Source: Rhodanobacter sp.
GTDB lineage: Bacteria; Pseudomonadota; Gammaproteobacteria; Xanthomonadales; Rhodanobacteraceae
DNA: 64,000 bases
Direction: 5' to 3'
Assembly (NCBI GenBank): GCA_027450005.1
Contig: DAIDKO010000030.1
Span: 53,819-117,818, forward strand
Within the stretch, counting starts at the first letter, position 1. Every line of letters begins with the position of its first letter. Both the position numbers and the translations under genes were made by a program. The notes under the pieces are model-generated. The model ran no database searches, had not been told where the DNA came from, and saw only the letters and a program-made list of their open reading frames with translations. Shown here one piece after another: positions 1 through 64,000 of the stretch.

Positions 1-1
1 C

Positions 2-634
2 CTGCGCACCGAGGTGCTGGTCGACGTCAGCTTCGAGCTGAAGCGCGGCGAGACCATGGCCATCGTCGGCGCCTCCGGCACCGGCAAGAGCACGCTGCTG
101 CACATTCTCGGCGGACTGGACACGCTCAGCGCCGGCGAGGTGGAAGTGGACGGGCGCCAGCTGTCGAAGCTGTCCGACGCCGAGCGCGGTCGGGTACGCA
201 ACCGCTCGCTGGGTTTCGTCTACCAGTTCCACCACCTGCTGCCGGAGTTCACCGCGCTGGAGAACGTGTGCATGCCGCTGCTGATCCGCGGCACCGCGAT
301 CGCCGAGGCGCAGAAACAGGCCACGGTCCTGCTGGAGCGGGTGGGCCTGGGCGCGCGCCTGGATCACAAGCCTGCCGAGCTTTCCGGGGGCGAGCGCCAG
401 CGGTGTGCGGTGGCTCGCGCGCTGGTGACCAAGCCGGCCTGCGTGCTGGGCGACGAACCCACCGGGAACCTCGACGAGGGCAATGCGGCGCAGGTCTACG
501 AGCTGATGCTCGAACTCAACCGCGAGGTGGGGACTAGTTTCATCCTGGTCACGCACGACATGCGGCTGGCGGCGCGGATGGACCGCACGTTGGTGTTGCA
601 TGAAGGGGTGCTGCGCGAGCAGGTGCGCGCCTGA
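2..634 (+). CDS. lolD: Lipoprotein-releasing ABC transporter ATP-binding protein LolD (5' end outside window)
   Basis: Walker [10 protein letters not shown], signature LSGGERQR, Walker B; reading frame continues upstream to window edge. Confidence 0.9.
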
Positions 635-1035
635 GGTTTCTCCTGCTCACTTCGGGTGAGAGAGTCGGGTCGAGGGGCGGGTGACCGCGCCAACCCTTCG
701 CCTTCGCAGTTGAACATGCCCGCGAAGGGATTGCCGGGCACCACGCCAGGGACAGCGCGCAGCCGGGTGCCGGCCGGCGCCCGAACCAGTTGGCGTGGCG
801 GACCCGCGCCATCGCCAAGGGCGGTGGCGAACAGCGTGGCCGGGACCACGGGCAGGCCGTGCTGGAGGCCTGTAAGCGGCTCTGGACAGAATGGTTGGGC
901 CATTCCGCAGCGGGAGCCCGGGGCTTCATGCCCGATGCCCAGGGTTTTCGATGGGGTTAGGCCTACACGATTTTCGTCCGACTCCGTGCCGCGGGTGGAC
1001 TAGTCTCGAACGATCCATCCGTCATCGGGCGGGGC

Positions 1036-1443
1036 ATGCGACTGGCGTTCGACAAGCCGTTCACCGCGACGCTGGCGGCGCCCGCCCTGCTGCTTGGCGT
1101 GTTGCTCGTGCAATGGCTTCCCGCATTGCCGCCACGTGGGTTGTCGTTGCTGTTGCTGCCGCCCGTCGCCCTCGCATTCTGGCGCTGGCCATGCTGCCGG
1201 TTACCGTTGTGTGGCTGTACCGGCGTGTTGTGGGCGATGGATAGGCGGCTGCCGCGCGAGCTGGAGGGGCGCGATGTGCTGGTGACCGGGCGCATCGCGC
1301 TGGATGTCGATGGAGCCTCGCTGGACGGCAAGCCCTTGCCGCTGCGCGGGCGCATGGTGTCTCGTGGTACGAGGATGCGCCGCCGCTCACGCCCTGCGAG
1401 TGCTGGCGCCTGCGCGATCCGCGCTACTGGCGCGAGCAGCCCT
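1036..1443 (+). pseudogene. comEC: comEC/rec2 N-terminal remnant (frameshifted and truncated)
   Basis: MRLAFDKPFTATLAAPALLLGVLLVQWLPALP... then DVLVTGRIALDVDGASLDGKPLPLRGRM; the next ComEC-like stretch VSWYEDAPPLTPCECWRLRDPRYWREQP* lies in another frame and ends at 1443; sits between lolD and exbB. Confidence 0.7.
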
Positions 1444-1601
1444 GAGGGGCAATGGTCGTCCCCGGCCGTCGAGCTGCGGGCTGTTGCCGGGCCGCCGAAA
1501 GCCGCTCCCGGCGATTTTCCGGACTGCCACGCCCACCACGGAACCGCGCGAGCTGGCTGCTATGATTCGGCCTCTCGTTTTGAACGTCCGGTGGAACGAA
1601 C

Positions 1602-2273
1602 GTGCTCGATATCCTGATGGCTGGCGGTTGGGCGATGCTGCCCATCCTGGTGTGCTCGCTGGTGGCGGTGGCGATCGTGCTCGAGCGTTGCTGGACGTTG
1701 CGGCGCAATGCCGTGCTGCCGCCGGGGCTGGGCGATGAGGTGCGCCAGTGGGCGCGCTCCGGCCAGCTCGATCCGCGCCACCTCGAGGCGCTGTCCAACG
1801 ACTCCCCGCTCGGTGAATTGCTGGCCTCGGCGTTGGCCGTGCGCGGTCAGTCGCGCGACATCATCAAGGAGCGCATCGAGGACACCGGTCGCCACGTGGT
1901 TCACCGGATGGAGCGCTACCTCAACACGCTGGGCACCATCGCGCTGATCGGCCCGCTGCTGGGGCTTTTCGGCACGGTGATCGGCCTGATCCGCATGTTC
2001 ATGCAGGTGATGGCTGGCGGCATCGGCGACCCGGCGAAGATGGCCGGTGGCATTGGCGAGGCGCTGATCTGCACGGCGTCCGGCCTCACCGTGGCGATCC
2101 CTGCCTACGTGTTGCACCGTTGGCTGCGTTCGCGCATCGCCGGCTACTGCGTGCAGATGGAGAAGCAGGCCACCGCATTGTTGGACGAGTTGACCCTCAC
2201 CGCACCTGCCGCGGCGGCGCGCGTGCGGCGCACTGCCCCGGCTGCCACGACCGCTACAAACGGCCCGGGCTGA
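1602..2273 (+). CDS. exbB: MotA/TolQ/ExbB proton channel family protein
   Basis: TolQ/ExbB-like sequence (GTIALIGPLLGLFGTVIGLIRMF); followed by exbD. Confidence 0.88.
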   Translation: MLDILMAGGWAMLPILVCSLVAVAIVLERCWTLRRNAVLPPGLGDEVRQWARSGQLDPRHLEALSNDSPLGELLASALAVRGQSRDIIKERIEDTGRHVVHRMERYLNTLGTIALIGPLLGLFGTVIGLIRMFMQVMAGGIGDPAKMAGGIGEALICTASGLTVAIPAYVLHRWLRSRIAGYCVQMEKQATALLDELTLTAPAAAARVRRTAPAATTATNGPG

Positions 2274-2277
2274 CTGC

Positions 2278-2709
2278 ATGCGTATCGGCAACGACCGTCG
2301 TGGGGACGACTTCGAGATCAACGTGGTGCCGCTGATCGACGTGCTGCTCACCCTGCTGATGTTCTTCGTGCTCACGAGCACCTTCGTGCAGCACTCGCGC
2401 ATGCAGGTCACCCTGCCCAACGCCAGCGCGCAGGACCGCGACATGAGTGCGCCGGCGCTCACCATCACGGTGAATCGCGAAGGCCGCTACTGGGTGGGCA
2501 GCGACGCGGTGCCGGGTGAGGGCATAGCCGTGCTGAAGCAGGCGATCGAGCGCAACGCCAACGGCGACCACGACCGTCCGGTGACGATCCGCGCCGACGC
2601 ACTGTCCTCGCACCAGAGCGTGGTGACCGCGATGGACGCGCTGGGCCAGCTCGGCTACACGCGCCTGTCCATCGCCACCACGCCGACGCAGCCGGACGCG
2701 ACGCGGTGA
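2278..2709 (+). CDS. exbD: ExbD/TolR biopolymer transport protein
   Basis: FEINVVPLIDVLLTLLMFFVLTSTF motif. Confidence 0.9.
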   Translation: MRIGNDRRGDDFEINVVPLIDVLLTLLMFFVLTSTFVQHSRMQVTLPNASAQDRDMSAPALTITVNREGRYWVGSDAVPGEGIAVLKQAIERNANGDHDRPVTIRADALSSHQSVVTAMDALGQLGYTRLSIATTPTQPDATR

Positions 2710-4484
2710 GTAGCACCAGGACCACGATCTGGGATGCGGAATCCTGGCGCATCTACAAGCGACTGCTGGGATACACCCGGCGTTACTGGGCAGTCGGCTT
2801 GATCGCGATTCTGGGCATGCTGGCGGATGGCGGCGGCCAGGCGGTATTCGCGAACCTGTTCAAGATCATCACCAATGAACTGTTCACGAAGAAGGATCCG
2901 TACCTGATTTTCTGGATGCCGATCTGGATCATCGCACTGTTCCTGGTGCGTTCGATCGGCACCTTTGCCAGCAGCTACGGCATTTCCTACATGGGGCGCC
3001 ATGTAGTGCAGGAGATCCAGCAGGATGTCTTCGATGCCTACCTGCGGCTTCCGGTGGAGTTTTTCGGTGTCGAGCCGTCGGGGCAGCAGATTTCCCGTAT
3101 CACCTACACCAGCGAACAGGTGGCCGCTGCGGCGACCGATGCGATAAGGACGGTGGTAACCGACGTGTTCACCGTCATCGCCATGCTTGCCGTGATGCTG
3201 CACAACAGCGTTTACCTCACGTCGGTGCTGTTGGTGATGGTGCCGATGATCGCGCTGATCGCTGCCGTGGTCAGTCGGCGCTACCGGCAGATCAGTCGGC
3301 GGATCCAGGGATCCATGGGATCGGTCACCGGTACGGTCGAGGAATCGGTCGGCGCGCATCGCGAGGTGCGCGTCTACAACGGACAGACCCATGAGAGCAG
3401 CCATTTCGGTGATGTCTCCCGGCGCACCCGCCGCCTCAATCTGAAGATCGCGGCGACCAACGCGGCATCCAGTTCCACCATCCAGTTCGTGGCCGCCAGC
3501 GCGTTGGCCGCGCTGGTGTTCATGGGAACGCGGCCGCAGGTGCTGAGCGAAATGTCGGCAGGCGTGTTCGTAGCCGTGCTCACCGCGATGGGCATGATGC
3601 TGCCGGCGCTGCGCCGGCTGGCCAACGTGCAGGCAAATATTCAACGCGGCCTGTCCGCAGCCGAGGATCTGTTCGAAATCATCGACCTTCCTCCTGAGCC
3701 GGATCGCGGCACGCTGGTGCTGGATCGCACCCGCGGCGATTTGTTGATACAGGGCGTCCGGCTGCTCTATCCACGCAGCGAGGCAGAGGCGCTGCGCGGC
3801 GTCGATCTGCATTGCGCGCCGGGTACGGTGACCGCGCTGGTCGGTCGTTCCGGCAGTGGCAAAAGCAGCCTGGTCAGCCTGTTGCCGCGCTTTTACACGC
3901 CAAGCAGTGGCCGCATCGTGCTCGACGGTGAGGACTACCAGAACTACACCTTGGCTTCGCTTCGCCGGCAGATCGCCTGGGTGGGGCAGAGCGTGGTGCT
4001 GTTCGACGACACGGTCGCCAACAACATTGCCTATGGCGAACTGGCCTGCGCCAGCGAGGCCGATATCGAGGCCGCGGCTGAGGCGGCCAACGCGATGGAG
4101 TTCATCGCGCGCCTGCCCCATGGTATCCATACCCATATCGGCGAAGGCGGCAACACCTTGTCCGGCGGCCAGCGCCAGCGCATCGCCATTGCCCGCGCCA
4201 TCCTCAAGAACGCACCTATCCTGGTGCTCGACGAGGCCACCAGCGCACTGGACACCGAGTCCGAGCGCCTGATCCAGCAGGCGCTGCAGAAGCTGATGCG
4301 CAACCGCACCACGCTGGTGATCGCGCACCGCCTCTCCACCATCGAGGGCGCCGACCAGATCGCGGTGATGGAGCAGGGACGCATCGTGGAGCGCGGCAAC
4401 CATGCCGAACTGCTGTCGCTGGGCGGCCATTACGCTGCGCTGCATCGCATGCAGTTCCACGACGCCCAGCTCGGCGGCGATTGA
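2706..4484 (+). CDS. msbA: Lipid A export permease/ATP-binding protein MsbA
   Basis: ABC exporter TMD+NBD (GRSGSGKSS, LSGGQRQR); next to lpxK. Confidence 0.92.
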   Translation: MSSTRTTIWDAESWRIYKRLLGYTRRYWAVGLIAILGMLADGGGQAVFANLFKIITNELFTKKDPYLIFWMPIWIIALFLVRSIGTFASSYGISYMGRHVVQEIQQDVFDAYLRLPVEFFGVEPSGQQISRITYTSEQVAAAATDAIRTVVTDVFTVIAMLAVMLHNSVYLTSVLLVMVPMIALIAAVVSRRYRQISRRIQGSMGSVTGTVEESVGAHREVRVYNGQTHESSHFGDVSRRTRRLNLKIAATNAASSSTIQFVAASALAALVFMGTRPQVLSEMSAGVFVAVLTAMGMMLPALRRLANVQANIQRGLSAAEDLFEIIDLPPEPDRGTLVLDRTRGDLLIQGVRLLYPRSEAEALRGVDLHCAPGTVTALVGRSGSGKSSLVSLLPRFYTPSSGRIVLDGEDYQNYTLASLRRQIAWVGQSVVLFDDTVANNIAYGELACASEADIEAAAEAANAMEFIARLPHGIHTHIGEGGNTLSGGQRQRIAIARAILKNAPILVLDEATSALDTESERLIQQALQKLMRNRTTLVIAHRLSTIEGADQIAVMEQGRIVERGNHAELLSLGGHYAALHRMQFHDAQLGGD

Positions 4485-4491
4485 CATTGTC

Positions 4492-5466
4492 ATGGCAGTT
4501 GCCGATGCACTCGCGGCAGCTTGGTACGGCCACCGCCGCAGCCCCTGGTGGACGTGGCCATTGGCCGGACTGTACGGCGCATTGATCGCGCTGCGTCGCG
4601 GGCTGTATCGCCTCGGCCTGTTGCACAGCGAGCACCTGCCGGTGCCGGTCGTGGTGATCGGCAACCTCACCGCGGGTGGCACCGGCAAGACGCCGCTCGC
4701 CATCGCCCTGGCGGAAGCGTTGCGCGCGCGGGGCTTTCGTCCCGGCGTGGTGAGTCGCGGCCACGGCGGCAGGCAGCGCGAACCCGTGTTGCTGGGCAAT
4801 GCACCCATGCCCTCCGAAGTCGGTGACGAACCTTGCCTGATTCGCGCCAGCGGCGTACCGGTGGCGGTGGGACGTGACCGTCCCGCGGCGGCGCGATTGC
4901 TGGTGGCAGACGGATGCGACGTGGTGATCGCCGACGACGGCCTGCAGCACTATCGCCTCGCCCGCGACGCGGAAATCTGCGTGATCGACGGCGTGCGCCG
5001 CTTTGGCAACGGCCATCTGCTGCCCGCTGGTCCGTTGCGCGAACCGCTGCGCCGGCTGGTCCAGGTGGATTTGCGCGTGTGCAACGGCGGTACGCCGCAG
5101 CCCGCCGAATATCCCATGCGGCTCGTCGGTGGCGAGGCCGTCACGTTGGAGAGTGCGCATCGGCAACCGCTGTCGGCCTTCGCCAGCCGGCGCGTGCATG
5201 CGGTGGCCGCCATCGGCAACCCTGCGCGCTTCTTCGCCAGCCTGCGCGAGGCGGGCGTCGAGGTGGTCGAGCACGCGTTTCCCGATCACCATGCATTCGC
5301 TGCCCCCGAACTCGCCTTCGGCGACGGGCTGCCGGTGCTGATGACCGACAAGGACGCGGTGAAATGCCACGGTTTCGCGCAGCCGCACTGGTGGCGCGTG
5401 CCGGTGCGGGCCGAATTGCCGGCGGCATTCTTCGACGCCGTGCTGGCGCGCCTAGGCCGCGGCTGA
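4492..5466 (+). CDS. lpxK: Tetraacyldisaccharide 4'-kinase
   Basis: [23 protein letters not shown] and [17 protein letters not shown] motifs; start set to internal ATG at 4492. Confidence 0.93.
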
Positions 5467-6669
5467 CCGCCCGGCCAGGTAGATCCGGCGCACCAGGTTG
5501 CCGCCCATCCAGTAGCAGAGTTCTGCGGGCTGCCTCGCATGCCACGCCACCAGGTCGGCGCGTTGACCCACCGCCAGGCTGCCGCGGTCGGCGAGGCCGA
5601 GTGCACGCGCTGCATTCGCGGTGATGCCGCGTAGCGCCTCCTCCGGCGTGAGGCGGAACAGCGTGCAGGCCATGTTGGCAGCCAGACGCAGCGAGAGCAG
5701 GGGCGAGGTGCCGGGGTTGCAGTCGGTCGCGATGGCGACCGGCACGCCATGTTCGCGCAGCGCAGCCAGCGGCGGCAGCTGCGTTTCGCGCAGTGCGTAG
5801 AACGCGCCGGGCAGTAGCACCGCCACGGTGCCGGCCTTCGCCATCGCGGCGACGCCGGCGTCGCCTAGGTGTTCCAGGTGGTCGGCGGACAGGCCGTCGA
5901 AGCTCGCCACCAGCGCGGCGCCGCCCTGGTCGGAGAGCTGTTCCGCATGCAGCTTCACCGGCAGGCCAAGCCGTCGCGCGCGTTCGAAGAGCCGGTGCGT
6001 CTCGGCTGGCGTGAAAGCGATCGTTTCGCAGAACGCGTCCACCGCATCGACCAGGCCTTCGGCCGCCAGTGCGGGCAGTATGCCGTCGCACACCAGCGCC
6101 ACGTAGTCGTCGCGGCGCTCCCGATACTCGGGCGGCAGCGCGTGCAGGCCGAGGAAGCTGGTGCGTACCGTGATGCCGAGCTCGGCGCCGATGCGCCGCG
6201 CCACGCGCAGCATGCGGCGCTCGGCGTCCAGCTCCAGCCCGTAGCCGGATTTGATCTCCAGCGTGGTCACGCCGTCGTTGAGCAGGGCGCGGGCGCGTGG
6301 CAGCGACTGCGCGAACAGCGCCTCCTCGTCCGCCGCGCGGGTGGCGCGCACGCTGTAGACGATGCCGCCGCCGGCGCGGACGATCTCCGCGTAGCTGGCG
6401 CCGTTGAGGCGCAGATCGAACTCATGGGCGCGGTTGCCGCCGAACACAAGGTGGGTGTGGCAGTCGATCAGGCCCGGCGTGAGCAGCGCGCCGTCCAGGT
6501 CTTCCTCGTGCGCGGCGCTCGCGTCCGGCGGCAGCTCGCGCATCGGGCCGATCCATGCGATGCGGCCACCGGCACAGGCCAAGGCTCCGTCCTCGACCAG
6601 ACCGAACGGCGCGTCGCTGGCGAAGCTCGCCAGGTTGGCATGGACGAACAGCTGGTCCCAACTGCTCAT
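5452..6669 (-). CDS. hutI: Imidazolonepropionase
   Basis: [33 protein letters not shown]; 3' end overlaps lpxK convergently. Confidence 0.92.
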
Positions 6670-8045
6670 GCGCCGGCGTGTTCGTCGTCGTGGTTGCCGG
6701 TGGTGGTCCCGTGTTGCCGCTCGAAATCGCGCACCATGCGCTCGGCAAAGTCCTTGTACACCGGTGTGGGGCTGAACAGCGATGCCGCCGCGCGGGCAAG
6801 CAGGCAGGCCGCCATGATCGGTATCACCATGGACTGGTTGTCGGTCAGTTCCATCGCGATCACCGCGGAGGTGAGCGGCGCGCCGGTGACGCCGGACAGG
6901 TAGGCGCTCATGCCCAGCAGCACCACCGCGGCGGCCGGGGCATGCGGCAGGAAGTAGGCGATGTTGTGGCCGAGCCCGGCGCCCACGGCCAACGCCGGCG
7001 AGAAGATGCCGCCCGGTATGCCGGCCCAGTACGACACCACATTCGCCATCAGCTTGGCGATGCCGAAACCCTCGCCGGGCGCCTGCGCGGCCTCCTGCAC
7101 GAAGGCACGCGCCTGGTCGTAGCCGGTGCCGTAGACGTTGCCGTGCGACGCCATGCCGATCAGCGCCAGCGCGAGGCCGCAGCCGGCGGCGAACAGCACC
7201 GGCCAGCGCGTGCGCAAACGCCCGATCATCGCCAGCGGGCCGTGGCGACTGAGCAGGACCAGTCGTGCGAACAGGCCGCCCAGTAGTCCGCAGATCACCC
7301 CGCACAGCAGCACTGCCAGCCACGCATGCCCCAGCGGCAGGCTGGCCTGCACCTGGCCGAAATACGAGTAGTTGCCCATCAGGCCCAGCGACACCACGCC
7401 GCCCACGAAAACCGCCGTGAGCAGCAGGCCGCTGAAGCGGTGCTCGAAGGTGCCTGCCAGTTCCTCGATGGCGAAGATCACGCCGGCCAGCGGCGTGTTG
7501 AATGCGGCGGCGATGCCGGCCGCGCCGCCAGCCAGGATGAAGCGTGAAGCAGCCTTGGGGTCGTCGAAACCGAAGCGCCGGCCCAGCGAATAGAACAGGC
7601 CCGCGCCCACGTGCACGGTCGGGCCCTCACGACCGATCGAGGCGCCGACCGCTAGGGCGATCAGCGTCAGCAACATCTTGCAGGCCGCGATAGGCAGCGC
7701 CAGCATGCGTGCGCGGAAGCCCTGGTCCTCGATGTGCAGGGTGGCGATCACCTGCGGAATGCCGCTGCCACGCGTGGCGCGCAGCCGCCCCTCGGTCGCC
7801 CAGGCCAGCAATGCAAAAACCACCGGCGTGATGATCAGCGGGATCCACGCGCCATGAGCCACTATGCGGAGAAACAGTGCGTAGGCCCAGTTGCTGGCCT
7901 TGGCGAACAGGATCGCCGCCAGCGCCACCAGGATCGCACCGCTCCACAGCGCTATGCGCCGCTTCCATTGCAGCGGGGCGAAGAACTCGTGGCCCAGCAG
8001 GGCCTGCAAACGAGGGTTGGATGACTTCGATGTGGGCTCGGACAT
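6666..8045 (-). CDS. ClC-family chloride channel/transporter
   Basis: [28 protein letters not shown] overlap with hutI start. Confidence 0.88.
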
Positions 8046-8137
8046 CCGCCGATTATCGCAGAGCTCTCTACAATCCCGCATATTTCCGTGGAGCCGCGCA
8101 TGAGTCAGCGTATTCGCATGTTTTTGCAGGTGTCGCC

Positions 8138-9088
8138 GTGAGTGCCGGTGTGCAGGGCTGGAGCGGTCGCATCGATTTGCCGGAAGGCCCCGCCACCCGG
8201 CGCTGGCACCAATGGGTGCGCGAACCGCTGGCTGGCAGCGCGCCCGGCGTGGCCGTGCTGGGTTTCGCCAGCGACGAAGGCATACGCCGCAACGGCGGTC
8301 GCGCGGGCGCGGTCGAGGGACCCGCCGCGTTGCGCAGGATGCTTTCCAACCTACCATTGCTGGACGATACGCCGCTGTACGACGCGGGTGACGTCGAAGT
8401 GGCGGACGGTGACCTGGAGGGCGCGCAATCGATCTATGCGCACAAGCTTGCTGCGCTGCTCGACGCCGGCCACCTGCCGGTCGGCCTCGGCGGCGGGCAC
8501 GAGATCGCGTTCGCGACCTATCAGGGGCTGGCCGCGCACCTGGGCGAGCGCCGCCCGCGCGTGGCCATCGTCAACTTCGATGCGCATTTCGACCTGCGCC
8601 GGCAGGATCGCGCCAGTTCCGGCACGCCGTTCCTGCAGGCCATCGAGCACGCCGCCGCGCGCGGCCTGCCGCTGGACTACTGCGTGCTGGGCATCAGCGC
8701 TTCGGCCAATACCCGCGTGCTGTTCGACACCGCCGACCAGCTCGGCGTGTTCTACCTGCGCGACGATCAGCTCGGCTTGCTCGACCTGACTGCGCGCATC
8801 GCCCAATTGCAGGCGAAGCTGGCGGAAGTCGATGCGATCTACCTCACGATCTGCCTCGACGTGCTGCCGCACGCGGTGGCGCCCGGGGTCAGCGCACCCA
8901 GCGCGCGCGGCGTGCCGCAGGAGGTGATCGAGCCGCTGCTCGACGCGATCGCCGCCACCGGCAAGCTCAGGGTGATGGACGTGGCCGAGCTGTCGCCGCC
9001 GTTCGACCGCGACGGCATCACCGCGCGCGTCGCCGCGCGCTTGATCCACCGCGTCACGCACGCGGCAATGCGCGCCACGGGAAACTGA
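8138..9088 (+). CDS. hutG: Formimidoylglutamase (arginase/ureohydrolase family)
   Basis: GGGHEIAFATYQG, NFDAHFDLR, ureohydrolase-like; GTG start assumed. Confidence 0.85.
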   Translation: MSAGVQGWSGRIDLPEGPATRRWHQWVREPLAGSAPGVAVLGFASDEGIRRNGGRAGAVEGPAALRRMLSNLPLLDDTPLYDAGDVEVADGDLEGAQSIYAHKLAALLDAGHLPVGLGGGHEIAFATYQGLAAHLGERRPRVAIVNFDAHFDLRRQDRASSGTPFLQAIEHAAARGLPLDYCVLGISASANTRVLFDTADQLGVFYLRDDQLGLLDLTARIAQLQAKLAEVDAIYLTICLDVLPHAVAPGVSAPSARGVPQEVIEPLLDAIAATGKLRVMDVAELSPPFDRDGITARVAARLIHRVTHAAMRATGN

Positions 9089-9144
9089 GTTTGGCCTCGC
9101 GCCTGCCGAGCAGATGAGGGCCGGCTGAACTGCGCGTGGAAAAT

Positions 9145-9167
9145 GCCGCGATGCCCGTCATCGCGGC
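9145..9167. terminator. Inverted repeat downstream of hutG (possible terminator)
   Basis: GCCGCGATG-cccgt-CATCGCGGC, 9-bp arms, no T-tract. Confidence 0.35.
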
Positions 9168-9214
9168 GCCGGGCACGGCGTTCTTCGCAGCACATCCCCC
9201 ACGAGGAGCGTGAC

Positions 9215-9379
9215 ATGCGTCGTTTCCTGTCCACCTGCCTGATTGCTGCCGCCCTGGTCGGCGGCAGCGCCGCGCTTTCCGGTTGCGTGGTGGTGGCGCC
9301 GCGCCACGCCCGCGTGTGGGTGCCGGGCTACTGGGCCGGCGGCCACGTCTGGGTCGAAGGCCACTGGCGCTATCGCTGA
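9215..9379 (+). CDS. Small YXWGXW-type lipoprotein
   Basis: MRRFLSTCLIAAALVGGSAALSGCVVVAPRHARVWVPGYWAGGHVWVEGHWRYR with lipobox and aromatic repeat. Confidence 0.7.
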   Translation: MRRFLSTCLIAAALVGGSAALSGCVVVAPRHARVWVPGYWAGGHVWVEGHWRYR

Positions 9380-10332
9380 GGCTTGCGCCCGTTGCGCGCG
9401 GCGCGGCCGTGACGCTGCGCCTCGGCCGTCTGCCTGCTTTCGCGCAGGAAGTCGATGAACACGCGCAGTTTCGGCGGCACCTGGAAGCGGCTGGGGTAAT
9501 AGAGGTGGAAACCGTCGAAGGGCGGTAACCAGTCGTCCAGCACGCTTTGCAGCCGGCCGTCGGCCAGTGCCTTGCGCGCGAACGGTTCCAGCACGCAGGC
9601 GATTCCGGTGCCCTCGATCGCGGCGCGCACCGCTAGCGGAACGTGATTGACGGTGAGCCGGCCATCCACCGGCAGCTCGAACCACCGGCCTTTGTGCGGG
9701 CCGCTCTTGTGCGCGAACTCCCAGCGATACAGCGCGCGGCTGCTGGCCTGGCGGAAGTTGATGCAGTCGTGTGCCTCTAGTTCGCGCGGCTGCGCCGGCC
9801 GGCCATAGCGTGCGAAGTAGGCGGGCGAGCCCACCACCACCGAGCGCAGCGGACTGCTGACCGGTACCGCCACCATGTCGAACTGCAGGCGTTCGCCGAG
9901 GCGGATGCCGGCATCGAATCCCTCGGCGATCAGGTCGCTGAGGCCGTTGTCCACGTGGATGTCCAGCCGCACGTCCGGCCAGCGCGCCATGAATTCGCCC
10001 AGCAACGGATCGAGCAGGGCGATCGCCACCATGTCAGGCTCGGTGAGGCGCAGCAGGCCGGCAGGGCGATCGCCGTGCTGGCGTAGCGCGTCCATCGCCG
10101 CATCCAGTTCCTTCAGCGCCGGACTGATCCGCTGCAGCAGTTCCTAGCTTGCCTCGGTGAGTCCCACGCGGCGCGTGGTGCGGTGGAGCAGGCGCGTACC
10201 GAGCTCGGATTCGAGTTGCCGCAGGGTCTGGCTCAGCGCCGAGGCGGTGACGTCCAGCGCCGCCGCGGCGCCGGTGAAGCTGCCGTGCTCGGCGATGGCG
10301 CGGAAGGCGCGCAGGGCGTAGTCGTCGCGCAT
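9370..10332 (-). pseudogene. LysR-family regulator interrupted by one in-frame TAG (10146-10144)
   Basis: MRDDYALRAFRAIAEHGSFTGAAAALDVTASALSQTLRQLESELGTRLLHRTTRRVGLTEAS*ELLQRISPALKELDAAMDALRQ...; both halves in one frame, total 320 codons. Confidence 0.8.
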
Positions 10333-10343
10333 AAGGGATCTGG

Positions 10344-10357
10344 CTACTGATTAGTAG
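10344..10357. promoter_or_regulatory. Candidate LysR operator dyad
   Basis: CTACT-gatt-AGTAG perfect dyad in divergent LysR/AKR intergenic region. Confidence 0.4.
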
Positions 10358-10448
10358 GGCTTCATAAAGCATAAATCGGATGGCGGTTTTTCGGTGCAAT
10401 GGGAAGACGCAGACTGGCGTCGTCCCACTCACCCACCGGAGATCCGCC

Positions 10449-11594
10449 ATGTCCTTTGACTACCACACCCTCGGCCGTTCCGGCCTGCGCGTCAGCCGCC
10501 TCGCGCTGGGCACGATGACCTTCGGCGAAAGCTGGGGCTGGGGTTCGGACGAGGTCACCGCGCGTGCGATGTTCGACCGCTACCTCGCAGCCGGCGGCAA
10601 CTTCGTCGACACCGCCGACCTGTACACCGAGGGCCAGAGCGAAACCCTGCTCGGCCGCTTCATCACCGCCAGCGGCAGCCGTGACCGCGTCGTGCTGACC
10701 ACCAAGTTCAGCTACAACGCCTAGCCGGGCAACCCCAACGCCGGCGGCAACGGCCGCAAGAACATCCTGCGCGCGGTGGAGGGTTCGCTACGCCGCCTGG
10801 GCACCGACTACATCGACCTCTACCTGCTGCACACCGGGGACCGCGTCACACCGGCGGAAGAGGTGGTGCGCACGCTGGACGACCTGGTGCGCGCTGGCAA
10901 GATCCGTTACGCGGGCCTATCCGATGTGCCGGCCTGGTACGCCGCGCAGATCCAGACCCTGGCGCTGGCGCATCACCTGCAGCCGCTGGTGAACCTGCAA
11001 CTGCAGTATTCGCTGTTGGAGCGCAACATCGAGCGTGAATATGCCTCGCTCGCGTAGGAGCTCGGCTACGGCATCACCGCATGGAGCCCGCTGGGCATGG
11101 GCCTGCTTTCGGGCAAGTACAAGCCCAGCGAATCGTGCCACGACGGCGCCGGCGACGGCCGCATCCAGGCGCTGAAGAGCAGCGGGCTGGCATCGCTGCG
11201 GGACAAGTTCACGCCGCGCAACTGGGCGATCGTCAGCGCGGTGGAGCTGGTGGCACGCGAGCACGACCTGTCGATGGCGCAGGTGGCCATCCAGTGGACG
11301 GTGCGCCGTCCCGCGGTGGGCTCGGTGATCCTCGGTGCGCGCACGATGGCGCAGTTCGAGGACAACCTCGTCGCGCTGGAGCGCTCCTTGCCCGACGAAG
11401 CGCTGCGACGGCTGGACGCGGTCTCGGCGCTGCCGCAGCAGTTCCCATACAGCTTCTTCGAGCAGGCACAGCAGGAGCGCCTCCACGGCGGCGCGGCGGT
11501 CGGCGACAAGCCGGACGGCTACCATGCGCCGGTGCGCGTGGCGGCGTCCGACGTCGGCGCCACGCATAGCCTGGTGGCGGCGGACCCGCGTTGA
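10449..11594 (+). pseudogene. Aldo/keto reductase interrupted by two in-frame TAG codons (10722-10724, 11055-11057)
   Basis: MSFDYHTLGRSGLRVSRLALGTMTFGES...FSYNA*PGNPNAGGNGRKN...EREYASLA*ELGYGIT...; all segments in the same frame. Confidence 0.85.
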
Positions 11595-11596
11595 GC

Positions 11597-12454
11597 ATGC
11601 GCGAGGAAACTCCCATGACGATCAGGACATCAACCGTTCCAGTGGACGGCGCCCGCCTGCACCTCGAATCGGCGGGCCGCGGCGAAGCGGTGACCATACT
11701 GCACGGTTTCCTGGTCGACCGCCGGCAGTGGGACCACGAGTTCGCCGCGCTGGCCAGCGACCATTGCGTGCTGCGCTACGACGCGCGCGGCTTCGGCCAG
11801 TCGGAGATCGTGCCCGGCCGCGGCTATGCGCATCACGAGAACCTCGCCGCGGTGCTGGACGCCTGCGGTGTCGGGCGCACGGCTTTGCTGGCCTGCTCCG
11901 GCGGCGCGGCCACCGCACTGGACTTTACGCTGGCGTATCCCGACCGGGTCATCGCGCTGGTCTTCGTTGGCGTCGGCTACTGGGGCCGGTTTGCTGACCG
12001 CACGCCGGCCGCGCGCGCCTTCCTTCAGGCACTGGGCGCCTACGACGTGCCGGGCATGATCGACAGCTCGCTGCGGGCCTTCACTGATGGGCCGCGCCGC
12101 GCGGCAGGCGACGTCGACGCCGGTGTGCGCCGCCGTGCCGAGGCGATGACCGCGCTGCAGTTCCACCGCGAGCCGAACCACTGGCGCCATGCCGCGCAGG
12201 ATCAGCGCACGCCGCAGCCCAGTGCGCTGGATCGCCTCGATGAGATTGCCGCGCCAACCCTGTTGATGGTGGGCGGCGAGGACCAGCCCGAAGTGATGGA
12301 ACTGTCCACGCAGATCGCCGAGGGTCTCCATCGTGCGCAACTGTTGGTGGTGCAGTGTGCGGGCCATCACGCGAACCTGGAGGCACCGGCAGCGGTGCTG
12401 ACCGAGGTGCGTCGCTGGCTGGCGCGACACGCGGTGCGCGACGCAAGGATGTAG
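11597..12454 (+). CDS. Alpha/beta hydrolase
   Basis: LHGFLVDRRQWDHEFAAL, LLACSGGAATALDFTLAYP nucleophile region; start could be 11597 or 11615. Confidence 0.8.
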   Translation: MREETPMTIRTSTVPVDGARLHLESAGRGEAVTILHGFLVDRRQWDHEFAALASDHCVLRYDARGFGQSEIVPGRGYAHHENLAAVLDACGVGRTALLACSGGAATALDFTLAYPDRVIALVFVGVGYWGRFADRTPAARAFLQALGAYDVPGMIDSSLRAFTDGPRRAAGDVDAGVRRRAEAMTALQFHREPNHWRHAAQDQRTPQPSALDRLDEIAAPTLLMVGGEDQPEVMELSTQIAEGLHRAQLLVVQCAGHHANLEAPAAVLTEVRRWLARHAVRDARM

Positions 12455-12465
12455 GTGCCATGAAA

Positions 12466-12511
12466 AAGCCGCGCCGGCGCAGGCCGGCGCGGCTTCCCGC
12501 TGCGCAGCGGG
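12466..12511. terminator. Two consecutive hairpins between convergent genes (bidirectional terminator)
   Basis: AAGCCGCGCCGGC-loop-GCCGGCGCGGCTT followed by CCCGCTGCGCAGCGGG. Confidence 0.7.
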
Positions 12512-12532
12512 AGGAGGCTGCGCGGCTGCGGC

Positions 12533-13048
12533 TTACGGGCCGTCCGGTGCTTCGCTTCCGACCGGGTGCTGGGCTTTGAATTCCTTCCATTGTTGCATGC
12601 GGGCCTGTCGCTGCGCCTTCATCGTAGCCAGCTGCGACTGCTGTGCCGGGGTCAGCAGGTTGTAGACCTGTGCGCGGACGTCGGCCATCTGCTGCACGCG
12701 TGCGGTGGTGGCGGTGCCCTCGGCCTGGGCCAGCGCGGAAGCGGCGGACTGGTAGCCGGGGTCGGTCGGCTCCATTGCCTCGAACGCCTGCCGCTGCTGG
12801 CGCAACGCCTGAAAACGGCTCCGGTTTTGCTCGAAGCTGCTCTTCATGATCTGCTTTATGTTGGCCTTCTGCGTATCGCTCAAATTGAGCTTGCCAAGCT
12901 CCATCATGCCGTGGCGGCCACCAGGGCCGCCGTGATGGCCCCAGCCGCCGGGGCCGCCAGGGCCGGGGGCGCTCTGTGCTGCGACGGCGAAGCTGCCGAT
13001 GGCCAAGGCCGAGCCGAAGGCCAGGCCGAGAATGAGGTTCTTGCGCAT
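12533..13048 (-). CDS. Spy/CpxP family periplasmic protein
   Basis: Signal peptide, LNLSDTQKANIKQIM, LLTPAQQSQLATM, Gly/His-rich linker. Confidence 0.78.
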   Translation of the reverse strand: MRKNLILGLAFGSALAIGSFAVAAQSAPGPGGPGGWGHHGGPGGRHGMMELGKLNLSDTQKANIKQIMKSSFEQNRSRFQALRQQRQAFEAMEPTDPGYQSAASALAQAEGTATTARVQQMADVRAQVYNLLTPAQQSQLATMKAQRQARMQQWKEFKAQHPVGSEAPDGP

Positions 13049-13127
13049 GGTTGTCGCCTCTTGCGGTGGGGGAGTGGTGCGTGCGGCCATTGGACGACGC
13101 CCCCGTGTGTATGTTCTTTGCGCGAGC

Positions 13128-13142
13128 GTAAAGATGGGTAAA
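13128..13142. promoter_or_regulatory. Candidate CpxR box
   Basis: GTAAA-gatgg-GTAAA, exact match to GTAAA-N5-GTAAA, in the spy-like/response-regulator divergent intergenic region. Confidence 0.65.
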
Positions 13143-13182
13143 GCCGTTGCCGCCAGCCGTTCCCGCATCGCTAAATAGCGCC

Positions 13183-13875
13183 ATGACCCGCATCCTGATC
13201 GCCGATGACGACCGCGCACTCTGCAGCCTGCTTGCCGAGTACCTGCGCCGCGAAGGTTTTGCCGTGGATTGCGCCAGCGATGGCGAAGAGGCGCTGGCGC
13301 GGCTGCACAACGCGGCGCAGCGGCCTGACCTGCTGATCCTCGACGTGATGATGCCAGGCCGCGACGGCCTGGAGACGCTGCGCGAGTTGCGCATGAAATA
13401 CCGCCTGCCGGTCATCATGCTTTCGGCGCGCGGGGAACCGGTGGACCGCGTGATCGGGCTGGAACTGGGCGCGGACGATTACCTCTCCAAGCCCTGCCTG
13501 CCGCGCGAACTGCTGGCCCGCGTGCGTGCACAGCTGCGGCGGCATGCGCCGGGCGCGGCCGCCGCGGGCGAGCTGCAGCTCGGCACCTTGAAGTTGCTGC
13601 CCGGCGAGCGCCGCGCGTTGGTCGGCGACCAGGAGCTGTCGCTGACCGGCGCCGAGTTCCAGCTGCTGCTGGCGCTGGCGCAACGCGCGGGCGAGCTGGT
13701 GGACAAGGCCGCGCTTACGCGGCTTGCGCTGGGCCGCGAGCTGGAGCGCTACGACCGCAGCATTGACGTGCACGTTAGCCGCCTGCGCCACAAGCTGGCC
13801 GACGCCTCCGCGCAGTCGCCGCGGATCGACTCGGTGCGCGGTTCCGGCTACGTGCTGGTGGCTGGCGTGCCATGA
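13183..13875 (+). CDS. cpxR: OmpR-family response regulator (CpxR-like)
   Basis: REC domain ILIADDDRALCSLL, LDVMMPGRDG, C-terminal winged helix. Confidence 0.8.
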   Translation: MTRILIADDDRALCSLLAEYLRREGFAVDCASDGEEALARLHNAAQRPDLLILDVMMPGRDGLETLRELRMKYRLPVIMLSARGEPVDRVIGLELGADDYLSKPCLPRELLARVRAQLRRHAPGAAAAGELQLGTLKLLPGERRALVGDQELSLTGAEFQLLLALAQRAGELVDKAALTRLALGRELERYDRSIDVHVSRLRHKLADASAQSPRIDSVRGSGYVLVAGVP

Positions 13876-15236
13876 ATCCGTTCAAAAGTCCGCTGTACCG
13901 GCGCGTGCTGCTGTGGTTCTGCGCGGTGAACCTGCTTGTGCTGCTGCTGGGCGGTTACCTGACCCGGCGCTTCGTGGAATACACCACCGAGGTGGAGATC
14001 GACTGGACCGCCCTGGCGCACTCGGCCAACCAGGCCTTTGAGCAGGGCGGCCCGGCGGCGCTGGACGCGTGGCGCGAACGGCAGCGCCACGAGGGCGTGG
14101 ACGCCACGCTGTTCCAGGACGGGCGACCGTTGCTGCCGATCCGCCTGCCGCCGTCGATCCGGGATGCCCTGCCGGAGATGCTGTCGGCCAACCGCAGCCT
14201 GGTTCTGAAGCCCTGGCGCAACCAGTTCCTGTACCTGGCGGTGCAACCGGTGACCGGTGCCGACGGCCGGCAGCGGCAACTGGTGGCGATCAGCCGCACG
14301 CACACGCGGCTGCCGCCGCAGGCGCGCGAGAGGATCCTGCTGGCGGTGCAGTTCGCGCTGTCGCTGTTGTTCATCGGCCTGGTGGGCTGGTGGGTGGCGC
14401 GCAGCGTGGCACGGCCGGTGCAGGCACTGCGCGAGGCGGCGCGGCGGATGGCCGCGGGCGAGTTGTCCGCGCGCGTGGGCCACCCCGGCGGCACGCGCGA
14501 CGAACTGGCCCAGCTCGCCGGCGATTTCGATGCCATGGCCGAACGCATCGAGGCGCTGGTCGCGCACGATCGCCGGGTGCTGCAGGATCTCTCGCACGAG
14601 CTGCGCTCGCCGCTGGCGCGCCTGCAACTGATCCTCGACCTGGCCCAGCGCGGCGACGATCCGGCGACGGCCGAGCGCTACTTCCGCCAGGCCGAGCACG
14701 AGATCGTCCGGCTCGACCGCCTGACGGGCGACATGCTGGCCTTGTCACGCATGGAGGGCGGTCTGCCCGGGATGGAGCGCGAGCGGCTGGATCTGGTCGA
14801 ACTCGCGCACGACGGCCTGCAGCAGGCGTCGCTGGAAGCGGACGCGCGCCGCATCCGCCTGCACTGGCAGGCCGCCGATGCGCCGGTCGAGGTGGTCGGT
14901 ACGCCGGTGCTGCTGGAACGCGCGCTGGGCAACCTGATCGTCAACGCCATCAAGTACAGCGCGGAAGGCGGCGAGGTGGAAGTCGCGGTGCGCGTCGTCG
15001 AGGGGCAGGCCGAATGTGTGGTGCGCGACCATGGCCCCGGCGTCCCGGAAGCCGAACTGGCGTCGTTGTTCCGGCCATTCTTCCGCGGCAGCAACGCCTT
15101 GCGCGCCGAAGGCCACGGCCTCGGCCTTGCCATCGCGCAACGCGTTGCCAGGGCGCACGGTGGCGACATCCTTGCGCGCAACGCCGAGGGCGGCGGGCTG
15201 GAAGTGCGGCTGCGCCTGCCGCTGGCCAGCGGGTGA
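13872..15236 (+). CDS. cpxA: Sensor histidine kinase (CpxA-like)
   Basis: HAMP, LQDLSHELRSPLARLQ H-box, N/G boxes; ATGA overlap with the RR. Confidence 0.78.
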   Translation: MNPFKSPLYRRVLLWFCAVNLLVLLLGGYLTRRFVEYTTEVEIDWTALAHSANQAFEQGGPAALDAWRERQRHEGVDATLFQDGRPLLPIRLPPSIRDALPEMLSANRSLVLKPWRNQFLYLAVQPVTGADGRQRQLVAISRTHTRLPPQARERILLAVQFALSLLFIGLVGWWVARSVARPVQALREAARRMAAGELSARVGHPGGTRDELAQLAGDFDAMAERIEALVAHDRRVLQDLSHELRSPLARLQLILDLAQRGDDPATAERYFRQAEHEIVRLDRLTGDMLALSRMEGGLPGMERERLDLVELAHDGLQQASLEADARRIRLHWQAADAPVEVVGTPVLLERALGNLIVNAIKYSAEGGEVEVAVRVVEGQAECVVRDHGPGVPEAELASLFRPFFRGSNALRAEGHGLGLAIAQRVARAHGGDILARNAEGGGLEVRLRLPLASG

Positions 15237-15244
15237 GTGGCTCC

Positions 15245-16132
15245 ATGCGCCATGGCCGCGGGAACGGGCAAGGCATTTCCCCACCGATCATCGGGCTGCT
15301 GGGGGCATTCATCGCAGTCGTCGCCGTCCTGTACTTCGCCGTGCCGGCCGCGCTGCTGCGCTGGGACCTGGACCGGCTGGTATTCAGCGCGCAGTCCCAG
15401 CGGCGCACGCACGAGGGCAAGCGCTTCGACGTCGCCGTTTCGCCCGATGCCACGGTGGTCGTAAGCCGCTACGGTGATGCCGGTCGGGCATGCGCGTTTT
15501 TCTTCCCGAGGCAGCATGGCGGCATCGGCAGCTACGAGCGAACGCTTTTTCCGTTGATCCGGGAGGCCGGTGCCGATGTCTACGCCATTTCGTATCCCAG
15601 GCAGGATGGGGCGAAGGGGCATGCCCATGTCGATCGGCTGTTCGGCCAGGTCGCGCTGGCGGTGTCGCGGGTGAGCAGGGCGGCGCGCTGCGGGATGCGC
15701 CGCAGCGTCTTCGTCGGCCGCTCGCTGGGCGCGACGGTGGCGCTGGCGGAAGCAGTGAAATTCAGGCGCAGGGCCGTGCTGATCGATGGGCTGGGGGCCG
15801 ACCTCGCCGGTGTGGTGCGGGCATGGATGGGCCGGCATCCTCTGTCGATCGGCTGGCGGCTGCTGCCGGTGCGTGCCTTGCTGGGGCGGCGGGACTATCC
15901 CGCCGCATCGCTGCTGCAGCAGATGCCGTCGGTGCCGGTATCGATTTTCCATGGCACGGCGGATACCGTGACGCGCTATGCGCTCGCGCGGAGCGCCTTG
16001 CAGGGACGCCCGAACGTGACCTTCGAGACGGTGAACGGCGGCACGCATCACGATACCTACCTGCTTGCTGGGAGCGCGTATGTCCGGAGCCTGCGTTCGC
16101 TGCTGGATGAAGAGACTTTGCGGAGCCGATGA
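15245..16132 (+). CDS. Membrane-anchored alpha/beta hydrolase-like protein
   Basis: N-terminal TM helix, FVGRSLGATVAL nucleophile elbow, GTHHD near C-terminus. Confidence 0.6.
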   Translation: MRHGRGNGQGISPPIIGLLGAFIAVVAVLYFAVPAALLRWDLDRLVFSAQSQRRTHEGKRFDVAVSPDATVVVSRYGDAGRACAFFFPRQHGGIGSYERTLFPLIREAGADVYAISYPRQDGAKGHAHVDRLFGQVALAVSRVSRAARCGMRRSVFVGRSLGATVALAEAVKFRRRAVLIDGLGADLAGVVRAWMGRHPLSIGWRLLPVRALLGRRDYPAASLLQQMPSVPVSIFHGTADTVTRYALARSALQGRPNVTFETVNGGTHHDTYLLAGSAYVRSLRSLLDEETLRSR

Positions 16133-17145
16133 TCCTGCCTGATGCCATTCGTCCCCCGATGCGCCGCAACACCCTCGTCGCCGTGGGACTGGCGCTGTGT
16201 GCGGCGCTATTCTTCACGATGACCTACGTGCTCAACCGCAGCCTGGTGAGCGGCGGCGGGCACTGGGCGTGGGCGGTGATCTTGCGTTACCTGATCACCT
16301 TGCCGCTGCTGGCCCTGGCGCTGCCGTTGCGTGGCGGCCTGGGCGAGCTGCCGCGCGAACTGCGCGCGCATCCGCGCGCATGGCTGACCTGGAGCAGCGT
16401 GGGTTTCGTGCTGTTCGGCGTGCCGCTGACCTGGGCCGCCGGCAGCGGGCCGGCATGGCTGGTGGCGGGCAGTTTCCAGACCACCGTGCTGGCCGGGCCG
16501 TTGCTGGCGCCGCTGATCTATCGCGATGGGCGCCGACGGCTGGCGTGGCCCACGCTGGCGATCGGTGCGTTGATCGTGGCCGGCGTGTTCGCGTTGCAAT
16601 GGGGCCATGCGCACGGTCGGCTCGGTGCCGACGACTGGCTGGCGGCGGGAGCGGTGGTGCTGGCTGCGTTCGCCTATCCCTTGGGCAACCGCATGCTACT
16701 GCTGCATCTGGAAACCAGCGCCTACCGGGTGAACGCCTTGCAGCGCGTGTTCGGCATGACGCTGTGTAGCTGGCCGGCGTGGTTGCTGATCGCCGCCATC
16801 GCGTGGCACACGATCGGTGCGCCGGACTGGCGCGAGGCATGGCTGGCGGGCGGTGTGGCCTTGTCCTCCGGCGTGATCGCCACCGTGTTGTTCTTCACGG
16901 CGACCGACCGCGTGCGCACGCAACCCACCGCACTGGCCGCCGTGGAGGCAATGCAGGCGGCCGAGCTGCTGTTCACCACGGCGCTAGGCGCAGCCCTGCT
17001 TGGCGAGGCGTGGCCGCGGGGCTGGGCCTTGTCCGGTGCGCTGGCGATCGTCGCGGGCATCGCGCTGTTCGGCTGGGTGAGCGGGCGCGAGGCGGCGGGC
17101 AACGAGGCGGCCGTGCGCGCGCTGCGCTCCGATCGCAGCGCCTAG
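16129..17145 (+). CDS. DMT-type multidrug efflux transporter family protein
   Basis: ~10 TM helices, EmrE/DMT-like repeats. Confidence 0.75.
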   Translation: MILPDAIRPPMRRNTLVAVGLALCAALFFTMTYVLNRSLVSGGGHWAWAVILRYLITLPLLALALPLRGGLGELPRELRAHPRAWLTWSSVGFVLFGVPLTWAAGSGPAWLVAGSFQTTVLAGPLLAPLIYRDGRRRLAWPTLAIGALIVAGVFALQWGHAHGRLGADDWLAAGAVVLAAFAYPLGNRMLLLHLETSAYRVNALQRVFGMTLCSWPAWLLIAAIAWHTIGAPDWREAWLAGGVALSSGVIATVLFFTATDRVRTQPTALAAVEAMQAAELLFTTALGAALLGEAWPRGWALSGALAIVAGIALFGWVSGREAAGNEAAVRALRSDRSA

Positions 17146-17199
17146 GCGTGCTCAGTCGCGCCGGATGGGATACTTCCGCGTCCCCGCACGAATCCCGCC

Positions 17200-18444
17200 A
17201 TGACCGACGACGCCACCACCATCCGCCACGGCACGCCCGCGTTCCGGCGTACCAACCTCGCGCTGTTCGCCGCGGGCTTGGCGACGTTTGGCCTGCTGTA
17301 TTGCGTGCAGCCGCTGATGCCGGAGTTCAGCCGCGACTATGGCGTGAGCGAGGCGGGCGCGGCGCTGTCGCTGTCGCTCACCACCGGCGTGCTGGCGTTC
17401 GCGATGCTGTTCGCCGGCGGCGTGTCCGATGCGCAGGGACGCAAGCCGGTGATGGTGGCTTCACTGCTGTCCTCCGCGGTGCTGGTGCTGGCCAGCGCGG
17501 CGATGCCGACCTGGGCCTCGCTGCTGGTGGTGCGCACCCTGCTCGGCTTGACGCTGAGCGGCCTGCCGGCGGTGGCGATGACCTACCTCGGCGAGGAAAT
17601 GCATGCCGACTCGATCGGCCTTGGCATGGGGCTTTACATCAGCGGCAGCGCGGTGGGTGGCATGGGCGGCCGGCTGGTCGCCGGCGTGCTGGCCGACTTC
17701 TTCGGCTGGCGCACCGGCGTGGCGGTGGTGGGCGTGATCGGCCTCGCCTGCGCGTTGGCGTTCTGGCGTGCGCTGCCGCCTTCGCGGCACTTCGTGCGGC
17801 AGCCATGGAATGCGCGTGCGCTCGCTGCGCGCTTCGCCGGCATGTTCCGCGATCACGGGCTGCCTTGGCTGTTCGCTGAGGGTTTCCTGCTGCTGGGCGC
17901 CTTCGTCACCGTCTACAACTACCTCGGCTACCGCCTCCTGGCGCCGCCGTACAACCTCAGCCAGGCGGTGGTCGGGCTGATCTTCGGCATCTACCTGATC
18001 GGTACCTTCAGCTCGGCTTGGATGGGCCACCTGGCCGGCAAGCTGGGCCGGCGCAAGGTGCTGTGGACGGCGCTAGCGCTGATGCTGGCTGGCGTGCTGC
18101 TGACCCTGGCCACGTCACTGTGGCTGGTGGCGCTGGGCATCGTGGCGGTCACCTTCGGCTTTTTCGGTGGCCACTCCATTGTCAGCAGCTGGGTCGGCCG
18201 GCGTGCCGGTGCGGCGAAGGCGCAGGCGTCGTCGATGTACCTGTTCTGCTACTACATGGGCTCCAGCGTGGCCGGCGCCAGCGGCGGGTTGTTCTACGCC
18301 GCGCATGGCTGGAGCGGCGTGGTCGTGTTCGTCGGCGCGCTGGTGCTGGCCGGACTCGCGATTGCGCTGGGGCTTATCCGGCTCAAGCCGCTGACGGGCG
18401 TGGCGACGCCGCCCGCGCCGATGAGCAAGGGCGCGATGCCCTGA
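17200..18444 (+). CDS. MFS transporter
   Basis: 12-TM MFS; GGVSDAQGRKPVM motif A. Confidence 0.85.
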   Translation: MTDDATTIRHGTPAFRRTNLALFAAGLATFGLLYCVQPLMPEFSRDYGVSEAGAALSLSLTTGVLAFAMLFAGGVSDAQGRKPVMVASLLSSAVLVLASAAMPTWASLLVVRTLLGLTLSGLPAVAMTYLGEEMHADSIGLGMGLYISGSAVGGMGGRLVAGVLADFFGWRTGVAVVGVIGLACALAFWRALPPSRHFVRQPWNARALAARFAGMFRDHGLPWLFAEGFLLLGAFVTVYNYLGYRLLAPPYNLSQAVVGLIFGIYLIGTFSSAWMGHLAGKLGRRKVLWTALALMLAGVLLTLATSLWLVALGIVAVTFGFFGGHSIVSSWVGRRAGAAKAQASSMYLFCYYMGSSVAGASGGLFYAAHGWSGVVVFVGALVLAGLAIALGLIRLKPLTGVATPPAPMSKGAMP

Positions 18445-18447
18445 GGT

Positions 18448-19050
18448 TCAGAGCCGCAGCGTGATCTGCGCCGTGCCCGGGTCGCCGGGCATCAGGCGCT
18501 GGGCGAAGCCGAGTTCGCGGCACAGCTGCAGCATCGGGCGGTTTTCCAGCAGCACGTAGCCCCACAGTTCGGCGAGGCCACGGCGGCGGCAATCGTCGAC
18601 CAGTCGCTGCATCAGCAGCGCGCCGAGGCCGACGCGGCTCCAGTCGTGCTCGACCACCACCGAGAACTCCGCGCTGTCGGCGGATTCGTCCACGTAGATG
18701 CGGCCCACGCCGCGGATCTCGGTGGGGCGCACCGATTCGTCCATCAGCACGAGCGCGGTCTCGCGCGCCGGGTCGATGCGGCACAGGCGCTGCGCCATCG
18801 GCTCCGGCAGCTCCGACATCGCGTGCAGGAAGCGGCGGCGAATGTCCTCGGGCGACAGCCGCCGGAAGCCGCGCTGCAGCGCCGCGATGTCGCCGGGCAC
18901 GATCTCGCGCAGCCATAATTCGCGGCCGTCGCGGCTGCACACGCGTTCGCCCCGTGCGGTGTGCACGCTGAGCGCAAGGGCGTGGCGTTCGCGGAGGCGT
19001 GGCGGGAGCAGCGGGTGGGGAGCGGCAGGGCGCTGGCTGGCGGTGATCAT
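18448..19050 (-). CDS. GNAT family N-acetyltransferase
   Basis: LWLREIVPGDIAALQ..., VVEHDWSRVGLGALLMQRLVDDCRRRG. Confidence 0.8.
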   Translation of the reverse strand: MITASQRPAAPHPLLPPRLRERHALALSVHTARGERVCSRDGRELWLREIVPGDIAALQRGFRRLSPEDIRRRFLHAMSELPEPMAQRLCRIDPARETALVLMDESVRPTEIRGVGRIYVDESADSAEFSVVVEHDWSRVGLGALLMQRLVDDCRRRGLAELWGYVLLENRPMLQLCRELGFAQRLMPGDPGTAQITLRL

Positions 19051-19140
19051 ATCAATACTCAAGCGTATTGTGTGCGATGCAGCATGCTCCAGAAGCTTGT
19101 ATGGCGCAAGTCTGTGCGCCGGTTTGCCGCAGATGCGCAT

Positions 19141-19683
19141 TCAGTCGTGCAGCGTATCCGTCGGCCGTCGCGGCCGCTTCGGGCCGGGCGCGGAATGGCT
19201 GCCCTGGGCCCCGTCGACGGCATCGATCCAGCCCGCCCGCGCCTGCGGGAAGGCATCGGCATAGGGCACGTAGGGCTTGATGTCGAGGATCGGCGTGCCG
19301 TCCAGCAGGTCCACGCCGCGCACGCGCAGCGCACGTTCCTCCACCGCGACTAGTTCCACCGCGGACAGGCCGATCGGGTTCGGCCGGTGCGGCGAGCGCG
19401 TGGCCAATACGCCGCGCTTGCCGCCGCCGCGGGGTGGCCGTACCCGGGGCTTCCAGCCCTCGCTGCGGTGGAACACGAACAGCAGCCAGATCCGCGCGAA
19501 GCCGGCGAGATCGGCAAAGGCTTCCGCGGGCAGACCATCGACGAATTCGATGCGCGCCTCCGCTTCGGCGCCCGTCTCGGTGCCCGCTACCACGGTGGAC
19601 TGGTGCGGCGCATCGATGCGCCGCACATAGGGCGAGCGCACGTGTGCGATCGGATGGGCAACAAACGGGGAGTTTTCGTCCAC
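19141..19683 (-). CDS. trmO: tRNA (N6-threonylcarbamoyladenosine(37)-N6)-methyltransferase TrmO
   Basis: HRPNPIGLSAVELV, PILDIKPYVPYAD; GTG start assumed. Confidence 0.85.
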   Translation of the reverse strand: MDENSPFVAHPIAHVRSPYVRRIDAPHQSTVVAGTETGAEAEARIEFVDGLPAEAFADLAGFARIWLLFVFHRSEGWKPRVRPPRGGGKRGVLATRSPHRPNPIGLSAVELVAVEERALRVRGVDLLDGTPILDIKPYVPYADAFPQARAGWIDAVDGAQGSHSAPGPKRPRRPTDTLHD

Positions 19684-19711
19684 GGCCAATGCGCTTAAAA
19701 GGACACCTGCA

Positions 19712-20212
19712 TCAGTGGATGCCGACGCCCAGGCCCAGCCCGAAGCTGATGTTCGGATGCCCGCTGCGCATTTCCTCGGCCGTCCACACATGCGACTGTG
19801 CGGTCTGCACCAGCGGGAACACGTAATCGGCTTCGCCGACCTTGCCGGCACGGCTGCCGGCCAGTTTGCCGGCGACGGTGATCGGCGCACCGTTGGGGTA
19901 GTTCATCGGTTCGGCGTAGCCCGGCAGCAGGGCGATGAAGCGGCCGTTGCCACCGTTGCCGAATTTCGGTCGCTGCGAGGAGTCCAGCGGGTAGGCAAGG
20001 ATTTCGATCTCGCTGTGGTCGGGCAGGTTCTTCACGCCCACCACGCGGCCGCCCCAGATGACTTGGCCGTGCCCGTACTGCTCCGGCGCTTGCGCCACCT
20101 GCATCGGCGTGGCGGCGACGGTGCCGGGTGCGACTTTGTAGATCGGCGCAGGCGCGCAGGCGGCAAGGCCGAGCAGCAGGCCGGGCAGGATGATGCGGGC
20201 GATGTGGCGCAT
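19712..20212 (-). CDS. slp: Slp family outer membrane lipoprotein
   Basis: Lipobox LGLAACAP; VIWGGRVVGVKNLPDHSEIEILAYPLDSSQRP. Confidence 0.82.
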   Translation of the reverse strand: MRHIARIILPGLLLGLAACAPAPIYKVAPGTVAATPMQVAQAPEQYGHGQVIWGGRVVGVKNLPDHSEIEILAYPLDSSQRPKFGNGGNGRFIALLPGYAEPMNYPNGAPITVAGKLAGSRAGKVGEADYVFPLVQTAQSHVWTAEEMRSGHPNISFGLGLGVGIH

Positions 20213-20254
20213 GGCGGACTCCGGGGCGAAGATCGCGGCAATGGTGCAGTGAGC

Positions 20255-21184
20255 TTAGCGACGGCGCGGCGGGTGCGGTAGCTTCACCGGCTTTGCGGCT
20301 GGTACGGCGGCGGATTCGTCCACCAGCCAGTCCAGCTTCCATTCGGCCGGCTTTTCCTGCGCGAGCAGGCGCGCCAGCGCGCGCAACGGGTCGCGCAGGG
20401 TTTCGTCGAGCTGCCAGGGCGCGTTGACGATCGCCATGCCTGAGCCGTTCAGGCGCAGCGGCGAGTCATCGCCGTGCACCAGCAGTTCCGCGCGCAGCAC
20501 GCGCCTGGCGCCGCAGTGCGAGAGCCAGCGCAGGAAGGGCTGCACCTGGCTGCGCCGCTTGATCGGATACCAGATCGCGTAGATGCCGGTGGGCCAGCGC
20601 TGCAATGCTTCCTTCAAGGCCTGCTCGATCAGCCGGTACTCGGCCTCCTGCGCTTCGTAGGGCGGGTCGATCAGCACCAGGCCACGCCGTGCCAGCGGAG
20701 GCAGCAGCGCCTTCAGCGCCGCGTAGCCGTTGCGTTCGTGCACGTGGACGCGCGCATCGCGTCGGAACAGTTCGTGCAACCGCGCGGCTTCCTCCGGATG
20801 CAGCTCGCACAGCTGTGCGCTGTCGTTGTCGCGCATGGCCAGTGCAGCCTGCAGCGGCGAGCCGGGGTAGAGCTTCAGCCCGTGTTCGTTTCCGGGCAGG
20901 GCGAGGATGCTGTCCAGCCAGCGGCGCAGCAGTGGCGGCAACGCGGCGGCATGGGCATCGCCGCCGTGCAGGTCGGGAAACAGCAGGCGGGCGATGCCGT
21001 CCTTGTATTCGCCGGTCTTGCCGACTTCGGCGCTGTCCAGTGCGTAGCAGCCGCTGCCGGCGTGGGTGTCGATCACGCAGAACGGCGCGGGCTTGAGTTT
21101 CAGCGCTTCGATCAGCGCCAGCAGCACGGCGTGCTTCAGGACGTCGGCGAAGTTGCCCGCGTGGTAGGCGTGACGGTAGTTCAT
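20255..21184 (-). CDS. rlmJ: 23S rRNA (adenine(2030)-N(6))-methyltransferase RlmJ
   Basis: MNYRHAYHAGNFADVLKHAVL, IDPPYE motif. Confidence 0.93.
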   Translation of the reverse strand: MNYRHAYHAGNFADVLKHAVLLALIEALKLKPAPFCVIDTHAGSGCYALDSAEVGKTGEYKDGIARLLFPDLHGGDAHAAALPPLLRRWLDSILALPGNEHGLKLYPGSPLQAALAMRDNDSAQLCELHPEEAARLHELFRRDARVHVHERNGYAALKALLPPLARRGLVLIDPPYEAQEAEYRLIEQALKEALQRWPTGIYAIWYPIKRRSQVQPFLRWLSHCGARRVLRAELLVHGDDSPLRLNGSGMAIVNAPWQLDETLRDPLRALARLLAQEKPAEWKLDWLVDESAAVPAAKPVKLPHPPRRR

Positions 21185-21293
21185 GGCGGCAGCCGTGGAT
21201 TGGCGCACAAGTATAGGCTGCGGATGGCGTGCAGGCCGCATGAAGCCCGCTCCAGGGTTGAGTGGGCGTGGAGTGCGTCGTTATGCTTGCGGC

Positions 21294-21641
21294 ATGCATC
21301 GTTCGTTGCTCCATCCACTGCGTCGCTGTCGCCTGCTGCTTGCAATGGTGCTGTGCGCGTGGCTGGGTCTGGCCGGTTCGGTGTTCGCCCATGACGATTG
21401 CTGCGCCCGCATGCAGGGCTTGGCCGTCGCGCTGACGATGAGCCTTCACCGCGGCGTGCCGGCACCGCTGCACGCGGACGGCGGGCACGCCGATTGCGCC
21501 TGCGCCCACGCGACGGCGACCTTGCCGGAACTGTCCGCGCCCGCGGTGCCGGTGCATCCGGTCGCGACAACGTGGCAGGCCTGGCCGACCGCTACCCCCG
21601 AGCGTCCCCGCGCGCCACCCCTGCGGCCACCGTTGGACTGA
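21294..21641 (+). CDS. copL: CopL-like small Cys/His-rich leader protein upstream of copA
   Basis: Signal peptide, HDDCCARMQG and HADGGHADCACAHA; position before copA/copB. Confidence 0.6.
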   Translation: MHRSLLHPLRRCRLLLAMVLCAWLGLAGSVFAHDDCCARMQGLAVALTMSLHRGVPAPLHADGGHADCACAHATATLPELSAPAVPVHPVATTWQAWPTATPERPRAPPLRPPLD

Positions 21642-21678
21642 CATTCCCGCGATGGCGCCGACCCGGTTCGGCGGGCCA

Positions 21679-21727
21679 CCTGCCTGTGCGCAGGCTTGTT
21701 GCCGCATGTGCGGCGAAGACAGGCGGG
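21679..21727 (+). promoter_or_regulatory. Tandem hairpins with competing outer pairing between copL and copA
   Basis: GCCTG-tgcg-CAGGC, GCCGCA-tg-TGCGGC; alternative CCTGCCTGT with ACAGGCGGG. Confidence 0.5.
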
Positions 21728-21757
21728 ATCCTCGGTGATTCCGCGCAGGAGTGAAGG

Positions 21758-23482
21758 ATGGACACACAGGATCCGCGCGACGGGCAGTTGTCGCGCAGAC
21801 GGTTCGTGCAAGGCCTCGCGCTGGGCGGGGTGGCCGCCGGCTTGGGCCTGCGCGCAGGCACTGCCGTGGCGCAGGCGGTCGCGGTGCGCCGCGAATGGCG
21901 CGGCACGCATTTCGAGCTGGCCGTCGGCGAGCTGCCGGTGAACTTCACCGGACGCAGGCGCATCGCCACCGTGGTCAATGGTCAGCTGCCGGCACCGCTG
22001 CTGCGCTGGCGCGAGGGCGACACGGTGACGCTCAGGGTGACCAACCGCCTGCGCGTGCCAACCTCGATCCACTGGCACGGCATCCTGGTGCCGTTCCAGA
22101 TGGATGGCGTGCCTGGCATCAGCTTCCCCGGCATCGCGCCCGGCGAGAGCTTTATCTACCGTTTCCCGGTACGGCAGAGCGGCACCTACTGGTACCACAG
22201 CCATTCCGGCTTGCAGGAGCAGACCGGGCTGTACGGCCCGCTGGTGATCGAGCCCGCCGGTGGCGAACGCTTCCCTGCCGAGCGCGACTACGTGGTGATG
22301 CTCAACGACTGGTCGGACGACCGTCCCGAACACATCTTCGCGACGCTGAAGCGGCAGAGCGACTACTACAACTACGCGATGCCCACGGTGCCGGACTTCT
22401 TCCGCGACGTGCGCGAGCATGGGCTGGAGCAGGCGCTCGCCCGGCGCCGGATGTGGGAGCGGATGCGCATGAATCCCACCGACTACAGCGACGTGTCGGG
22501 GCACACCTATACCTACTTGGTGAACGGCCACCCCCCGGCCGGCAACTGGACCGGGCTGTTCAGGCCCGGCGAGAAAGTGCGGTTGCGCTTCATCAACGGC
22601 TCGTCGATGACCTTCTTCGACGTGCGCATCCACGGCCTGAAGATGACGGTGGTCGCCGCCGACGGCCAGGACGTGGAGCCGGTGAGCGTCGACGAATTCC
22701 GCATCGCGGTGGCCGAGACCTATGACGTGATCGTGGAGCCGAAGGAAGATCGCGCCTACACGCTGTTCGCACAGGCCATCGACCGCAGCGGCTACGCCCG
22801 CGGCACGCTGGCACCGCGTGCCGGCATGCAGGCGGCGGTGCCCGCGATGGACCCGCTGGTCTGGCTGGGCATGCGGGACATGATGGGAGCGATGAGACAG
22901 GGCGGCACGCATGGGAATAGCGCCATGCCCGGCATGGACATGGGCGCCACCGCTGCCGCGTCGGCTGTGCATCACGCCCGTACCGAGTACGGCCCGGGCG
23001 TGGACATGCACGTGGACATGCCGCGCAGCAACCTCGACGACCCGGGTGCGGGCCTGCGCGGCAACGGTCGACGCGTGCTGACCTACGCCGATCTGCATAC
23101 CATCGGCGGCTCGATCGACCCGCGCGAACCCGGCCGCGAGATCGAGCTGCATCTCACCGGCAACATGGCGCGCTACGAATGGTCCTTCGACGGCGTGAAG
23201 TTCTCCGACGCCAAGCCCATCCGTTTCCGCTACGGCGAGCGGCTGCGCATCGTGCTGGTCAACGACACCATGATGAACCACCCGATCCACCTGCACGGCA
23301 TGTGGAGCGAGCTGGAGAATCCGTCCGGCGGCTTCCAGGTGCGCAAGCACACCGTCAACGTGCAGCCGGCACAGCGGGTGGCCTACGGCGTGACGGCCAA
23401 TGCGCCGGGGCGCTGGGCCTACCACTGCCACATGCTCTACCACATGGACGCGGGCATGATGCGCGAAGTGGTGGTGTCATGA
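21758..23482 (+). CDS. copA: Copper resistance multicopper oxidase CopA
   Basis: Twin-arginine SRRRFVQG, HWHG, HSHSG, HPIHLHG, HCHMLYHM motifs. Confidence 0.93.
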   Translation: MDTQDPRDGQLSRRRFVQGLALGGVAAGLGLRAGTAVAQAVAVRREWRGTHFELAVGELPVNFTGRRRIATVVNGQLPAPLLRWREGDTVTLRVTNRLRVPTSIHWHGILVPFQMDGVPGISFPGIAPGESFIYRFPVRQSGTYWYHSHSGLQEQTGLYGPLVIEPAGGERFPAERDYVVMLNDWSDDRPEHIFATLKRQSDYYNYAMPTVPDFFRDVREHGLEQALARRRMWERMRMNPTDYSDVSGHTYTYLVNGHPPAGNWTGLFRPGEKVRLRFINGSSMTFFDVRIHGLKMTVVAADGQDVEPVSVDEFRIAVAETYDVIVEPKEDRAYTLFAQAIDRSGYARGTLAPRAGMQAAVPAMDPLVWLGMRDMMGAMRQGGTHGNSAMPGMDMGATAAASAVHHARTEYGPGVDMHVDMPRSNLDDPGAGLRGNGRRVLTYADLHTIGGSIDPREPGREIELHLTGNMARYEWSFDGVKFSDAKPIRFRYGERLRIVLVNDTMMNHPIHLHGMWSELENPSGGFQVRKHTVNVQPAQRVAYGVTANAPGRWAYHCHMLYHMDAGMMREVVVS

Positions 23483-24603
23483 GCCGGAACCGTTCGCGCG
23501 CCGCCTTGCGACGCCTCCTGTGGCTGGTAGCGGGGCTGCTGGCTGCGCCTTCCATCGCCGTTGCGCAGACCACGCCCGCCGCGGCCAGCAGCTCGGCGTC
23601 GATGGACAGGGGTTCTATGCCCGGCATGGACATGGTGCAGATGCGCGACATGTCCATGCCGGCGGCAGCGGCCAGCGTCCCTGCGCCCGCCGCGACCAAG
23701 GCTCCCGAGCGCCATCGAAAGCTGTCCGCAAAGCCCATGCACCACGGCGCCACGGCGCGGATGGGCGCGATGCCTGGCATGGAGCTGGACGCGATGCGGA
23801 AGATGGGTAGAGCAGCGGTGCCTGCCGCGAGCGGTACATCGCACGAGCCAGGCACGATGGCCGGCATGCCGATGGGGCCCGTGCAGGGCGGCAGCCCACT
23901 ACCGGGGGCGCGCAGCCCCGACTATTCCGACGGCATCGGCTATGGCGCGATGCCCGGCATGGACATGCGCTACAGCATGCCACTGGACATGCTGCGCTTC
24001 GACCAACTGGAGGCGTTCCACGGCAAGAACGGCAACGGGCTGGCCTGGGAACTGCAGGGCTGGTACGGCGGCGACAGCAACAAGCTGTGGCTGCGCAGCG
24101 AGGGCGAACGCGGCCGTGGCCGCATCCAGGACGGCGACGCCGAGCTGCTGTGGAGCCACGCCGTCGCCGCGTTCTGGGACACGCAGCTCGGCCTGCGCCA
24201 GGACCTGGGCGAAGGGCCTGCGCGCCACTGGGCCGCATTCGGCATCCAGGGCCTGGCGCCTTACTGGTTCGAGCTGGCAGCCACCGCCTACCTCGGGCCG
24301 TCCGGGCGTACCGCGGCCCGCCTGCGCGCGGACTACGAGCTGTTGTTCACGCAACGGCTGATCCTGCAGCCGGAGTTCGAGCTCAACGCCTACGGCCGGT
24401 CCGATCCGGCGCGGCGCCTCGGCGGCGGGGTTTCCGATGCCCGGTTCGGCCTGCGCCTGCGCTGCGAGGTGCGCCGGCAATTTGCGCCCTACCTTGGCGT
24501 GGTCTGGACACGACGCTTCGGCGGCACGGCCGCTTTCGCCCGCGACCATCGCCAAGCCATCTTCGACCGGCAGTGGGTGGCCGGCGTCCGCATCTGGTTC
24601 TGA
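23479..24603 (+). CDS. copB: Copper resistance outer membrane protein CopB
   Basis: Repeated MPGMDM/MPGMEL motifs plus CopB domain (WYGGDSNKLWLRSEGERG). Confidence 0.92.
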   Translation: MSRNRSRAALRRLLWLVAGLLAAPSIAVAQTTPAAASSSASMDRGSMPGMDMVQMRDMSMPAAAASVPAPAATKAPERHRKLSAKPMHHGATARMGAMPGMELDAMRKMGRAAVPAASGTSHEPGTMAGMPMGPVQGGSPLPGARSPDYSDGIGYGAMPGMDMRYSMPLDMLRFDQLEAFHGKNGNGLAWELQGWYGGDSNKLWLRSEGERGRGRIQDGDAELLWSHAVAAFWDTQLGLRQDLGEGPARHWAAFGIQGLAPYWFELAATAYLGPSGRTAARLRADYELLFTQRLILQPEFELNAYGRSDPARRLGGGVSDARFGLRLRCEVRRQFAPYLGVVWTRRFGGTAAFARDHRQAIFDRQWVAGVRIWF

Positions 24604-24613
24604 GGAGTCCGCC

Positions 24614-25237
24614 ATGAAGCCACACATCAAACGCCACGGCCTGACCGTTGCCGCGGTACTCGCGATCCTGGCCGCGGGCGCCGGGATCTTCGTCTACTCC
24701 GGCCTTTACGACGTCGGTGCGGACGACCACCACACCCGGCCGGTCTTCGACCTGCTGCAGACCTTGCGCGACCGCTCGATCCAGCGGCGGGCAGCAGACA
24801 TCAAGGTGCCCAAACTCGACGATCCGCAACTAATCCTGAAAGGCGCCGGCCAGTACGCCGCCATGTGCACCGGCTGCCACCTGGCTCCCGGCATGGACGA
24901 TTCGGAACTGCGCGTGGGCATGTACCCGCAGCCACCGAATCTCTCCAGGATCCACGTCGATCCGAGGCAGGCCTTCTGGGTGATCAAGCACGGCATCAAG
25001 ATGAGCGCGATGCCTGCCTGGGGCATGGCCGGCCACGACGATTCCACCATCTGGAGCATGGTGGCCTTCCTCGAGAAGCTGCCGAGCATGACGCCGGCGC
25101 AGTACAAGGCCATCGTGGCCAAGGCCCCGCCGGACGACGACATGGACATGGGGCACGCCCATGCCGACGCTGGCCACCCCGGCATGGGCGACATGCCTGC
25201 GATGGCCGGCACGGCGGGATCCCCGCCCACTCAGTAG
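24614..25237 (+). CDS. Membrane-anchored c-type cytochrome with Met/His/Asp-rich tail
   Basis: CTGCH heme motif; DDDMDMGHAHADAGHPGMGDMPAM C-terminus. Confidence 0.83.
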   Translation: MKPHIKRHGLTVAAVLAILAAGAGIFVYSGLYDVGADDHHTRPVFDLLQTLRDRSIQRRAADIKVPKLDDPQLILKGAGQYAAMCTGCHLAPGMDDSELRVGMYPQPPNLSRIHVDPRQAFWVIKHGIKMSAMPAWGMAGHDDSTIWSMVAFLEKLPSMTPAQYKAIVAKAPPDDDMDMGHAHADAGHPGMGDMPAMAGTAGSPPTQ

Positions 25238-25872
25238 GCCACGGTGATGCGCCGGCGCGGAGCGTCGTCCTGCTCGACGCGATCCAGCAGGGCGACTGCA
25301 TAGTCCGCTACGCTGATGCGGCTGACCCCGTGGACGTCCGTCAGCAGCTGGTCGCCGCCGATGCGATAGCGGCCGCTGCGTTCGCCGTCCTCGACCAGCG
25401 CGGCGGGCCTGGCGTAGGTCCAGTCGACTGGCGAGCCGCTGGCGTGGAAGACGTCCAATGCGCGGCCCTGGGCTTCGGCCTCGGGCTTCCATGCGGCGGG
25501 AAAATCCTGGGCGTCGAGCACGCGCACGCCGGGCGCGGTCTTCAGGCTGCCGGCACCGCCGACCCAGACCAGCTGCGACGCCCCCGTCGCGGGCAACCGG
25601 TCGAGCAGGATGCGCGCGTTCTCCGGCAGGCTGTCGTGGTTGCCGTCGCGGCGGGCGGACAGGCTCGCCACGGCGGCGGCGCTGCCGCGCATGGCGTCCA
25701 GTCAGGTTTCCGGCCGCACGACGTCGCCGGTGACGACGCGGAGCCGGTCGTGGCGAAGTCAGAGGCGGGCCGGCTCGCGCACCACTGCGGTCGCGTCGTG
25801 GCCGCGCGCCAGTGCTTCGTCGAGGATGGCGCGGCCGATGTGGCCGGTGGCGCCGAACAGTGCGATCTGCAT
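25231..25872 (-). pseudogene. NAD(P)H-binding (NmrA-like) oxidoreductase interrupted by two in-frame TGA codons (25761-25759, 25704-25702)
   Basis: MQIALFGATGHIGRAILDEALARGHDATAVVREPARL*LRHDRLRVVTGDVVRPET*LDAMRGSAAAVASL...; all in one frame. Confidence 0.8.
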
Positions 25873-25922
25873 GGAAGGTCTCCCGTGATGAGTCAACGGG
25901 ATACAGCATGCGCCTGGCCAAC

Positions 25923-25975
25923 GGTTCGATAAATCGACCGAACCGCAATTCACTGTAAAGTAAGAGTTGACAGTG
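25923..25975. promoter_or_regulatory. Candidate operator dyads in LysR/NmrA-like divergent promoter
   Basis: GGTTCG-N10-CGAACC and CACTGT-N13-ACAGTG. Confidence 0.4.
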
Positions 25976-25985
25976 GAGGACGTAC

Positions 25986-26894
25986 ATGGGCGAGGTCAAT
26001 CTCAACCGGCTGGCAGTGTTCGCGGCGCTGGTGCGCGCGGGTTCCTTCACCGCCGCGGCGGAGCAGCTGGGTTAGACCAAGGCGATGATGAGCCAGCACC
26101 TGGCGCGGCTGGAGCGCGAGTTCGGCGTGACCCTGCTGGTGCGCAGCACTCGACGGATGGCTCTGACCGAGGCCGGCACGCTGTTCCACGCCGACTGCTA
26201 GCGCATCCTCGGCGAGACCGCGGCGGCAATCGAGCACGTGGGCGCGCACCGCGAGATGCCGCGCGGCACCCTGCGCCTCACCGCGTCGGTGAACTACGGC
26301 ACCGCGGTGGTGGCGCCGGCGCTGGCAGACTTCCTGCGTCGCCATCCCGGCGTGCACGCCGAGCTGGTGCTGGACGACGGTATCAGCGACCTGATCGGCG
26401 ACCGCTTCGACATGGCGATCCGCGGTGGCCCGCTGCGCGACTCCGGCCTGCACGCCTAGCGGCTGGCCGGCTTCCGCCAATGGCTGGTAGCCGCACCGCG
26501 CTATCTGGCGGCGCGGGGCCGGCCGCGGCGGCCGGCGGATCTGGCGCGGCACGACGCGATCCTGCTCTCGGTGCCCAGTTCGCCGGTACGCTGGGCCTTC
26601 ACCGCGCGCAACGGCACGCAGACGCGCGTGCGCCTGGCACCACGTGTCCAGGCCGACGTCGCCGCGGCGGTGCACGCGATGACGCTGGCCGGCGCCGGCG
26701 TGGCGGTGCTGCCGGATTTCATGGTGGAGGCCGACCTTGCCGCCGGAAGGCTGGAGCACCTGCTGCCCACGCAACGGCTGCCCGAAGGCAGCTTCCACGC
26801 GGTGTACGCCGGCCCGCAGGCCCCGGCCAAGGTGCGTGCCTTCATCGAGCATCTGCGCCAGAGCATGGCGGCGGGAGAGGCCGGCATCGGGTGA
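25986..26894 (+). pseudogene. LysR-family regulator interrupted by three in-frame TAG codons (26073, 26199, 26457)
   Basis: MGEVNLNRLAVFAALVRAGSFTAAAEQLG*TKAMMSQHLARLE...FHADC*RILGE...DSGLHA*RLAGFRQWLV...; one frame, 302 codons plus stop. Confidence 0.85.
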
Positions 26895-26931
26895 TCGCCC
26901 GCGTTGCAGATGGCCGGCGCCGGATCGGGGC

Positions 26932-27861
26932 CTATTCCACGATGGAATGGCTCTCCGCCAAGCCGAGCAATTCGGGTTGCTCCACCGGTTGCCGTTTGCG
27001 CGAAAGCAGCGGGTGCACGAATACCGCGGCGAGTATCACCGCCACGCCGGCGTAGAACCAACCATCGAGCTGGCGCTGCTCGCCGAGCAGTACGATCGCC
27101 AGCACGATCGCGTAGACCGGTTCCAGGTTGGTCACCATCTGCGTGCCGAATGCGCTGAGGTGGCGCAGCGCCACCAGCGCCAGCGCGAACGGCAGCAGGG
27201 TGCAGCCGAACGCCAGCGCCAGCAGCAACAGCATGTCGTGCATGTCGGGCAGCACGAATGCCGGGCCGGCATGCGGCAGCAGCGGCGCCAGAACACCCAG
27301 GAAAACCGTGCCGGCGCCCAGCTCGATGCAGGTGATGGTGAGCGGGTCACCGTGTTCCACCATACGCTTGTTGAACGCGCTGAACAGTGCCGCTAGCAGG
27401 GCACACACCACGCCCACCGCGATGCCCGCGCGCATGCCTGCCGGCACGCCGCCCACCACCATCGCCACGCCCGGCACCACGGCGATGCCGATCAGCATCT
27501 CGCGCGGGTCGAATTTACGTTTGGCGATCAACGGCTCCACGAAGGCGAGGAACACCGGCCCCAATGCCATGCAGGTGGCGCCCACCGAGGCGTCGGCGAG
27601 CTTGATCGCGGCGTAGAAGGTGAGCCAATGCAGCGACACCAGTACGCCGATGCCGGCGTAGGCCCAGCGAAGGTGCGCCGGCATCGCGCGCAGGCCGCGC
27701 CACACGCGCGGTATCAGCAGCAAGGCCGACGTGACCAGCAGCACGCGCCACCACACAAGCTGCAGCGCCGGCAGGCTGATCAGCTTGCCGAGGATCGCGG
27801 TGAAACCCCACAGCATCACGCAAAAGTGGATCTGCAGGCGGGCTTTGCTGACGGGTTGCAT
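26932..27861 (-). CDS. EamA/DMT family transporter
   Basis: Two EamA repeats, ~10 TM. Confidence 0.82.
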   Translation of the reverse strand: MQPVSKARLQIHFCVMLWGFTAILGKLISLPALQLVWWRVLLVTSALLLIPRVWRGLRAMPAHLRWAYAGIGVLVSLHWLTFYAAIKLADASVGATCMALGPVFLAFVEPLIAKRKFDPREMLIGIAVVPGVAMVVGGVPAGMRAGIAVGVVCALLAALFSAFNKRMVEHGDPLTITCIELGAGTVFLGVLAPLLPHAGPAFVLPDMHDMLLLLALAFGCTLLPFALALVALRHLSAFGTQMVTNLEPVYAIVLAIVLLGEQRQLDGWFYAGVAVILAAVFVHPLLSRKRQPVEQPELLGLAESHSIVE

Positions 27862-28178
27862 GGGGGCGCATCGATGGGGGACGCGGCATTCTACGTCGTG
27901 TCTGTTCATGTCGGCGGGGAAAGTCGCGGTCAGAAAACGCCGCCCAATCGATCTTCGTGATCAGGGGCGATCGCACAGTATCAAGGACGCAGCTTGCCGG
28001 TATGCGCGGTGCGGACCGGTGGACGCATCGGCTGCAGCACCGTGGTGCAAGTGTCCGCATTACCGGTGTCGTGTCTGGGCGCGATCAGCGCCAGCAGCAC
28101 GGCGGCCGGCGCGGCGACCACGCCCAGCCGCCTGGCGTCCATCCGTAATGTTGCCCAAACGCTCAGTGTCCTCTGGAC

Positions 28179-28346
28179 AACATCCTGAACTACTGTCGAC
28201 TGCGCATCACCAACGTCGTCGCCGAAGGCATAAACAGCAAGCTCATGGTCATCAAGCAGCGGGCCTGCGTTTAACGCACCTCCCCCCAACACTTCAAGCC
28301 CGCCACCTAGTTACTTTGCGGCGGACTTGATCTCTATTCATGCTAA
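28179..28346 (+). mobile_element. 3' remnant of an ISL3-like transposase gene
   Basis: NILNYCRLRITNVVAEGINSKLMVIKQRACV* then ...HFKPAT*LLCGGLDLY, resembling the ISL3 transposase C-terminus. Confidence 0.6.
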
Positions 28347-28573
28347 ACCCGGAAGAGCCTTATCTTTCGGCCACATTGCGTTGGGCCAGCAAAGAAGGTT
28401 GGCTCGGACGCAGGCAGGCGGCCGAAACCGCTTTGTCCCTGGCGGCAAGCGCAAAAATCACTCTGGCCCCTGCGCCAGATGCTCAAAACTACCTCGCCCT
28501 TTGCCAACCACAAAGCAATGCCCTCCCTCCCTCAGAGATTGAGTCAGCCAGTATTCTGGAAGGCCGTAAGGCC

Positions 28574-29146
28574 TCAGTGCGTGCGCCAAATGCGCCACAC
28601 CCACGCTGGCGGCAGGTTGAGCCAGGCACCGCCGACGCGTTCGGCCTGCAGTCCAAGCCGCTGCCGCAGCACGCGCGGCAACGGACAGCGCAGGCAGTAG
28701 GTGAACTGGTGGAGCACGCCATCGGCTTGCAGTTGGCGCTCGAACAAGCCTTCGATTATGGCGGCGACCTTGTCGGGGGGCGACAGCAACGGCAGGCCGC
28801 TAATCATGGCGCTTGCACGCTCGTCGCCGAACAGCGGCGAGGAGTGGCCCAGCTTCGCCGCATCCATGCGCAGCACGCGCGCATGCGGATAGCGCCGCGC
28901 CAGCGTGGCGGCCAGCACGGCGTCGGTTTCCACCAGCACCAGGCGATGCCCGGGCCAGCCGCGTTCCAGCAGGGCTCGCGTGAATACGCCGGTGCCGGGG
29001 CCGAGTTCGATCACTGGGCCGTGCGCTTGGTCGACATGGGACGTCATCAGGCGCGCCAGTGCGGGGCCGGACGGCGCCAGCGCGCCTAAGCTGCGCGGGT
29101 CGCGCAGCCAGGCGCTCAACAGATGGATGGTGTCGTTCTTTGGCAT
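28574..29146 (-). CDS. SAM-dependent methyltransferase, phospholipid N-methyltransferase-like
   Basis: VIELGPGTGVFTRALLERG; SGLPLLSPP. Confidence 0.72.
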   Translation of the reverse strand: MPKNDTIHLLSAWLRDPRSLGALAPSGPALARLMTSHVDQAHGPVIELGPGTGVFTRALLERGWPGHRLVLVETDAVLAATLARRYPHARVLRMDAAKLGHSSPLFGDERASAMISGLPLLSPPDKVAAIIEGLFERQLQADGVLHQFTYCLRCPLPRVLRQRLGLQAERVGGAWLNLPPAWVWRIWRTH

Positions 29147-29240
29147 GGCGATATGGCGTTCGGTTGCGCTCGGCCGCCATAGCGGGAACGGTCGCGGCGG
29201 ATGTTCGGATCCGGTTACGTCGTCACGGCCGCATCGGCGC

Positions 29241-30182
29241 TCACGGCATCACAGGCTTGCCATCGTCGCGCACCGGGATGTCGATGTTACAAAGCCCTAC
29301 CTTGCCAGCCGGATGGGTATAGAAGCTGTCGCGGCGATTGCGCTTGGCTTCGATCAGCTTCGCGAAGGTGGCGCTGTCAGTGCGCAGCACCTGGATGTCG
29401 GCGCGCTGCGCCGGCGGCAGGTCGGAGGCCAGCCGAACCGAGAGGATGGGCACACGTTGTTTGGGATCGGTGTAGAAGCCCATCGGCGCGGGACCACGCG
29501 GCAGCGCGGACAGCAGCGGCATGCCCTCCAGTACGCGGCCGGCGATGGCGAGGTTGCGGTCCAGATTGCGCGGCGCCTGGCCGATGATCGCGTACAGCGA
29601 ACTGCCGTTGCCGCTGTCGGGCGCGACGTCGCGCGCCACGCCCACCGCGCCGTAGCAGTGCGTGAGCCATTCGCGCCCGGTGACCGGATCGCGCGCGGCG
29701 GGGAAGCCTTCGCTGAAACCGACCTGCGGCGCGTACACGTCGCCGTCCGGCAGCGGCGTCCACGGCAGCCTGGGGGTGATGGCGCGGGTGTATTCCGGTG
29801 GCAGGGTTTTCTTCGCCTTGCCCAGCGGTCTAAGCTTGGCCGGATCCGGGTGGTCGTCGTCGCTGGCAGGGTCGTCCCATTGCGCCACGAAGTTGTCCTG
29901 CACGCGGTTGATCGATAGCCCGTCGAAATAGTGCTCGCGCACCAGGGTGCGGATGTTGGCCGCGTGCAGCGGGGTGAAGTCCGGCGCCAGCTCGATCACC
30001 ACGCGGCCGGTGGGCAACTGCATGTACAGCAGGTTGTCCGGATTGGGTGTGCGCCACTCGGAGGGCTTGGACGCGTCCAGCAGTTGCGTCGGGCTGGGCG
30101 TGGGCTTGCCCTGCGCAGCGTCGGCGGACGCCGTGGCCAGAGCGAGCGTGGCTGCGATGGCGGCAGCAAGATGGCGGCGCAT
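29241..30182 (-). CDS. Periplasmic cyclophilin-type peptidylprolyl isomerase
   Basis: Signal peptide; VVIELAPDFTPLHAANIRTLVREHYFDGLSINRVQDNFVAQWDDP. Confidence 0.82.
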   Translation of the reverse strand: MRRHLAAAIAATLALATASADAAQGKPTPSPTQLLDASKPSEWRTPNPDNLLYMQLPTGRVVIELAPDFTPLHAANIRTLVREHYFDGLSINRVQDNFVAQWDDPASDDDHPDPAKLRPLGKAKKTLPPEYTRAITPRLPWTPLPDGDVYAPQVGFSEGFPAARDPVTGREWLTHCYGAVGVARDVAPDSGNGSSLYAIIGQAPRNLDRNLAIAGRVLEGMPLLSALPRGPAPMGFYTDPKQRVPILSVRLASDLPPAQRADIQVLRTDSATFAKLIEAKRNRRDSFYTHPAGKVGLCNIDIPVRDDGKPVMP

Positions 30183-30486
30183 GATGGTCTCCCCTGATCT
30201 GGTGTCGCCGCACGTTAGCAGGAGCCGCATCCGCCCGCTCGATGCGGATCGGGCGGATGCCGCAACGGCATCGCTGCTTGCGGCGATCCCGCGCGAAGCT
30301 TCAGGTTTCACGACCGGACTTTTCCGTTCCGTTGCGTTATGTTGGTCCGCAGAGCAGGCGGCAGGGAAGGTCAGGTGCCACCGGTTCGCCACCGGGCGCC
30401 CGCACGATTCGGTACCGCGGCGCGCTCCTGCTCGACGCAAGAAATGCCGCCCCGATCCTGCAGGCTTGGATGACTGAGGAACTCGT

Positions 30487-33462
30487 ATGGCTCGACGCGG
30501 ATGCCTTTGGCTGGTTGGATGTCTGGCCCTGGTGTATGCCATCGCAACGATGGCGGCAACGGCCACCGCGCCGCTGCGCGTCGTCAGCGACAATAATTTC
30601 CCGCCGTATCTTTTCCTGGGGCCCAACGGCAAGCCGGAAGGTTACCTGGTCGATCTGTGGGCGCTGTGGTCGCGCAAGACCGGCGTCACGGTCGATCTCG
30701 AGCCGATGCAATGGGCTGCCGCGCAGCGCGCCCTGCTGGACGGCAAGGCGGACGTGATCGACATGATCTACCGCACGCCGGGGCGCACCCCGTTCTATGA
30801 TTTCTCGCCGCCGTACACGACGCAGACCATCGGTATCTACGTGGATCACGTGATCCCCGGGATCCACGACGTCGGTTCCCTGAAGGGTTTCACCGTCGGC
30901 GTCGAGCGGGGCGATGCCTGCGTGGAGCGGCTCGAGGCCGCCGGCATCACGAATCTGTCGCTGTACGCCAACTACGAGGCCATCCTGGCGGCCGCCCGCA
31001 ACGGGGACATCCGGATGTTCTGCATGGACGACGGTCCGGCCAACTATTACCTCTACCGTTACCGCGACCAACTGCGCTTTACGCGCGCCTTCACGCTCTA
31101 CACCGGGCACTTCCACTGGGCCGTACGGCGCGGCAACGCGGCGGTTTTTGCGCGGGTTGCGCAGGGTATGGCACGCATCACGCCGGAAGAACGCGCCGCG
31201 CTGGCTCGGAAATGGCTGAAGCATCCGATCGAGTTCTGGCCGTACCTGCGCAGCATCCTCGCGATCGTCGCGGCCGCGGGCCTGGTGCTCGCGGCTGCGC
31301 TGCTCTGGGTCTGGGGCCTGCGCCGGACCGTGCGCAGGCGGACGGCGGAGATCCGCGAGAAGAACGAACTGCTCGAGCGGCAGTCGCGTGCCCTGATCGT
31401 CGAGCAGGCGCAACTGCGCACCCTCGTCGAGAGCAGTCCGGATGCGATGTGGCTGAAGGACACCGACGGCCGCTACATCGACTGCAACGAACGCACGGCC
31501 GAGCTGCTCGGCAAGGTCCGCGAGCAGATCCTTGGCCTGACCGACGAGGATATCTATCCCGATGCCCACGCCGCGGCGCTGGTGCGCCGCGACGACAGTC
31601 AAGTGCTGCACAGCGGCGAGACGCAGCACCGCGAGAGCCGGGTCGTGGCGCCCGGCAGCGCCGATCGCGTGCTGGACATCATCAAGGTGCCGATCCGCGC
31701 ACCGGACGGCGAGATCACAGGCGTGCTGGGAGTGGCGCGGGACATCACCGAGCGGCGCCGCGCCGAGCGCGAACTGCGTATCGCGGCGGTCGGTTTCGAA
31801 GGCCAGGATGGTGTGGTGGTGACCTCCGCCAACGGCAGCATCGAACGGGTCAACTCGGCCTTCGTACGCATCACGGGCCTTGCCGCGGACGCGCTCGCCG
31901 GCAAGACGCTGGAACTCCTGCACGCGGCCGAGCACGGCGGCATTTCCTATCCGGAGTTCTGGTCCGCGCTGACCGCCGCGGGCACGTGGACGGGCGAGGT
32001 GGTGAGCCGGCGCCCGGGCGGCGAGCTGTACACGGCTCGCCTGTCGGTGGCCGCCGTCACGGACGAGCAGGGGCAGGTGATCCACTACGTGGGTACCTGC
32101 CACGACCTCTCGGCCGAGCAGGAGGCTCGCGCGCAGGCCCGCTTCCTGGAACTGTTCGACCCGTTGACCCGCTTGCCGAACCGCAAGCTGCTCGAGGACC
32201 GCATCGCCCAGGCGGTCGAGTCGAACCGGGCGGCCGGGGTGTACTCGGCGATCGTGATGCTCAATCTCGACCACTTCCGCCAGATCAACGTCTCGCTCGG
32301 CCACGACGCCGGCGACCGCATGCTGGTGGAGATCAGCCAGTGCCTGCTGCGCACCGTCGCCAGGCGCGACATCGTCGGGCGCTTCAACGGCGACAGTTTC
32401 CTGGTGATGCTCGCCGGCCTCGGGGACGACCGCGGCGCTGCCGTGCATTCGGCCTGTGCCGTGGCCGACGTCATCCGTCGCGCCGTGGGCGAGGTGAACG
32501 TGCCGGGCGGCGGCAGCCTGGCCTATACCTGCTCGATCGGCGTGGCCGTCACCTACGATGCCGCGGATACCGCGGGCATGCTGATCCGCCAGGCCGAGCT
32601 GGCCCTGGCGCGCTGCAAGCAGCAGGGACGCAATGCGGTCACGCTGTTCGAGGGCGGCATGCAGATCGAACTCGAGCGCCGCTTCCAGATGGAGGCCGAC
32701 CTGCGCGATGCGATCGGCCGCGACCAGTTCGTGCTCTATTACCAGCTCCAGGTGGATATCGAGGGACGGCCGATCGGCGCCGAGGCGCTGATCCGCTGGA
32801 ACCACCCGCGGTTCGGGCTCGTCACGCCGGAGCTGTTCATCCCGCTGGCGGAGGACACCGGCCTGATCGAGCCGATCGGTCGCTGGGTGGTGGCCGAAGC
32901 CTGCCGGCAGCTCGCACGCTGGGCAAAGCAGGATCGTCTCGGTCGTCTCGCGCTGGCGATCAACATCAGTCCGCGCCAGTTCAAGGCGGCGTCCTTCGTG
33001 TCGGACATCATCGCCGAGCTGGAACGCCACCGCGTGCCCCCGGGGCGGCTCAAGCTGGAGATCACCGAGCGCCTCGCCATCGACGCCTTCGAGAGCTCCA
33101 TCGACAAGCTGCGTGCGCTGCGCACGTACGGGCTGCAGATTTCGCTGGACGATTTCGGCACGGGCAATTCCTCGCTGCGCTACCTGACCAAGCTGCCGCT
33201 CAGCCAGCTCAAGATCGACAAGACCTTCGTCGACGACCTCGCCTCCAGTCCGCGGGCGCGCACGGTGGTGCAGACCATCATCGCGATGGGGCGCGGGCTG
33301 GCGCTGGAGGTGATCGCCGAGGGCGTGGCCACCGAGATGCAGCGCGCATGGCTGGCTGCCGAGGGCTGCCACGCCTTCCAGGGGTTCCTGTTCAGCACGC
33401 CGCTGCCGCTCGAGCGCTTCGAGCCGATGGTCGGCATCTGGACGCCGGCGCGGACGGCCTGA
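30487..33462 (+). CDS. SBP_bac_3 - PAS - (degenerate GGDEF) - EAL signalling protein
   Basis: Periplasmic solute-binding domain, TM, PAS repeats, GRFNGDSF at the GGDEF position, GAEALIRWNHP EAL motif, DDFGTGNSSL. Confidence 0.9.
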   Translation: MARRGCLWLVGCLALVYAIATMAATATAPLRVVSDNNFPPYLFLGPNGKPEGYLVDLWALWSRKTGVTVDLEPMQWAAAQRALLDGKADVIDMIYRTPGRTPFYDFSPPYTTQTIGIYVDHVIPGIHDVGSLKGFTVGVERGDACVERLEAAGITNLSLYANYEAILAAARNGDIRMFCMDDGPANYYLYRYRDQLRFTRAFTLYTGHFHWAVRRGNAAVFARVAQGMARITPEERAALARKWLKHPIEFWPYLRSILAIVAAAGLVLAAALLWVWGLRRTVRRRTAEIREKNELLERQSRALIVEQAQLRTLVESSPDAMWLKDTDGRYIDCNERTAELLGKVREQILGLTDEDIYPDAHAAALVRRDDSQVLHSGETQHRESRVVAPGSADRVLDIIKVPIRAPDGEITGVLGVARDITERRRAERELRIAAVGFEGQDGVVVTSANGSIERVNSAFVRITGLAADALAGKTLELLHAAEHGGISYPEFWSALTAAGTWTGEVVSRRPGGELYTARLSVAAVTDEQGQVIHYVGTCHDLSAEQEARAQARFLELFDPLTRLPNRKLLEDRIAQAVESNRAAGVYSAIVMLNLDHFRQINVSLGHDAGDRMLVEISQCLLRTVARRDIVGRFNGDSFLVMLAGLGDDRGAAVHSACAVADVIRRAVGEVNVPGGGSLAYTCSIGVAVTYDAADTAGMLIRQAELALARCKQQGRNAVTLFEGGMQIELERRFQMEADLRDAIGRDQFVLYYQLQVDIEGRPIGAEALIRWNHPRFGLVTPELFIPLAEDTGLIEPIGRWVVAEACRQLARWAKQDRLGRLALAINISPRQFKAASFVSDIIAELERHRVPPGRLKLEITERLAIDAFESSIDKLRALRTYGLQISLDDFGTGNSSLRYLTKLPLSQLKIDKTFVDDLASSPRARTVVQTIIAMGRGLALEVIAEGVATEMQRAWLAAEGCHAFQGFLFSTPLPLERFEPMVGIWTPARTA

Positions 33463-33504
33463 CTGCCGGTTCCGGTACCGCCACCCAAGGCATTTGCTGA
33501 GCGG

Positions 33505-33758
33505 TCATGCAGCGGGCCGCGGTCCATCCTGCGCAAAGGCTTGCATCAACCGGTCCCATGCCTGCGGCTCGGCATGCCGGCAAAGCAGTGCCGTGCACCG
33601 GTCGAAACCCATGGCCATCGGTGCTCCGCAAGAATCTCGACGTATGGCGCGAACCAGCGCTAGTCATCGAGCATCGTTGCCCGCAGGTTGACGATGTCCG
33701 TGCCGGAGATGCAGAGGAACAACCAGTTCTTGCAGCGCGGGCAGCCGGTGCGAACGGT
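33505..33758 (-). pseudogene. GFA-family (glutathione-dependent formaldehyde-activating) gene remnant
   Basis: RTGCPRCKNWLFLCISGTDIVNLRATMLDD*RWFAPYVEILAEHRWPWVSTGARHCFAGMPS, then frameshift to QAWDRLMQAFAQDGPRPAA*. Confidence 0.5.
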
Positions 33759-35234
33759 TTATCGCGGGCCGGGGTTCGCCAGCAGGGTTTCCAGCACAAC
33801 CTGCTGTTCAAGCATCGCCTGCCCGGTGGCAAGCAGCTCCAGGCGTTGGTCATCCCGGCGCAGGCGGAAGTCGAGGGAGCGCGCTTCGGACAGGTCGCCG
33901 GCCGTTGCGGACTGTCGCAGCCTTTCGGCGATGCCTGCCTGTAGAGCCGCGCTCCTGGTCAGCTCGACACGCTGCCGCTGCAGGATCGCGCGATCCTGCA
34001 GCAGGCGTGCGATGGCGGACCTGGCCTGGGCGAGGCGCAGCGTGTATTCGTCGTGCAAGGCCTGGCGCGTCGCCTTTGCGATGGCCACGTTGCCGCGGTT
34101 GCGATTGAAGAGCGGCAGGGTCAGCGAGACCTGGAAGCTGCGCGAGCTGATGGCGTCGGTGTCGCGGCCTCTGGAAAAGCCGACGTCGATCGATGGGAAC
34201 TGCTGCCAGATCGCACGCCGATAGCGGATGTCCGCGCTCTCGTAGCCCGCCTGCAGTGCCAACAGGTCGGGGCGGCGCTGCGCGAGCGTGGCCAGCTCGC
34301 GGGCGATCTCGGCCTTGCTGGGTGCGGGCCTTGCGGCAGGTGGCAGCAGCGTCAACGTCGCGTCCGGCGACAGGCCGAGCAGGGCATCCAGCGCCTGCCG
34401 GCTCGCCAGCAGTTGCCGCGCCATGCCGTCCCGGCGCGACTGCACGGCCTGCAGCGCGGCCTGGTCGAGGCCGAGCTGGGCCAGCGACACGTCGCCATGC
34501 CGTTGCGCTTGCGCCAGTTGCGCGTGGAAGCGCCCGCGCTGCCGCACCTCGTCGCGCAGCACGCCCAGCATCTTCGCCTGGTAGACGCAGCGCACGAACA
34601 GCTGTCGGGAGGCGGCGATCACCTGCCACTCCTGCCAGAGCAGGTTCAGGTCCACCTGCTTCGCCGAGGCCCGCGCAGCACGCACATCAGAGGCGTGGGA
34701 GAGCAGCGCCGTGAGATCGTAGGTCAGGCCGGCGCTGTAGGCCGTGCTATCGGCGGGGCCGCTGGTCGGGTAGCCGCGCGAGACATCCAGCACCGGATCC
34801 GGCAGCAAACCAGCGGCAAAGGCCTGCGCGTGCGCGATGCCGCGCTGGTCCCGGGCGATCTTCAGCATCGGGTTGTTGGCGACCGCCAGCATCGCCACGT
34901 CGGTCATGTCCAGGCCGCGGGATGGATCGAAAACATGCTTGCGCAGGGCCGGGATCGGCATCGATGCCGGGTCGACCTTGAGGTCAGCGACCTTGTCCGG
35001 CAGGCGGGCATGCTGCGCGAGCGGCAGCGGCTGATAGGTCGCGCAGCCGGCCAACATCGTGCACAGGGCAATGCCTGTCGCGGCGGCAAGGGCATGTGTG
35101 CCCGGGCTGAGCGCAGCGCCGATGGCGCGCAGTCGAAACCCGTCGCGATGATCGTTAGGCCCTTTCGCCATGCGGCTACGCCCGGTGCGAACGGGCAAGG
35201 CTTTGTCGCGCCATCTCGACAGGAGGCGCCTCAT
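33759..35234 (-). CDS. TolC/OMF-family outer membrane efflux protein
   Basis: Lipobox LAGCATYQPLP, two OEP repeats; overlaps RND permease stop. Confidence 0.85.
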   Translation of the reverse strand: MRRLLSRWRDKALPVRTGRSRMAKGPNDHRDGFRLRAIGAALSPGTHALAAATGIALCTMLAGCATYQPLPLAQHARLPDKVADLKVDPASMPIPALRKHVFDPSRGLDMTDVAMLAVANNPMLKIARDQRGIAHAQAFAAGLLPDPVLDVSRGYPTSGPADSTAYSAGLTYDLTALLSHASDVRAARASAKQVDLNLLWQEWQVIAASRQLFVRCVYQAKMLGVLRDEVRQRGRFHAQLAQAQRHGDVSLAQLGLDQAALQAVQSRRDGMARQLLASRQALDALLGLSPDATLTLLPPAARPAPSKAEIARELATLAQRRPDLLALQAGYESADIRYRRAIWQQFPSIDVGFSRGRDTDAISSRSFQVSLTLPLFNRNRGNVAIAKATRQALHDEYTLRLAQARSAIARLLQDRAILQRQRVELTRSAALQAGIAERLRQSATAGDLSEARSLDFRLRRDDQRLELLATGQAMLEQQVVLETLLANPGPR

Positions 35235-38200
35235 GTCCGCGTTCCCCAGCGGAGATAGAGCGCGGGCAGCAGGTTGGTCGAAAGCACCGCGCTCCACAGC
35301 ACGCCGCCCAACACCACGATGGCCAGGCCCTGCTCCGGCGCGGCGCCCGTGCCCAAGCCCAGCGCGGTCGGCAGCATGCCCAGCACCGCGGTGAGCGTGG
35401 TCAGCACGATCGGGCGCAGGCGCTCGTGCACGGCCCGGCGCACGGCGTCCTCGCGCGGCATGCCCTGCTTTTCGTGGGAGCGCACGTAAGCCAGCAGCAC
35501 GATGCCGTGGTTGAGGCTGACGCCGACCAGGGTAAGCAGGCCGATCAGGCCGGTGGCGTTGAGCCCCACGCCGGAGACGGCCAGCGCCAGCGCGGCGCCG
35601 GTGAAGGCGAGCGGCGCCTGCAGCAGCAGGATCACCGGCAGCCGCCAGCCGCCGAACTGCAGCGCCAGGATGCCCAGGGTCAGCAGCAAGGCCAGCAGCA
35701 CCGCAAGCCCCAGCGCTTCGGCGGTATGGATCAGCTCGGGATACATGCCGCCGAATTCGATGCGGTATCCGGCCGGCCATCGCACCGATGACAGCGCGGC
35801 CCTGGCGGCGGCGATGGTGCTGCCCAGCGGACCGGTCGGCGTGGCCATGATGCTGAGCGCGCGCTCGCCGTCGATGTGTTCCAGCTGGTTGGGCTGCGCC
35901 TGCAGCGTCAGCCGCGCCAGGTGCGACAAGGGCATCCAGCCGTGCGGGCCGAGGATCGGTTCGCGGCCCAGCGCGGCCAGGCCGAGGTAGCGCGCGTCGG
36001 CCTGGCGCAGGTACAGCTCGCGCTGGCTGGCGCCGTAGGGCAGGGTCGCCAGCACGCGGCCGTGCAGCAGCAGGTCGAGCTGGTCGCCGAGTCCGGCGGG
36101 CGTCAGCCCGGCGCTGCGCAGCGCATCCATGCGCGGCGCGATCTGCAGCTGGGTCACCGGGTAGGCGTCGTTGTTGAAGATGTCGGTGAGCGCAGGCACC
36201 GTGCGCAGCCTGGCCGCAACGGTTTCCGACAGGCTGCGCAAGGTGTCGATGCGGTTGCCATAGAGCAGCACCTCGAACGGCTGCGGCAGGCCCGAGAGGC
36301 TCTCGCCCACGCGCTCGATGGTGGGCGTGTCGATGCTCTGCACCACGCCCGGCTGCCGGGCGACGTCGTGCAGGTGGTCGGCGATGCGGTCGAGGCTGTT
36401 GGCGTCGAAGCCCGGCTTGAGCACGATCTGCATCTCGCCGGCGAAACTGTGCTCGGTGTACGCCGATTGCTCCGGCGAGCCGTTGCGCACGAACACGTGC
36501 GCCACCGCTGGATCCGCCTGCAGGGCCTCGCTCATGCGCCGCGACACCGCGATGGCCTCGTCCAGCGAGGTGCCGGGTGCGAAGGTGAAGCTGTCGAGCA
36601 GCACGCCCTCGTTGGGCAGCGGCAGGAAGTTCACCGGCACGATGGCCAGCGCCCCGATGGCAATCACGAAGGCGACGGCGGCCGCCGCCAGGCTGGCGCC
36701 GGGGCGGCGCAGGGTCACGTCCAGCAGCTTGCCGTTGAAGCGGGCGAGCGTATCCATGCAGCGGTGGCTGCTCCGGAACACCCGCCCCACACGCGTGCCG
36801 CGATGGCCCAGCACGGCGGGAATCAGGGTCAGCGAAACGAACAGCGACGCAAGCAGCGCCAGGCCCATCGCCAGGGCGAACGGACGCATGAACAGCCCTG
36901 CCAGACCCGACACCGCCAGCAGGGGCAGGTAGGCCGCCACCGTGGTGAGCGTGCCGGTGGTGTCGGCGACCGCGATGTCGCTGACCCCGGCCCGCACGCC
37001 GTCCCATCCGGCCAGCCCGCTTTCCCAGCGGTGCTGGATCGCTTCGAGCACGATGATGCCGTCGTCCGCCAGCAGGCCCACCGCCAGCGTCAGAGCGCCC
37101 AGCGTCAGCAGGTTGAGGCTTTGCCCGAAGGCGTACAGGCCGCCGATGGCGAGCAGCAGGCTGGTGGGGATGCTGAGCGCCAGCACGCCCACGCCATGCT
37201 GGCGGCCGAGTATCCAGACCAGCACCAGGATCGCCAGTACGCCGCCGAGCAGCAGGTTGCGCAGCAGGTCGTGCCCGATCAGCGACACCAGGTAGGACTG
37301 GCGATAGATCGGCACCCAGGCCACGCCCTGCGGCAGCTGGCCCCGCAGCGACGCCAGGGTGCGCATGACCGCGGTGTCCACCGGGATCGTCGATGCGCCC
37401 GGCTGCTTGAACACGATCAGGCCGAGCCCCGACTGGCCGTCGACCTGCACCCCGTAATGCACGGCGGGCGGACCGTCGACCACGCGGGCCAGCGCGCCGA
37501 GCGGCACCGCGCCGCCGGGCGCGGGCACGGGAATCCCCAGCACGTCATTGACCTGGACCGGCAGGTGCCGCACTTCCAGCAGCACGTCCTGGTGCCCGAG
37601 CGTGGTGCGGCCGGCCGGTGCCAGCACGGCGGCGTGGCCGACCGCCGCCGCCAGCGCGTCCACCCCGACGTGGTGCTGGATCAGCGCCGCGGGATCGGGC
37701 TGGATCCAGATCGTGGGTGGCCCTGCGCCGAACAGCTCGACACGTTGCACGCCGGGCACCGCGCGCAGCGCGGGCAGCACATGGGTGCGGATCGCATCCT
37801 CGGCCTGCCACAGCGGCACGCCGGCAGGCACCCGCACTCCGGCGTCGAGCACCTCGTTCATCGCGTTGCCCATGATCTCGGCATACGGCGCGACCCGGGG
37901 CGGCAGGCTGCCGCGTGCGCGGTCGATCGCGCTGTAGACCGCCTGCAGGTCCAGCTGCGGATTGCTGCCCTGGGTGAAGCGCACGGTGAACTGCGCGCTG
38001 CCCTGGGCGATGCTGGTACGCAGGCTGTCCACGCCCTGCAGCCCGAGCAATTGCCCCTCGATGGGCCGCGCGACCAGCGACTCCATCTCCAGCGTGGCGT
38101 AGCCCGGCGCATGCACCACCACGCTGATCTGCGGGAAATCGAAGCGCGGTAGCACCTCGGCCGGGATGCGCCACAGCGCATAGGCGCCGTAGCCCAGCAG

Positions 38201-38257
38201 CAGGCCGAAGGCCAGCACCCACGGCAGCGGACGGCGGAGGAGGGCAAGCCATTTCAT
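35231..38257 (-). CDS. RND-family efflux permease
   Basis: ~1008 aa, duplicated 6-TM architecture, AVGLLADDGIIVLEAI in TM4 region. Confidence 0.88.
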   Translation of the reverse strand: MKWLALLRRPLPWVLAFGLLLGYGAYALWRIPAEVLPRFDFPQISVVVHAPGYATLEMESLVARPIEGQLLGLQGVDSLRTSIAQGSAQFTVRFTQGSNPQLDLQAVYSAIDRARGSLPPRVAPYAEIMGNAMNEVLDAGVRVPAGVPLWQAEDAIRTHVLPALRAVPGVQRVELFGAGPPTIWIQPDPAALIQHHVGVDALAAAVGHAAVLAPAGRTTLGHQDVLLEVRHLPVQVNDVLGIPVPAPGGAVPLGALARVVDGPPAVHYGVQVDGQSGLGLIVFKQPGASTIPVDTAVMRTLASLRGQLPQGVAWVPIYRQSYLVSLIGHDLLRNLLLGGVLAILVLVWILGRQHGVGVLALSIPTSLLLAIGGLYAFGQSLNLLTLGALTLAVGLLADDGIIVLEAIQHRWESGLAGWDGVRAGVSDIAVADTTGTLTTVAAYLPLLAVSGLAGLFMRPFALAMGLALLASLFVSLTLIPAVLGHRGTRVGRVFRSSHRCMDTLARFNGKLLDVTLRRPGASLAAAAVAFVIAIGALAIVPVNFLPLPNEGVLLDSFTFAPGTSLDEAIAVSRRMSEALQADPAVAHVFVRNGSPEQSAYTEHSFAGEMQIVLKPGFDANSLDRIADHLHDVARQPGVVQSIDTPTIERVGESLSGLPQPFEVLLYGNRIDTLRSLSETVAARLRTVPALTDIFNNDAYPVTQLQIAPRMDALRSAGLTPAGLGDQLDLLLHGRVLATLPYGASQRELYLRQADARYLGLAALGREPILGPHGWMPLSHLARLTLQAQPNQLEHIDGERALSIMATPTGPLGSTIAAARAALSSVRWPAGYRIEFGGMYPELIHTAEALGLAVLLALLLTLGILALQFGGWRLPVILLLQAPLAFTGAALALAVSGVGLNATGLIGLLTLVGVSLNHGIVLLAYVRSHEKQGMPREDAVRRAVHERLRPIVLTTLTAVLGMLPTALGLGTGAAPEQGLAIVVLGGVLWSAVLSTNLLPALYLRWGTRT

Positions 38258-39258
38258 CAGTCGGGCGGCGTGTATTGCGCGGCGAAGTGGCGGTGGAAGA
38301 GCAGGTAGGCGTCGCGTACCACCACCGGCACGCCGGGCTTCAAGCCGCTCCTGATCACCACGTCATCGCCCCGCGTCGGGCCTGGCGTCACGACCTGGGC
38401 CGCCAGCTTGTTGCCCACATCGGTGAGCACGTACCACTTGCCGGCATCGAGGATCAGCGCCTGCGCCGGCACGGCGATCGCCCGTTGAGCATGGCCGGCC
38501 CAGCGCACCTCGCCGGTGTCGCCGGCCTGCCAGCCGGCAGGGCCGACCGGTGCGAAATTCAGCACCTGCGCACCATCCGCGGCGCGTGCGGGGAGCTCGG
38601 CGACCAGCTTCACCGCGATCGATGCTCCGCCGTCCGCCGGCATGAAACGGCCGACCGAACCGACCGGGTGCGCGTTGCCGAAGCATTCGGCGCGCAGCCA
38701 CAACTGCCCTTGCGGCAACAGGGTCAGCACAGGCGCGCCGGCCTGCAAGTCGGTGCCGGGCGCGGCCGCTATGCTGCCGACGGTCGCGGCGACGGGGCTG
38801 CTCAGGATGGCCTGCGCCTGCAGCGTGCCCAGGGTGGCGCGTGCGGCGGCCTGCCGGCTCAGCACCGTGCCCAGCGCCGATTGCGCCGCGGCCAGCGTCT
38901 GGCGGTTGCTGGTCAGCGGATAGGTGCGCTGTACGGATTCAGCGGCGCGCCTGGCCGAGGCGACGGCCTGTTGCGAGGCCTGCAGCTGCGCACGTGCTGC
39001 GGCAAGTTCGCCGTCGAGCTGCGGGCCACCGAGGCTGGCCAGCACCTGTCCTGCCGCCACCGCCTGTCCGGGCGCCACCTGCAGGCGCACGATGCGCGCC
39101 GCCGTCGCCGCGTGCAGCACCAGCGGCGCGGTGCTCTCCACGCTGGCCCAGGCGCGGCCCTCCGGGCGGTAGGTCACCGCGCGTGCGGGCAGGGTGACCG
39201 GGCTGGCGACGACCGGGCCGGTCAACGCAAGCAACAACAAAGCGTGCCAGCGGGTCAT
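38257..39258 (-). CDS. RND periplasmic adaptor (HlyD/MFP) subunit
   Basis: Signal peptide, biotinyl-lipoyl-like ATAARIVRLQVAPGQAVAAGQVLASL, overlapping the permease start. Confidence 0.85.
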   Translation of the reverse strand: MTRWHALLLLALTGPVVASPVTLPARAVTYRPEGRAWASVESTAPLVLHAATAARIVRLQVAPGQAVAAGQVLASLGGPQLDGELAAARAQLQASQQAVASARRAAESVQRTYPLTSNRQTLAAAQSALGTVLSRQAAARATLGTLQAQAILSSPVAATVGSIAAAPGTDLQAGAPVLTLLPQGQLWLRAECFGNAHPVGSVGRFMPADGGASIAVKLVAELPARAADGAQVLNFAPVGPAGWQAGDTGEVRWAGHAQRAIAVPAQALILDAGKWYVLTDVGNKLAAQVVTPGPTRGDDVVIRSGLKPGVPVVVRDAYLLFHRHFAAQYTPPD

Positions 39259-39344
39259 GTCCTACGCGTCTCCGCCACGCCTCACCCGAGGCGCCAACGG
39301 CCCTCAAGTTTAGGCAGGCCGCCCGGCATTCCGCGATCAAACCC

Positions 39345-39360
39345 ATGACAAAACTGTCAT
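39345..39360. promoter_or_regulatory. Candidate CusR/CopR-type operator
   Basis: ATGACA-aaac-TGTCAT perfect dyad upstream of RND operon. Confidence 0.55.
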
Positions 39361-39372
39361 CCGGCGTACGGG

Positions 39373-40806
39373 TCAGGCGCGCTGCTGTGCAGGCGGCGAC
39401 GGCGGAAAGCGCAGCGATACCCTGGTGCCGAGCCCGGGCTGACTGTCCAGCGCGACGGCGCCGCCGTGCGCCTCGACGATGCTCTTGACGATGGCGAGGC
39501 CCAGTCCGGTGCCTTCGCCGTCGGCATGCCGGCGCGAGGGGCTGGCCTGGTAGAAGCGGTCGAACACGTGCGGCTGATGGTCCGCGGCGATGCCGATGCC
39601 GCGATCGGTCACCTGCACTTCGGTGCCGCCATCCGCCTGTGCGCGGAGTTCGACACGGATGTCCTCGCGTGCCTTCGAATGCTGGATGGCGTTGGCCAGC
39701 AGGTTGGTCAGCGCGTGGCGGAACAGCAACGGGTCGGCGTGCACCCGCGCGTTGCCTTGAAGCTGGATGCCCAGCCCGCGCGAGCTGGCGCCGGGCAACT
39801 GCTGGGCAATGACCCATCGGCACGCCTCCGCGCCATCGAACGCCTCGACGTGCAGCGCGGCGTCGGCGCGTTCGGCGCGCGCCATGAACAGCAGGTTGTC
39901 GACCAGGGCGTGCAGTCGTCGGCACTCCTCCAGGTTGGACTCCAGCGCTTCGCGGTACTCGCCGCCGCTGCGCTCGCGCAGCAGGCACACGTCGAGCGAG
40001 CTGCGCATGTTGCTCAGCGGCGTGCGCAGCTCGTGCGCGAGGTCGGAGGAAAAGCGCGAGAGGCGGCCGAATGCTTCCTCCAGGCGGATCAGCATCGAGT
40101 TGAACACCGCGACCAGTTCGTCCAGTTCGCGCGGCCAGGGCGGGTCGGTGGGGATGCGTGCCGACAGGTGCTTCGGGGTCACCTCGCGCGCGGCGTTGGC
40201 GATGCGCTTGAGCGGTGCCAGCGCGTGCTCGGCCACGAAATACCCGGCCACGACCAAGGCCGGGGTCAGCAGCGCGAAGGCCAGCCAGATGGCGCGCCGC
40301 AGTTCGGCCAGCAGGGCGGCGTCGCGCGTCACGTCCATGGCGATCTGCACCCGTAGCGGTGCCGCCAGCCCGGAGGCGTGCAGCGTGGTGGTCGCCAGCG
40401 CATACGCGCGGGCGCCGGCTCTCAGCATGCGGATGGCGTCGGGCGCGGAAGGCGATTCGGCGAACACCCCTGGCGGCAGCGCCTCCTGCATGCCCGGCGT
40501 TTCGCCCAGGATGCGGCCGGCGCCGGACAGCACCCGGGCCTGGTACTGGCGCACGTCGCTTTCGTCGGTTTCCTTGGCGATCTCGCGCAGCAGGCTGCCC
40601 GGCTGGCCGTGGCCGTCGTCCAGGTCGGTCTGCATTTCCGCCGTCTTCGCGCGCAGGAAGCGCTGGTGCTCCGCATTGAAGGTCGCCGAGAGCTGCCACA
40701 TCACCATGCTGGCGAGCAGCGCCATCGCGGCCAGCACCACCAGGGTGTAGAGCAGGGTGAGGCGCCCGCCGATCGAGGACGTGCGGCGCGGGCGCTCAGT
40801 CGTCAT
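39373..40806 (-). CDS. Sensor histidine kinase (heavy-metal sensor-like)
   Basis: RFSSDLAHELRTPLSNMRSSL H-box, HAMP, GTGLGLAIVKSIVEAHGG. Confidence 0.87.
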   Translation of the reverse strand: MTTERPRRTSSIGGRLTLLYTLVVLAAMALLASMVMWQLSATFNAEHQRFLRAKTAEMQTDLDDGHGQPGSLLREIAKETDESDVRQYQARVLSGAGRILGETPGMQEALPPGVFAESPSAPDAIRMLRAGARAYALATTTLHASGLAAPLRVQIAMDVTRDAALLAELRRAIWLAFALLTPALVVAGYFVAEHALAPLKRIANAAREVTPKHLSARIPTDPPWPRELDELVAVFNSMLIRLEEAFGRLSRFSSDLAHELRTPLSNMRSSLDVCLLRERSGGEYREALESNLEECRRLHALVDNLLFMARAERADAALHVEAFDGAEACRWVIAQQLPGASSRGLGIQLQGNARVHADPLLFRHALTNLLANAIQHSKAREDIRVELRAQADGGTEVQVTDRGIGIAADHQPHVFDRFYQASPSRRHADGEGTGLGLAIVKSIVEAHGGAVALDSQPGLGTRVSLRFPPSPPAQQRA

Positions 40807-41476
40807 GGGCGTCGAGCACGTAGCCCACGCCGCGCACGGTCTGCAGCAGCGGCGTAGGGAAGGGCGCGTCGACCTTGGCGCGCAGCCGGCGCACCACGAC
40901 ATCCACCACGTTGGTCTGCGTGTCGAAGCACACGCCCCAGACGCTTTCGGCGATCAGCGTGCGCGACAGCACCCGTCCACGGTGGCGCGCCAGCAGGAGC
41001 AGCAGGGCGTATTCCCTGGGCGTGAGCTGCAGCGGCCGGCCGGCGCGTTCGACGCGGTGGCGCAGCAGGTCGAACACCAGGTCGCCGACGCGCAGGCCGT
41101 TGTCGCCGGCCACGGACTCCGCCTGCCTGGCGATGTTGCGCACCCGCGCCACCAGTTCGGCGAAGGCGAACGGCTTCACCAGGTAGTCGTTCGCGCCGAG
41201 CTCGAAGCCGCGCACGCGGTCTTCGACGTGGTCGCGCGCGGTGAGGAACAGGATGGGGGTGCGGTTGTTCTCGCCACGCAGGGTCCTGACCAGGGCCCAG
41301 CCGTCGAGACCCGGCAGCATGACGTCGAGCACCGCCGCGTCGAACGCGTGCTCGCGCAACAGGCCCAGCGCCGCGTTGCCGTCTTCGACCGCTTCGACGG
41401 CAAAGCCGAGTTCGCGCAACCCCTGCGCCACGTAGCGCCGCGTCTTGGCCTCGTCTTCGGCGATGAGAATCCGCAT
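40796..41476 (-). CDS. OmpR-family response regulator
   Basis: MRILIAEDEAKTRRYVAQGL, LDVMLPGLDGW, TNVVDVVVRRLRAKVD. Confidence 0.9.
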   Translation of the reverse strand: MRILIAEDEAKTRRYVAQGLRELGFAVEAVEDGNAALGLLREHAFDAAVLDVMLPGLDGWALVRTLRGENNRTPILFLTARDHVEDRVRGFELGANDYLVKPFAFAELVARVRNIARQAESVAGDNGLRVGDLVFDLLRHRVERAGRPLQLTPREYALLLLLARHRGRVLSRTLIAESVWGVCFDTQTNVVDVVVRRLRAKVDAPFPTPLLQTVRGVGYVLDAHDD

Positions 41477-41611
41477 GGTCGTGCAGCCTTGGTTCCGTCG
41501 CGATCAACGCGCAACAGGCTGACAGCAATCAGGACCGGCGCCAACCTGCGGTCGTCCCGCGATAGCCGGCGCCAGCACGAGCGGCACGCACGCGTGGATC
41601 CGGGGGCGAGG

Positions 41612-42622
41612 TCAGTGGTCGTTGATCTCCAGGATCGCACCGGCGCGCGGATCGCACACGAACACGTGGCCGTCGTTGTCGTCGGCGACGCAGTGTGCGT
41701 GTTGCGCGGTCTTGTAGCGGGCGATCGGCTTCAGCGCGCCCGAGGCAGCCACATCGAAAATCGTGAGGTCGGCCGCCCTGGCGCCGGGCACGTACAGGTG
41801 ATGCAGCCTGGAGCTGTAGCGGATGATGTCGATACCGGCACCGGCGGGCGCACTGGCCAGCACCTTGCCGTTCTCGGCCGGTGCCAACGTCACCACCTTG
41901 CCTTCGCCGCAGGCGACGAAGACGTGGTTGTCGGCTTCATCGATGGCGATGCCGTTGGATCCCTTGCAGGTGTTGGGCCACTCGGCCAGCACCTTGTGCG
42001 TGGTGAGGGCCATCTCCACCGTCTTGTTCTTCCACAGGTTCGAATAGGCCCGGTTGCGCTGGTCGTCGATCTCCAGCGACTCCGGTCCGCCGGCCACGTG
42101 GATGACCGATGCCGGCGTCAGCACGGGCCTGGGTTCAACCGAGAGCTTGAATGTCTGGATCTGCGCCTTGCCGGGCTCGGACACCCAGATTTCGTGGGTC
42201 CGCGCGACGTAGCGGATGTAGTCCGGCCCGCTCGCCAGCGGGGTGCGCCCGACCACGGCGTGTGTCTTCGGGTCGATCGTCACGATCTCCGTGGGGTCAT
42301 GGTCGCTGGCGAACAAATAGCCGTCGGCGTAGATCGCGGAGGTAGTGCCCTCCCGGAACGACTTGACCTTTGGCGCGGCGCTCACACCCGGGATCACGGT
42401 CAGCGCATGCGTCACCGGGTCCATCAGGACCAGGTTGCCGGTGGTGCCAGCCGGGATCGTCACGCGACCGAGCTGCGCGGCGTAGCCGATGTCGTCGAAG
42501 CCGATCCCGTGGGCGCCGCCAGGAATCCTGATCACCGCGTTCGGTGCCAGTAGCGCGGACGCGGCAAGCAGCGAGAAGGGGGCCGCCGCAGCCAGCAGGG
42601 CCGGGGGAAGAAACGCTTTCAT
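41612..42622 (-). CDS. YncE/YVTN-like beta-propeller protein
   Basis: Signal peptide; repeated propeller strands. Confidence 0.7.
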   Translation of the reverse strand: MKAFLPPALLAAAAPFSLLAASALLAPNAVIRIPGGAHGIGFDDIGYAAQLGRVTIPAGTTGNLVLMDPVTHALTVIPGVSAAPKVKSFREGTTSAIYADGYLFASDHDPTEIVTIDPKTHAVVGRTPLASGPDYIRYVARTHEIWVSEPGKAQIQTFKLSVEPRPVLTPASVIHVAGGPESLEIDDQRNRAYSNLWKNKTVEMALTTHKVLAEWPNTCKGSNGIAIDEADNHVFVACGEGKVVTLAPAENGKVLASAPAGAGIDIIRYSSRLHHLYVPGARAADLTIFDVAASGALKPIARYKTAQHAHCVADDNDGHVFVCDPRAGAILEINDH

Positions 42623-42953
42623 GGCTGAACTCCTCGCGCTCAGGCGTCTGCCTGTACCGGAATACGACTTCCAATCGTAACGGAATGCGCCGTCCCCAGA
42701 GTGTGCCTGTCGTCATAGGCCACAACGGGGGGGGCAGGGTTTCAGTCGGCTCCGTTGGAGGGTTGGACTCCAGGCCACGGTGCGCGGCGGTCCTCAAAAC
42801 CGTGGGCGGTGGTCGTGCGTGGAAGTCAACGCCCAAAGCGATGACTGCCTTTTGCAGGTTCCTGAGGCTCGTTGGTGGGAGTCAAGCGCACGGCGTAGCC
42901 TTGCCCGCCCCCAAGTCCCTAGGATGAGGCTTTCAGCGGGGTGGGGAATACTG

Positions 42954-44450
42954 ATGCTTGATGCGTACGTTGAGCATGACGCCACGGGTCTGGCGGCGCT
43001 GATTGCACGCCGCGAACTGTCTGCCGCCGAGGTGCTGGAGGCCGCTCTGGCTCGCGCCGCCAAGGTCAACCCCGGACTGGCGGCCATCTGCCTGCCGATG
43101 GAGGATATCGCCCGCGCCCGAGTCGCCGGTCCGCTGGCCGGTCCGTTCGCCGGTGTGCCGTTCCTGCTCAAGGATATGGCCCAGGACTATGCGGGTGTAC
43201 CCAGCCCGACCGGAAGTCGCGCCCTGCGCCACTGGGTACCCGACCACCACAGCGAGGTGGTGCGGCGGTTCCTGGCCGCCGGCCTGGTGGTGTTCGGGAA
43301 AACCGCTTCGCCAGAATTCGCGTTGAAGGCCGAGACTGCGCCGCGGGTGTGGCCGCGACCCACGCGCAACCCATGGGATTTGTCCCGCACGCCGGGCGGC
43401 TCGTCAGGGGGCGCGGCCGCCGCCGTGGCCGCCGGCATCGTGCCGATCGCCGGCGCCTCGGATGGTGGCGGCTCGATCCGCATTCCAGCCGCCTATTGCG
43501 GGCTGTTCGGGCTACGTCCCTCGCGTGGACGCGTGCCCAACGGGCCGGACGAGGCTGAGCACTGGGAGGGCGCCTCCAGCCAGCACGTGATCAGTCGCAG
43601 CGTGCGCGATTCGGCGCGCATGCTCGACGCGATCGCTGGACCGGAGCAGGGTGCGCCGTTCACTATCGCGCCACCCGCCGGGTCGTGGTCAGAGGCGATC
43701 ACGCGTCCGCCGCGGAGCCTGCGTATCGGCTTCAGCACGCGCTCGCCGCTGGGAACAGCCGTACATCCGCAGTGCGTGGCGGCGACCCACCGGGCGGCCA
43801 AACTCCTGGCCGATCTCGGCCACCACGTTGAGGAAGCTGCACCGGTCATCGATGGCCGCGAGCTCGCGCGCTGCTACGTCACCATGTATTTCGGTCATAC
43901 CGCCGCCGCCATCGCCCAGGCGCGAGAACTCACCGGTGCCGGCGACGGCGAGTTCGAGCTGGAGACGCGTATCCTCGGCCTGCTCGGACGTACCCTGGGT
44001 GCAGGGGAGTACGTGCGCAGCCACGCGCGATGGAACGGCTTCAGCCATGCGCTAGCCGACTTCCATCGGCGCTATGACCTGTATCTGACCCCGACGACGG
44101 CCCAACCGCCGAACCGTATCGGTGAACTGGATACGCCGCCTGCGCAGCGGTGGCTTGCGCATCTGGTGCTGGCGCTGCGCGCCGGGCGGCTGCTGATGCT
44201 CACCGGCATGGTCGATGCACTGGTCGAGAGCAGCCTCTCGCGCGTGCCGTTCACGCAACTGTCCAACCTCACCGGGACGCCGAGCATGTCGGTGCCAATG
44301 CACTGGGCGGCCGTCGACGATATCGGGTCGGACCTGCCGTTCGGCGTGCAGTTTGTCGCGCCGTGTGGCGACGAGGCGACGCTGCTCCAGCTTGCAGCGC
44401 AACTTGAGTTGGCCGCGCCATGGCAGCAACGTCGTCCAACGCTGAAGTAA
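42954..44450 (+). CDS. Amidase
   Basis: Amidase signature ([40 protein letters not shown]). Confidence 0.92.
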
Positions 44451-44721
44451 TACGTCGGATCGGCCCCCTCAGGAGCAGAGCCGGCCTGCCCGCGCGGACC
44501 ATGGGGCGACCGCGCGGCCGTTCCAGAACGACCTGATCCCAGTGGTGCCAAGGCCACTGGCGCCAGCTGAACGCCGGAATGTTCGGCGGGACGATCACGC
44601 CTTGGCCTGGCGTAGTGGGGGTGGAAATGCGGCAGCTGCGCACAGCGACAGGGTTGATCACCCGACGCAGTTCGTCATGATCAGCCCGCCGAAGCAGCAG
44701 TCAAGCAGGTGCCACAACACG

Positions 44722-44826
44722 CACACTTTGCTTGGTGTAGAGCAAAGTAGGTACGCCGGTAGCCGGATCAGCGGCTAAGCGCCTGTCCTGCGAGGGCGGC
44801 GACATCGCTTTGACAAGCAAAGTGTG
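44722..44826. repeat. Inverted repeat pair, 13-bp arms
   Basis: CACACTTTGCTTG (44722) and CAAGCAAAGTGTG (44814), plus local ACTTTGCT/AGCAAAGT hairpin (44725/44741). Confidence 0.75.
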
Positions 44827-44966
44827 TACATGAGCGGGCAGGCATAGGAAGTTCGCGTCCGTGTTGACGTCGGCGCGCTGCCCGAAGTCCGCCCACACAA
44901 AATCGTGGACAGGCTCTCGCTCAGGGGCCTGTCGGTAGGGCCTTGGGACTTCACCGCGCCGGTTTG

Positions 44967-45031
44967 ACACCAATGTTTGTACATCGCACTTGGCACCAAT
45001 GTTTGTGCAACGTGCACAAACATTGGTGCCA
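44967..45031. repeat. 19-bp-arm palindrome plus upstream direct copy
   Basis: TGGCACCAATGTTTGTGCA-acg-TGCACAAACATTGGTGCCA; upstream ACACCAATGTTTGTACA. Confidence 0.9.
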
Positions 45032-45079
45032 TGCCCAAAAGTCATGCCTAGGTCGCCCATGACTTCCGGCGCATGTTGC

Positions 45080-45108
45080 TAGTGTGAACTAAACACTATG
45101 CTTTAGTC
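45080..45108. promoter_or_regulatory. Candidate PadR operator: overlapping dyads
   Basis: TAGTGT-N7-ACACTA overlapping ACTAAA-N8-TTTAGT just upstream of the PadR gene. Confidence 0.5.
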
Positions 45109-45135
45109 CAAGCTATACAGCAGGGCGGGCATGCG

Positions 45136-45498
45136 GTGCACGAGATCGACGGCCAACTGAAAAAGTTCCAGAAGGAGTTGTCGGCCGGCACGGTGTCGCT
45201 GGTGCTGCTTGCCGTGCTGGGGCAGTCGCGCCAGCCGTTGTACGGCTACCAAATCGCCAAGCGGCTGGAACAGGCGGGCGAGGGCGTGCTGGCCGGCAAG
45301 CAGAGCGCGCTTTACCCGGTGCTGCGCAACCTGGAGGGCGCGGGCCTGCTGGCCAGCGAGGTGGAGCCCTCGGTGAGCGGTCCGCCGCGCCGCTATTACC
45401 GCATCACGAAATTCGGCCGCGAGGTGTTGCGCGAGTGGATTGCCGCGTGGAACGCCAGTCGCGATTCAGTAGACAAGGTCCTGCAAGGGGAGCTGTGA
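45136..45498 (+). CDS. PadR family transcriptional regulator
   Basis: VSLVLLAVLGQSRQPLYGYQIAKRLEQ...ALYPVLRNLEGAGLLAS; GTG start. Confidence 0.88.
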   Translation: MHEIDGQLKKFQKELSAGTVSLVLLAVLGQSRQPLYGYQIAKRLEQAGEGVLAGKQSALYPVLRNLEGAGLLASEVEPSVSGPPRRYYRITKFGREVLREWIAAWNASRDSVDKVLQGEL

Positions 45499-46418
45499 TG
45501 ACCACGCCGCGCACCATCAACGAATATCTCGAACAATTGCGCGCCGCCCTGCGCGGCGCCGATCCCGCGTTGATCCAGGACGCGTTGTACGACGCCGAGG
45601 AACACCTGCGCGCCGAGCTGTACGAGCGTCCGGGCCGCGATGAGGCCGCGATGCTCGCGCAAGTGGTGGAGAGCTACGGCGCGCCGGAAGAGGTGGCGGA
45701 GATCTACCGCGACCAGGAGATCCGGATCCAGCGTGCGATCCGCCCGCCGCCGCCGCCGAAGCGTCGCTCCGTCGCCGGCCGCTTCTTCGGCGTGATCGCC
45801 GATCCGCGCGCGTGGGGCGCGCTGTTCTACCTGTTGTTCGGGCTGGTCACCGGCATCGCCTACTTCACCTGGGTAGTTGCTGGTCTCTCGATGTCGCTGG
45901 GATTCTCGCTGCTGATCATCGGCCTGCCGTTCATCGTGGTGTTCTTCGGCAGCGTGCGGGGCCTGGCGCTGCTGGAAGGGCGCCTGGTGGAAACCATGCT
46001 GGGCGTGCGCATGCCGCGGCGGCCGCCGTATCCGCCGAAGGACATGACGTTGTTCCAGCGTATCGGTGCGATATTCACCGACCCGCGCAGCTGGAGTTCG
46101 ATGCTTTACGCGTTGCTGTTGCTGCCGCTGGGCATCTTCTACTTCACGCTGGTGGTGACCTGGCTGGCCGTATCGCTGAGCTTTGCCGCCGCGCCTGTGC
46201 TGAAGTTGGTGGCTGGGTTCGGAGGTTGGGACATCGGTACTTGCAGCGGCCTGTCCGACTCGGCCTGCCGCGGCATCGAGTGGCTGAATGGCTGGGGTGG
46301 TGCGAGCGTGCTCTGCATGCTGGGCGTGCTGCTGTTCTTCGTGTTGCTGCATGTGGTGCGCGCCTTGGGCTACCTGCATGGCCAGTTCGCCAAGCACCTG
46401 CTGGTGCGCAGGGCTTGA
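45498..46418 (+). CDS. HAAS/DUF1700-type sensor membrane protein
   Basis: N-terminal YLEQLRAALRGADPALIQDALYDAEEHL, then TM helices; overlaps PadR gene. Confidence 0.75.
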   Translation: MTTPRTINEYLEQLRAALRGADPALIQDALYDAEEHLRAELYERPGRDEAAMLAQVVESYGAPEEVAEIYRDQEIRIQRAIRPPPPPKRRSVAGRFFGVIADPRAWGALFYLLFGLVTGIAYFTWVVAGLSMSLGFSLLIIGLPFIVVFFGSVRGLALLEGRLVETMLGVRMPRRPPYPPKDMTLFQRIGAIFTDPRSWSSMLYALLLLPLGIFYFTLVVTWLAVSLSFAAAPVLKLVAGFGGWDIGTCSGLSDSACRGIEWLNGWGGASVLCMLGVLLFFVLLHVVRALGYLHGQFAKHLLVRRA

Positions 46419-46420
46419 CC

Positions 46421-46867
46421 ATGGACACGACGCATGCGCTGGGCCTGTTGGCAGGCGAGTGGGAGGGCGAGGAGACCCTCGCCACCACGCGCTGGGGCGA
46501 GGGCGGCCAGGCCCGCGCACGCGTCTCCGCCCGGCTGGATCTCGGCGGCCGCGTGCTGCTGATGGACTACCGCGAAGAGCGCGACGGCCGCCCAGCGTTG
46601 CAGGCACACGCCGTGTTCACCGCCGGCCCCGGCCATGACGAGTACGCGCTGTATTGGTTCGACAGCTACGGTTTTGTTCCCGCGCAACCCGCGCCGGGGC
46701 ACTGGGATGGCGAGCGGCTGGTGTTCCTGCGCAGTTCGCCGCGGGGACAGACGCGACACACCTACATGTTGCGCGGCGAGGCCTTCGCGCTGACGCTGGA
46801 GAGCTCCTTCGACGGCGGCGTGCGCTGGGAGCCGGTAATGCAGGGCAGTTACCGGCGGACGACCTGA
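46421..46867 (+). CDS. DUF1579-like protein
   Basis: LGLLAGEWEGEETLATTRW...; lipocalin-like short protein. Confidence 0.6.
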   Translation: MDTTHALGLLAGEWEGEETLATTRWGEGGQARARVSARLDLGGRVLLMDYREERDGRPALQAHAVFTAGPGHDEYALYWFDSYGFVPAQPAPGHWDGERLVFLRSSPRGQTRHTYMLRGEAFALTLESSFDGGVRWEPVMQGSYRRTT

Positions 46868-46981
46868 GCGTCGCCCTTTCCCGTATGCGGGAGAAGTATG
46901 CCCTTGGTCCGGTTGACCCCGCCGCGCCGGCTTTCTACGCTGCCCCGGTGCGCCACTGCGCGCTCATCGGGGGAAAACATC

Positions 46982-48784
46982 ATGCGCTTGCGCCGCTCCT
47001 GGCTTCCGGTTTTCCTGCTCGCCTCGCTGGCGGCCTCCGCCGCCGACGCGCCGATCCAGGGCTTCCCGCCCGCGTTGCCCGCCGCCGACCTGGTGCTGCG
47101 TGACGCCAGCATTGCCACGCTCGATCCCCTGCAGCCGCATGTGCAGGCGTTGGCGGTGAAAGACGGCAAAATCGCCTCGCTGGGCAGCGACGCCGAGATC
47201 GCCCGCTACATCGGCCCGCATACCAGGGTGATGGACCTGCACGGCGCCTTCGTCGCGCCGGGGTTCATGGAAGGCCACGGCCACCTGCTGGATACCGGCG
47301 AGTCGCTGATGGAACTGAACCTCGGCGAGGCGCCCAACTGGGACGCCATCGTGGCGATGGTGAAGGCCGCGGTGGCCAGGGCCCGGCCGGGCGAGTGGAT
47401 CGTCGGCCAGGGCTGGCAGCAGAGCAAATGGAACAAGGTGCCGCAGCCCAACGTGGACGGACTGCCGCTGCCGGCCAGCCTCGACGCGGTGTCGCCCCGC
47501 AATCCGGTGCTGCTGTCGCATACCAGCGGCCACGCGATCTATGCCAATGCGCTGGCCTTGAAGCTTGCCGGCATCACGCACGACACGCCCGACCCGGCCG
47601 GCGGCAGCATCGTGCGCGATGCGCAGGGCAATGCCATCGGCGCGTTGCGCGATACCGCGGGCGATCCCGTGTTCGCCGCCTACAACCGCTATCTCGCCAC
47701 CTTGCCCCCGCAGGAGCTGGCGGCGCACAAGGAGCAGGCGCTGAAGCTCGCCATGCAGAACGAGGTGAGCAAGGGCGTCACCGGTTTCGTGGACATGGGC
47801 GAGGATTTCAGGACGGCCGACTGGATGAAGCAGCAGGCCGCCGAGGGCTTCCCGCTGCGTCTCTACGTCAACATCGCCGGCGAGCCGGTGGCCGCGCTGG
47901 ACGCGAACCTGGCGAAATACCGCACGCTCGGCTATGCCGACGACCACTTCACCCTGCGCGGCGTCGGCGAGATCCTCTCCGACGGTGCGCTGGGCACGCA
48001 CAGTGCGTGGTTCCTCAAGCCGTACACGGATGCGCCCGGCATCAGCGGCAAGAACGTGGTGGCGATGCACGACATCCGGCAGATCGCCCGGATCGCCGCG
48101 CGCGACGGTTTCCAGCTTTCCGTGCATGCCATCGGCGACCGAGCCAACCGCGAGGTGCTGGACGTGTTCCAGCAGACCTACGCGCAGGACCCGGCGGCGC
48201 ACGCGCTGCGCTGGCGCATCGAGCACGCGCAGCACCTCGATCCCGCCGACATCCCGCGCTTCGCGCAGCTCGGCGTGATCGCCTCGATGCAGTCCATCCA
48301 CGCCTGCTCCGATGCGCCGTACGTGATTCCCCGCCTCGGCGAGCAGCGCGCCGAGCAGGGCGCCTACGTGTGGCATTCGCTGATCCAGAGCAGCGCGATG
48401 GTGCTGGACGGCAGCGACACCCCGGTGGAGGACACCAACCCCATCGCGGGCTTTTATTGCGCAGTGACCCGCGACGACGGCCGCGGCCAGCGCTTCTTTC
48501 CGGCACAGGTGAAGACCCGCATGGAAGCCTTGCGCTCCTACACCTGGAACAACGCCTACGCGGTCTTCGAGGACCGCCAGCTAGGCTCGCTGAGCCCCGG
48601 CAAGCTCGCCGACATGGTGGTGATCTCCGGCAACCTGCTGACCCTTCCCGCCGACCAGATCCTGCGCACCCGGGTGCTCTACACCCTCGTCGGCGGCAAG
48701 CTGGTGTATGAGCGGAAGGGCGCCGAGGCATGGCGCAGCGGGCAGTTGTTCAAGGCGATGCCGGAGTTCGACCACGTGAATTGA
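46982..48784 (+). CDS. Secreted amidohydrolase (YtcJ-like)
   Basis: PGFMEGHGHLLDTGESL, SVHAIGDRANREVLD, SLSPGKLADMVV. Confidence 0.87.
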   Translation: MRLRRSWLPVFLLASLAASAADAPIQGFPPALPAADLVLRDASIATLDPLQPHVQALAVKDGKIASLGSDAEIARYIGPHTRVMDLHGAFVAPGFMEGHGHLLDTGESLMELNLGEAPNWDAIVAMVKAAVARARPGEWIVGQGWQQSKWNKVPQPNVDGLPLPASLDAVSPRNPVLLSHTSGHAIYANALALKLAGITHDTPDPAGGSIVRDAQGNAIGALRDTAGDPVFAAYNRYLATLPPQELAAHKEQALKLAMQNEVSKGVTGFVDMGEDFRTADWMKQQAAEGFPLRLYVNIAGEPVAALDANLAKYRTLGYADDHFTLRGVGEILSDGALGTHSAWFLKPYTDAPGISGKNVVAMHDIRQIARIAARDGFQLSVHAIGDRANREVLDVFQQTYAQDPAAHALRWRIEHAQHLDPADIPRFAQLGVIASMQSIHACSDAPYVIPRLGEQRAEQGAYVWHSLIQSSAMVLDGSDTPVEDTNPIAGFYCAVTRDDGRGQRFFPAQVKTRMEALRSYTWNNAYAVFEDRQLGSLSPGKLADMVVISGNLLTLPADQILRTRVLYTLVGGKLVYERKGAEAWRSGQLFKAMPEFDHVN

Positions 48785-48799
48785 GGGCGGCACCCACCC

Positions 48800-49456
48800 T
48801 CAGTAATCCCGCACGTCCAGCACCATGAAGCCGTGCGCGCCGTAGTCGCCGTGCGGCGGCCACGGCAGCGCGTTCAGCGCATCGGTGCCTGCCGCCCACG
48901 GCTCGTTGTCGAGCAGGACTTCGCAGCGCGTTTCGCCTACCGCCGTGCGGCGGTACACCAAGCGCAGCCAGTGCAGGCCGGCGGGCAGGGCTTCGCGTTG
49001 CCATGCGGTCTCGATCGCCTTCGGTACCTGCTCCAGCATCTCCAGATCGGTGATGTCCGCACCGTGCAGGGTGAAGGGGCCGGCGAACACGTCCCAGGTA
49101 CGGGCGGCGGTTTCCCACGCGGTGATCGTCAGCTTGCGGTCGTCGGTGACGTACCAGCAGGCGGTCAGCAGCGGATGCAGCGCGCTGTGCTCGAACGCGC
49201 GCAGGGCGGCCATGCAGCCTTCCGCGTCGTTGCCGTGGCCGGCGAAGCTTTCCTCGATGCAGCGTTCCTCGCTGAGCACGACGTCGATGTCGAGATGCCC
49301 CGGCGCGTCGGCCGAGCCCGCGTGCCACTGGGCGCGCACGGAGGGGAAGTCGCCATCGGTGGTCAGCCAGCCGTCCTCGTCGGCGTCGAGCTCCACGCCG
49401 TTTCGCTCGAACAACCGCAACAGGTATTTCTGCAGTGCCGCGCTATCCATCGTCAT
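48800..49456 (-). CDS. Hypothetical protein (DUF6348-like)
   Basis: Intact 218-codon ORF; family assignment from memory only. Confidence 0.55.
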   Translation of the reverse strand: MTMDSAALQKYLLRLFERNGVELDADEDGWLTTDGDFPSVRAQWHAGSADAPGHLDIDVVLSEERCIEESFAGHGNDAEGCMAALRAFEHSALHPLLTACWYVTDDRKLTITAWETAARTWDVFAGPFTLHGADITDLEMLEQVPKAIETAWQREALPAGLHWLRLVYRRTAVGETRCEVLLDNEPWAAGTDALNALPWPPHGDYGAHGFMVLDVRDY

Positions 49457-49977
49457 TCCTGCGGGTGGGTGGTGTGGGTCGAGGGCAATTCGCGCCAGGT
49501 CAGGTACAGGCGAAGGTCGAATTCCCGCTGGTGGTAATCCGGCAGCATGTGCTGGCACAGCTGGTAGAACGCCTTGTTGTGCTCGCGTTCCTTCAGGTGC
49601 GCCAGCTCGTGCACCACGATCATCTGCAGGAACTCCGGCGCGGCGGCCTTGAACAGGCTGGCCACGCGGATCTCCTTCTTCGCCTTGAGCCGGCTGCCCT
49701 GCACGCGCGAGATCGCGGTGTGCAGGCCCAGTGCGCGCTGCACCACGTCGAGCTTGCTGTCGTACAGCACCTTGTCGATGGCCGGCGCCTGCTTCATGTG
49801 TTGCTGCTTCAGCGCAGCCACGTAGCCGTACAGCGCCTTGTCGCTCTGCACGTCATGGCGATCCGGGTAGCGCGTGACCAGGTGTTCGCCGAGGCGCTGT
49901 TGCGCGATCAGCTGGCGCACCTTGTCCTGCACGCCGGGCGGGTACGCCTGGAGGTATTTCAGCGGGGTCATCCACAC
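49453..49977 (-). CDS. YgjP-like metallopeptidase domain protein
   Basis: MIVVHELAHLKEREHNKAFYQLCQHMLPDY (HExxH...E). Confidence 0.82.
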   Translation of the reverse strand: MWMTPLKYLQAYPPGVQDKVRQLIAQQRLGEHLVTRYPDRHDVQSDKALYGYVAALKQQHMKQAPAIDKVLYDSKLDVVQRALGLHTAISRVQGSRLKAKKEIRVASLFKAAAPEFLQMIVVHELAHLKEREHNKAFYQLCQHMLPDYHQREFDLRLYLTWRELPSTHTTHPQE

Positions 49978-50116
49978 ATTCTCGCATTGCGCCGATGCGC
50001 GGGTGTCGCATGAGCCGTTCGCGGCGGCGCGGATGCGTCGTGGCAGGGCAGGGTGCGCGGTGCGGGTCCGGAATCCCGCATGCCCGGTCCGTGGGCAAGC
50101 GGCCTTCGGCAGGCGC

Positions 50117-51319
50117 CTAGACCAGCCGCAGGTCCCTCGGCTTGGCCTGCGGGAACACCGTCTGCAACTGGCCGGCGTTCAGGCCCCACAGCCGCGCGAA
50201 CAGGCCGCCCAGCACGTCGCGGTAGTCGTTGAGCACCGGGTAGTCGCGGTTCTGGAACAGGTTCGGCTGGGTCACCGCGAGCTGCTCGCCGGCGATGCGG
50301 CCGCCGGCTACCTTGCCGCCCAGCACCCAGTGCACGGTGCCGTGGCCGTGGTCGGTGCCGCGGTCGCCGTTCTCGCGGAAGGTGCGGCCGAACTCGGAGA
50401 GCACCACCACGGTGGTGTCGTTCCAGTCGTCGCCCATCGCGTCGGCGTAGGCGGCGAGGCCTTCGCCGAGGTTCTTCAGGTTGTAGGCGAGGCCGCCCTT
50501 GGTGCTGCCCTGGTTGACGTGGGTGTCCCAGCCGCCGACATCGACGAAGCCGAGCCGGTACTGGTCGCGCATCAGGGTGGCGATACGCCGCGTTTCGGCG
50601 GCGAAGTTGTGCGCGCTGGGCGCGCCGCGGCTGGCGGCGATCATCTCGTTGCGCAGGTCGGCGGACACGGTCTTGGGCAGGGTGAGGCCGTCCGCGCTGG
50701 CCTGCGCCAGAGGCGTGCCCTTGTACATGCCGGCGAGGATCGCCGCCTGCCGCTCGTTGAAATGCGCCTTGGGGTCGCCCTTCAGCGAGATGTTGGGAAT
50801 GTCGTGCCGCGCACCCTGGAAACTCAGCGGGAGGTTGTTGGTGAAGGCGATCGCCGGCGTGGCCTTGTCGAGCACGCCGGAAAGCCGCGCGAGGAAGCCG
50901 GAGCGGTAGTTGGCCACCGGCCCCAGCGGCTCGCCGCGCTCGATGTGGTCCTGCGTCTCGAAGTGGCTGCGCGTGAGGTCGTTGGTGCCGGCGAACGGGA
51001 TGAAGGCGAGCTGCTTCTTCTGCCACAGCGGCAGCAGCGAATCGCGCACCACCGGGTTCAGGCCCCAGCCCGTGTCCAGCGCCACGGCGCTGTCCGGATT
51101 GCCCGGGTCGGGCCTGGCGATGGCGAGGGTGGGGCGCGACGCGTAATAGAAATCGCTGCCACAGGGCACCAGCAGGTTGTTGCAGTCGTAGCCGCCGCGC
51201 AGGAACACCAGCAGGAAGCGCGGCGAACTCGCCGGCGCGGCGAACAGCCGGCTGGAAAACGACAGCGTGGACGCAGCGGCTGCGCCGGCGGCAGCGAGCA
51301 GGAATTCGCGACGGTTCAT
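50117..51319 (-). CDS. DUF1501 domain-containing protein
   Basis: LLVFLRGGYDCNNLLVP, VVVLSEFGRTFRENGDRGTDHGHGT. Confidence 0.9.
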   Translation of the reverse strand: MNRREFLLAAAGAAAASTLSFSSRLFAAPASSPRFLLVFLRGGYDCNNLLVPCGSDFYYASRPTLAIARPDPGNPDSAVALDTGWGLNPVVRDSLLPLWQKKQLAFIPFAGTNDLTRSHFETQDHIERGEPLGPVANYRSGFLARLSGVLDKATPAIAFTNNLPLSFQGARHDIPNISLKGDPKAHFNERQAAILAGMYKGTPLAQASADGLTLPKTVSADLRNEMIAASRGAPSAHNFAAETRRIATLMRDQYRLGFVDVGGWDTHVNQGSTKGGLAYNLKNLGEGLAAYADAMGDDWNDTTVVVLSEFGRTFRENGDRGTDHGHGTVHWVLGGKVAGGRIAGEQLAVTQPNLFQNRDYPVLNDYRDVLGGLFARLWGLNAGQLQTVFPQAKPRDLRLV

Positions 51320-51328
51320 GGCGTCACC

Positions 51329-52918
51329 TCAGCGGTAGTTGAAGTCGGGCGAGGACAGCAGGAAGGTGTTCCACTCCATCGGCGACCTGGCCTTGGCCAG
51401 CGCGTCGCGGGTGGCGTCGGAAAGGACGGGGGCGATCGCGTCGCGGTACAGCGCGGAGTCCCGGATGTCCGGTGGACCCGGCGGCAACGCGCGCGGGGCG
51501 TTGTCGTCGGCATCCGTGAACAGCCGGTTGCGGCCGCTGCCGATCACGCGCGCGAAGTCGAAGCGCTTGCTCATCTGGCCCGAGCCGGTCCAGCTCGCCG
51601 AATCCAGCGGCCAGCCGTCCGGCGTGATGCGGCCGTACAGCGGCTCGCCCATCTGGCGCAACCAGTTCACCAGCGGCACCGCGTTGGGGATGGGCTGGCC
51701 GTCGTAGGTCAGTCGCATCGCGGAAACCAGGAAGCGCATCGGGTCTTTGAACTTGTGCCCGCCTACGGCGGCGGCCTCTTTCGAGAGGAACATCGTGCGC
51801 AGCACGGCCGCGATGTCGCCGTCGCTGCGCTGGAAGGTGCGCGCCATGGCATCCACCAGCGCGGGCGAGGGCTTGTCGGCGATGAAATACTCGGCGAGCT
51901 GTTGCGAGACAAAGTGCGCGCAGGCGGGCTGGTGCACGATCAGGTCCACCGCCTGCTCGATCTCGGCGTAGCCGCTGCCCTTGATGGTCTGGCCGAGGAA
52001 CACCTTGTCGCCGAAATCGTGCCTGGCCGGGATGAAGGCGAACAGGCCGTCGCGCACGACGCCGGGCCGCCCGCGGCCGAAACGCCCGCCGCGCATCGCC
52101 AGCTTCGGTGGCAACAGGCCGGCGCCGGTGAGCACGCGCATCAGCTGCTGCACGTCGGCCTGCGTGTAGCCCGAGCCCACGCCCAGCGTGTGCAGCTCCA
52201 TCAGTTCGCGCGCGTAGTTCTCGTTGGTCTTGCCCTTGATGTTGTGCACGTTGTCGAGGTACACCAGCATCGCCGGGCTCTTCAGCGTGGCCATCACCAG
52301 GTCGCGGAACTTGCCCAGCGCGTGCGGGCGTATCACGTTTTCCTCGTAGTCGGCGGCGAACACGCGCACCGGGCCCTTGTCCGCGTAGACGCTGAAGTGG
52401 TTGAGCCAGAACCACACCAGCTGTTCCTTGAGCTGGTCGCCGCCGTACACCGCGTGCAGCAGCTCGGCCTGGGCGGCCTGCTGGTAAAGCTCGCGACGGT
52501 ATTGCCCGAGCGCCTTCTTCGCGGCGTCCTTGGCCGGGCCGGCGGGCGTCTTCCGGAACTGCAGTTCGCGATCGCGGAAGTCCGCCCACAGCTGCGGCAG
52601 CGGCGTATCCACCACGGGCAGGGCGCGGATCTGCGCCGCCACCTGCGGCGGCAGCGTGTCGTCGCCACCGGCCAGTTGCTCGTCCAGGAAGCGTGTGCGG
52701 CCGAGCTCGCGGTAGCGCGCCAGGGTGGCGCTGTCCAGGCCGAACCCGTCGCGGCGCAACCAGGCGATGTCCGAGAGGCTCAGGCCATCCACCTTCGCGG
52801 TGACGGTGGACACCGGCATGCGTTGCGCAGGGTGCTGGTTGGCACTGGCCAGCGCGGGCAGGCATCCTAGCAGCAGGCCCAGTGCAGGGCCGAGGCGACG
52901 TATCGGTGCGGCAGGCAT
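51329..52918 (-). CDS. DUF1800 domain-containing protein
   Basis: LVWFWLNHFSVY, NENYARELMELHTLGVGSGYTQADVQ. Confidence 0.9.
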   Translation of the reverse strand: MPAAPIRRLGPALGLLLGCLPALASANQHPAQRMPVSTVTAKVDGLSLSDIAWLRRDGFGLDSATLARYRELGRTRFLDEQLAGGDDTLPPQVAAQIRALPVVDTPLPQLWADFRDRELQFRKTPAGPAKDAAKKALGQYRRELYQQAAQAELLHAVYGGDQLKEQLVWFWLNHFSVYADKGPVRVFAADYEENVIRPHALGKFRDLVMATLKSPAMLVYLDNVHNIKGKTNENYARELMELHTLGVGSGYTQADVQQLMRVLTGAGLLPPKLAMRGGRFGRGRPGVVRDGLFAFIPARHDFGDKVFLGQTIKGSGYAEIEQAVDLIVHQPACAHFVSQQLAEYFIADKPSPALVDAMARTFQRSDGDIAAVLRTMFLSKEAAAVGGHKFKDPMRFLVSAMRLTYDGQPIPNAVPLVNWLRQMGEPLYGRITPDGWPLDSASWTGSGQMSKRFDFARVIGSGRNRLFTDADDNAPRALPPGPPDIRDSALYRDAIAPVLSDATRDALAKARSPMEWNTFLLSSPDFNYR

Positions 52919-53091
52919 GCTTCCGTTCTCCGGCGAGAGTGTCGGGTGGGTTCAACGCCGAGCAGGGGCGTGCGGATGACCGCGACCCGGCGATGCGCCC
53001 GGCGGATTCGATGGCGATTCATCTTTCGCAGCATCTTGCGCGGCTGGCCTCTCCGCGCCGGTTACCATGCGCGTCCCGCCGGAGTGCCACG

Positions 53092-53700
53092 ATGACCAAG
53101 ACCTACGACCGCGCCTATTTCGACAAGTGGTACCGCAGCCCCGCGCATGCGGTGGGCTCGCCGGCCGAGCTGCGGCGCAAGGTGGCGATGGCGGTAGCGC
53201 AGGCCGAGTACTACCTCGGACGCCCGATCCGCAACGTGCTCGACGTGGGCTGCGGCGAGGGCGCCTGGCGGGCGCCGCTGCGCGCGCTCAGGCCAGGCAT
53301 CGACTATCGCGGGCTGGATGCCAGCGAATACGTGGTGGCGCGCTACGGCCGCAGCCGCAACATCGGGCTGGCCACGTTCGGCCAACTCGAACACCTTCGC
53401 TTCGAAAGCCGCTTCGACCTGATCGTCTGCAGCGACGTGTTGCACTATCTCAAGCCGGTGGAAATCCGCGCAGGCCTCGTCGGTATCGTCGAGATGCTGG
53501 AGGGCGTCGCCTTCCTCGAGCTGTTCACCAGTCGCGACGACGTGGAAGGCGACCGGCATGGCTTCGTGTCGCGCACGCCGGCGTGGTATCTGCGCGCGTT
53601 CGGCCAGGCCGGATTGCTGCCCTGCGGTTCGCACTGCTACCTGGGGCCGCGGCTGGAACGCCGCATCGCGGCGCTGGAGCGGGCGCAGATGCCGGCGTAG
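53092..53700 (+). CDS. Class I SAM-dependent methyltransferase
   Basis: NVLDVGCGEGAWRAPLRAL; DLIVCSDVLHYL. Confidence 0.82.
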   Translation: MTKTYDRAYFDKWYRSPAHAVGSPAELRRKVAMAVAQAEYYLGRPIRNVLDVGCGEGAWRAPLRALRPGIDYRGLDASEYVVARYGRSRNIGLATFGQLEHLRFESRFDLIVCSDVLHYLKPVEIRAGLVGIVEMLEGVAFLELFTSRDDVEGDRHGFVSRTPAWYLRAFGQAGLLPCGSHCYLGPRLERRIAALERAQMPA

Positions 53701-53855
53701 CAGGCAGCCTCCCACAAGCAACATGCAAAGCGCCGCGAGCTTGCAACGCTTGCTTTTGATCTTGCTCCCGCACCTGCGCGTTGGCAGGTGCTCGAAACCG
53801 CTCTGTGGCTGGCGCAGGGAACGGTTGTCCCCAAGCAGCGTGGTAACGGCGCGCC

Positions 53856-55217
53856 TCAGAACTCCAGGTGCGCCCGCACCCCCGCAAACGTCACCGGTCC
53901 GCGGTCGCGGTTGTAGCCGGGGTTGCGGATCCACTGCAGGTCGGGGCTGAAGCTGACGTGGGCGAAGGGGGCGTAGCTGTAGTACAGCTCGGCGATTTCC
54001 TCCTGCGCATAGTTCAACGCGCCGTCGCCCAGCAGGAAACCGCTGCCGCCTGCCGCGAGGTAGGCACGGTGGTCCGGCGACAGGCCGTTCGCCACGAGGG
54101 CCAGGCCGAGATGGTCGGTCGGTCGAGCCCAGTGCGCGCCGGATAGCTGCATGCCGGCCGAGAGCGTGCGGTCGACCTCGGTGTAGGCGAACGACTCGGT
54201 GCGGCCATCGTTCCAGCCGGCGCGGAAGAACAGCCCGGTATCGCCGCCGTCGGCCAGCGGCAGTTCGCCGTTGAGTGCGTAGCCGTACTTGTGCCGGCCC
54301 GGGCGGTCGTCGGACTGCACCACCGGCACGCCGCCACCGGCCTCGGCCTGCGCCAGCGCGTTGCGGTACACGCCCATCGCGGCGATGTTGCGGAAGGCCA
54401 GCAGGCGCAGGGCCCAGCCGTCCGGATCGGGCTGCAGGGTGAGCTGCACCTGCTCGCCGCGCGCACGGCGCAGCGAGCTGACCAGGGTCTGCCCGTTCGC
54501 CATCACCGGCATGCGGTACACGCCATAGCGCAGCCGCCAGCCGGGCTCGGCCAGGGCCAGTACCAGGCCATCCGTATAGCCGTGGGTGTCGGCGGCGAAG
54601 TCCCAGGCGGTGCCGTTGATCAGCGCCCAGTTCATGAACTGGGTGCGTGCGCTGTTGGCGTAGCGGTTGCGATCGAAATCGTCGCCCACCGACATCTTGC
54701 CCAGCTTCACTTCCAGCCGCTGCGCGGCTTGCTGGCCGGGCAGCTGGTCCTGCGCGCGCGTCACCGCTGCCGTGCCGCCGCCCAGCGGCAGCGTCCAGCG
54801 CAGATAGCGGCGTGCCACGTAGGCGCGCTTGCTGTTGCCGCCGCTGCCGGAGCGGATCACGTCGCCGTTGACGCCGCCGCCCAGGCCGGAGCCGCCGCTG
54901 ACGCCGCCGCCCTTGAACATCTCCACGTCGACGTAGAACTGCAGGCGGGCGGGCAGGGCGACGCCGAAATAGGCGCCGAAGGTATCCGAACGGGCCGTGT
55001 CACCCTGCGCGCGCAGGCTCAGCGCGCCGGCATAGGGCGAATGCAGCGAGGACTGGTGCTGGTCGATGAAGGTGTATTGCGCGCCCAGCCACTGCGGAAT
55101 GAACAGTGGGGCGTCGGCGGCGCGGGCATTGCCAACCGGCGCGAGCGTGCCGGCGGTCAGGTAGGCGATGGCGAGCGTAAAGGCGGCGACGCGCGGGTGG
55201 AGGAGGTGCTTGAACAT
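53856..55217 (-). CDS. Carbohydrate-selective porin (OprB family)
   Basis: Signal peptide; beta-barrel, C-terminal Phe (AHLEF); E-I-A-E-L-Y-Y-S-Y-A segment. Confidence 0.8.
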   Translation of the reverse strand: MFKHLLHPRVAAFTLAIAYLTAGTLAPVGNARAADAPLFIPQWLGAQYTFIDQHQSSLHSPYAGALSLRAQGDTARSDTFGAYFGVALPARLQFYVDVEMFKGGGVSGGSGLGGGVNGDVIRSGSGGNSKRAYVARRYLRWTLPLGGGTAAVTRAQDQLPGQQAAQRLEVKLGKMSVGDDFDRNRYANSARTQFMNWALINGTAWDFAADTHGYTDGLVLALAEPGWRLRYGVYRMPVMANGQTLVSSLRRARGEQVQLTLQPDPDGWALRLLAFRNIAAMGVYRNALAQAEAGGGVPVVQSDDRPGRHKYGYALNGELPLADGGDTGLFFRAGWNDGRTESFAYTEVDRTLSAGMQLSGAHWARPTDHLGLALVANGLSPDHRAYLAAGGSGFLLGDGALNYAQEEIAELYYSYAPFAHVSFSPDLQWIRNPGYNRDRGPVTFAGVRAHLEF

Positions 55218-55950
55218 GGCTTGGATCCGTGATGGCCGGGCGGGCGAAGGCGGATGCAGGCCGGTCTGTCAGCGGTGCATCGCGCCGGACGCCGTGGTCC
55301 GGGGGTGAAATCGGCAGGTGTGCGCCGGGCAGGGCGCAGGCGGAGGTCGACTGTCGCTGGGCATCAGGGGCCTCCGTGGTTTTCGGTGGGATCGTGCCGC
55401 ACGCGTGTGGCCGGCAGGCGACAGGCGCACAGGGAACGGCGCCTGGCGAGACGGCGCCCGGCGGCGTGGCAGCGACGCGTTGGCGTCGGGGAAGGGAGGT
55501 GGTTGAGCACGGTGGGCTCGCCTTTCTGCATGCGCCGGCGGCGCATGGAGGCGGCCCGGGTTCCTCAGTCGAGGAAGGCGCGGGCCGACCGCAGGCGGTC
55601 GCAGGCGTTCATCGGGTTGTGCAACGCCAGTGTCCGCCACGGTTCGCGGACATCGGCGCATCGACTGGGATAACTGTCCATTGCTCGCTGGGAGGTGGCC
55701 ATAGAAGCCATCAGCCGGGCTGAAGGCGCGCGCACTGTAGTTGCGGCCGGAGGGGCTGTCAACGCGTTTGGATGGCCCGGCCCGGGCCCGCTCGACGTAG
55801 CGCGCGGGGTATCGCGCGCCGGGGCGCTCCTTGCCTCCGGTGCGATGCATGAAGGCCACCTTGCGGCGGCCTTCCGAGGGATGCGGCGGCTCAGCGGGAG
55901 CTGGCCGCCGCGCGATCGTCCGGCGGCGCCTGGCGGGTTGCCGTTGCTGG

Positions 55951-56718
55951 CTAGTTGTTGTTGCCCAACACCGAACCGATGACGCCGCCGAGCAGGCCGG
56001 CGCCGATGCCGGCGGATGCCGCGCGGTTGCCTTCGCCCGGCATGTACTCGGCGATCTGGTGCGCCAGGCGCGAAATCGGCAGGGTCTGCAGCCATACCGT
56101 GCCGGGGCCGGTGAGCGAGGCGAGGAAGATGCCGTCGCCGCCGAACAGGGCGTTCTTGATGCCGGGCACGGTGGTGATCTGGAAATTCACCGAGGCCTGG
56201 AACGCGCCGACGTGGCCGGGATGCACGCGCAGCGTCTCGCCGGGCGCCAGGTCCTTCTTGATGAGTTCGCCGGAGAGCTCCAGCCACGCGGTGCCGCTGC
56301 CGCTGATCCGCTGCAGCAGCAGCCCGGCACCGCCGAAGATGCCTGCGCCAAGCGACTGCTGGAAGCCCACGCCGATGGCGACCTGCGCGGTGGCGCAGAG
56401 GAAGCCGTGCCGATGCACCATGTATTCGCTGCCCGGCGCCACCGATACCGGCACGATGTGGCCAGGCACCTTGGTGGCGAACGCCACCACGCCGGGGGAC
56501 TGCATGGCGCGGTAGTCCGTCATGAAGAAGCTGCCGCCGCCGGCGACCCGTTTGAACATGCCGAACAGGCCCCCGCCACCGCCCATCTGGGTGTGGGTGG
56601 TCATCTGGATCGACGCGCTCATCCAGGACAGCTCGCCGCTTTCGGCGAAGACGCTCTCGCCGGGGTCCAGCTGCACTTCGAGCACCGGCATGGTGGTGCC
56701 CAGGATATGGGTCTGCAT
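55951..56718 (-). CDS. TIGR00266/AIM24 family protein
   Basis: LDPGESVFAESGELSWM, GGGSFFMTDY, LLLQRISGSGTAWLELSGE. Confidence 0.88.
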   Translation of the reverse strand: MQTHILGTTMPVLEVQLDPGESVFAESGELSWMSASIQMTTHTQMGGGGGLFGMFKRVAGGGSFFMTDYRAMQSPGVVAFATKVPGHIVPVSVAPGSEYMVHRHGFLCATAQVAIGVGFQQSLGAGIFGGAGLLLQRISGSGTAWLELSGELIKKDLAPGETLRVHPGHVGAFQASVNFQITTVPGIKNALFGGDGIFLASLTGPGTVWLQTLPISRLAHQIAEYMPGEGNRAASAGIGAGLLGGVIGSVLGNNN

Positions 56719-56941
56719 GGTTGAGCCTTCCGTGTGGTGGTTGATGGGGGCGTCCGACGCGCGGGCGCCATGGTGCAGTCGGTGACGATACGCCTCCGGC
56801 AAGCAGGCGGTAAGTCCGTCGCGCCTTCCGCTGGGCGGAACTTCCGGGTCGCATGCGTCCACGCCGGGGCGAAGCCCGAGGTTCGCACGCGGGGAGCGGG
56901 CACATCGAGCGCGCGCGGGATGCCGGGTTATCCGGCAAACG

Positions 56942-56964
56942 AAAGGCCGCCTTGCGGCGGCCTT
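56942..56964 (-). terminator. Rho-independent terminator of typA
   Basis: AAGGCCGCC-loop-GGCGGCCTT followed on minus strand by TTTCGTTT. Confidence 0.8.
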
Positions 56965-56991
56965 CGGTTGCGTCGCATGCAGCGGCTTGGC

Positions 56992-58821
56992 TCAGCCGCC
57001 GCGCGAAGCCTTCTTGCGGTCGTTCTCGGTGAGGTGCTTCTTGCGCAGGCGGATCTCCTTCGGCGTGACCTCGACCAGCTCGTCGTCGTCGATGAAGTCC
57101 AGCGCCTGTTCCAGCGAGAACTTGGTGGCCGGGGTGAGCTGGATCGCGTCGTCCTTGCCCGAGGCACGCATGTTGGTCAGCGGCTTGGGCTTGATCACGT
57201 TGACGGTGAGGTCGTTGTCCTTGGCGTGGATGCCGACCAGCTGGCCTTCGTACACGTTGTCGCCTTCGGCGGCGAACAGCTTGCCGCGCTCCTGCAGCGG
57301 CCCCAGCGAGTAGGCGGGGGTGGTGCCGCCGGCGTTGGCGATCATCACGCCGTTCTGGCGCTTGGCGATCTGGCCTTCTTCCTTCGGGCCGTAGTGGTCG
57401 AACACGTGGAACAGCAGGCCCGAACCCTGGGTGAGGGTCTTGAACTGGTTCTGGAAACCGATCAGGCCGCGCGCCGGGATCATGTATTCGAGGCGCACGC
57501 GACCCTTGCCGTCCTGCTCCATGTTCTTGAGCTGGCCCTTGCGCATGCCGAGGCGCTCCATCACCGGGCCCTGGTGGATCTCTTCCACGTCGACCACCAG
57601 TTGCTCGATCGGCTCCATCTTCTGGCCGTCGATCTCCTTGATGATCACTTCCGGGCGCGACACCGCCAGCTCGTAGCCCTCACGGCGCATGTTTTCGATC
57701 AGAACCGACAGGTGCAGCTCGCCGCGGCCGGAGACCAGGAACTTGTCGGCGTCGGAGCCCTGCTCGACCTTCAGCGCCACGTTGTGCACCTGCTCGCGGT
57801 CCAGGCGATCCTTGAGCTGGCGGCTGGTGAGGAACTTGCCGCCGCTGAGATCCTTGTTGCCGGCGAACGGCGAGCTGTTGACCTGGAAGGTCATCGAGAT
57901 GGTCGGCTCGTCCACGGTCAGCGCCGGCAGCGCCTCGGGGGTGTCCAGCGCGCAGACGGTGTCGGAGATGGTCAGGTCGGCGATGCCGGAGATGGCCACG
58001 ATGTCGCCCGCCTCGGCGCTGTCCTGCTCGATGCGCTCCAGGCCGAGGAAGCCGAGCACCTGCAGCACCTTGCCCTGGCGCTTCTTGCCTTCGCGGTTGA
58101 TCACCGCGACCGGCATGTTCTTCTTCAGCGTGCCGCGCTGGATGCGGCCGATGCCGATGACGCCGACGAAGTTGTTGTAGTCGAGCTGGCTGATGCGCAT
58201 CTGGAACGGGCCTTCCGGATCCACTTCCGGCTTGGGCGCGTGATCCATGATGGCCTGGTACAGCGGGGTCATGTCGCCTTCGCGGACTTCCGGATCGAGG
58301 CTGGCGTAGCCGTTCAGGGCCGACGCGTAGACGATCGGGAAATCCATCTGCTCCGGCGTGGCGCCGAGGCGGTCGAACAGGTCCCACACCTGCTCGACGA
58401 CCCACTCCGGGCGGGCGCCCGGGCGGTCGATCTTGTTGACCACCACGATCGGCTTGAAGCCCATCGCGAACGCCTTCTGCGTCACGAAGCGGGTCTGCGG
58501 CATCGGGCCGTCCATCGCGTCGACCAGGATCAGCACGGTGTCCACCATCGACAGCACGCGCTCCACCTCGCCGCCGAAGTCGGCGTGGCCGGGGGTGTCG
58601 ACGATGTTGATGCGGTTGCCGTTCCACGTGATCGCGGTGTTCTTGGCCAGGATGGTGATGCCGCGCTCCTTTTCCTGGTCGTTGCTGTCCATCACGCGCT
58701 CGGCCAGCACGGTGCGCTCGTTGAGCGTGCCGGATTGCTTCAGCAACTGGTCGACGAGGGTGGTCTTGCCGTGGTCGACGTGGGCGACGATGGCGATGTT
58801 GCGCAGGTTTTCGATGGACAT
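56992..58821 (-). CDS. typA: Translational GTPase TypA/BipA
   Basis: [42 protein letters not shown]. Confidence 0.97.
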
Positions 58822-58989
58822 GGGCGGGGCTCGGGCGACGCGGGGTCGTCACGCAGGTTTCAGAAGGGGTAACCGGTGGATTATACGCGCTTGGGCCGCA
58901 ATCCGCTCGTGCTTTCGAGCTGCGCTATTCTTCGCCATCCACCTGCCGTACAGCGGCGCTTCGATTCCGATACCAAGCCAGAGGAAGCC

Positions 58990-59499
58990 ATGGCCATCCA
59001 AGTCACCCTGCACACCAACCGCGGGCCGATCCGCCTGAACCTGCACGACGAGAAGGCGCCGCTGACCGTGGCGAACTTCGTGAACCTCGCCAATCGCGGC
59101 TACTACGACGGCCTGTCGTTCCACCGCGTGATCGCCGACTTCATGATCCAAGGCGGTTGTCCGGAAGGCAGCGGCCGCGGCGGCCCGGGCTACCGCTTCG
59201 AGGACGAGTTCCACCCGTCGCTGCGGCACGACAAGCCGGGCGTGCTGTCGATGGCGAACGCCGGCCCGCGCACCAACGGCAGCCAGTTCTTCATCACCCA
59301 TGGCGCCACGCCGTGGCTGGACGGCAAGCACAGCGTGTTCGGCGCGGTGGTGGATGCAGACGACCAGCAGGTGGTCGACGCGATCCGCCAGGGCGACGTG
59401 ATCGAGAAGGTCACCCTGGACGGTGACGTCGATGCGCTGCTCGCGGCCAAGGCCGACCGCGTGAAGGAGTGGAACGAAACGCTGGACGCACGCGGCTGA
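58990..59499 (+). CDS. ppiB: Peptidylprolyl isomerase B
   Basis: [42 protein letters not shown]. Confidence 0.95.
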
Positions 59500-59588
59500 G
59501 TTTCCGTGCGGGTGCGCGCCGGGCGCACCTGCGCCGCGCCCGATGCCAGGCCCGGTTGCCCCTCACACCCCATGCAAGGAGATCGACG

Positions 59589-60023
59589 ATGTCACTACTC
59601 GACAGTTTGAGCAGTCTGCTTGGCAATGGTCAGGGCGATGCCGGCGGTGCGTCGTCGCTGGTCGACGTGGCCGGCCAGCTGATCCAGCGGGCCGGCGGCG
59701 TGCAGGGTTTGGCGACCATGCTGCAGCAGCATGGCCTGGGCGATGCGGTGCAGTCTTGGATCGGCAACGGCGCAAACCAGCCGGTGTCGGCCGAGCAACT
59801 CGGGCAGGCGCTGCAGAACGGCGGCCTCGGCTCCGTGGTGCAGGACGCGGCGGACAAGCTGGGCGTGGATCCCGGCCAGTTGATGGGCCAGTTGTCGCAG
59901 GTGTTGCCGCATGCGGTGGACCACCTCACGCCCGACGGCCAGGCATCGTCCGGCGGCGGCGGTTTCGATTTCTCGATGCTGGGTGGCCTGGCCGAGAGGC
60001 TGCTGGCCTCGCGTGGCGCCTGA
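59589..60023 (+). CDS. YidB family (DUF937) protein
   Basis: MSLLDSLSSLLGN...LIQRAGGVQGLATMLQQHGLGDAVQSWIGNG. Confidence 0.85.
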   Translation: MSLLDSLSSLLGNGQGDAGGASSLVDVAGQLIQRAGGVQGLATMLQQHGLGDAVQSWIGNGANQPVSAEQLGQALQNGGLGSVVQDAADKLGVDPGQLMGQLSQVLPHAVDHLTPDGQASSGGGGFDFSMLGGLAERLLASRGA

Positions 60024-60064
60024 GAGTTTGTCTTTGCGATCGTCCCCGATGGCATGAGTCGTAT

Positions 60065-60089
60065 GGGCGGCCATCCATGGCCGCCCTTT
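60065..60089 (+). terminator. Terminator-like hairpin downstream of yidB-like gene
   Basis: GGGCGGCCAT-cc-ATGGCCGCCC-TTT. Confidence 0.65.
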
Positions 60090-60165
60090 GGAATGGATGT
60101 TCCAGTCCAGAAAAGCGCGGCAGGGCAACCTGTCGCGCTTTTTGCTGGGCGTCCCGCGGTGCGGA

Positions 60166-60426
60166 TCAGAGGCCGAGGAACTTCAGGCCGAACAGCAGGA
60201 CCACCGCGCCGACGATGGACATCAGGAAGCCGGCGGTATGGAACTTCGAGTCCGGCGCCGGCTTGCTGAACAGCCGGGCGATGAAGCCGCCGATGATCGA
60301 GCCGACGATGCCGATGATCGCGGTGACCCAGAAGCCGTGATGGTCGGCGCCCGGCACGATCCAGCGTGCGATGAGGCCAACGAAGAAGCCGACGATGATG
60401 GACCAGATGACGTGGAACATGCGCAT
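60166..60426 (-). CDS. GlsB/YeaQ/YmgE family stress membrane protein
   Basis: IIVGFFVGLIARWIVPG, GIVGSIIGGFIARLF. Confidence 0.88.
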   Translation of the reverse strand: MRMFHVIWSIIVGFFVGLIARWIVPGADHHGFWVTAIIGIVGSIIGGFIARLFSKPAPDSKFHTAGFLMSIVGAVVLLFGLKFLGL

Positions 60427-60642
60427 TACTCCCCGGGCTGGCTGAAATCCTCGGATGGCAGGGCTTGCCATCGATTCGCCTGACGGCACGCGCATCATGC
60501 CAGTGGGGCCGGGGCAGGGCGACCGGTTCCCGCTGTGGCGATCAGGGCAGGCCACGAGGAACCGGCGCCTCGCCGCATGCTAAAATCCGCCGGTTCGCCG
60601 CATCGAATCCGACGATCCCCTCCCCACGATCCAGAGGAAGCC

Positions 60643-61842
60643 ATGCCCCAGCTTGCCCAGCGCGTCGGTCGCGCGAAACCCAGCGCGATCATGGTCATCG
60701 CCAGCAAGGCGAAGCAGCTCAAGGCCGAAGGCCGCGACATCATCAGCTTCTCCATCGGCGTGCCCAACTTCCTGCCTGGCGAGCATGTGTATGCGGCGGC
60801 GCGTGAGGCACTCAAGCACGACAGCGGCCAGTACGGCAGCAACCGCGGCGCCGATGCGCTGCTGGATGCCTTCCTCAGGCACATCGAGGCGCTGGGTTTC
60901 AGTGGCTACGGCCACGCCAACCTGTCGGTTGGCATCGGCGCCAAGCAGGTGCTGTACAACCTGGCCGAGGCGATGCTGGACGAGGGCGACGAGATCGCCT
61001 TCGCCGCGCCGTACTGGACCACCTACCACGACATCGCCGACATTGTGGGCGCGAGGGCCAACGTGCTGCATTGCGGCCCGGAGCAGCATTACAAGCTCAC
61101 GCCGGCCCAGCTCGACGCCGCGCTGGCGCGCAAGCCCAAGGTGTTCCTGTTCAACAACCCGTCCAACCCGACCGGCATGGTCTACACGGGCGAGGAGATC
61201 GCCGCGCTGGCCGAGGTGCTGGTCAAGCATCCCGACACCTGGATCATTGCCGACGACATCTACAACTCGATGGTGTTCGACGGCATCGGTTACCACAACT
61301 TCGCGTTCGCCAGGCCGGAGTTGAAGGAGCGCTTGGTCTTCGTCGACTCGGTCTCCAAGACCTATGGCATGCCGGGTTGGCGCGTGGGTTTCATCGCCGG
61401 TCCCGAGAGCGTGGCCAAGGCGGTCACCACGCTCAATTCCAACCACATCACCAGCGTGCCGGAAGTGATCACCGCCGCCGCGGTCGCCGCGCTCACCGGC
61501 CCGCAGGACATCCCGCAGGCCAAGTGCGCCGAGTTCGCCAAGCGGCGCGACATCGTGGTCGATGGGCTCAATGCGATCCCGGGCGTGAGCTGCCCGCGGC
61601 CGCAGGGCGCGTTCTACGCGTTCCCCGACATATCCGTCGCATTCGGCAAGAGCCACCGCGGCACGAAGATCTCCAACGACGTGGAGTTCTGCGCCGCGTT
61701 GCTGGAAGCCAAGGGCGTGGCCTGCGTGCCCGGCTCCGCGTTCGGCGAGCCGCGCGCCCTGCGCATTTCCTACACCTGTCCGCAGGCCCAGTTGCAGCCT
61801 GGCCTGCAGCGCATCCAGGAATTCTTCGCCGAGCTCGCCTGA
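60643..61842 (+). CDS. PLP-dependent aspartate-type aminotransferase
   Basis: [28 protein letters not shown] (PLP Lys). Confidence 0.93.
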
Positions 61843-61891
61843 GGCGACGCCGCGTTTTCGAATCCGCAGTACCCATCCCGGAGATCCAACG

Positions 61892-62875
61892 ATGAAAGCC
61901 CCCGTTCGAGTTGCCGTTACCGGCGCCGCTGGCCAGATCGGCTACGCGCTGCTGTTCCGCATTGCCGCCGGCGACATGCTGGGCCCCGACCAGCCGGTGA
62001 TCCTGCACCTGCTGGAAATCACCCCGGCGCTGCCTGCGCTGCAGGGCGTGGTGATGGAGCTCAACGATTGCGCGTTCCCGACGCTGGCCGGCGTGGTCGC
62101 CACCGACGACGTCAACGTGGCCTTCAAGGACGTCGATTACGCCCTGCTGGTCGGCGCCCGCCCGCGCGGTCCGGGCATGGAGCGCAAGGACCTGCTGGAG
62201 GCCAACGGCGCGATCTTCGCCCCGCAGGGCAAGGCGCTGAACGACCATGCCAAGCGCGACGTGAAGGTGCTGGTGGTCGGCAACCCGGCCAACACCAACG
62301 CGCTGATCGCCCAGCAGAACGCGCCCAGCCTCGATCCGAAGTGCTTTACCGCGATGGTGCGCCTCGACCACAACCGCGCGCTGTCGCAGCTTGCCGAAAG
62401 GACCGGCAAGCACACCACCGACATCAGGAAGGTCACCATCTGGGGCAACCACAGCTCCACCCAGTACCCGGACCTGCACCACGCCACCGTGGACGGCAAG
62501 CCGGCGCTGTCGCTGGTCGAGCAGTCTTGGTACGAGAGCGACTTCATCCCGACCGTGCAGCAGCGCGGCGCGGCGATCATCAAGGCGCGTGGCGCCTCGT
62601 CGGCCGCCTCGGCGGCTTCCGCCGCGATCGACCACATGCGCACCTGGGCGCTGGGCACGGCCGAGGGCGACTGGGTGTCGATGGGCATTCCGTCCGACGG
62701 CTCCTACGGCATCGCGCCAGGCGTGATCTTCGGTTACCCGGTGACGGTGAAGGACGGCAAGTACACCATCGTGCAGGGCCTGGAGATCAACGCTTTCTCG
62801 CAGGCGCGCATCGACGCCACCGAGAAGGAGCTGCGCGAGGAACGCGCGGGCGTGGAGCACCTGTTCGCCAAGTAA
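61892..62875 (+). CDS. mdh: Malate dehydrogenase
   Basis: [43 protein letters not shown]. Confidence 0.96.
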
Positions 62876-62902
62876 GCGGGCGCGTTGCGTTTGCTTAAGG
62901 GG

Positions 62903-62930
62903 AAGGGCGGCCTTGGCCGCCCTTCTTCGT
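62903..62930 (+). terminator. Rho-independent terminator of mdh
   Basis: AAGGGCGGCC-tt-GGCCGCCCTT followed by CTTCGTT. Confidence 0.8.
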
Positions 62931-63021
62931 TCCAGCGCGGTGATTGCCTGCGACCATCGTCGCGCTGCCCAAGCCGCGATGCCGAGACTAGGCTTGCAAC
63001 GGGTCGGTACGGGAGGCGGGC

Positions 63022-64000
63022 ATGGACTACGAATCGTTCTACCGTCAGTCGGTCGAACAGCCGGAGCTGTTCTGGGCCGAGCAGGCACGGCGCATCCACT
63101 GGGAAACGCCGCCGCGGCAGATCCTCGACCAGTCGAGGCCGCCATTCCGCCGCTGGTTCGTGGGCGGCACCACCAACCTCTGCCACAACGCGGTGGACCG
63201 GCACCTTGCCGAGCGGGCGGAACAATTGGCGCTGGTGGCGGTATCCAGCGAGACGGGCATCACCCGGGAGTTCAGCTACCGCGCGCTGTATCGCGAGGTA
63301 AACACTTTCGCCGCCGTGCTGAAGTCGATGGAAGTGGGCCGCGGTGACCGCGTGGTGATCTACCTGCCGAACATCGCCGAGGCGGTGTTCGCGATGCTGG
63401 CATGCGCGCGCATCGGCGCGGTGCACTCGGTGGTGTTCGGCGGGTTCGCGGCGCACAACCTGGCGCTGCGCATCGACGATGCGCAGCCAAAGTTGCTGGT
63501 CTGTGCCGACGCCGGCATGCGCGCGGGCAAGGTGATTCCGCACAAGCCGCTGGTGGATGCTGCGCTGAACGAAGCCTCGGCACCGCCGCCCAGGGTGCTG
63601 GTGGTGGATCGCGGGCTCGATGCGCAGATGAACCGCGTGCCCGGTCGCGACGAGAATTACGCCGAGCTTCGCGCGCAGCACCGGGATGCCGAAGTACCGG
63701 TGGCGTGGATGGAATCGAACGAACCGAGCTACCTGCTCTACACCTCGGGCACCACCGGCAAGCCCAAGGGCGTGCAGCGCGATACCGGGGGCTACGCGGT
63801 GGCGATGGCGATGTCGATCCGCTGCATCTTCGACATCGCGCCGGGGCAGGTGATGTTCTCCACCTCCGACGTGGGCTGGGCCGTTGGGCATTCCTACAAC
63901 GTCTACGGGCCGCTGATCGGCGGCGCGACCTCGCTGCTGTACGAGGGTCTGCCCACGCGGCCGGACCCCGGCGTGTGGTGGGGCCTGTGCGAGAAGTACG
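63022..64000 (+). CDS. prpE: Propionyl/acetyl-CoA synthetase (3' end outside window)
   Basis: MDYESFYRQSVEQPELFWAEQARRIHW..., YLLYTSGTTGKPKGVQRDTGGYAVA. Confidence 0.88.
   Translation, partial: MDYESFYRQSVEQPELFWAEQARRIHWETPPRQILDQSRPPFRRWFVGGTTNLCHNAVDRHLAERAEQLALVAVSSETGITREFSYRALYREVNTFAAVLKSMEVGRGDRVVIYLPNIAEAVFAMLACARIGAVHSVVFGGFAAHNLALRIDDAQPKLLVCADAGMRAGKVIPHKPLVDAALNEASAPPPRVLVVDRGLDAQMNRVPGRDENYAELRAQHRDAEVPVAWMESNEPSYLLYTSGTTGKPKGVQRDTGGYAVAMAMSIRCIFDIAPGQVMFSTSDVGWAVGHSYNVYGPLIGGATSLLYEGLPTRPDPGVWWGLCEKY

Follow-up and report, generated by a model that had tools for sequence, protein, structure and literature searches.

The junction between a small upstream ORF and the copper-resistance gene copA of Rhodanobacter sp. 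probably works as a CutF-like translational switch that responds to copper. By its sequence, the upstream ORF is a leader of the CopL kind. The arrangement around it suggests that the would-be switching element is an anti-Shine-Dalgarno (anti-SD) sequence directly after the leader stop, which pairs with the copA SD around a set of hairpins. The junction lies in a 64,000-nt stretch of DNA (the window), and its features are as follows.

21294..21641, forward strand: leader ORF, CopL-type, 115 aa, with its stop TGA at 21639-21641
21615..21632, forward strand: PPLRPP codons (putative arrest motif), two codons ahead of the stop
21642..21647, forward strand: anti-SD CATTCC, the 5′ arm of helix P0, directly 3′ of the leader stop; pairs with 21748-21753
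21679..21694, forward strand: hairpin P1, CCTGC-ctgtgc-GCAGG; 95.6% of cells paired in nine relatives, with a U-A/C-G double change
21679..21727, forward strand: alternative outer helix, CCTGCCTGT (21679-21687) with ACAGGCGGG (21719-21727); present, not conserved
21699..21716, forward strand: hairpin P2, TTGCCGC-atgt-GCGGCGA, 7 bp (arms 21699-21705 and 21710-21716); 90.5% of cells paired
21723..21744, forward strand: hairpin P3, GCGGGATC-ctcggt-GATTCCGC, lineage-specific (arms 21723-21730 and 21737-21744)
21748..21753, forward strand: copA SD GGAG plus TG (GGAGTG), the 3′ arm of P0; pairs with 21642-21647
21758..23482, forward strand: copA, copper-resistance multicopper oxidase with Tat signal RRRF (TIGR01480, E 2e-284)
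23476..24603, forward strand: copB (PF05275, E 3.2e-82); bounds are those of the scanned frame and the start is approximate

The leader is found immediately upstream of copAB, and a cytochrome-c ORF comes after copB. The spacer between the leader TGA and the copA ATG occupies 21642-21757, with the copA SD (GGAG) at 21748-21751 and the ATG 6 nt downstream at 21758. A search of Rfam over 21200-21900 returned zero families or riboswitches above the gathering score, and a promoter scan of the spacer returned nothing. A terminator scan found no intrinsic terminator (a GC-rich hairpin with a U tract) in the spacer (21641-21757), and a classic terminator/antiterminator attenuator is therefore not indicated; the sole terminator-like site is upstream of the leader, at 21265-21279. 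The folding energy of the region is ordinary for GC-rich DNA (z = -0.54 for 21642-21780 and -0.93 for 21670-21740).

To place the junction among its relatives, CopA was searched in 15 genomes of the genus and 234 of the family, and the flanks were fetched. This yielded 121 leader-copA junctions in the family of the window, of which 118 have distinct spacers; spacer lengths range from 61 to 235 nt. Loci were selected for an RPP near the leader C-terminus and for Cys content, so that the conservation of RPP is by construction. Some genomes carry more than one copy: G171 (locus L019, on contigs C1 and C2) and G064 (locus L040, twice on C1) each harbor two copA copies with identical match scores, and the copA of G171 also occurs on a second contig coinciding with a Rhodanobacter plasmid record. 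These duplicate copA clusters suggest recent transfer of the cluster.

The window leader begins with a signal peptide (LRRCRLLLAMVLCAWL), judged by inspection from the hydrophobic LLLAMVLCAWLGLAG after RR, carries the Cys/His motifs HDDCC and HADCACAH, and ends in RAPPLRPPLD. When it was aligned with 31 homologues, to which it is 19-64% identical, C68 proved nearly invariant and C70 and PLRPP invariant (RPP being a selection criterion), and the CxC is nearly invariant in this protein alignment of 32 leaders. RAPP is also present in the window leader (21609-21620), and its R is not conserved in the alignment. Among the 118 leaders, P is found at -2 in all 118 and L at -1 in 116, the gap from RPP to the stop is exactly two residues in 111, and the last Cys lies 37-43 residues from RPP in 112. 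TGA was considered as a special stop, since it ends 117 of the 118 leaders, yet all 35 scored copA genes end in TGA too and the observation is uninformative. The signal peptide, LRRCRxLFALALCAWL (window 21294-21390), is more alike among the relatives than a generic signal peptide needs, and its AW is nearly invariant across the 32 leaders.

The NF033807 CopL_fam model matches 16 of the 32 aligned leaders, with a best E-value of 1e-10; the window leader itself has no match and is linked to CopL_fam through the alignment alone. In its own genome, the window leader is the only match of our family model (E 1.2e-28). DUF2946 does not match the window leader and matches two of the 32 leaders weakly. 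The window leader resembles leaders of the CutF type in being shorter than 150 aa, in having an N-terminal signal peptide, a PP in the last 15 residues and a downstream gene on the same strand, and in placing a Cys metal motif about 45 residues ahead of the Pro motif (here CxC; 37-43 residues in 112 of the 118 leaders). Two records, L220 and L221, which come from plasmids of Rhodanobacter and Dyella, show no annotated leader ORF immediately before copA, which means that such leaders are easily missed by database searches.

The initial annotation had described two hairpins between the leader stop and the copA start, and both sequences are present within the spacer: GCCTG (21682-21686) with CAGGC (21691-21695), and GCCGC(A) (21701-21705) with (T)GCGGC (21710-21714). 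The conservation of these elements was scored in an alignment of nine genus members. The first hairpin is conserved in the genus in a different register, P1, which pairs CCTGC (21679-21683) with GCAGG (21690-21694) and whose 5′ arm therefore starts three bases upstream of the one described. The second is conserved with compensatory changes and is extended by a U-G and a U-A pair to give P2; one of its pairs occurs as GC, UG, CG and UA among genus relatives. In ensemble folds P2 reaches a probability of 1.00 in all six contexts, and the first hairpin varies. A third hairpin, P3, which the initial annotation did not mention, occurs where the spacer is long: it is kept in L002 and L004 (with a G-U to A-U change) and partly in L008, and is absent from spacers of 87-88 nt. 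Taken together, P1, P2 and P3 have 91.4% of cells paired in the nine relatives and five pairs with double changes. Their covariation score is 0.188 as compared with 0.113 in shuffled alignments (reached by 0 of 500 shuffles), and slid controls are 34-51% paired. The spacer of L004 (L004:1266-1500, 235 nt) carries a strongly palindromic insert of about 120 nt between the leader stop and P1 (TGATTTCGCTCGTCATCCCGGCGAAG...AATGACGAGC...CAATCAGA); P1-P3 and the SD are intact downstream of it, and the P0 arms are thereby pushed apart.

In the window, P0 consists of 6 bp, one of them G-U, and encloses the hairpins. Elsewhere in the family the arms are TTCACTCC/GGAGTGAG in L009, TTACTCCA/TGGAGTAA in L099, CTCTCC/GGAGAG in L005 and many others, CTCCGTT/GACGGAG in L104, TTCCCG/CGGGAA in L095, TCCTTCG/CGAAGGA in L124 and ATCTCCG/CGGAGAT in L136. 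P0 is 8 bp long in L009 and L099. A P0 of at least 6 bp that includes the SD core is formed with the first 14 nt of the spacer in 52% of the 118 loci (47% when weighted by cluster), as compared with 3-11% for six other 14-nt stretches. The placement of the 5′ arm is likewise specific: CTCC occurs 64 times in the first six positions after the stop and one to five times in each 6-nt bin over the rest of the spacer. The first 14 nt are C/T-rich, and for this reason shuffled versions of them still pair over 6 bp or more in some 30% of loci. Since SDs also resemble one another, the appropriate control is to pair each anti-SD with the SDs of other genomes. Spacers were clustered for this purpose by complete linkage; single linkage chained nearly all of them into one cluster. 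With 37 cluster representatives, the anti-SD scores 11.7 against its own SD and 10.2 against foreign ones (z 3.9, p 0.0025). Beyond the SD core, Watson-Crick pairs number 1.29 with the own SD and 0.73 with foreign SDs (37 clusters, p 0.0014). This signal is absent in the stretches before and after the anti-SD, and when the spacers are grouped more broadly, into 27 clusters, the permutation gives a p of just 0.02-0.03. A region 1:2 antiterminator, formed by the leader 3′ end with the interior of the spacer, was also tried, and here the own sequence pairs no better than foreign ones (z -1.2).

An alignment of 41 matches made with a covariance model, and biased towards the structure of that model, contains double changes in six of the seven P0 pairs, and both inner hairpins covary. 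In the group with 110-nt spacers the inner hairpins covary and P0 is nearly invariant. The covariance model of the 80-nt spacer group reaches the window at just E 0.19, too weak a match to establish RNA homology on its own. Among loci fetched after the idea of P0 had been formed, all four with copA downstream have a P0 of at least 5 bp, as compared with 7% in control windows over the whole held-out set; P0 is less frequent in held-out leaders upstream of other genes. About one-third of family loci are without a P0 of at least 5 bp, and the genus relative L003 is without P0. An RNA structure predicted to shield the downstream SD, as in CutF, recurs with covariation across the family, and in the window it is 6 bp long and dependent on context.

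A search for the leader outside the family gave few matches. Most of them precede other genes, either copper-related or unknown, and P0 is not evident in the majority. Group g17 (L244, L247, L248, L249, L256, L259 and L260) comprises CopL-like leaders ending in PLRPPIx that lie upstream of a different exported protein rather than copA; their spacers of 66-73 nt are without an anti-SD after the stop, and the group is a sister use of the leader, perhaps with another mechanism. L227, L235 and L236, from another family of the order, have leaders ending in PDPLRPPIV/IA upstream of a small lipoprotein-like gene, and in these the stop is directly followed by TTCC or ATTCC, opposite GGAA(T) of the SD.

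The predicted stability of P0 in the window depends on how much of copA is folded with it: its probability is 1.00 in the spacer alone, drops to 0.82 once 15 nt of copA are added and is close to 0 from 33 nt onward, where window-specific pairs around the start codon (21726-21732 with 21768-21774) compete with it. Consequently, the case for P0 in the window rests more on homology than on its own energetics. In the window the competing pairs form a perfect 7-bp helix, GGATCCT/AGGATCC, around both the SD and the start codon of copA; this helix was unseen in most genus relatives. Masking the RNA that a ribosome would cover at the leader end raises the predicted accessibility of the SD in the window from 0.37 to 0.94, whereas masks placed elsewhere average 0.29. 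Across the 118 loci, accessibility under this mask exceeds that under control masks in 67% (p 4e-7).

These elements could operate together as follows. A nascent peptide of the CopL type would bind copper through its CxC/His segment, which is situated about 40 residues ahead of PPLRPPxx-stop and hence would lie just outside the ribosome exit tunnel when the C-terminal motif is translated. The copper-bound leader may then slow the ribosome, either on the proline motif or during termination. While it is held at the leader end, the ribosome would occupy the anti-SD and block P0, permitting translation of copA, and once the ribosome departs P0 would close over the copA SD, with P1 and P2 (and in the window P3) in the enclosed loop bringing its distant arms together. 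The layout of the junction and the conservation and covariation of P0 and the hairpins are observed, whereas the copper binding, the slowing of the ribosome and the sign of the response, in which copper opens the SD, are proposed by analogy with CutF. The geometry, obtained by counting, is compatible with this scheme: if the RPP prolines (21627-21632) occupy the P and A sites, the edge of the ribosome would lie near 21642, where the anti-SD starts, and if the stop occupies the A site, it would lie near 21651 and the anti-SD would be covered in full. A precedent for such a placement is RAPP of CruR, which was toeprinted with its prolines in the P and A sites (PMC12992588). The Pro motif of CutF alone did not arrest a LepB fusion (PMC9973294), which counts against the scheme. 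It is about an even call whether the CopL leaders of the Xanthomonadaceae and Rhodanobacteraceae constitute a distinct subclass of copper-sensing nascent-peptide regulators, sharing a dedicated RNA architecture (in order, PLRPP arrest motif, two residues, stop, anti-SD, two to three covarying hairpins, SD) and a copper-held ribosome that masks the anti-SD of a long-range helix.

The initial annotation had proposed that hairpin 1 alternates with the outer helix (21679-21687/21719-21727), the state being set by leader translation. The two arms exist and the helix and hairpin 1 are mutually exclusive, and in the isolated spacer the outer helix reaches a probability of 0.44; this falls to 0-0.08 with at least 33 nt of copA. 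As a conserved switch it did not hold up: a check across homologues found no covariation, its double changes being reached by 180 of 500 shuffles. Only about half of the relatives have letters in both arms, and 70.5% of those cells pair. The 3′ arm lies in an insertion present in L001, L002 and L004 (partly in L008) and missing in the 87-88-nt spacers, L004 breaks three of the nine pairs, and a ribosome at the leader stop falls short of 21679. This particular switch is therefore very improbable. The wider proposal that leader translation senses copper and switches RNA structures fares better, because an ORF of the CopL kind followed by a conserved structured spacer makes control of copA by leader translation through RNA structure the best reading. 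Hardly credible is the view that the pairings merely reflect the high GC content together with a conserved CU-rich tract by the stop that has some other role; the ordinary folding energies and the pairing of shuffled segments agree with it, but the permutation against foreign SDs, the position specificity, the later-fetched loci and hairpin covariation in three lineages do not.

Rho-dependent attenuation as in CruR is unlikely, though it draws on a real precedent. Here, a ribosome dwelling at the proline motif would shield a C-rich rut in the leader 3′ half, early departure would let Rho terminate before copA, and the hairpins would merely stabilise the RNA or pause polymerase. A candidate rut region does exist in the form of a C>G bubble at the leader 3′ half (window 21534-21690), where C reaches as much as 49% with G at 29%, and 98% of homologous leaders have more C than G in their final 120 nt. 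CruR, which works via Rho, combines a RAPP arrest motif with a Cys motif some 45 residues ahead of it and with a spacer that is long and structured (PMC9426467). However, the C-richness follows from Pro and Ala codons at high GC, the anti-SD directly after the stop and its covariation with the SD go unexplained, and copper lowers expression in CruR, the opposite of what a copper-detoxification gene needs. Plain translational coupling, in which terminating ribosomes transiently open P0, copA output simply tracks translation of the leader and copper acts on the promoter only, is about as unlikely. The geometry of P0 would suit any terminating ribosome, and spacers of 61-235 nt imply that a loose mechanism is tolerated; such coupling needs neither an invariant PLRPP nor a fixed distance to the stop nor a near-fixed distance from Cys to RPP, and CutF requires its Cys and Pro motifs (PMC9973294).

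The copper-responsive switch favored here, with the anti-SD as its element, bears on a gene long known to be needed for copper-inducible copAB, and an anti-SD at the stop gives a concrete handle on how copper could reach copA translation. The same leader type precedes copper-resistance genes in soil bacteria as well as in relatives that come into contact with copper sprays. CopL of Xanthomonas and Stenotrophomonas is reported to act only in cis and to be needed for copper-regulated copA (summarised in PMC9973294); it forms SSN cluster 29 and was suggested to be CutF-like (PMC9973294), and its exact role has been called largely unknown (PMC10312155). The window leader resembles CopL as a small exported Cys/His-rich ORF directly upstream of copAB, half of the aligned set (16 of 32 homologues) being matched by NF033807, and differs in lying below detection by that model. 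The literature searched contains no description of RNA structure or a stop-proximal anti-SD for CopL; earlier structural claims for copL/copAB may exist outside it.

Upstream ORFs that sense copper and carry a proline arrest-like motif are already known as a class from CutF and CruR. In Rhodobacter capsulatus (PMC9973294, PMC8456105), CutF likewise has a signal peptide, a Cys motif and a C-terminal proline motif, and its downstream gene, cutO, likewise encodes a Tat-exported multicopper oxidase whose SD is shielded by RNA structure. There, a stem-loop between cutF and cutO shields the cutO SD, and CutF must be translated and must keep its signal peptide, Cys motif and Pro motif, but only if that stem-loop is intact (PMC9973294). 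The two systems differ in that the cutF-cutO spacer is 40 nt long with one stem-loop, whereas here an anti-SD at the stop pairs over 61-235 nt and P0 encloses two or three conserved hairpins; the metal motif is CxxxC in CutF and CxC here. CruR, a DUF2946 protein of Bordetella pertussis (PMC9426467, PMC12992588), is similarly a nascent peptide that senses copper (as predicted here), with a fixed Cys-to-motif distance and a C-terminal motif near the stop, RAPP in CruR and PLRPP here. CruR acts through Rho-dependent termination, copper lowers expression of its TonB transporter, and its signal peptide is dispensable; the combination of DUF2946, CXXC and C-terminal RAPP that marks its kind is not that of the window leader, whose motif is CxC. 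SecM, VemP and MifM are alike in that an arrested ribosome on an upstream ORF opens a downstream SD (PMC9973294), and differ in sensing secretion or insertion rather than copper and in their motifs. If the proposed mechanism is true, CopL groups with CutF as a positive, SD-opening sensor and not with the Rho-based CruR.
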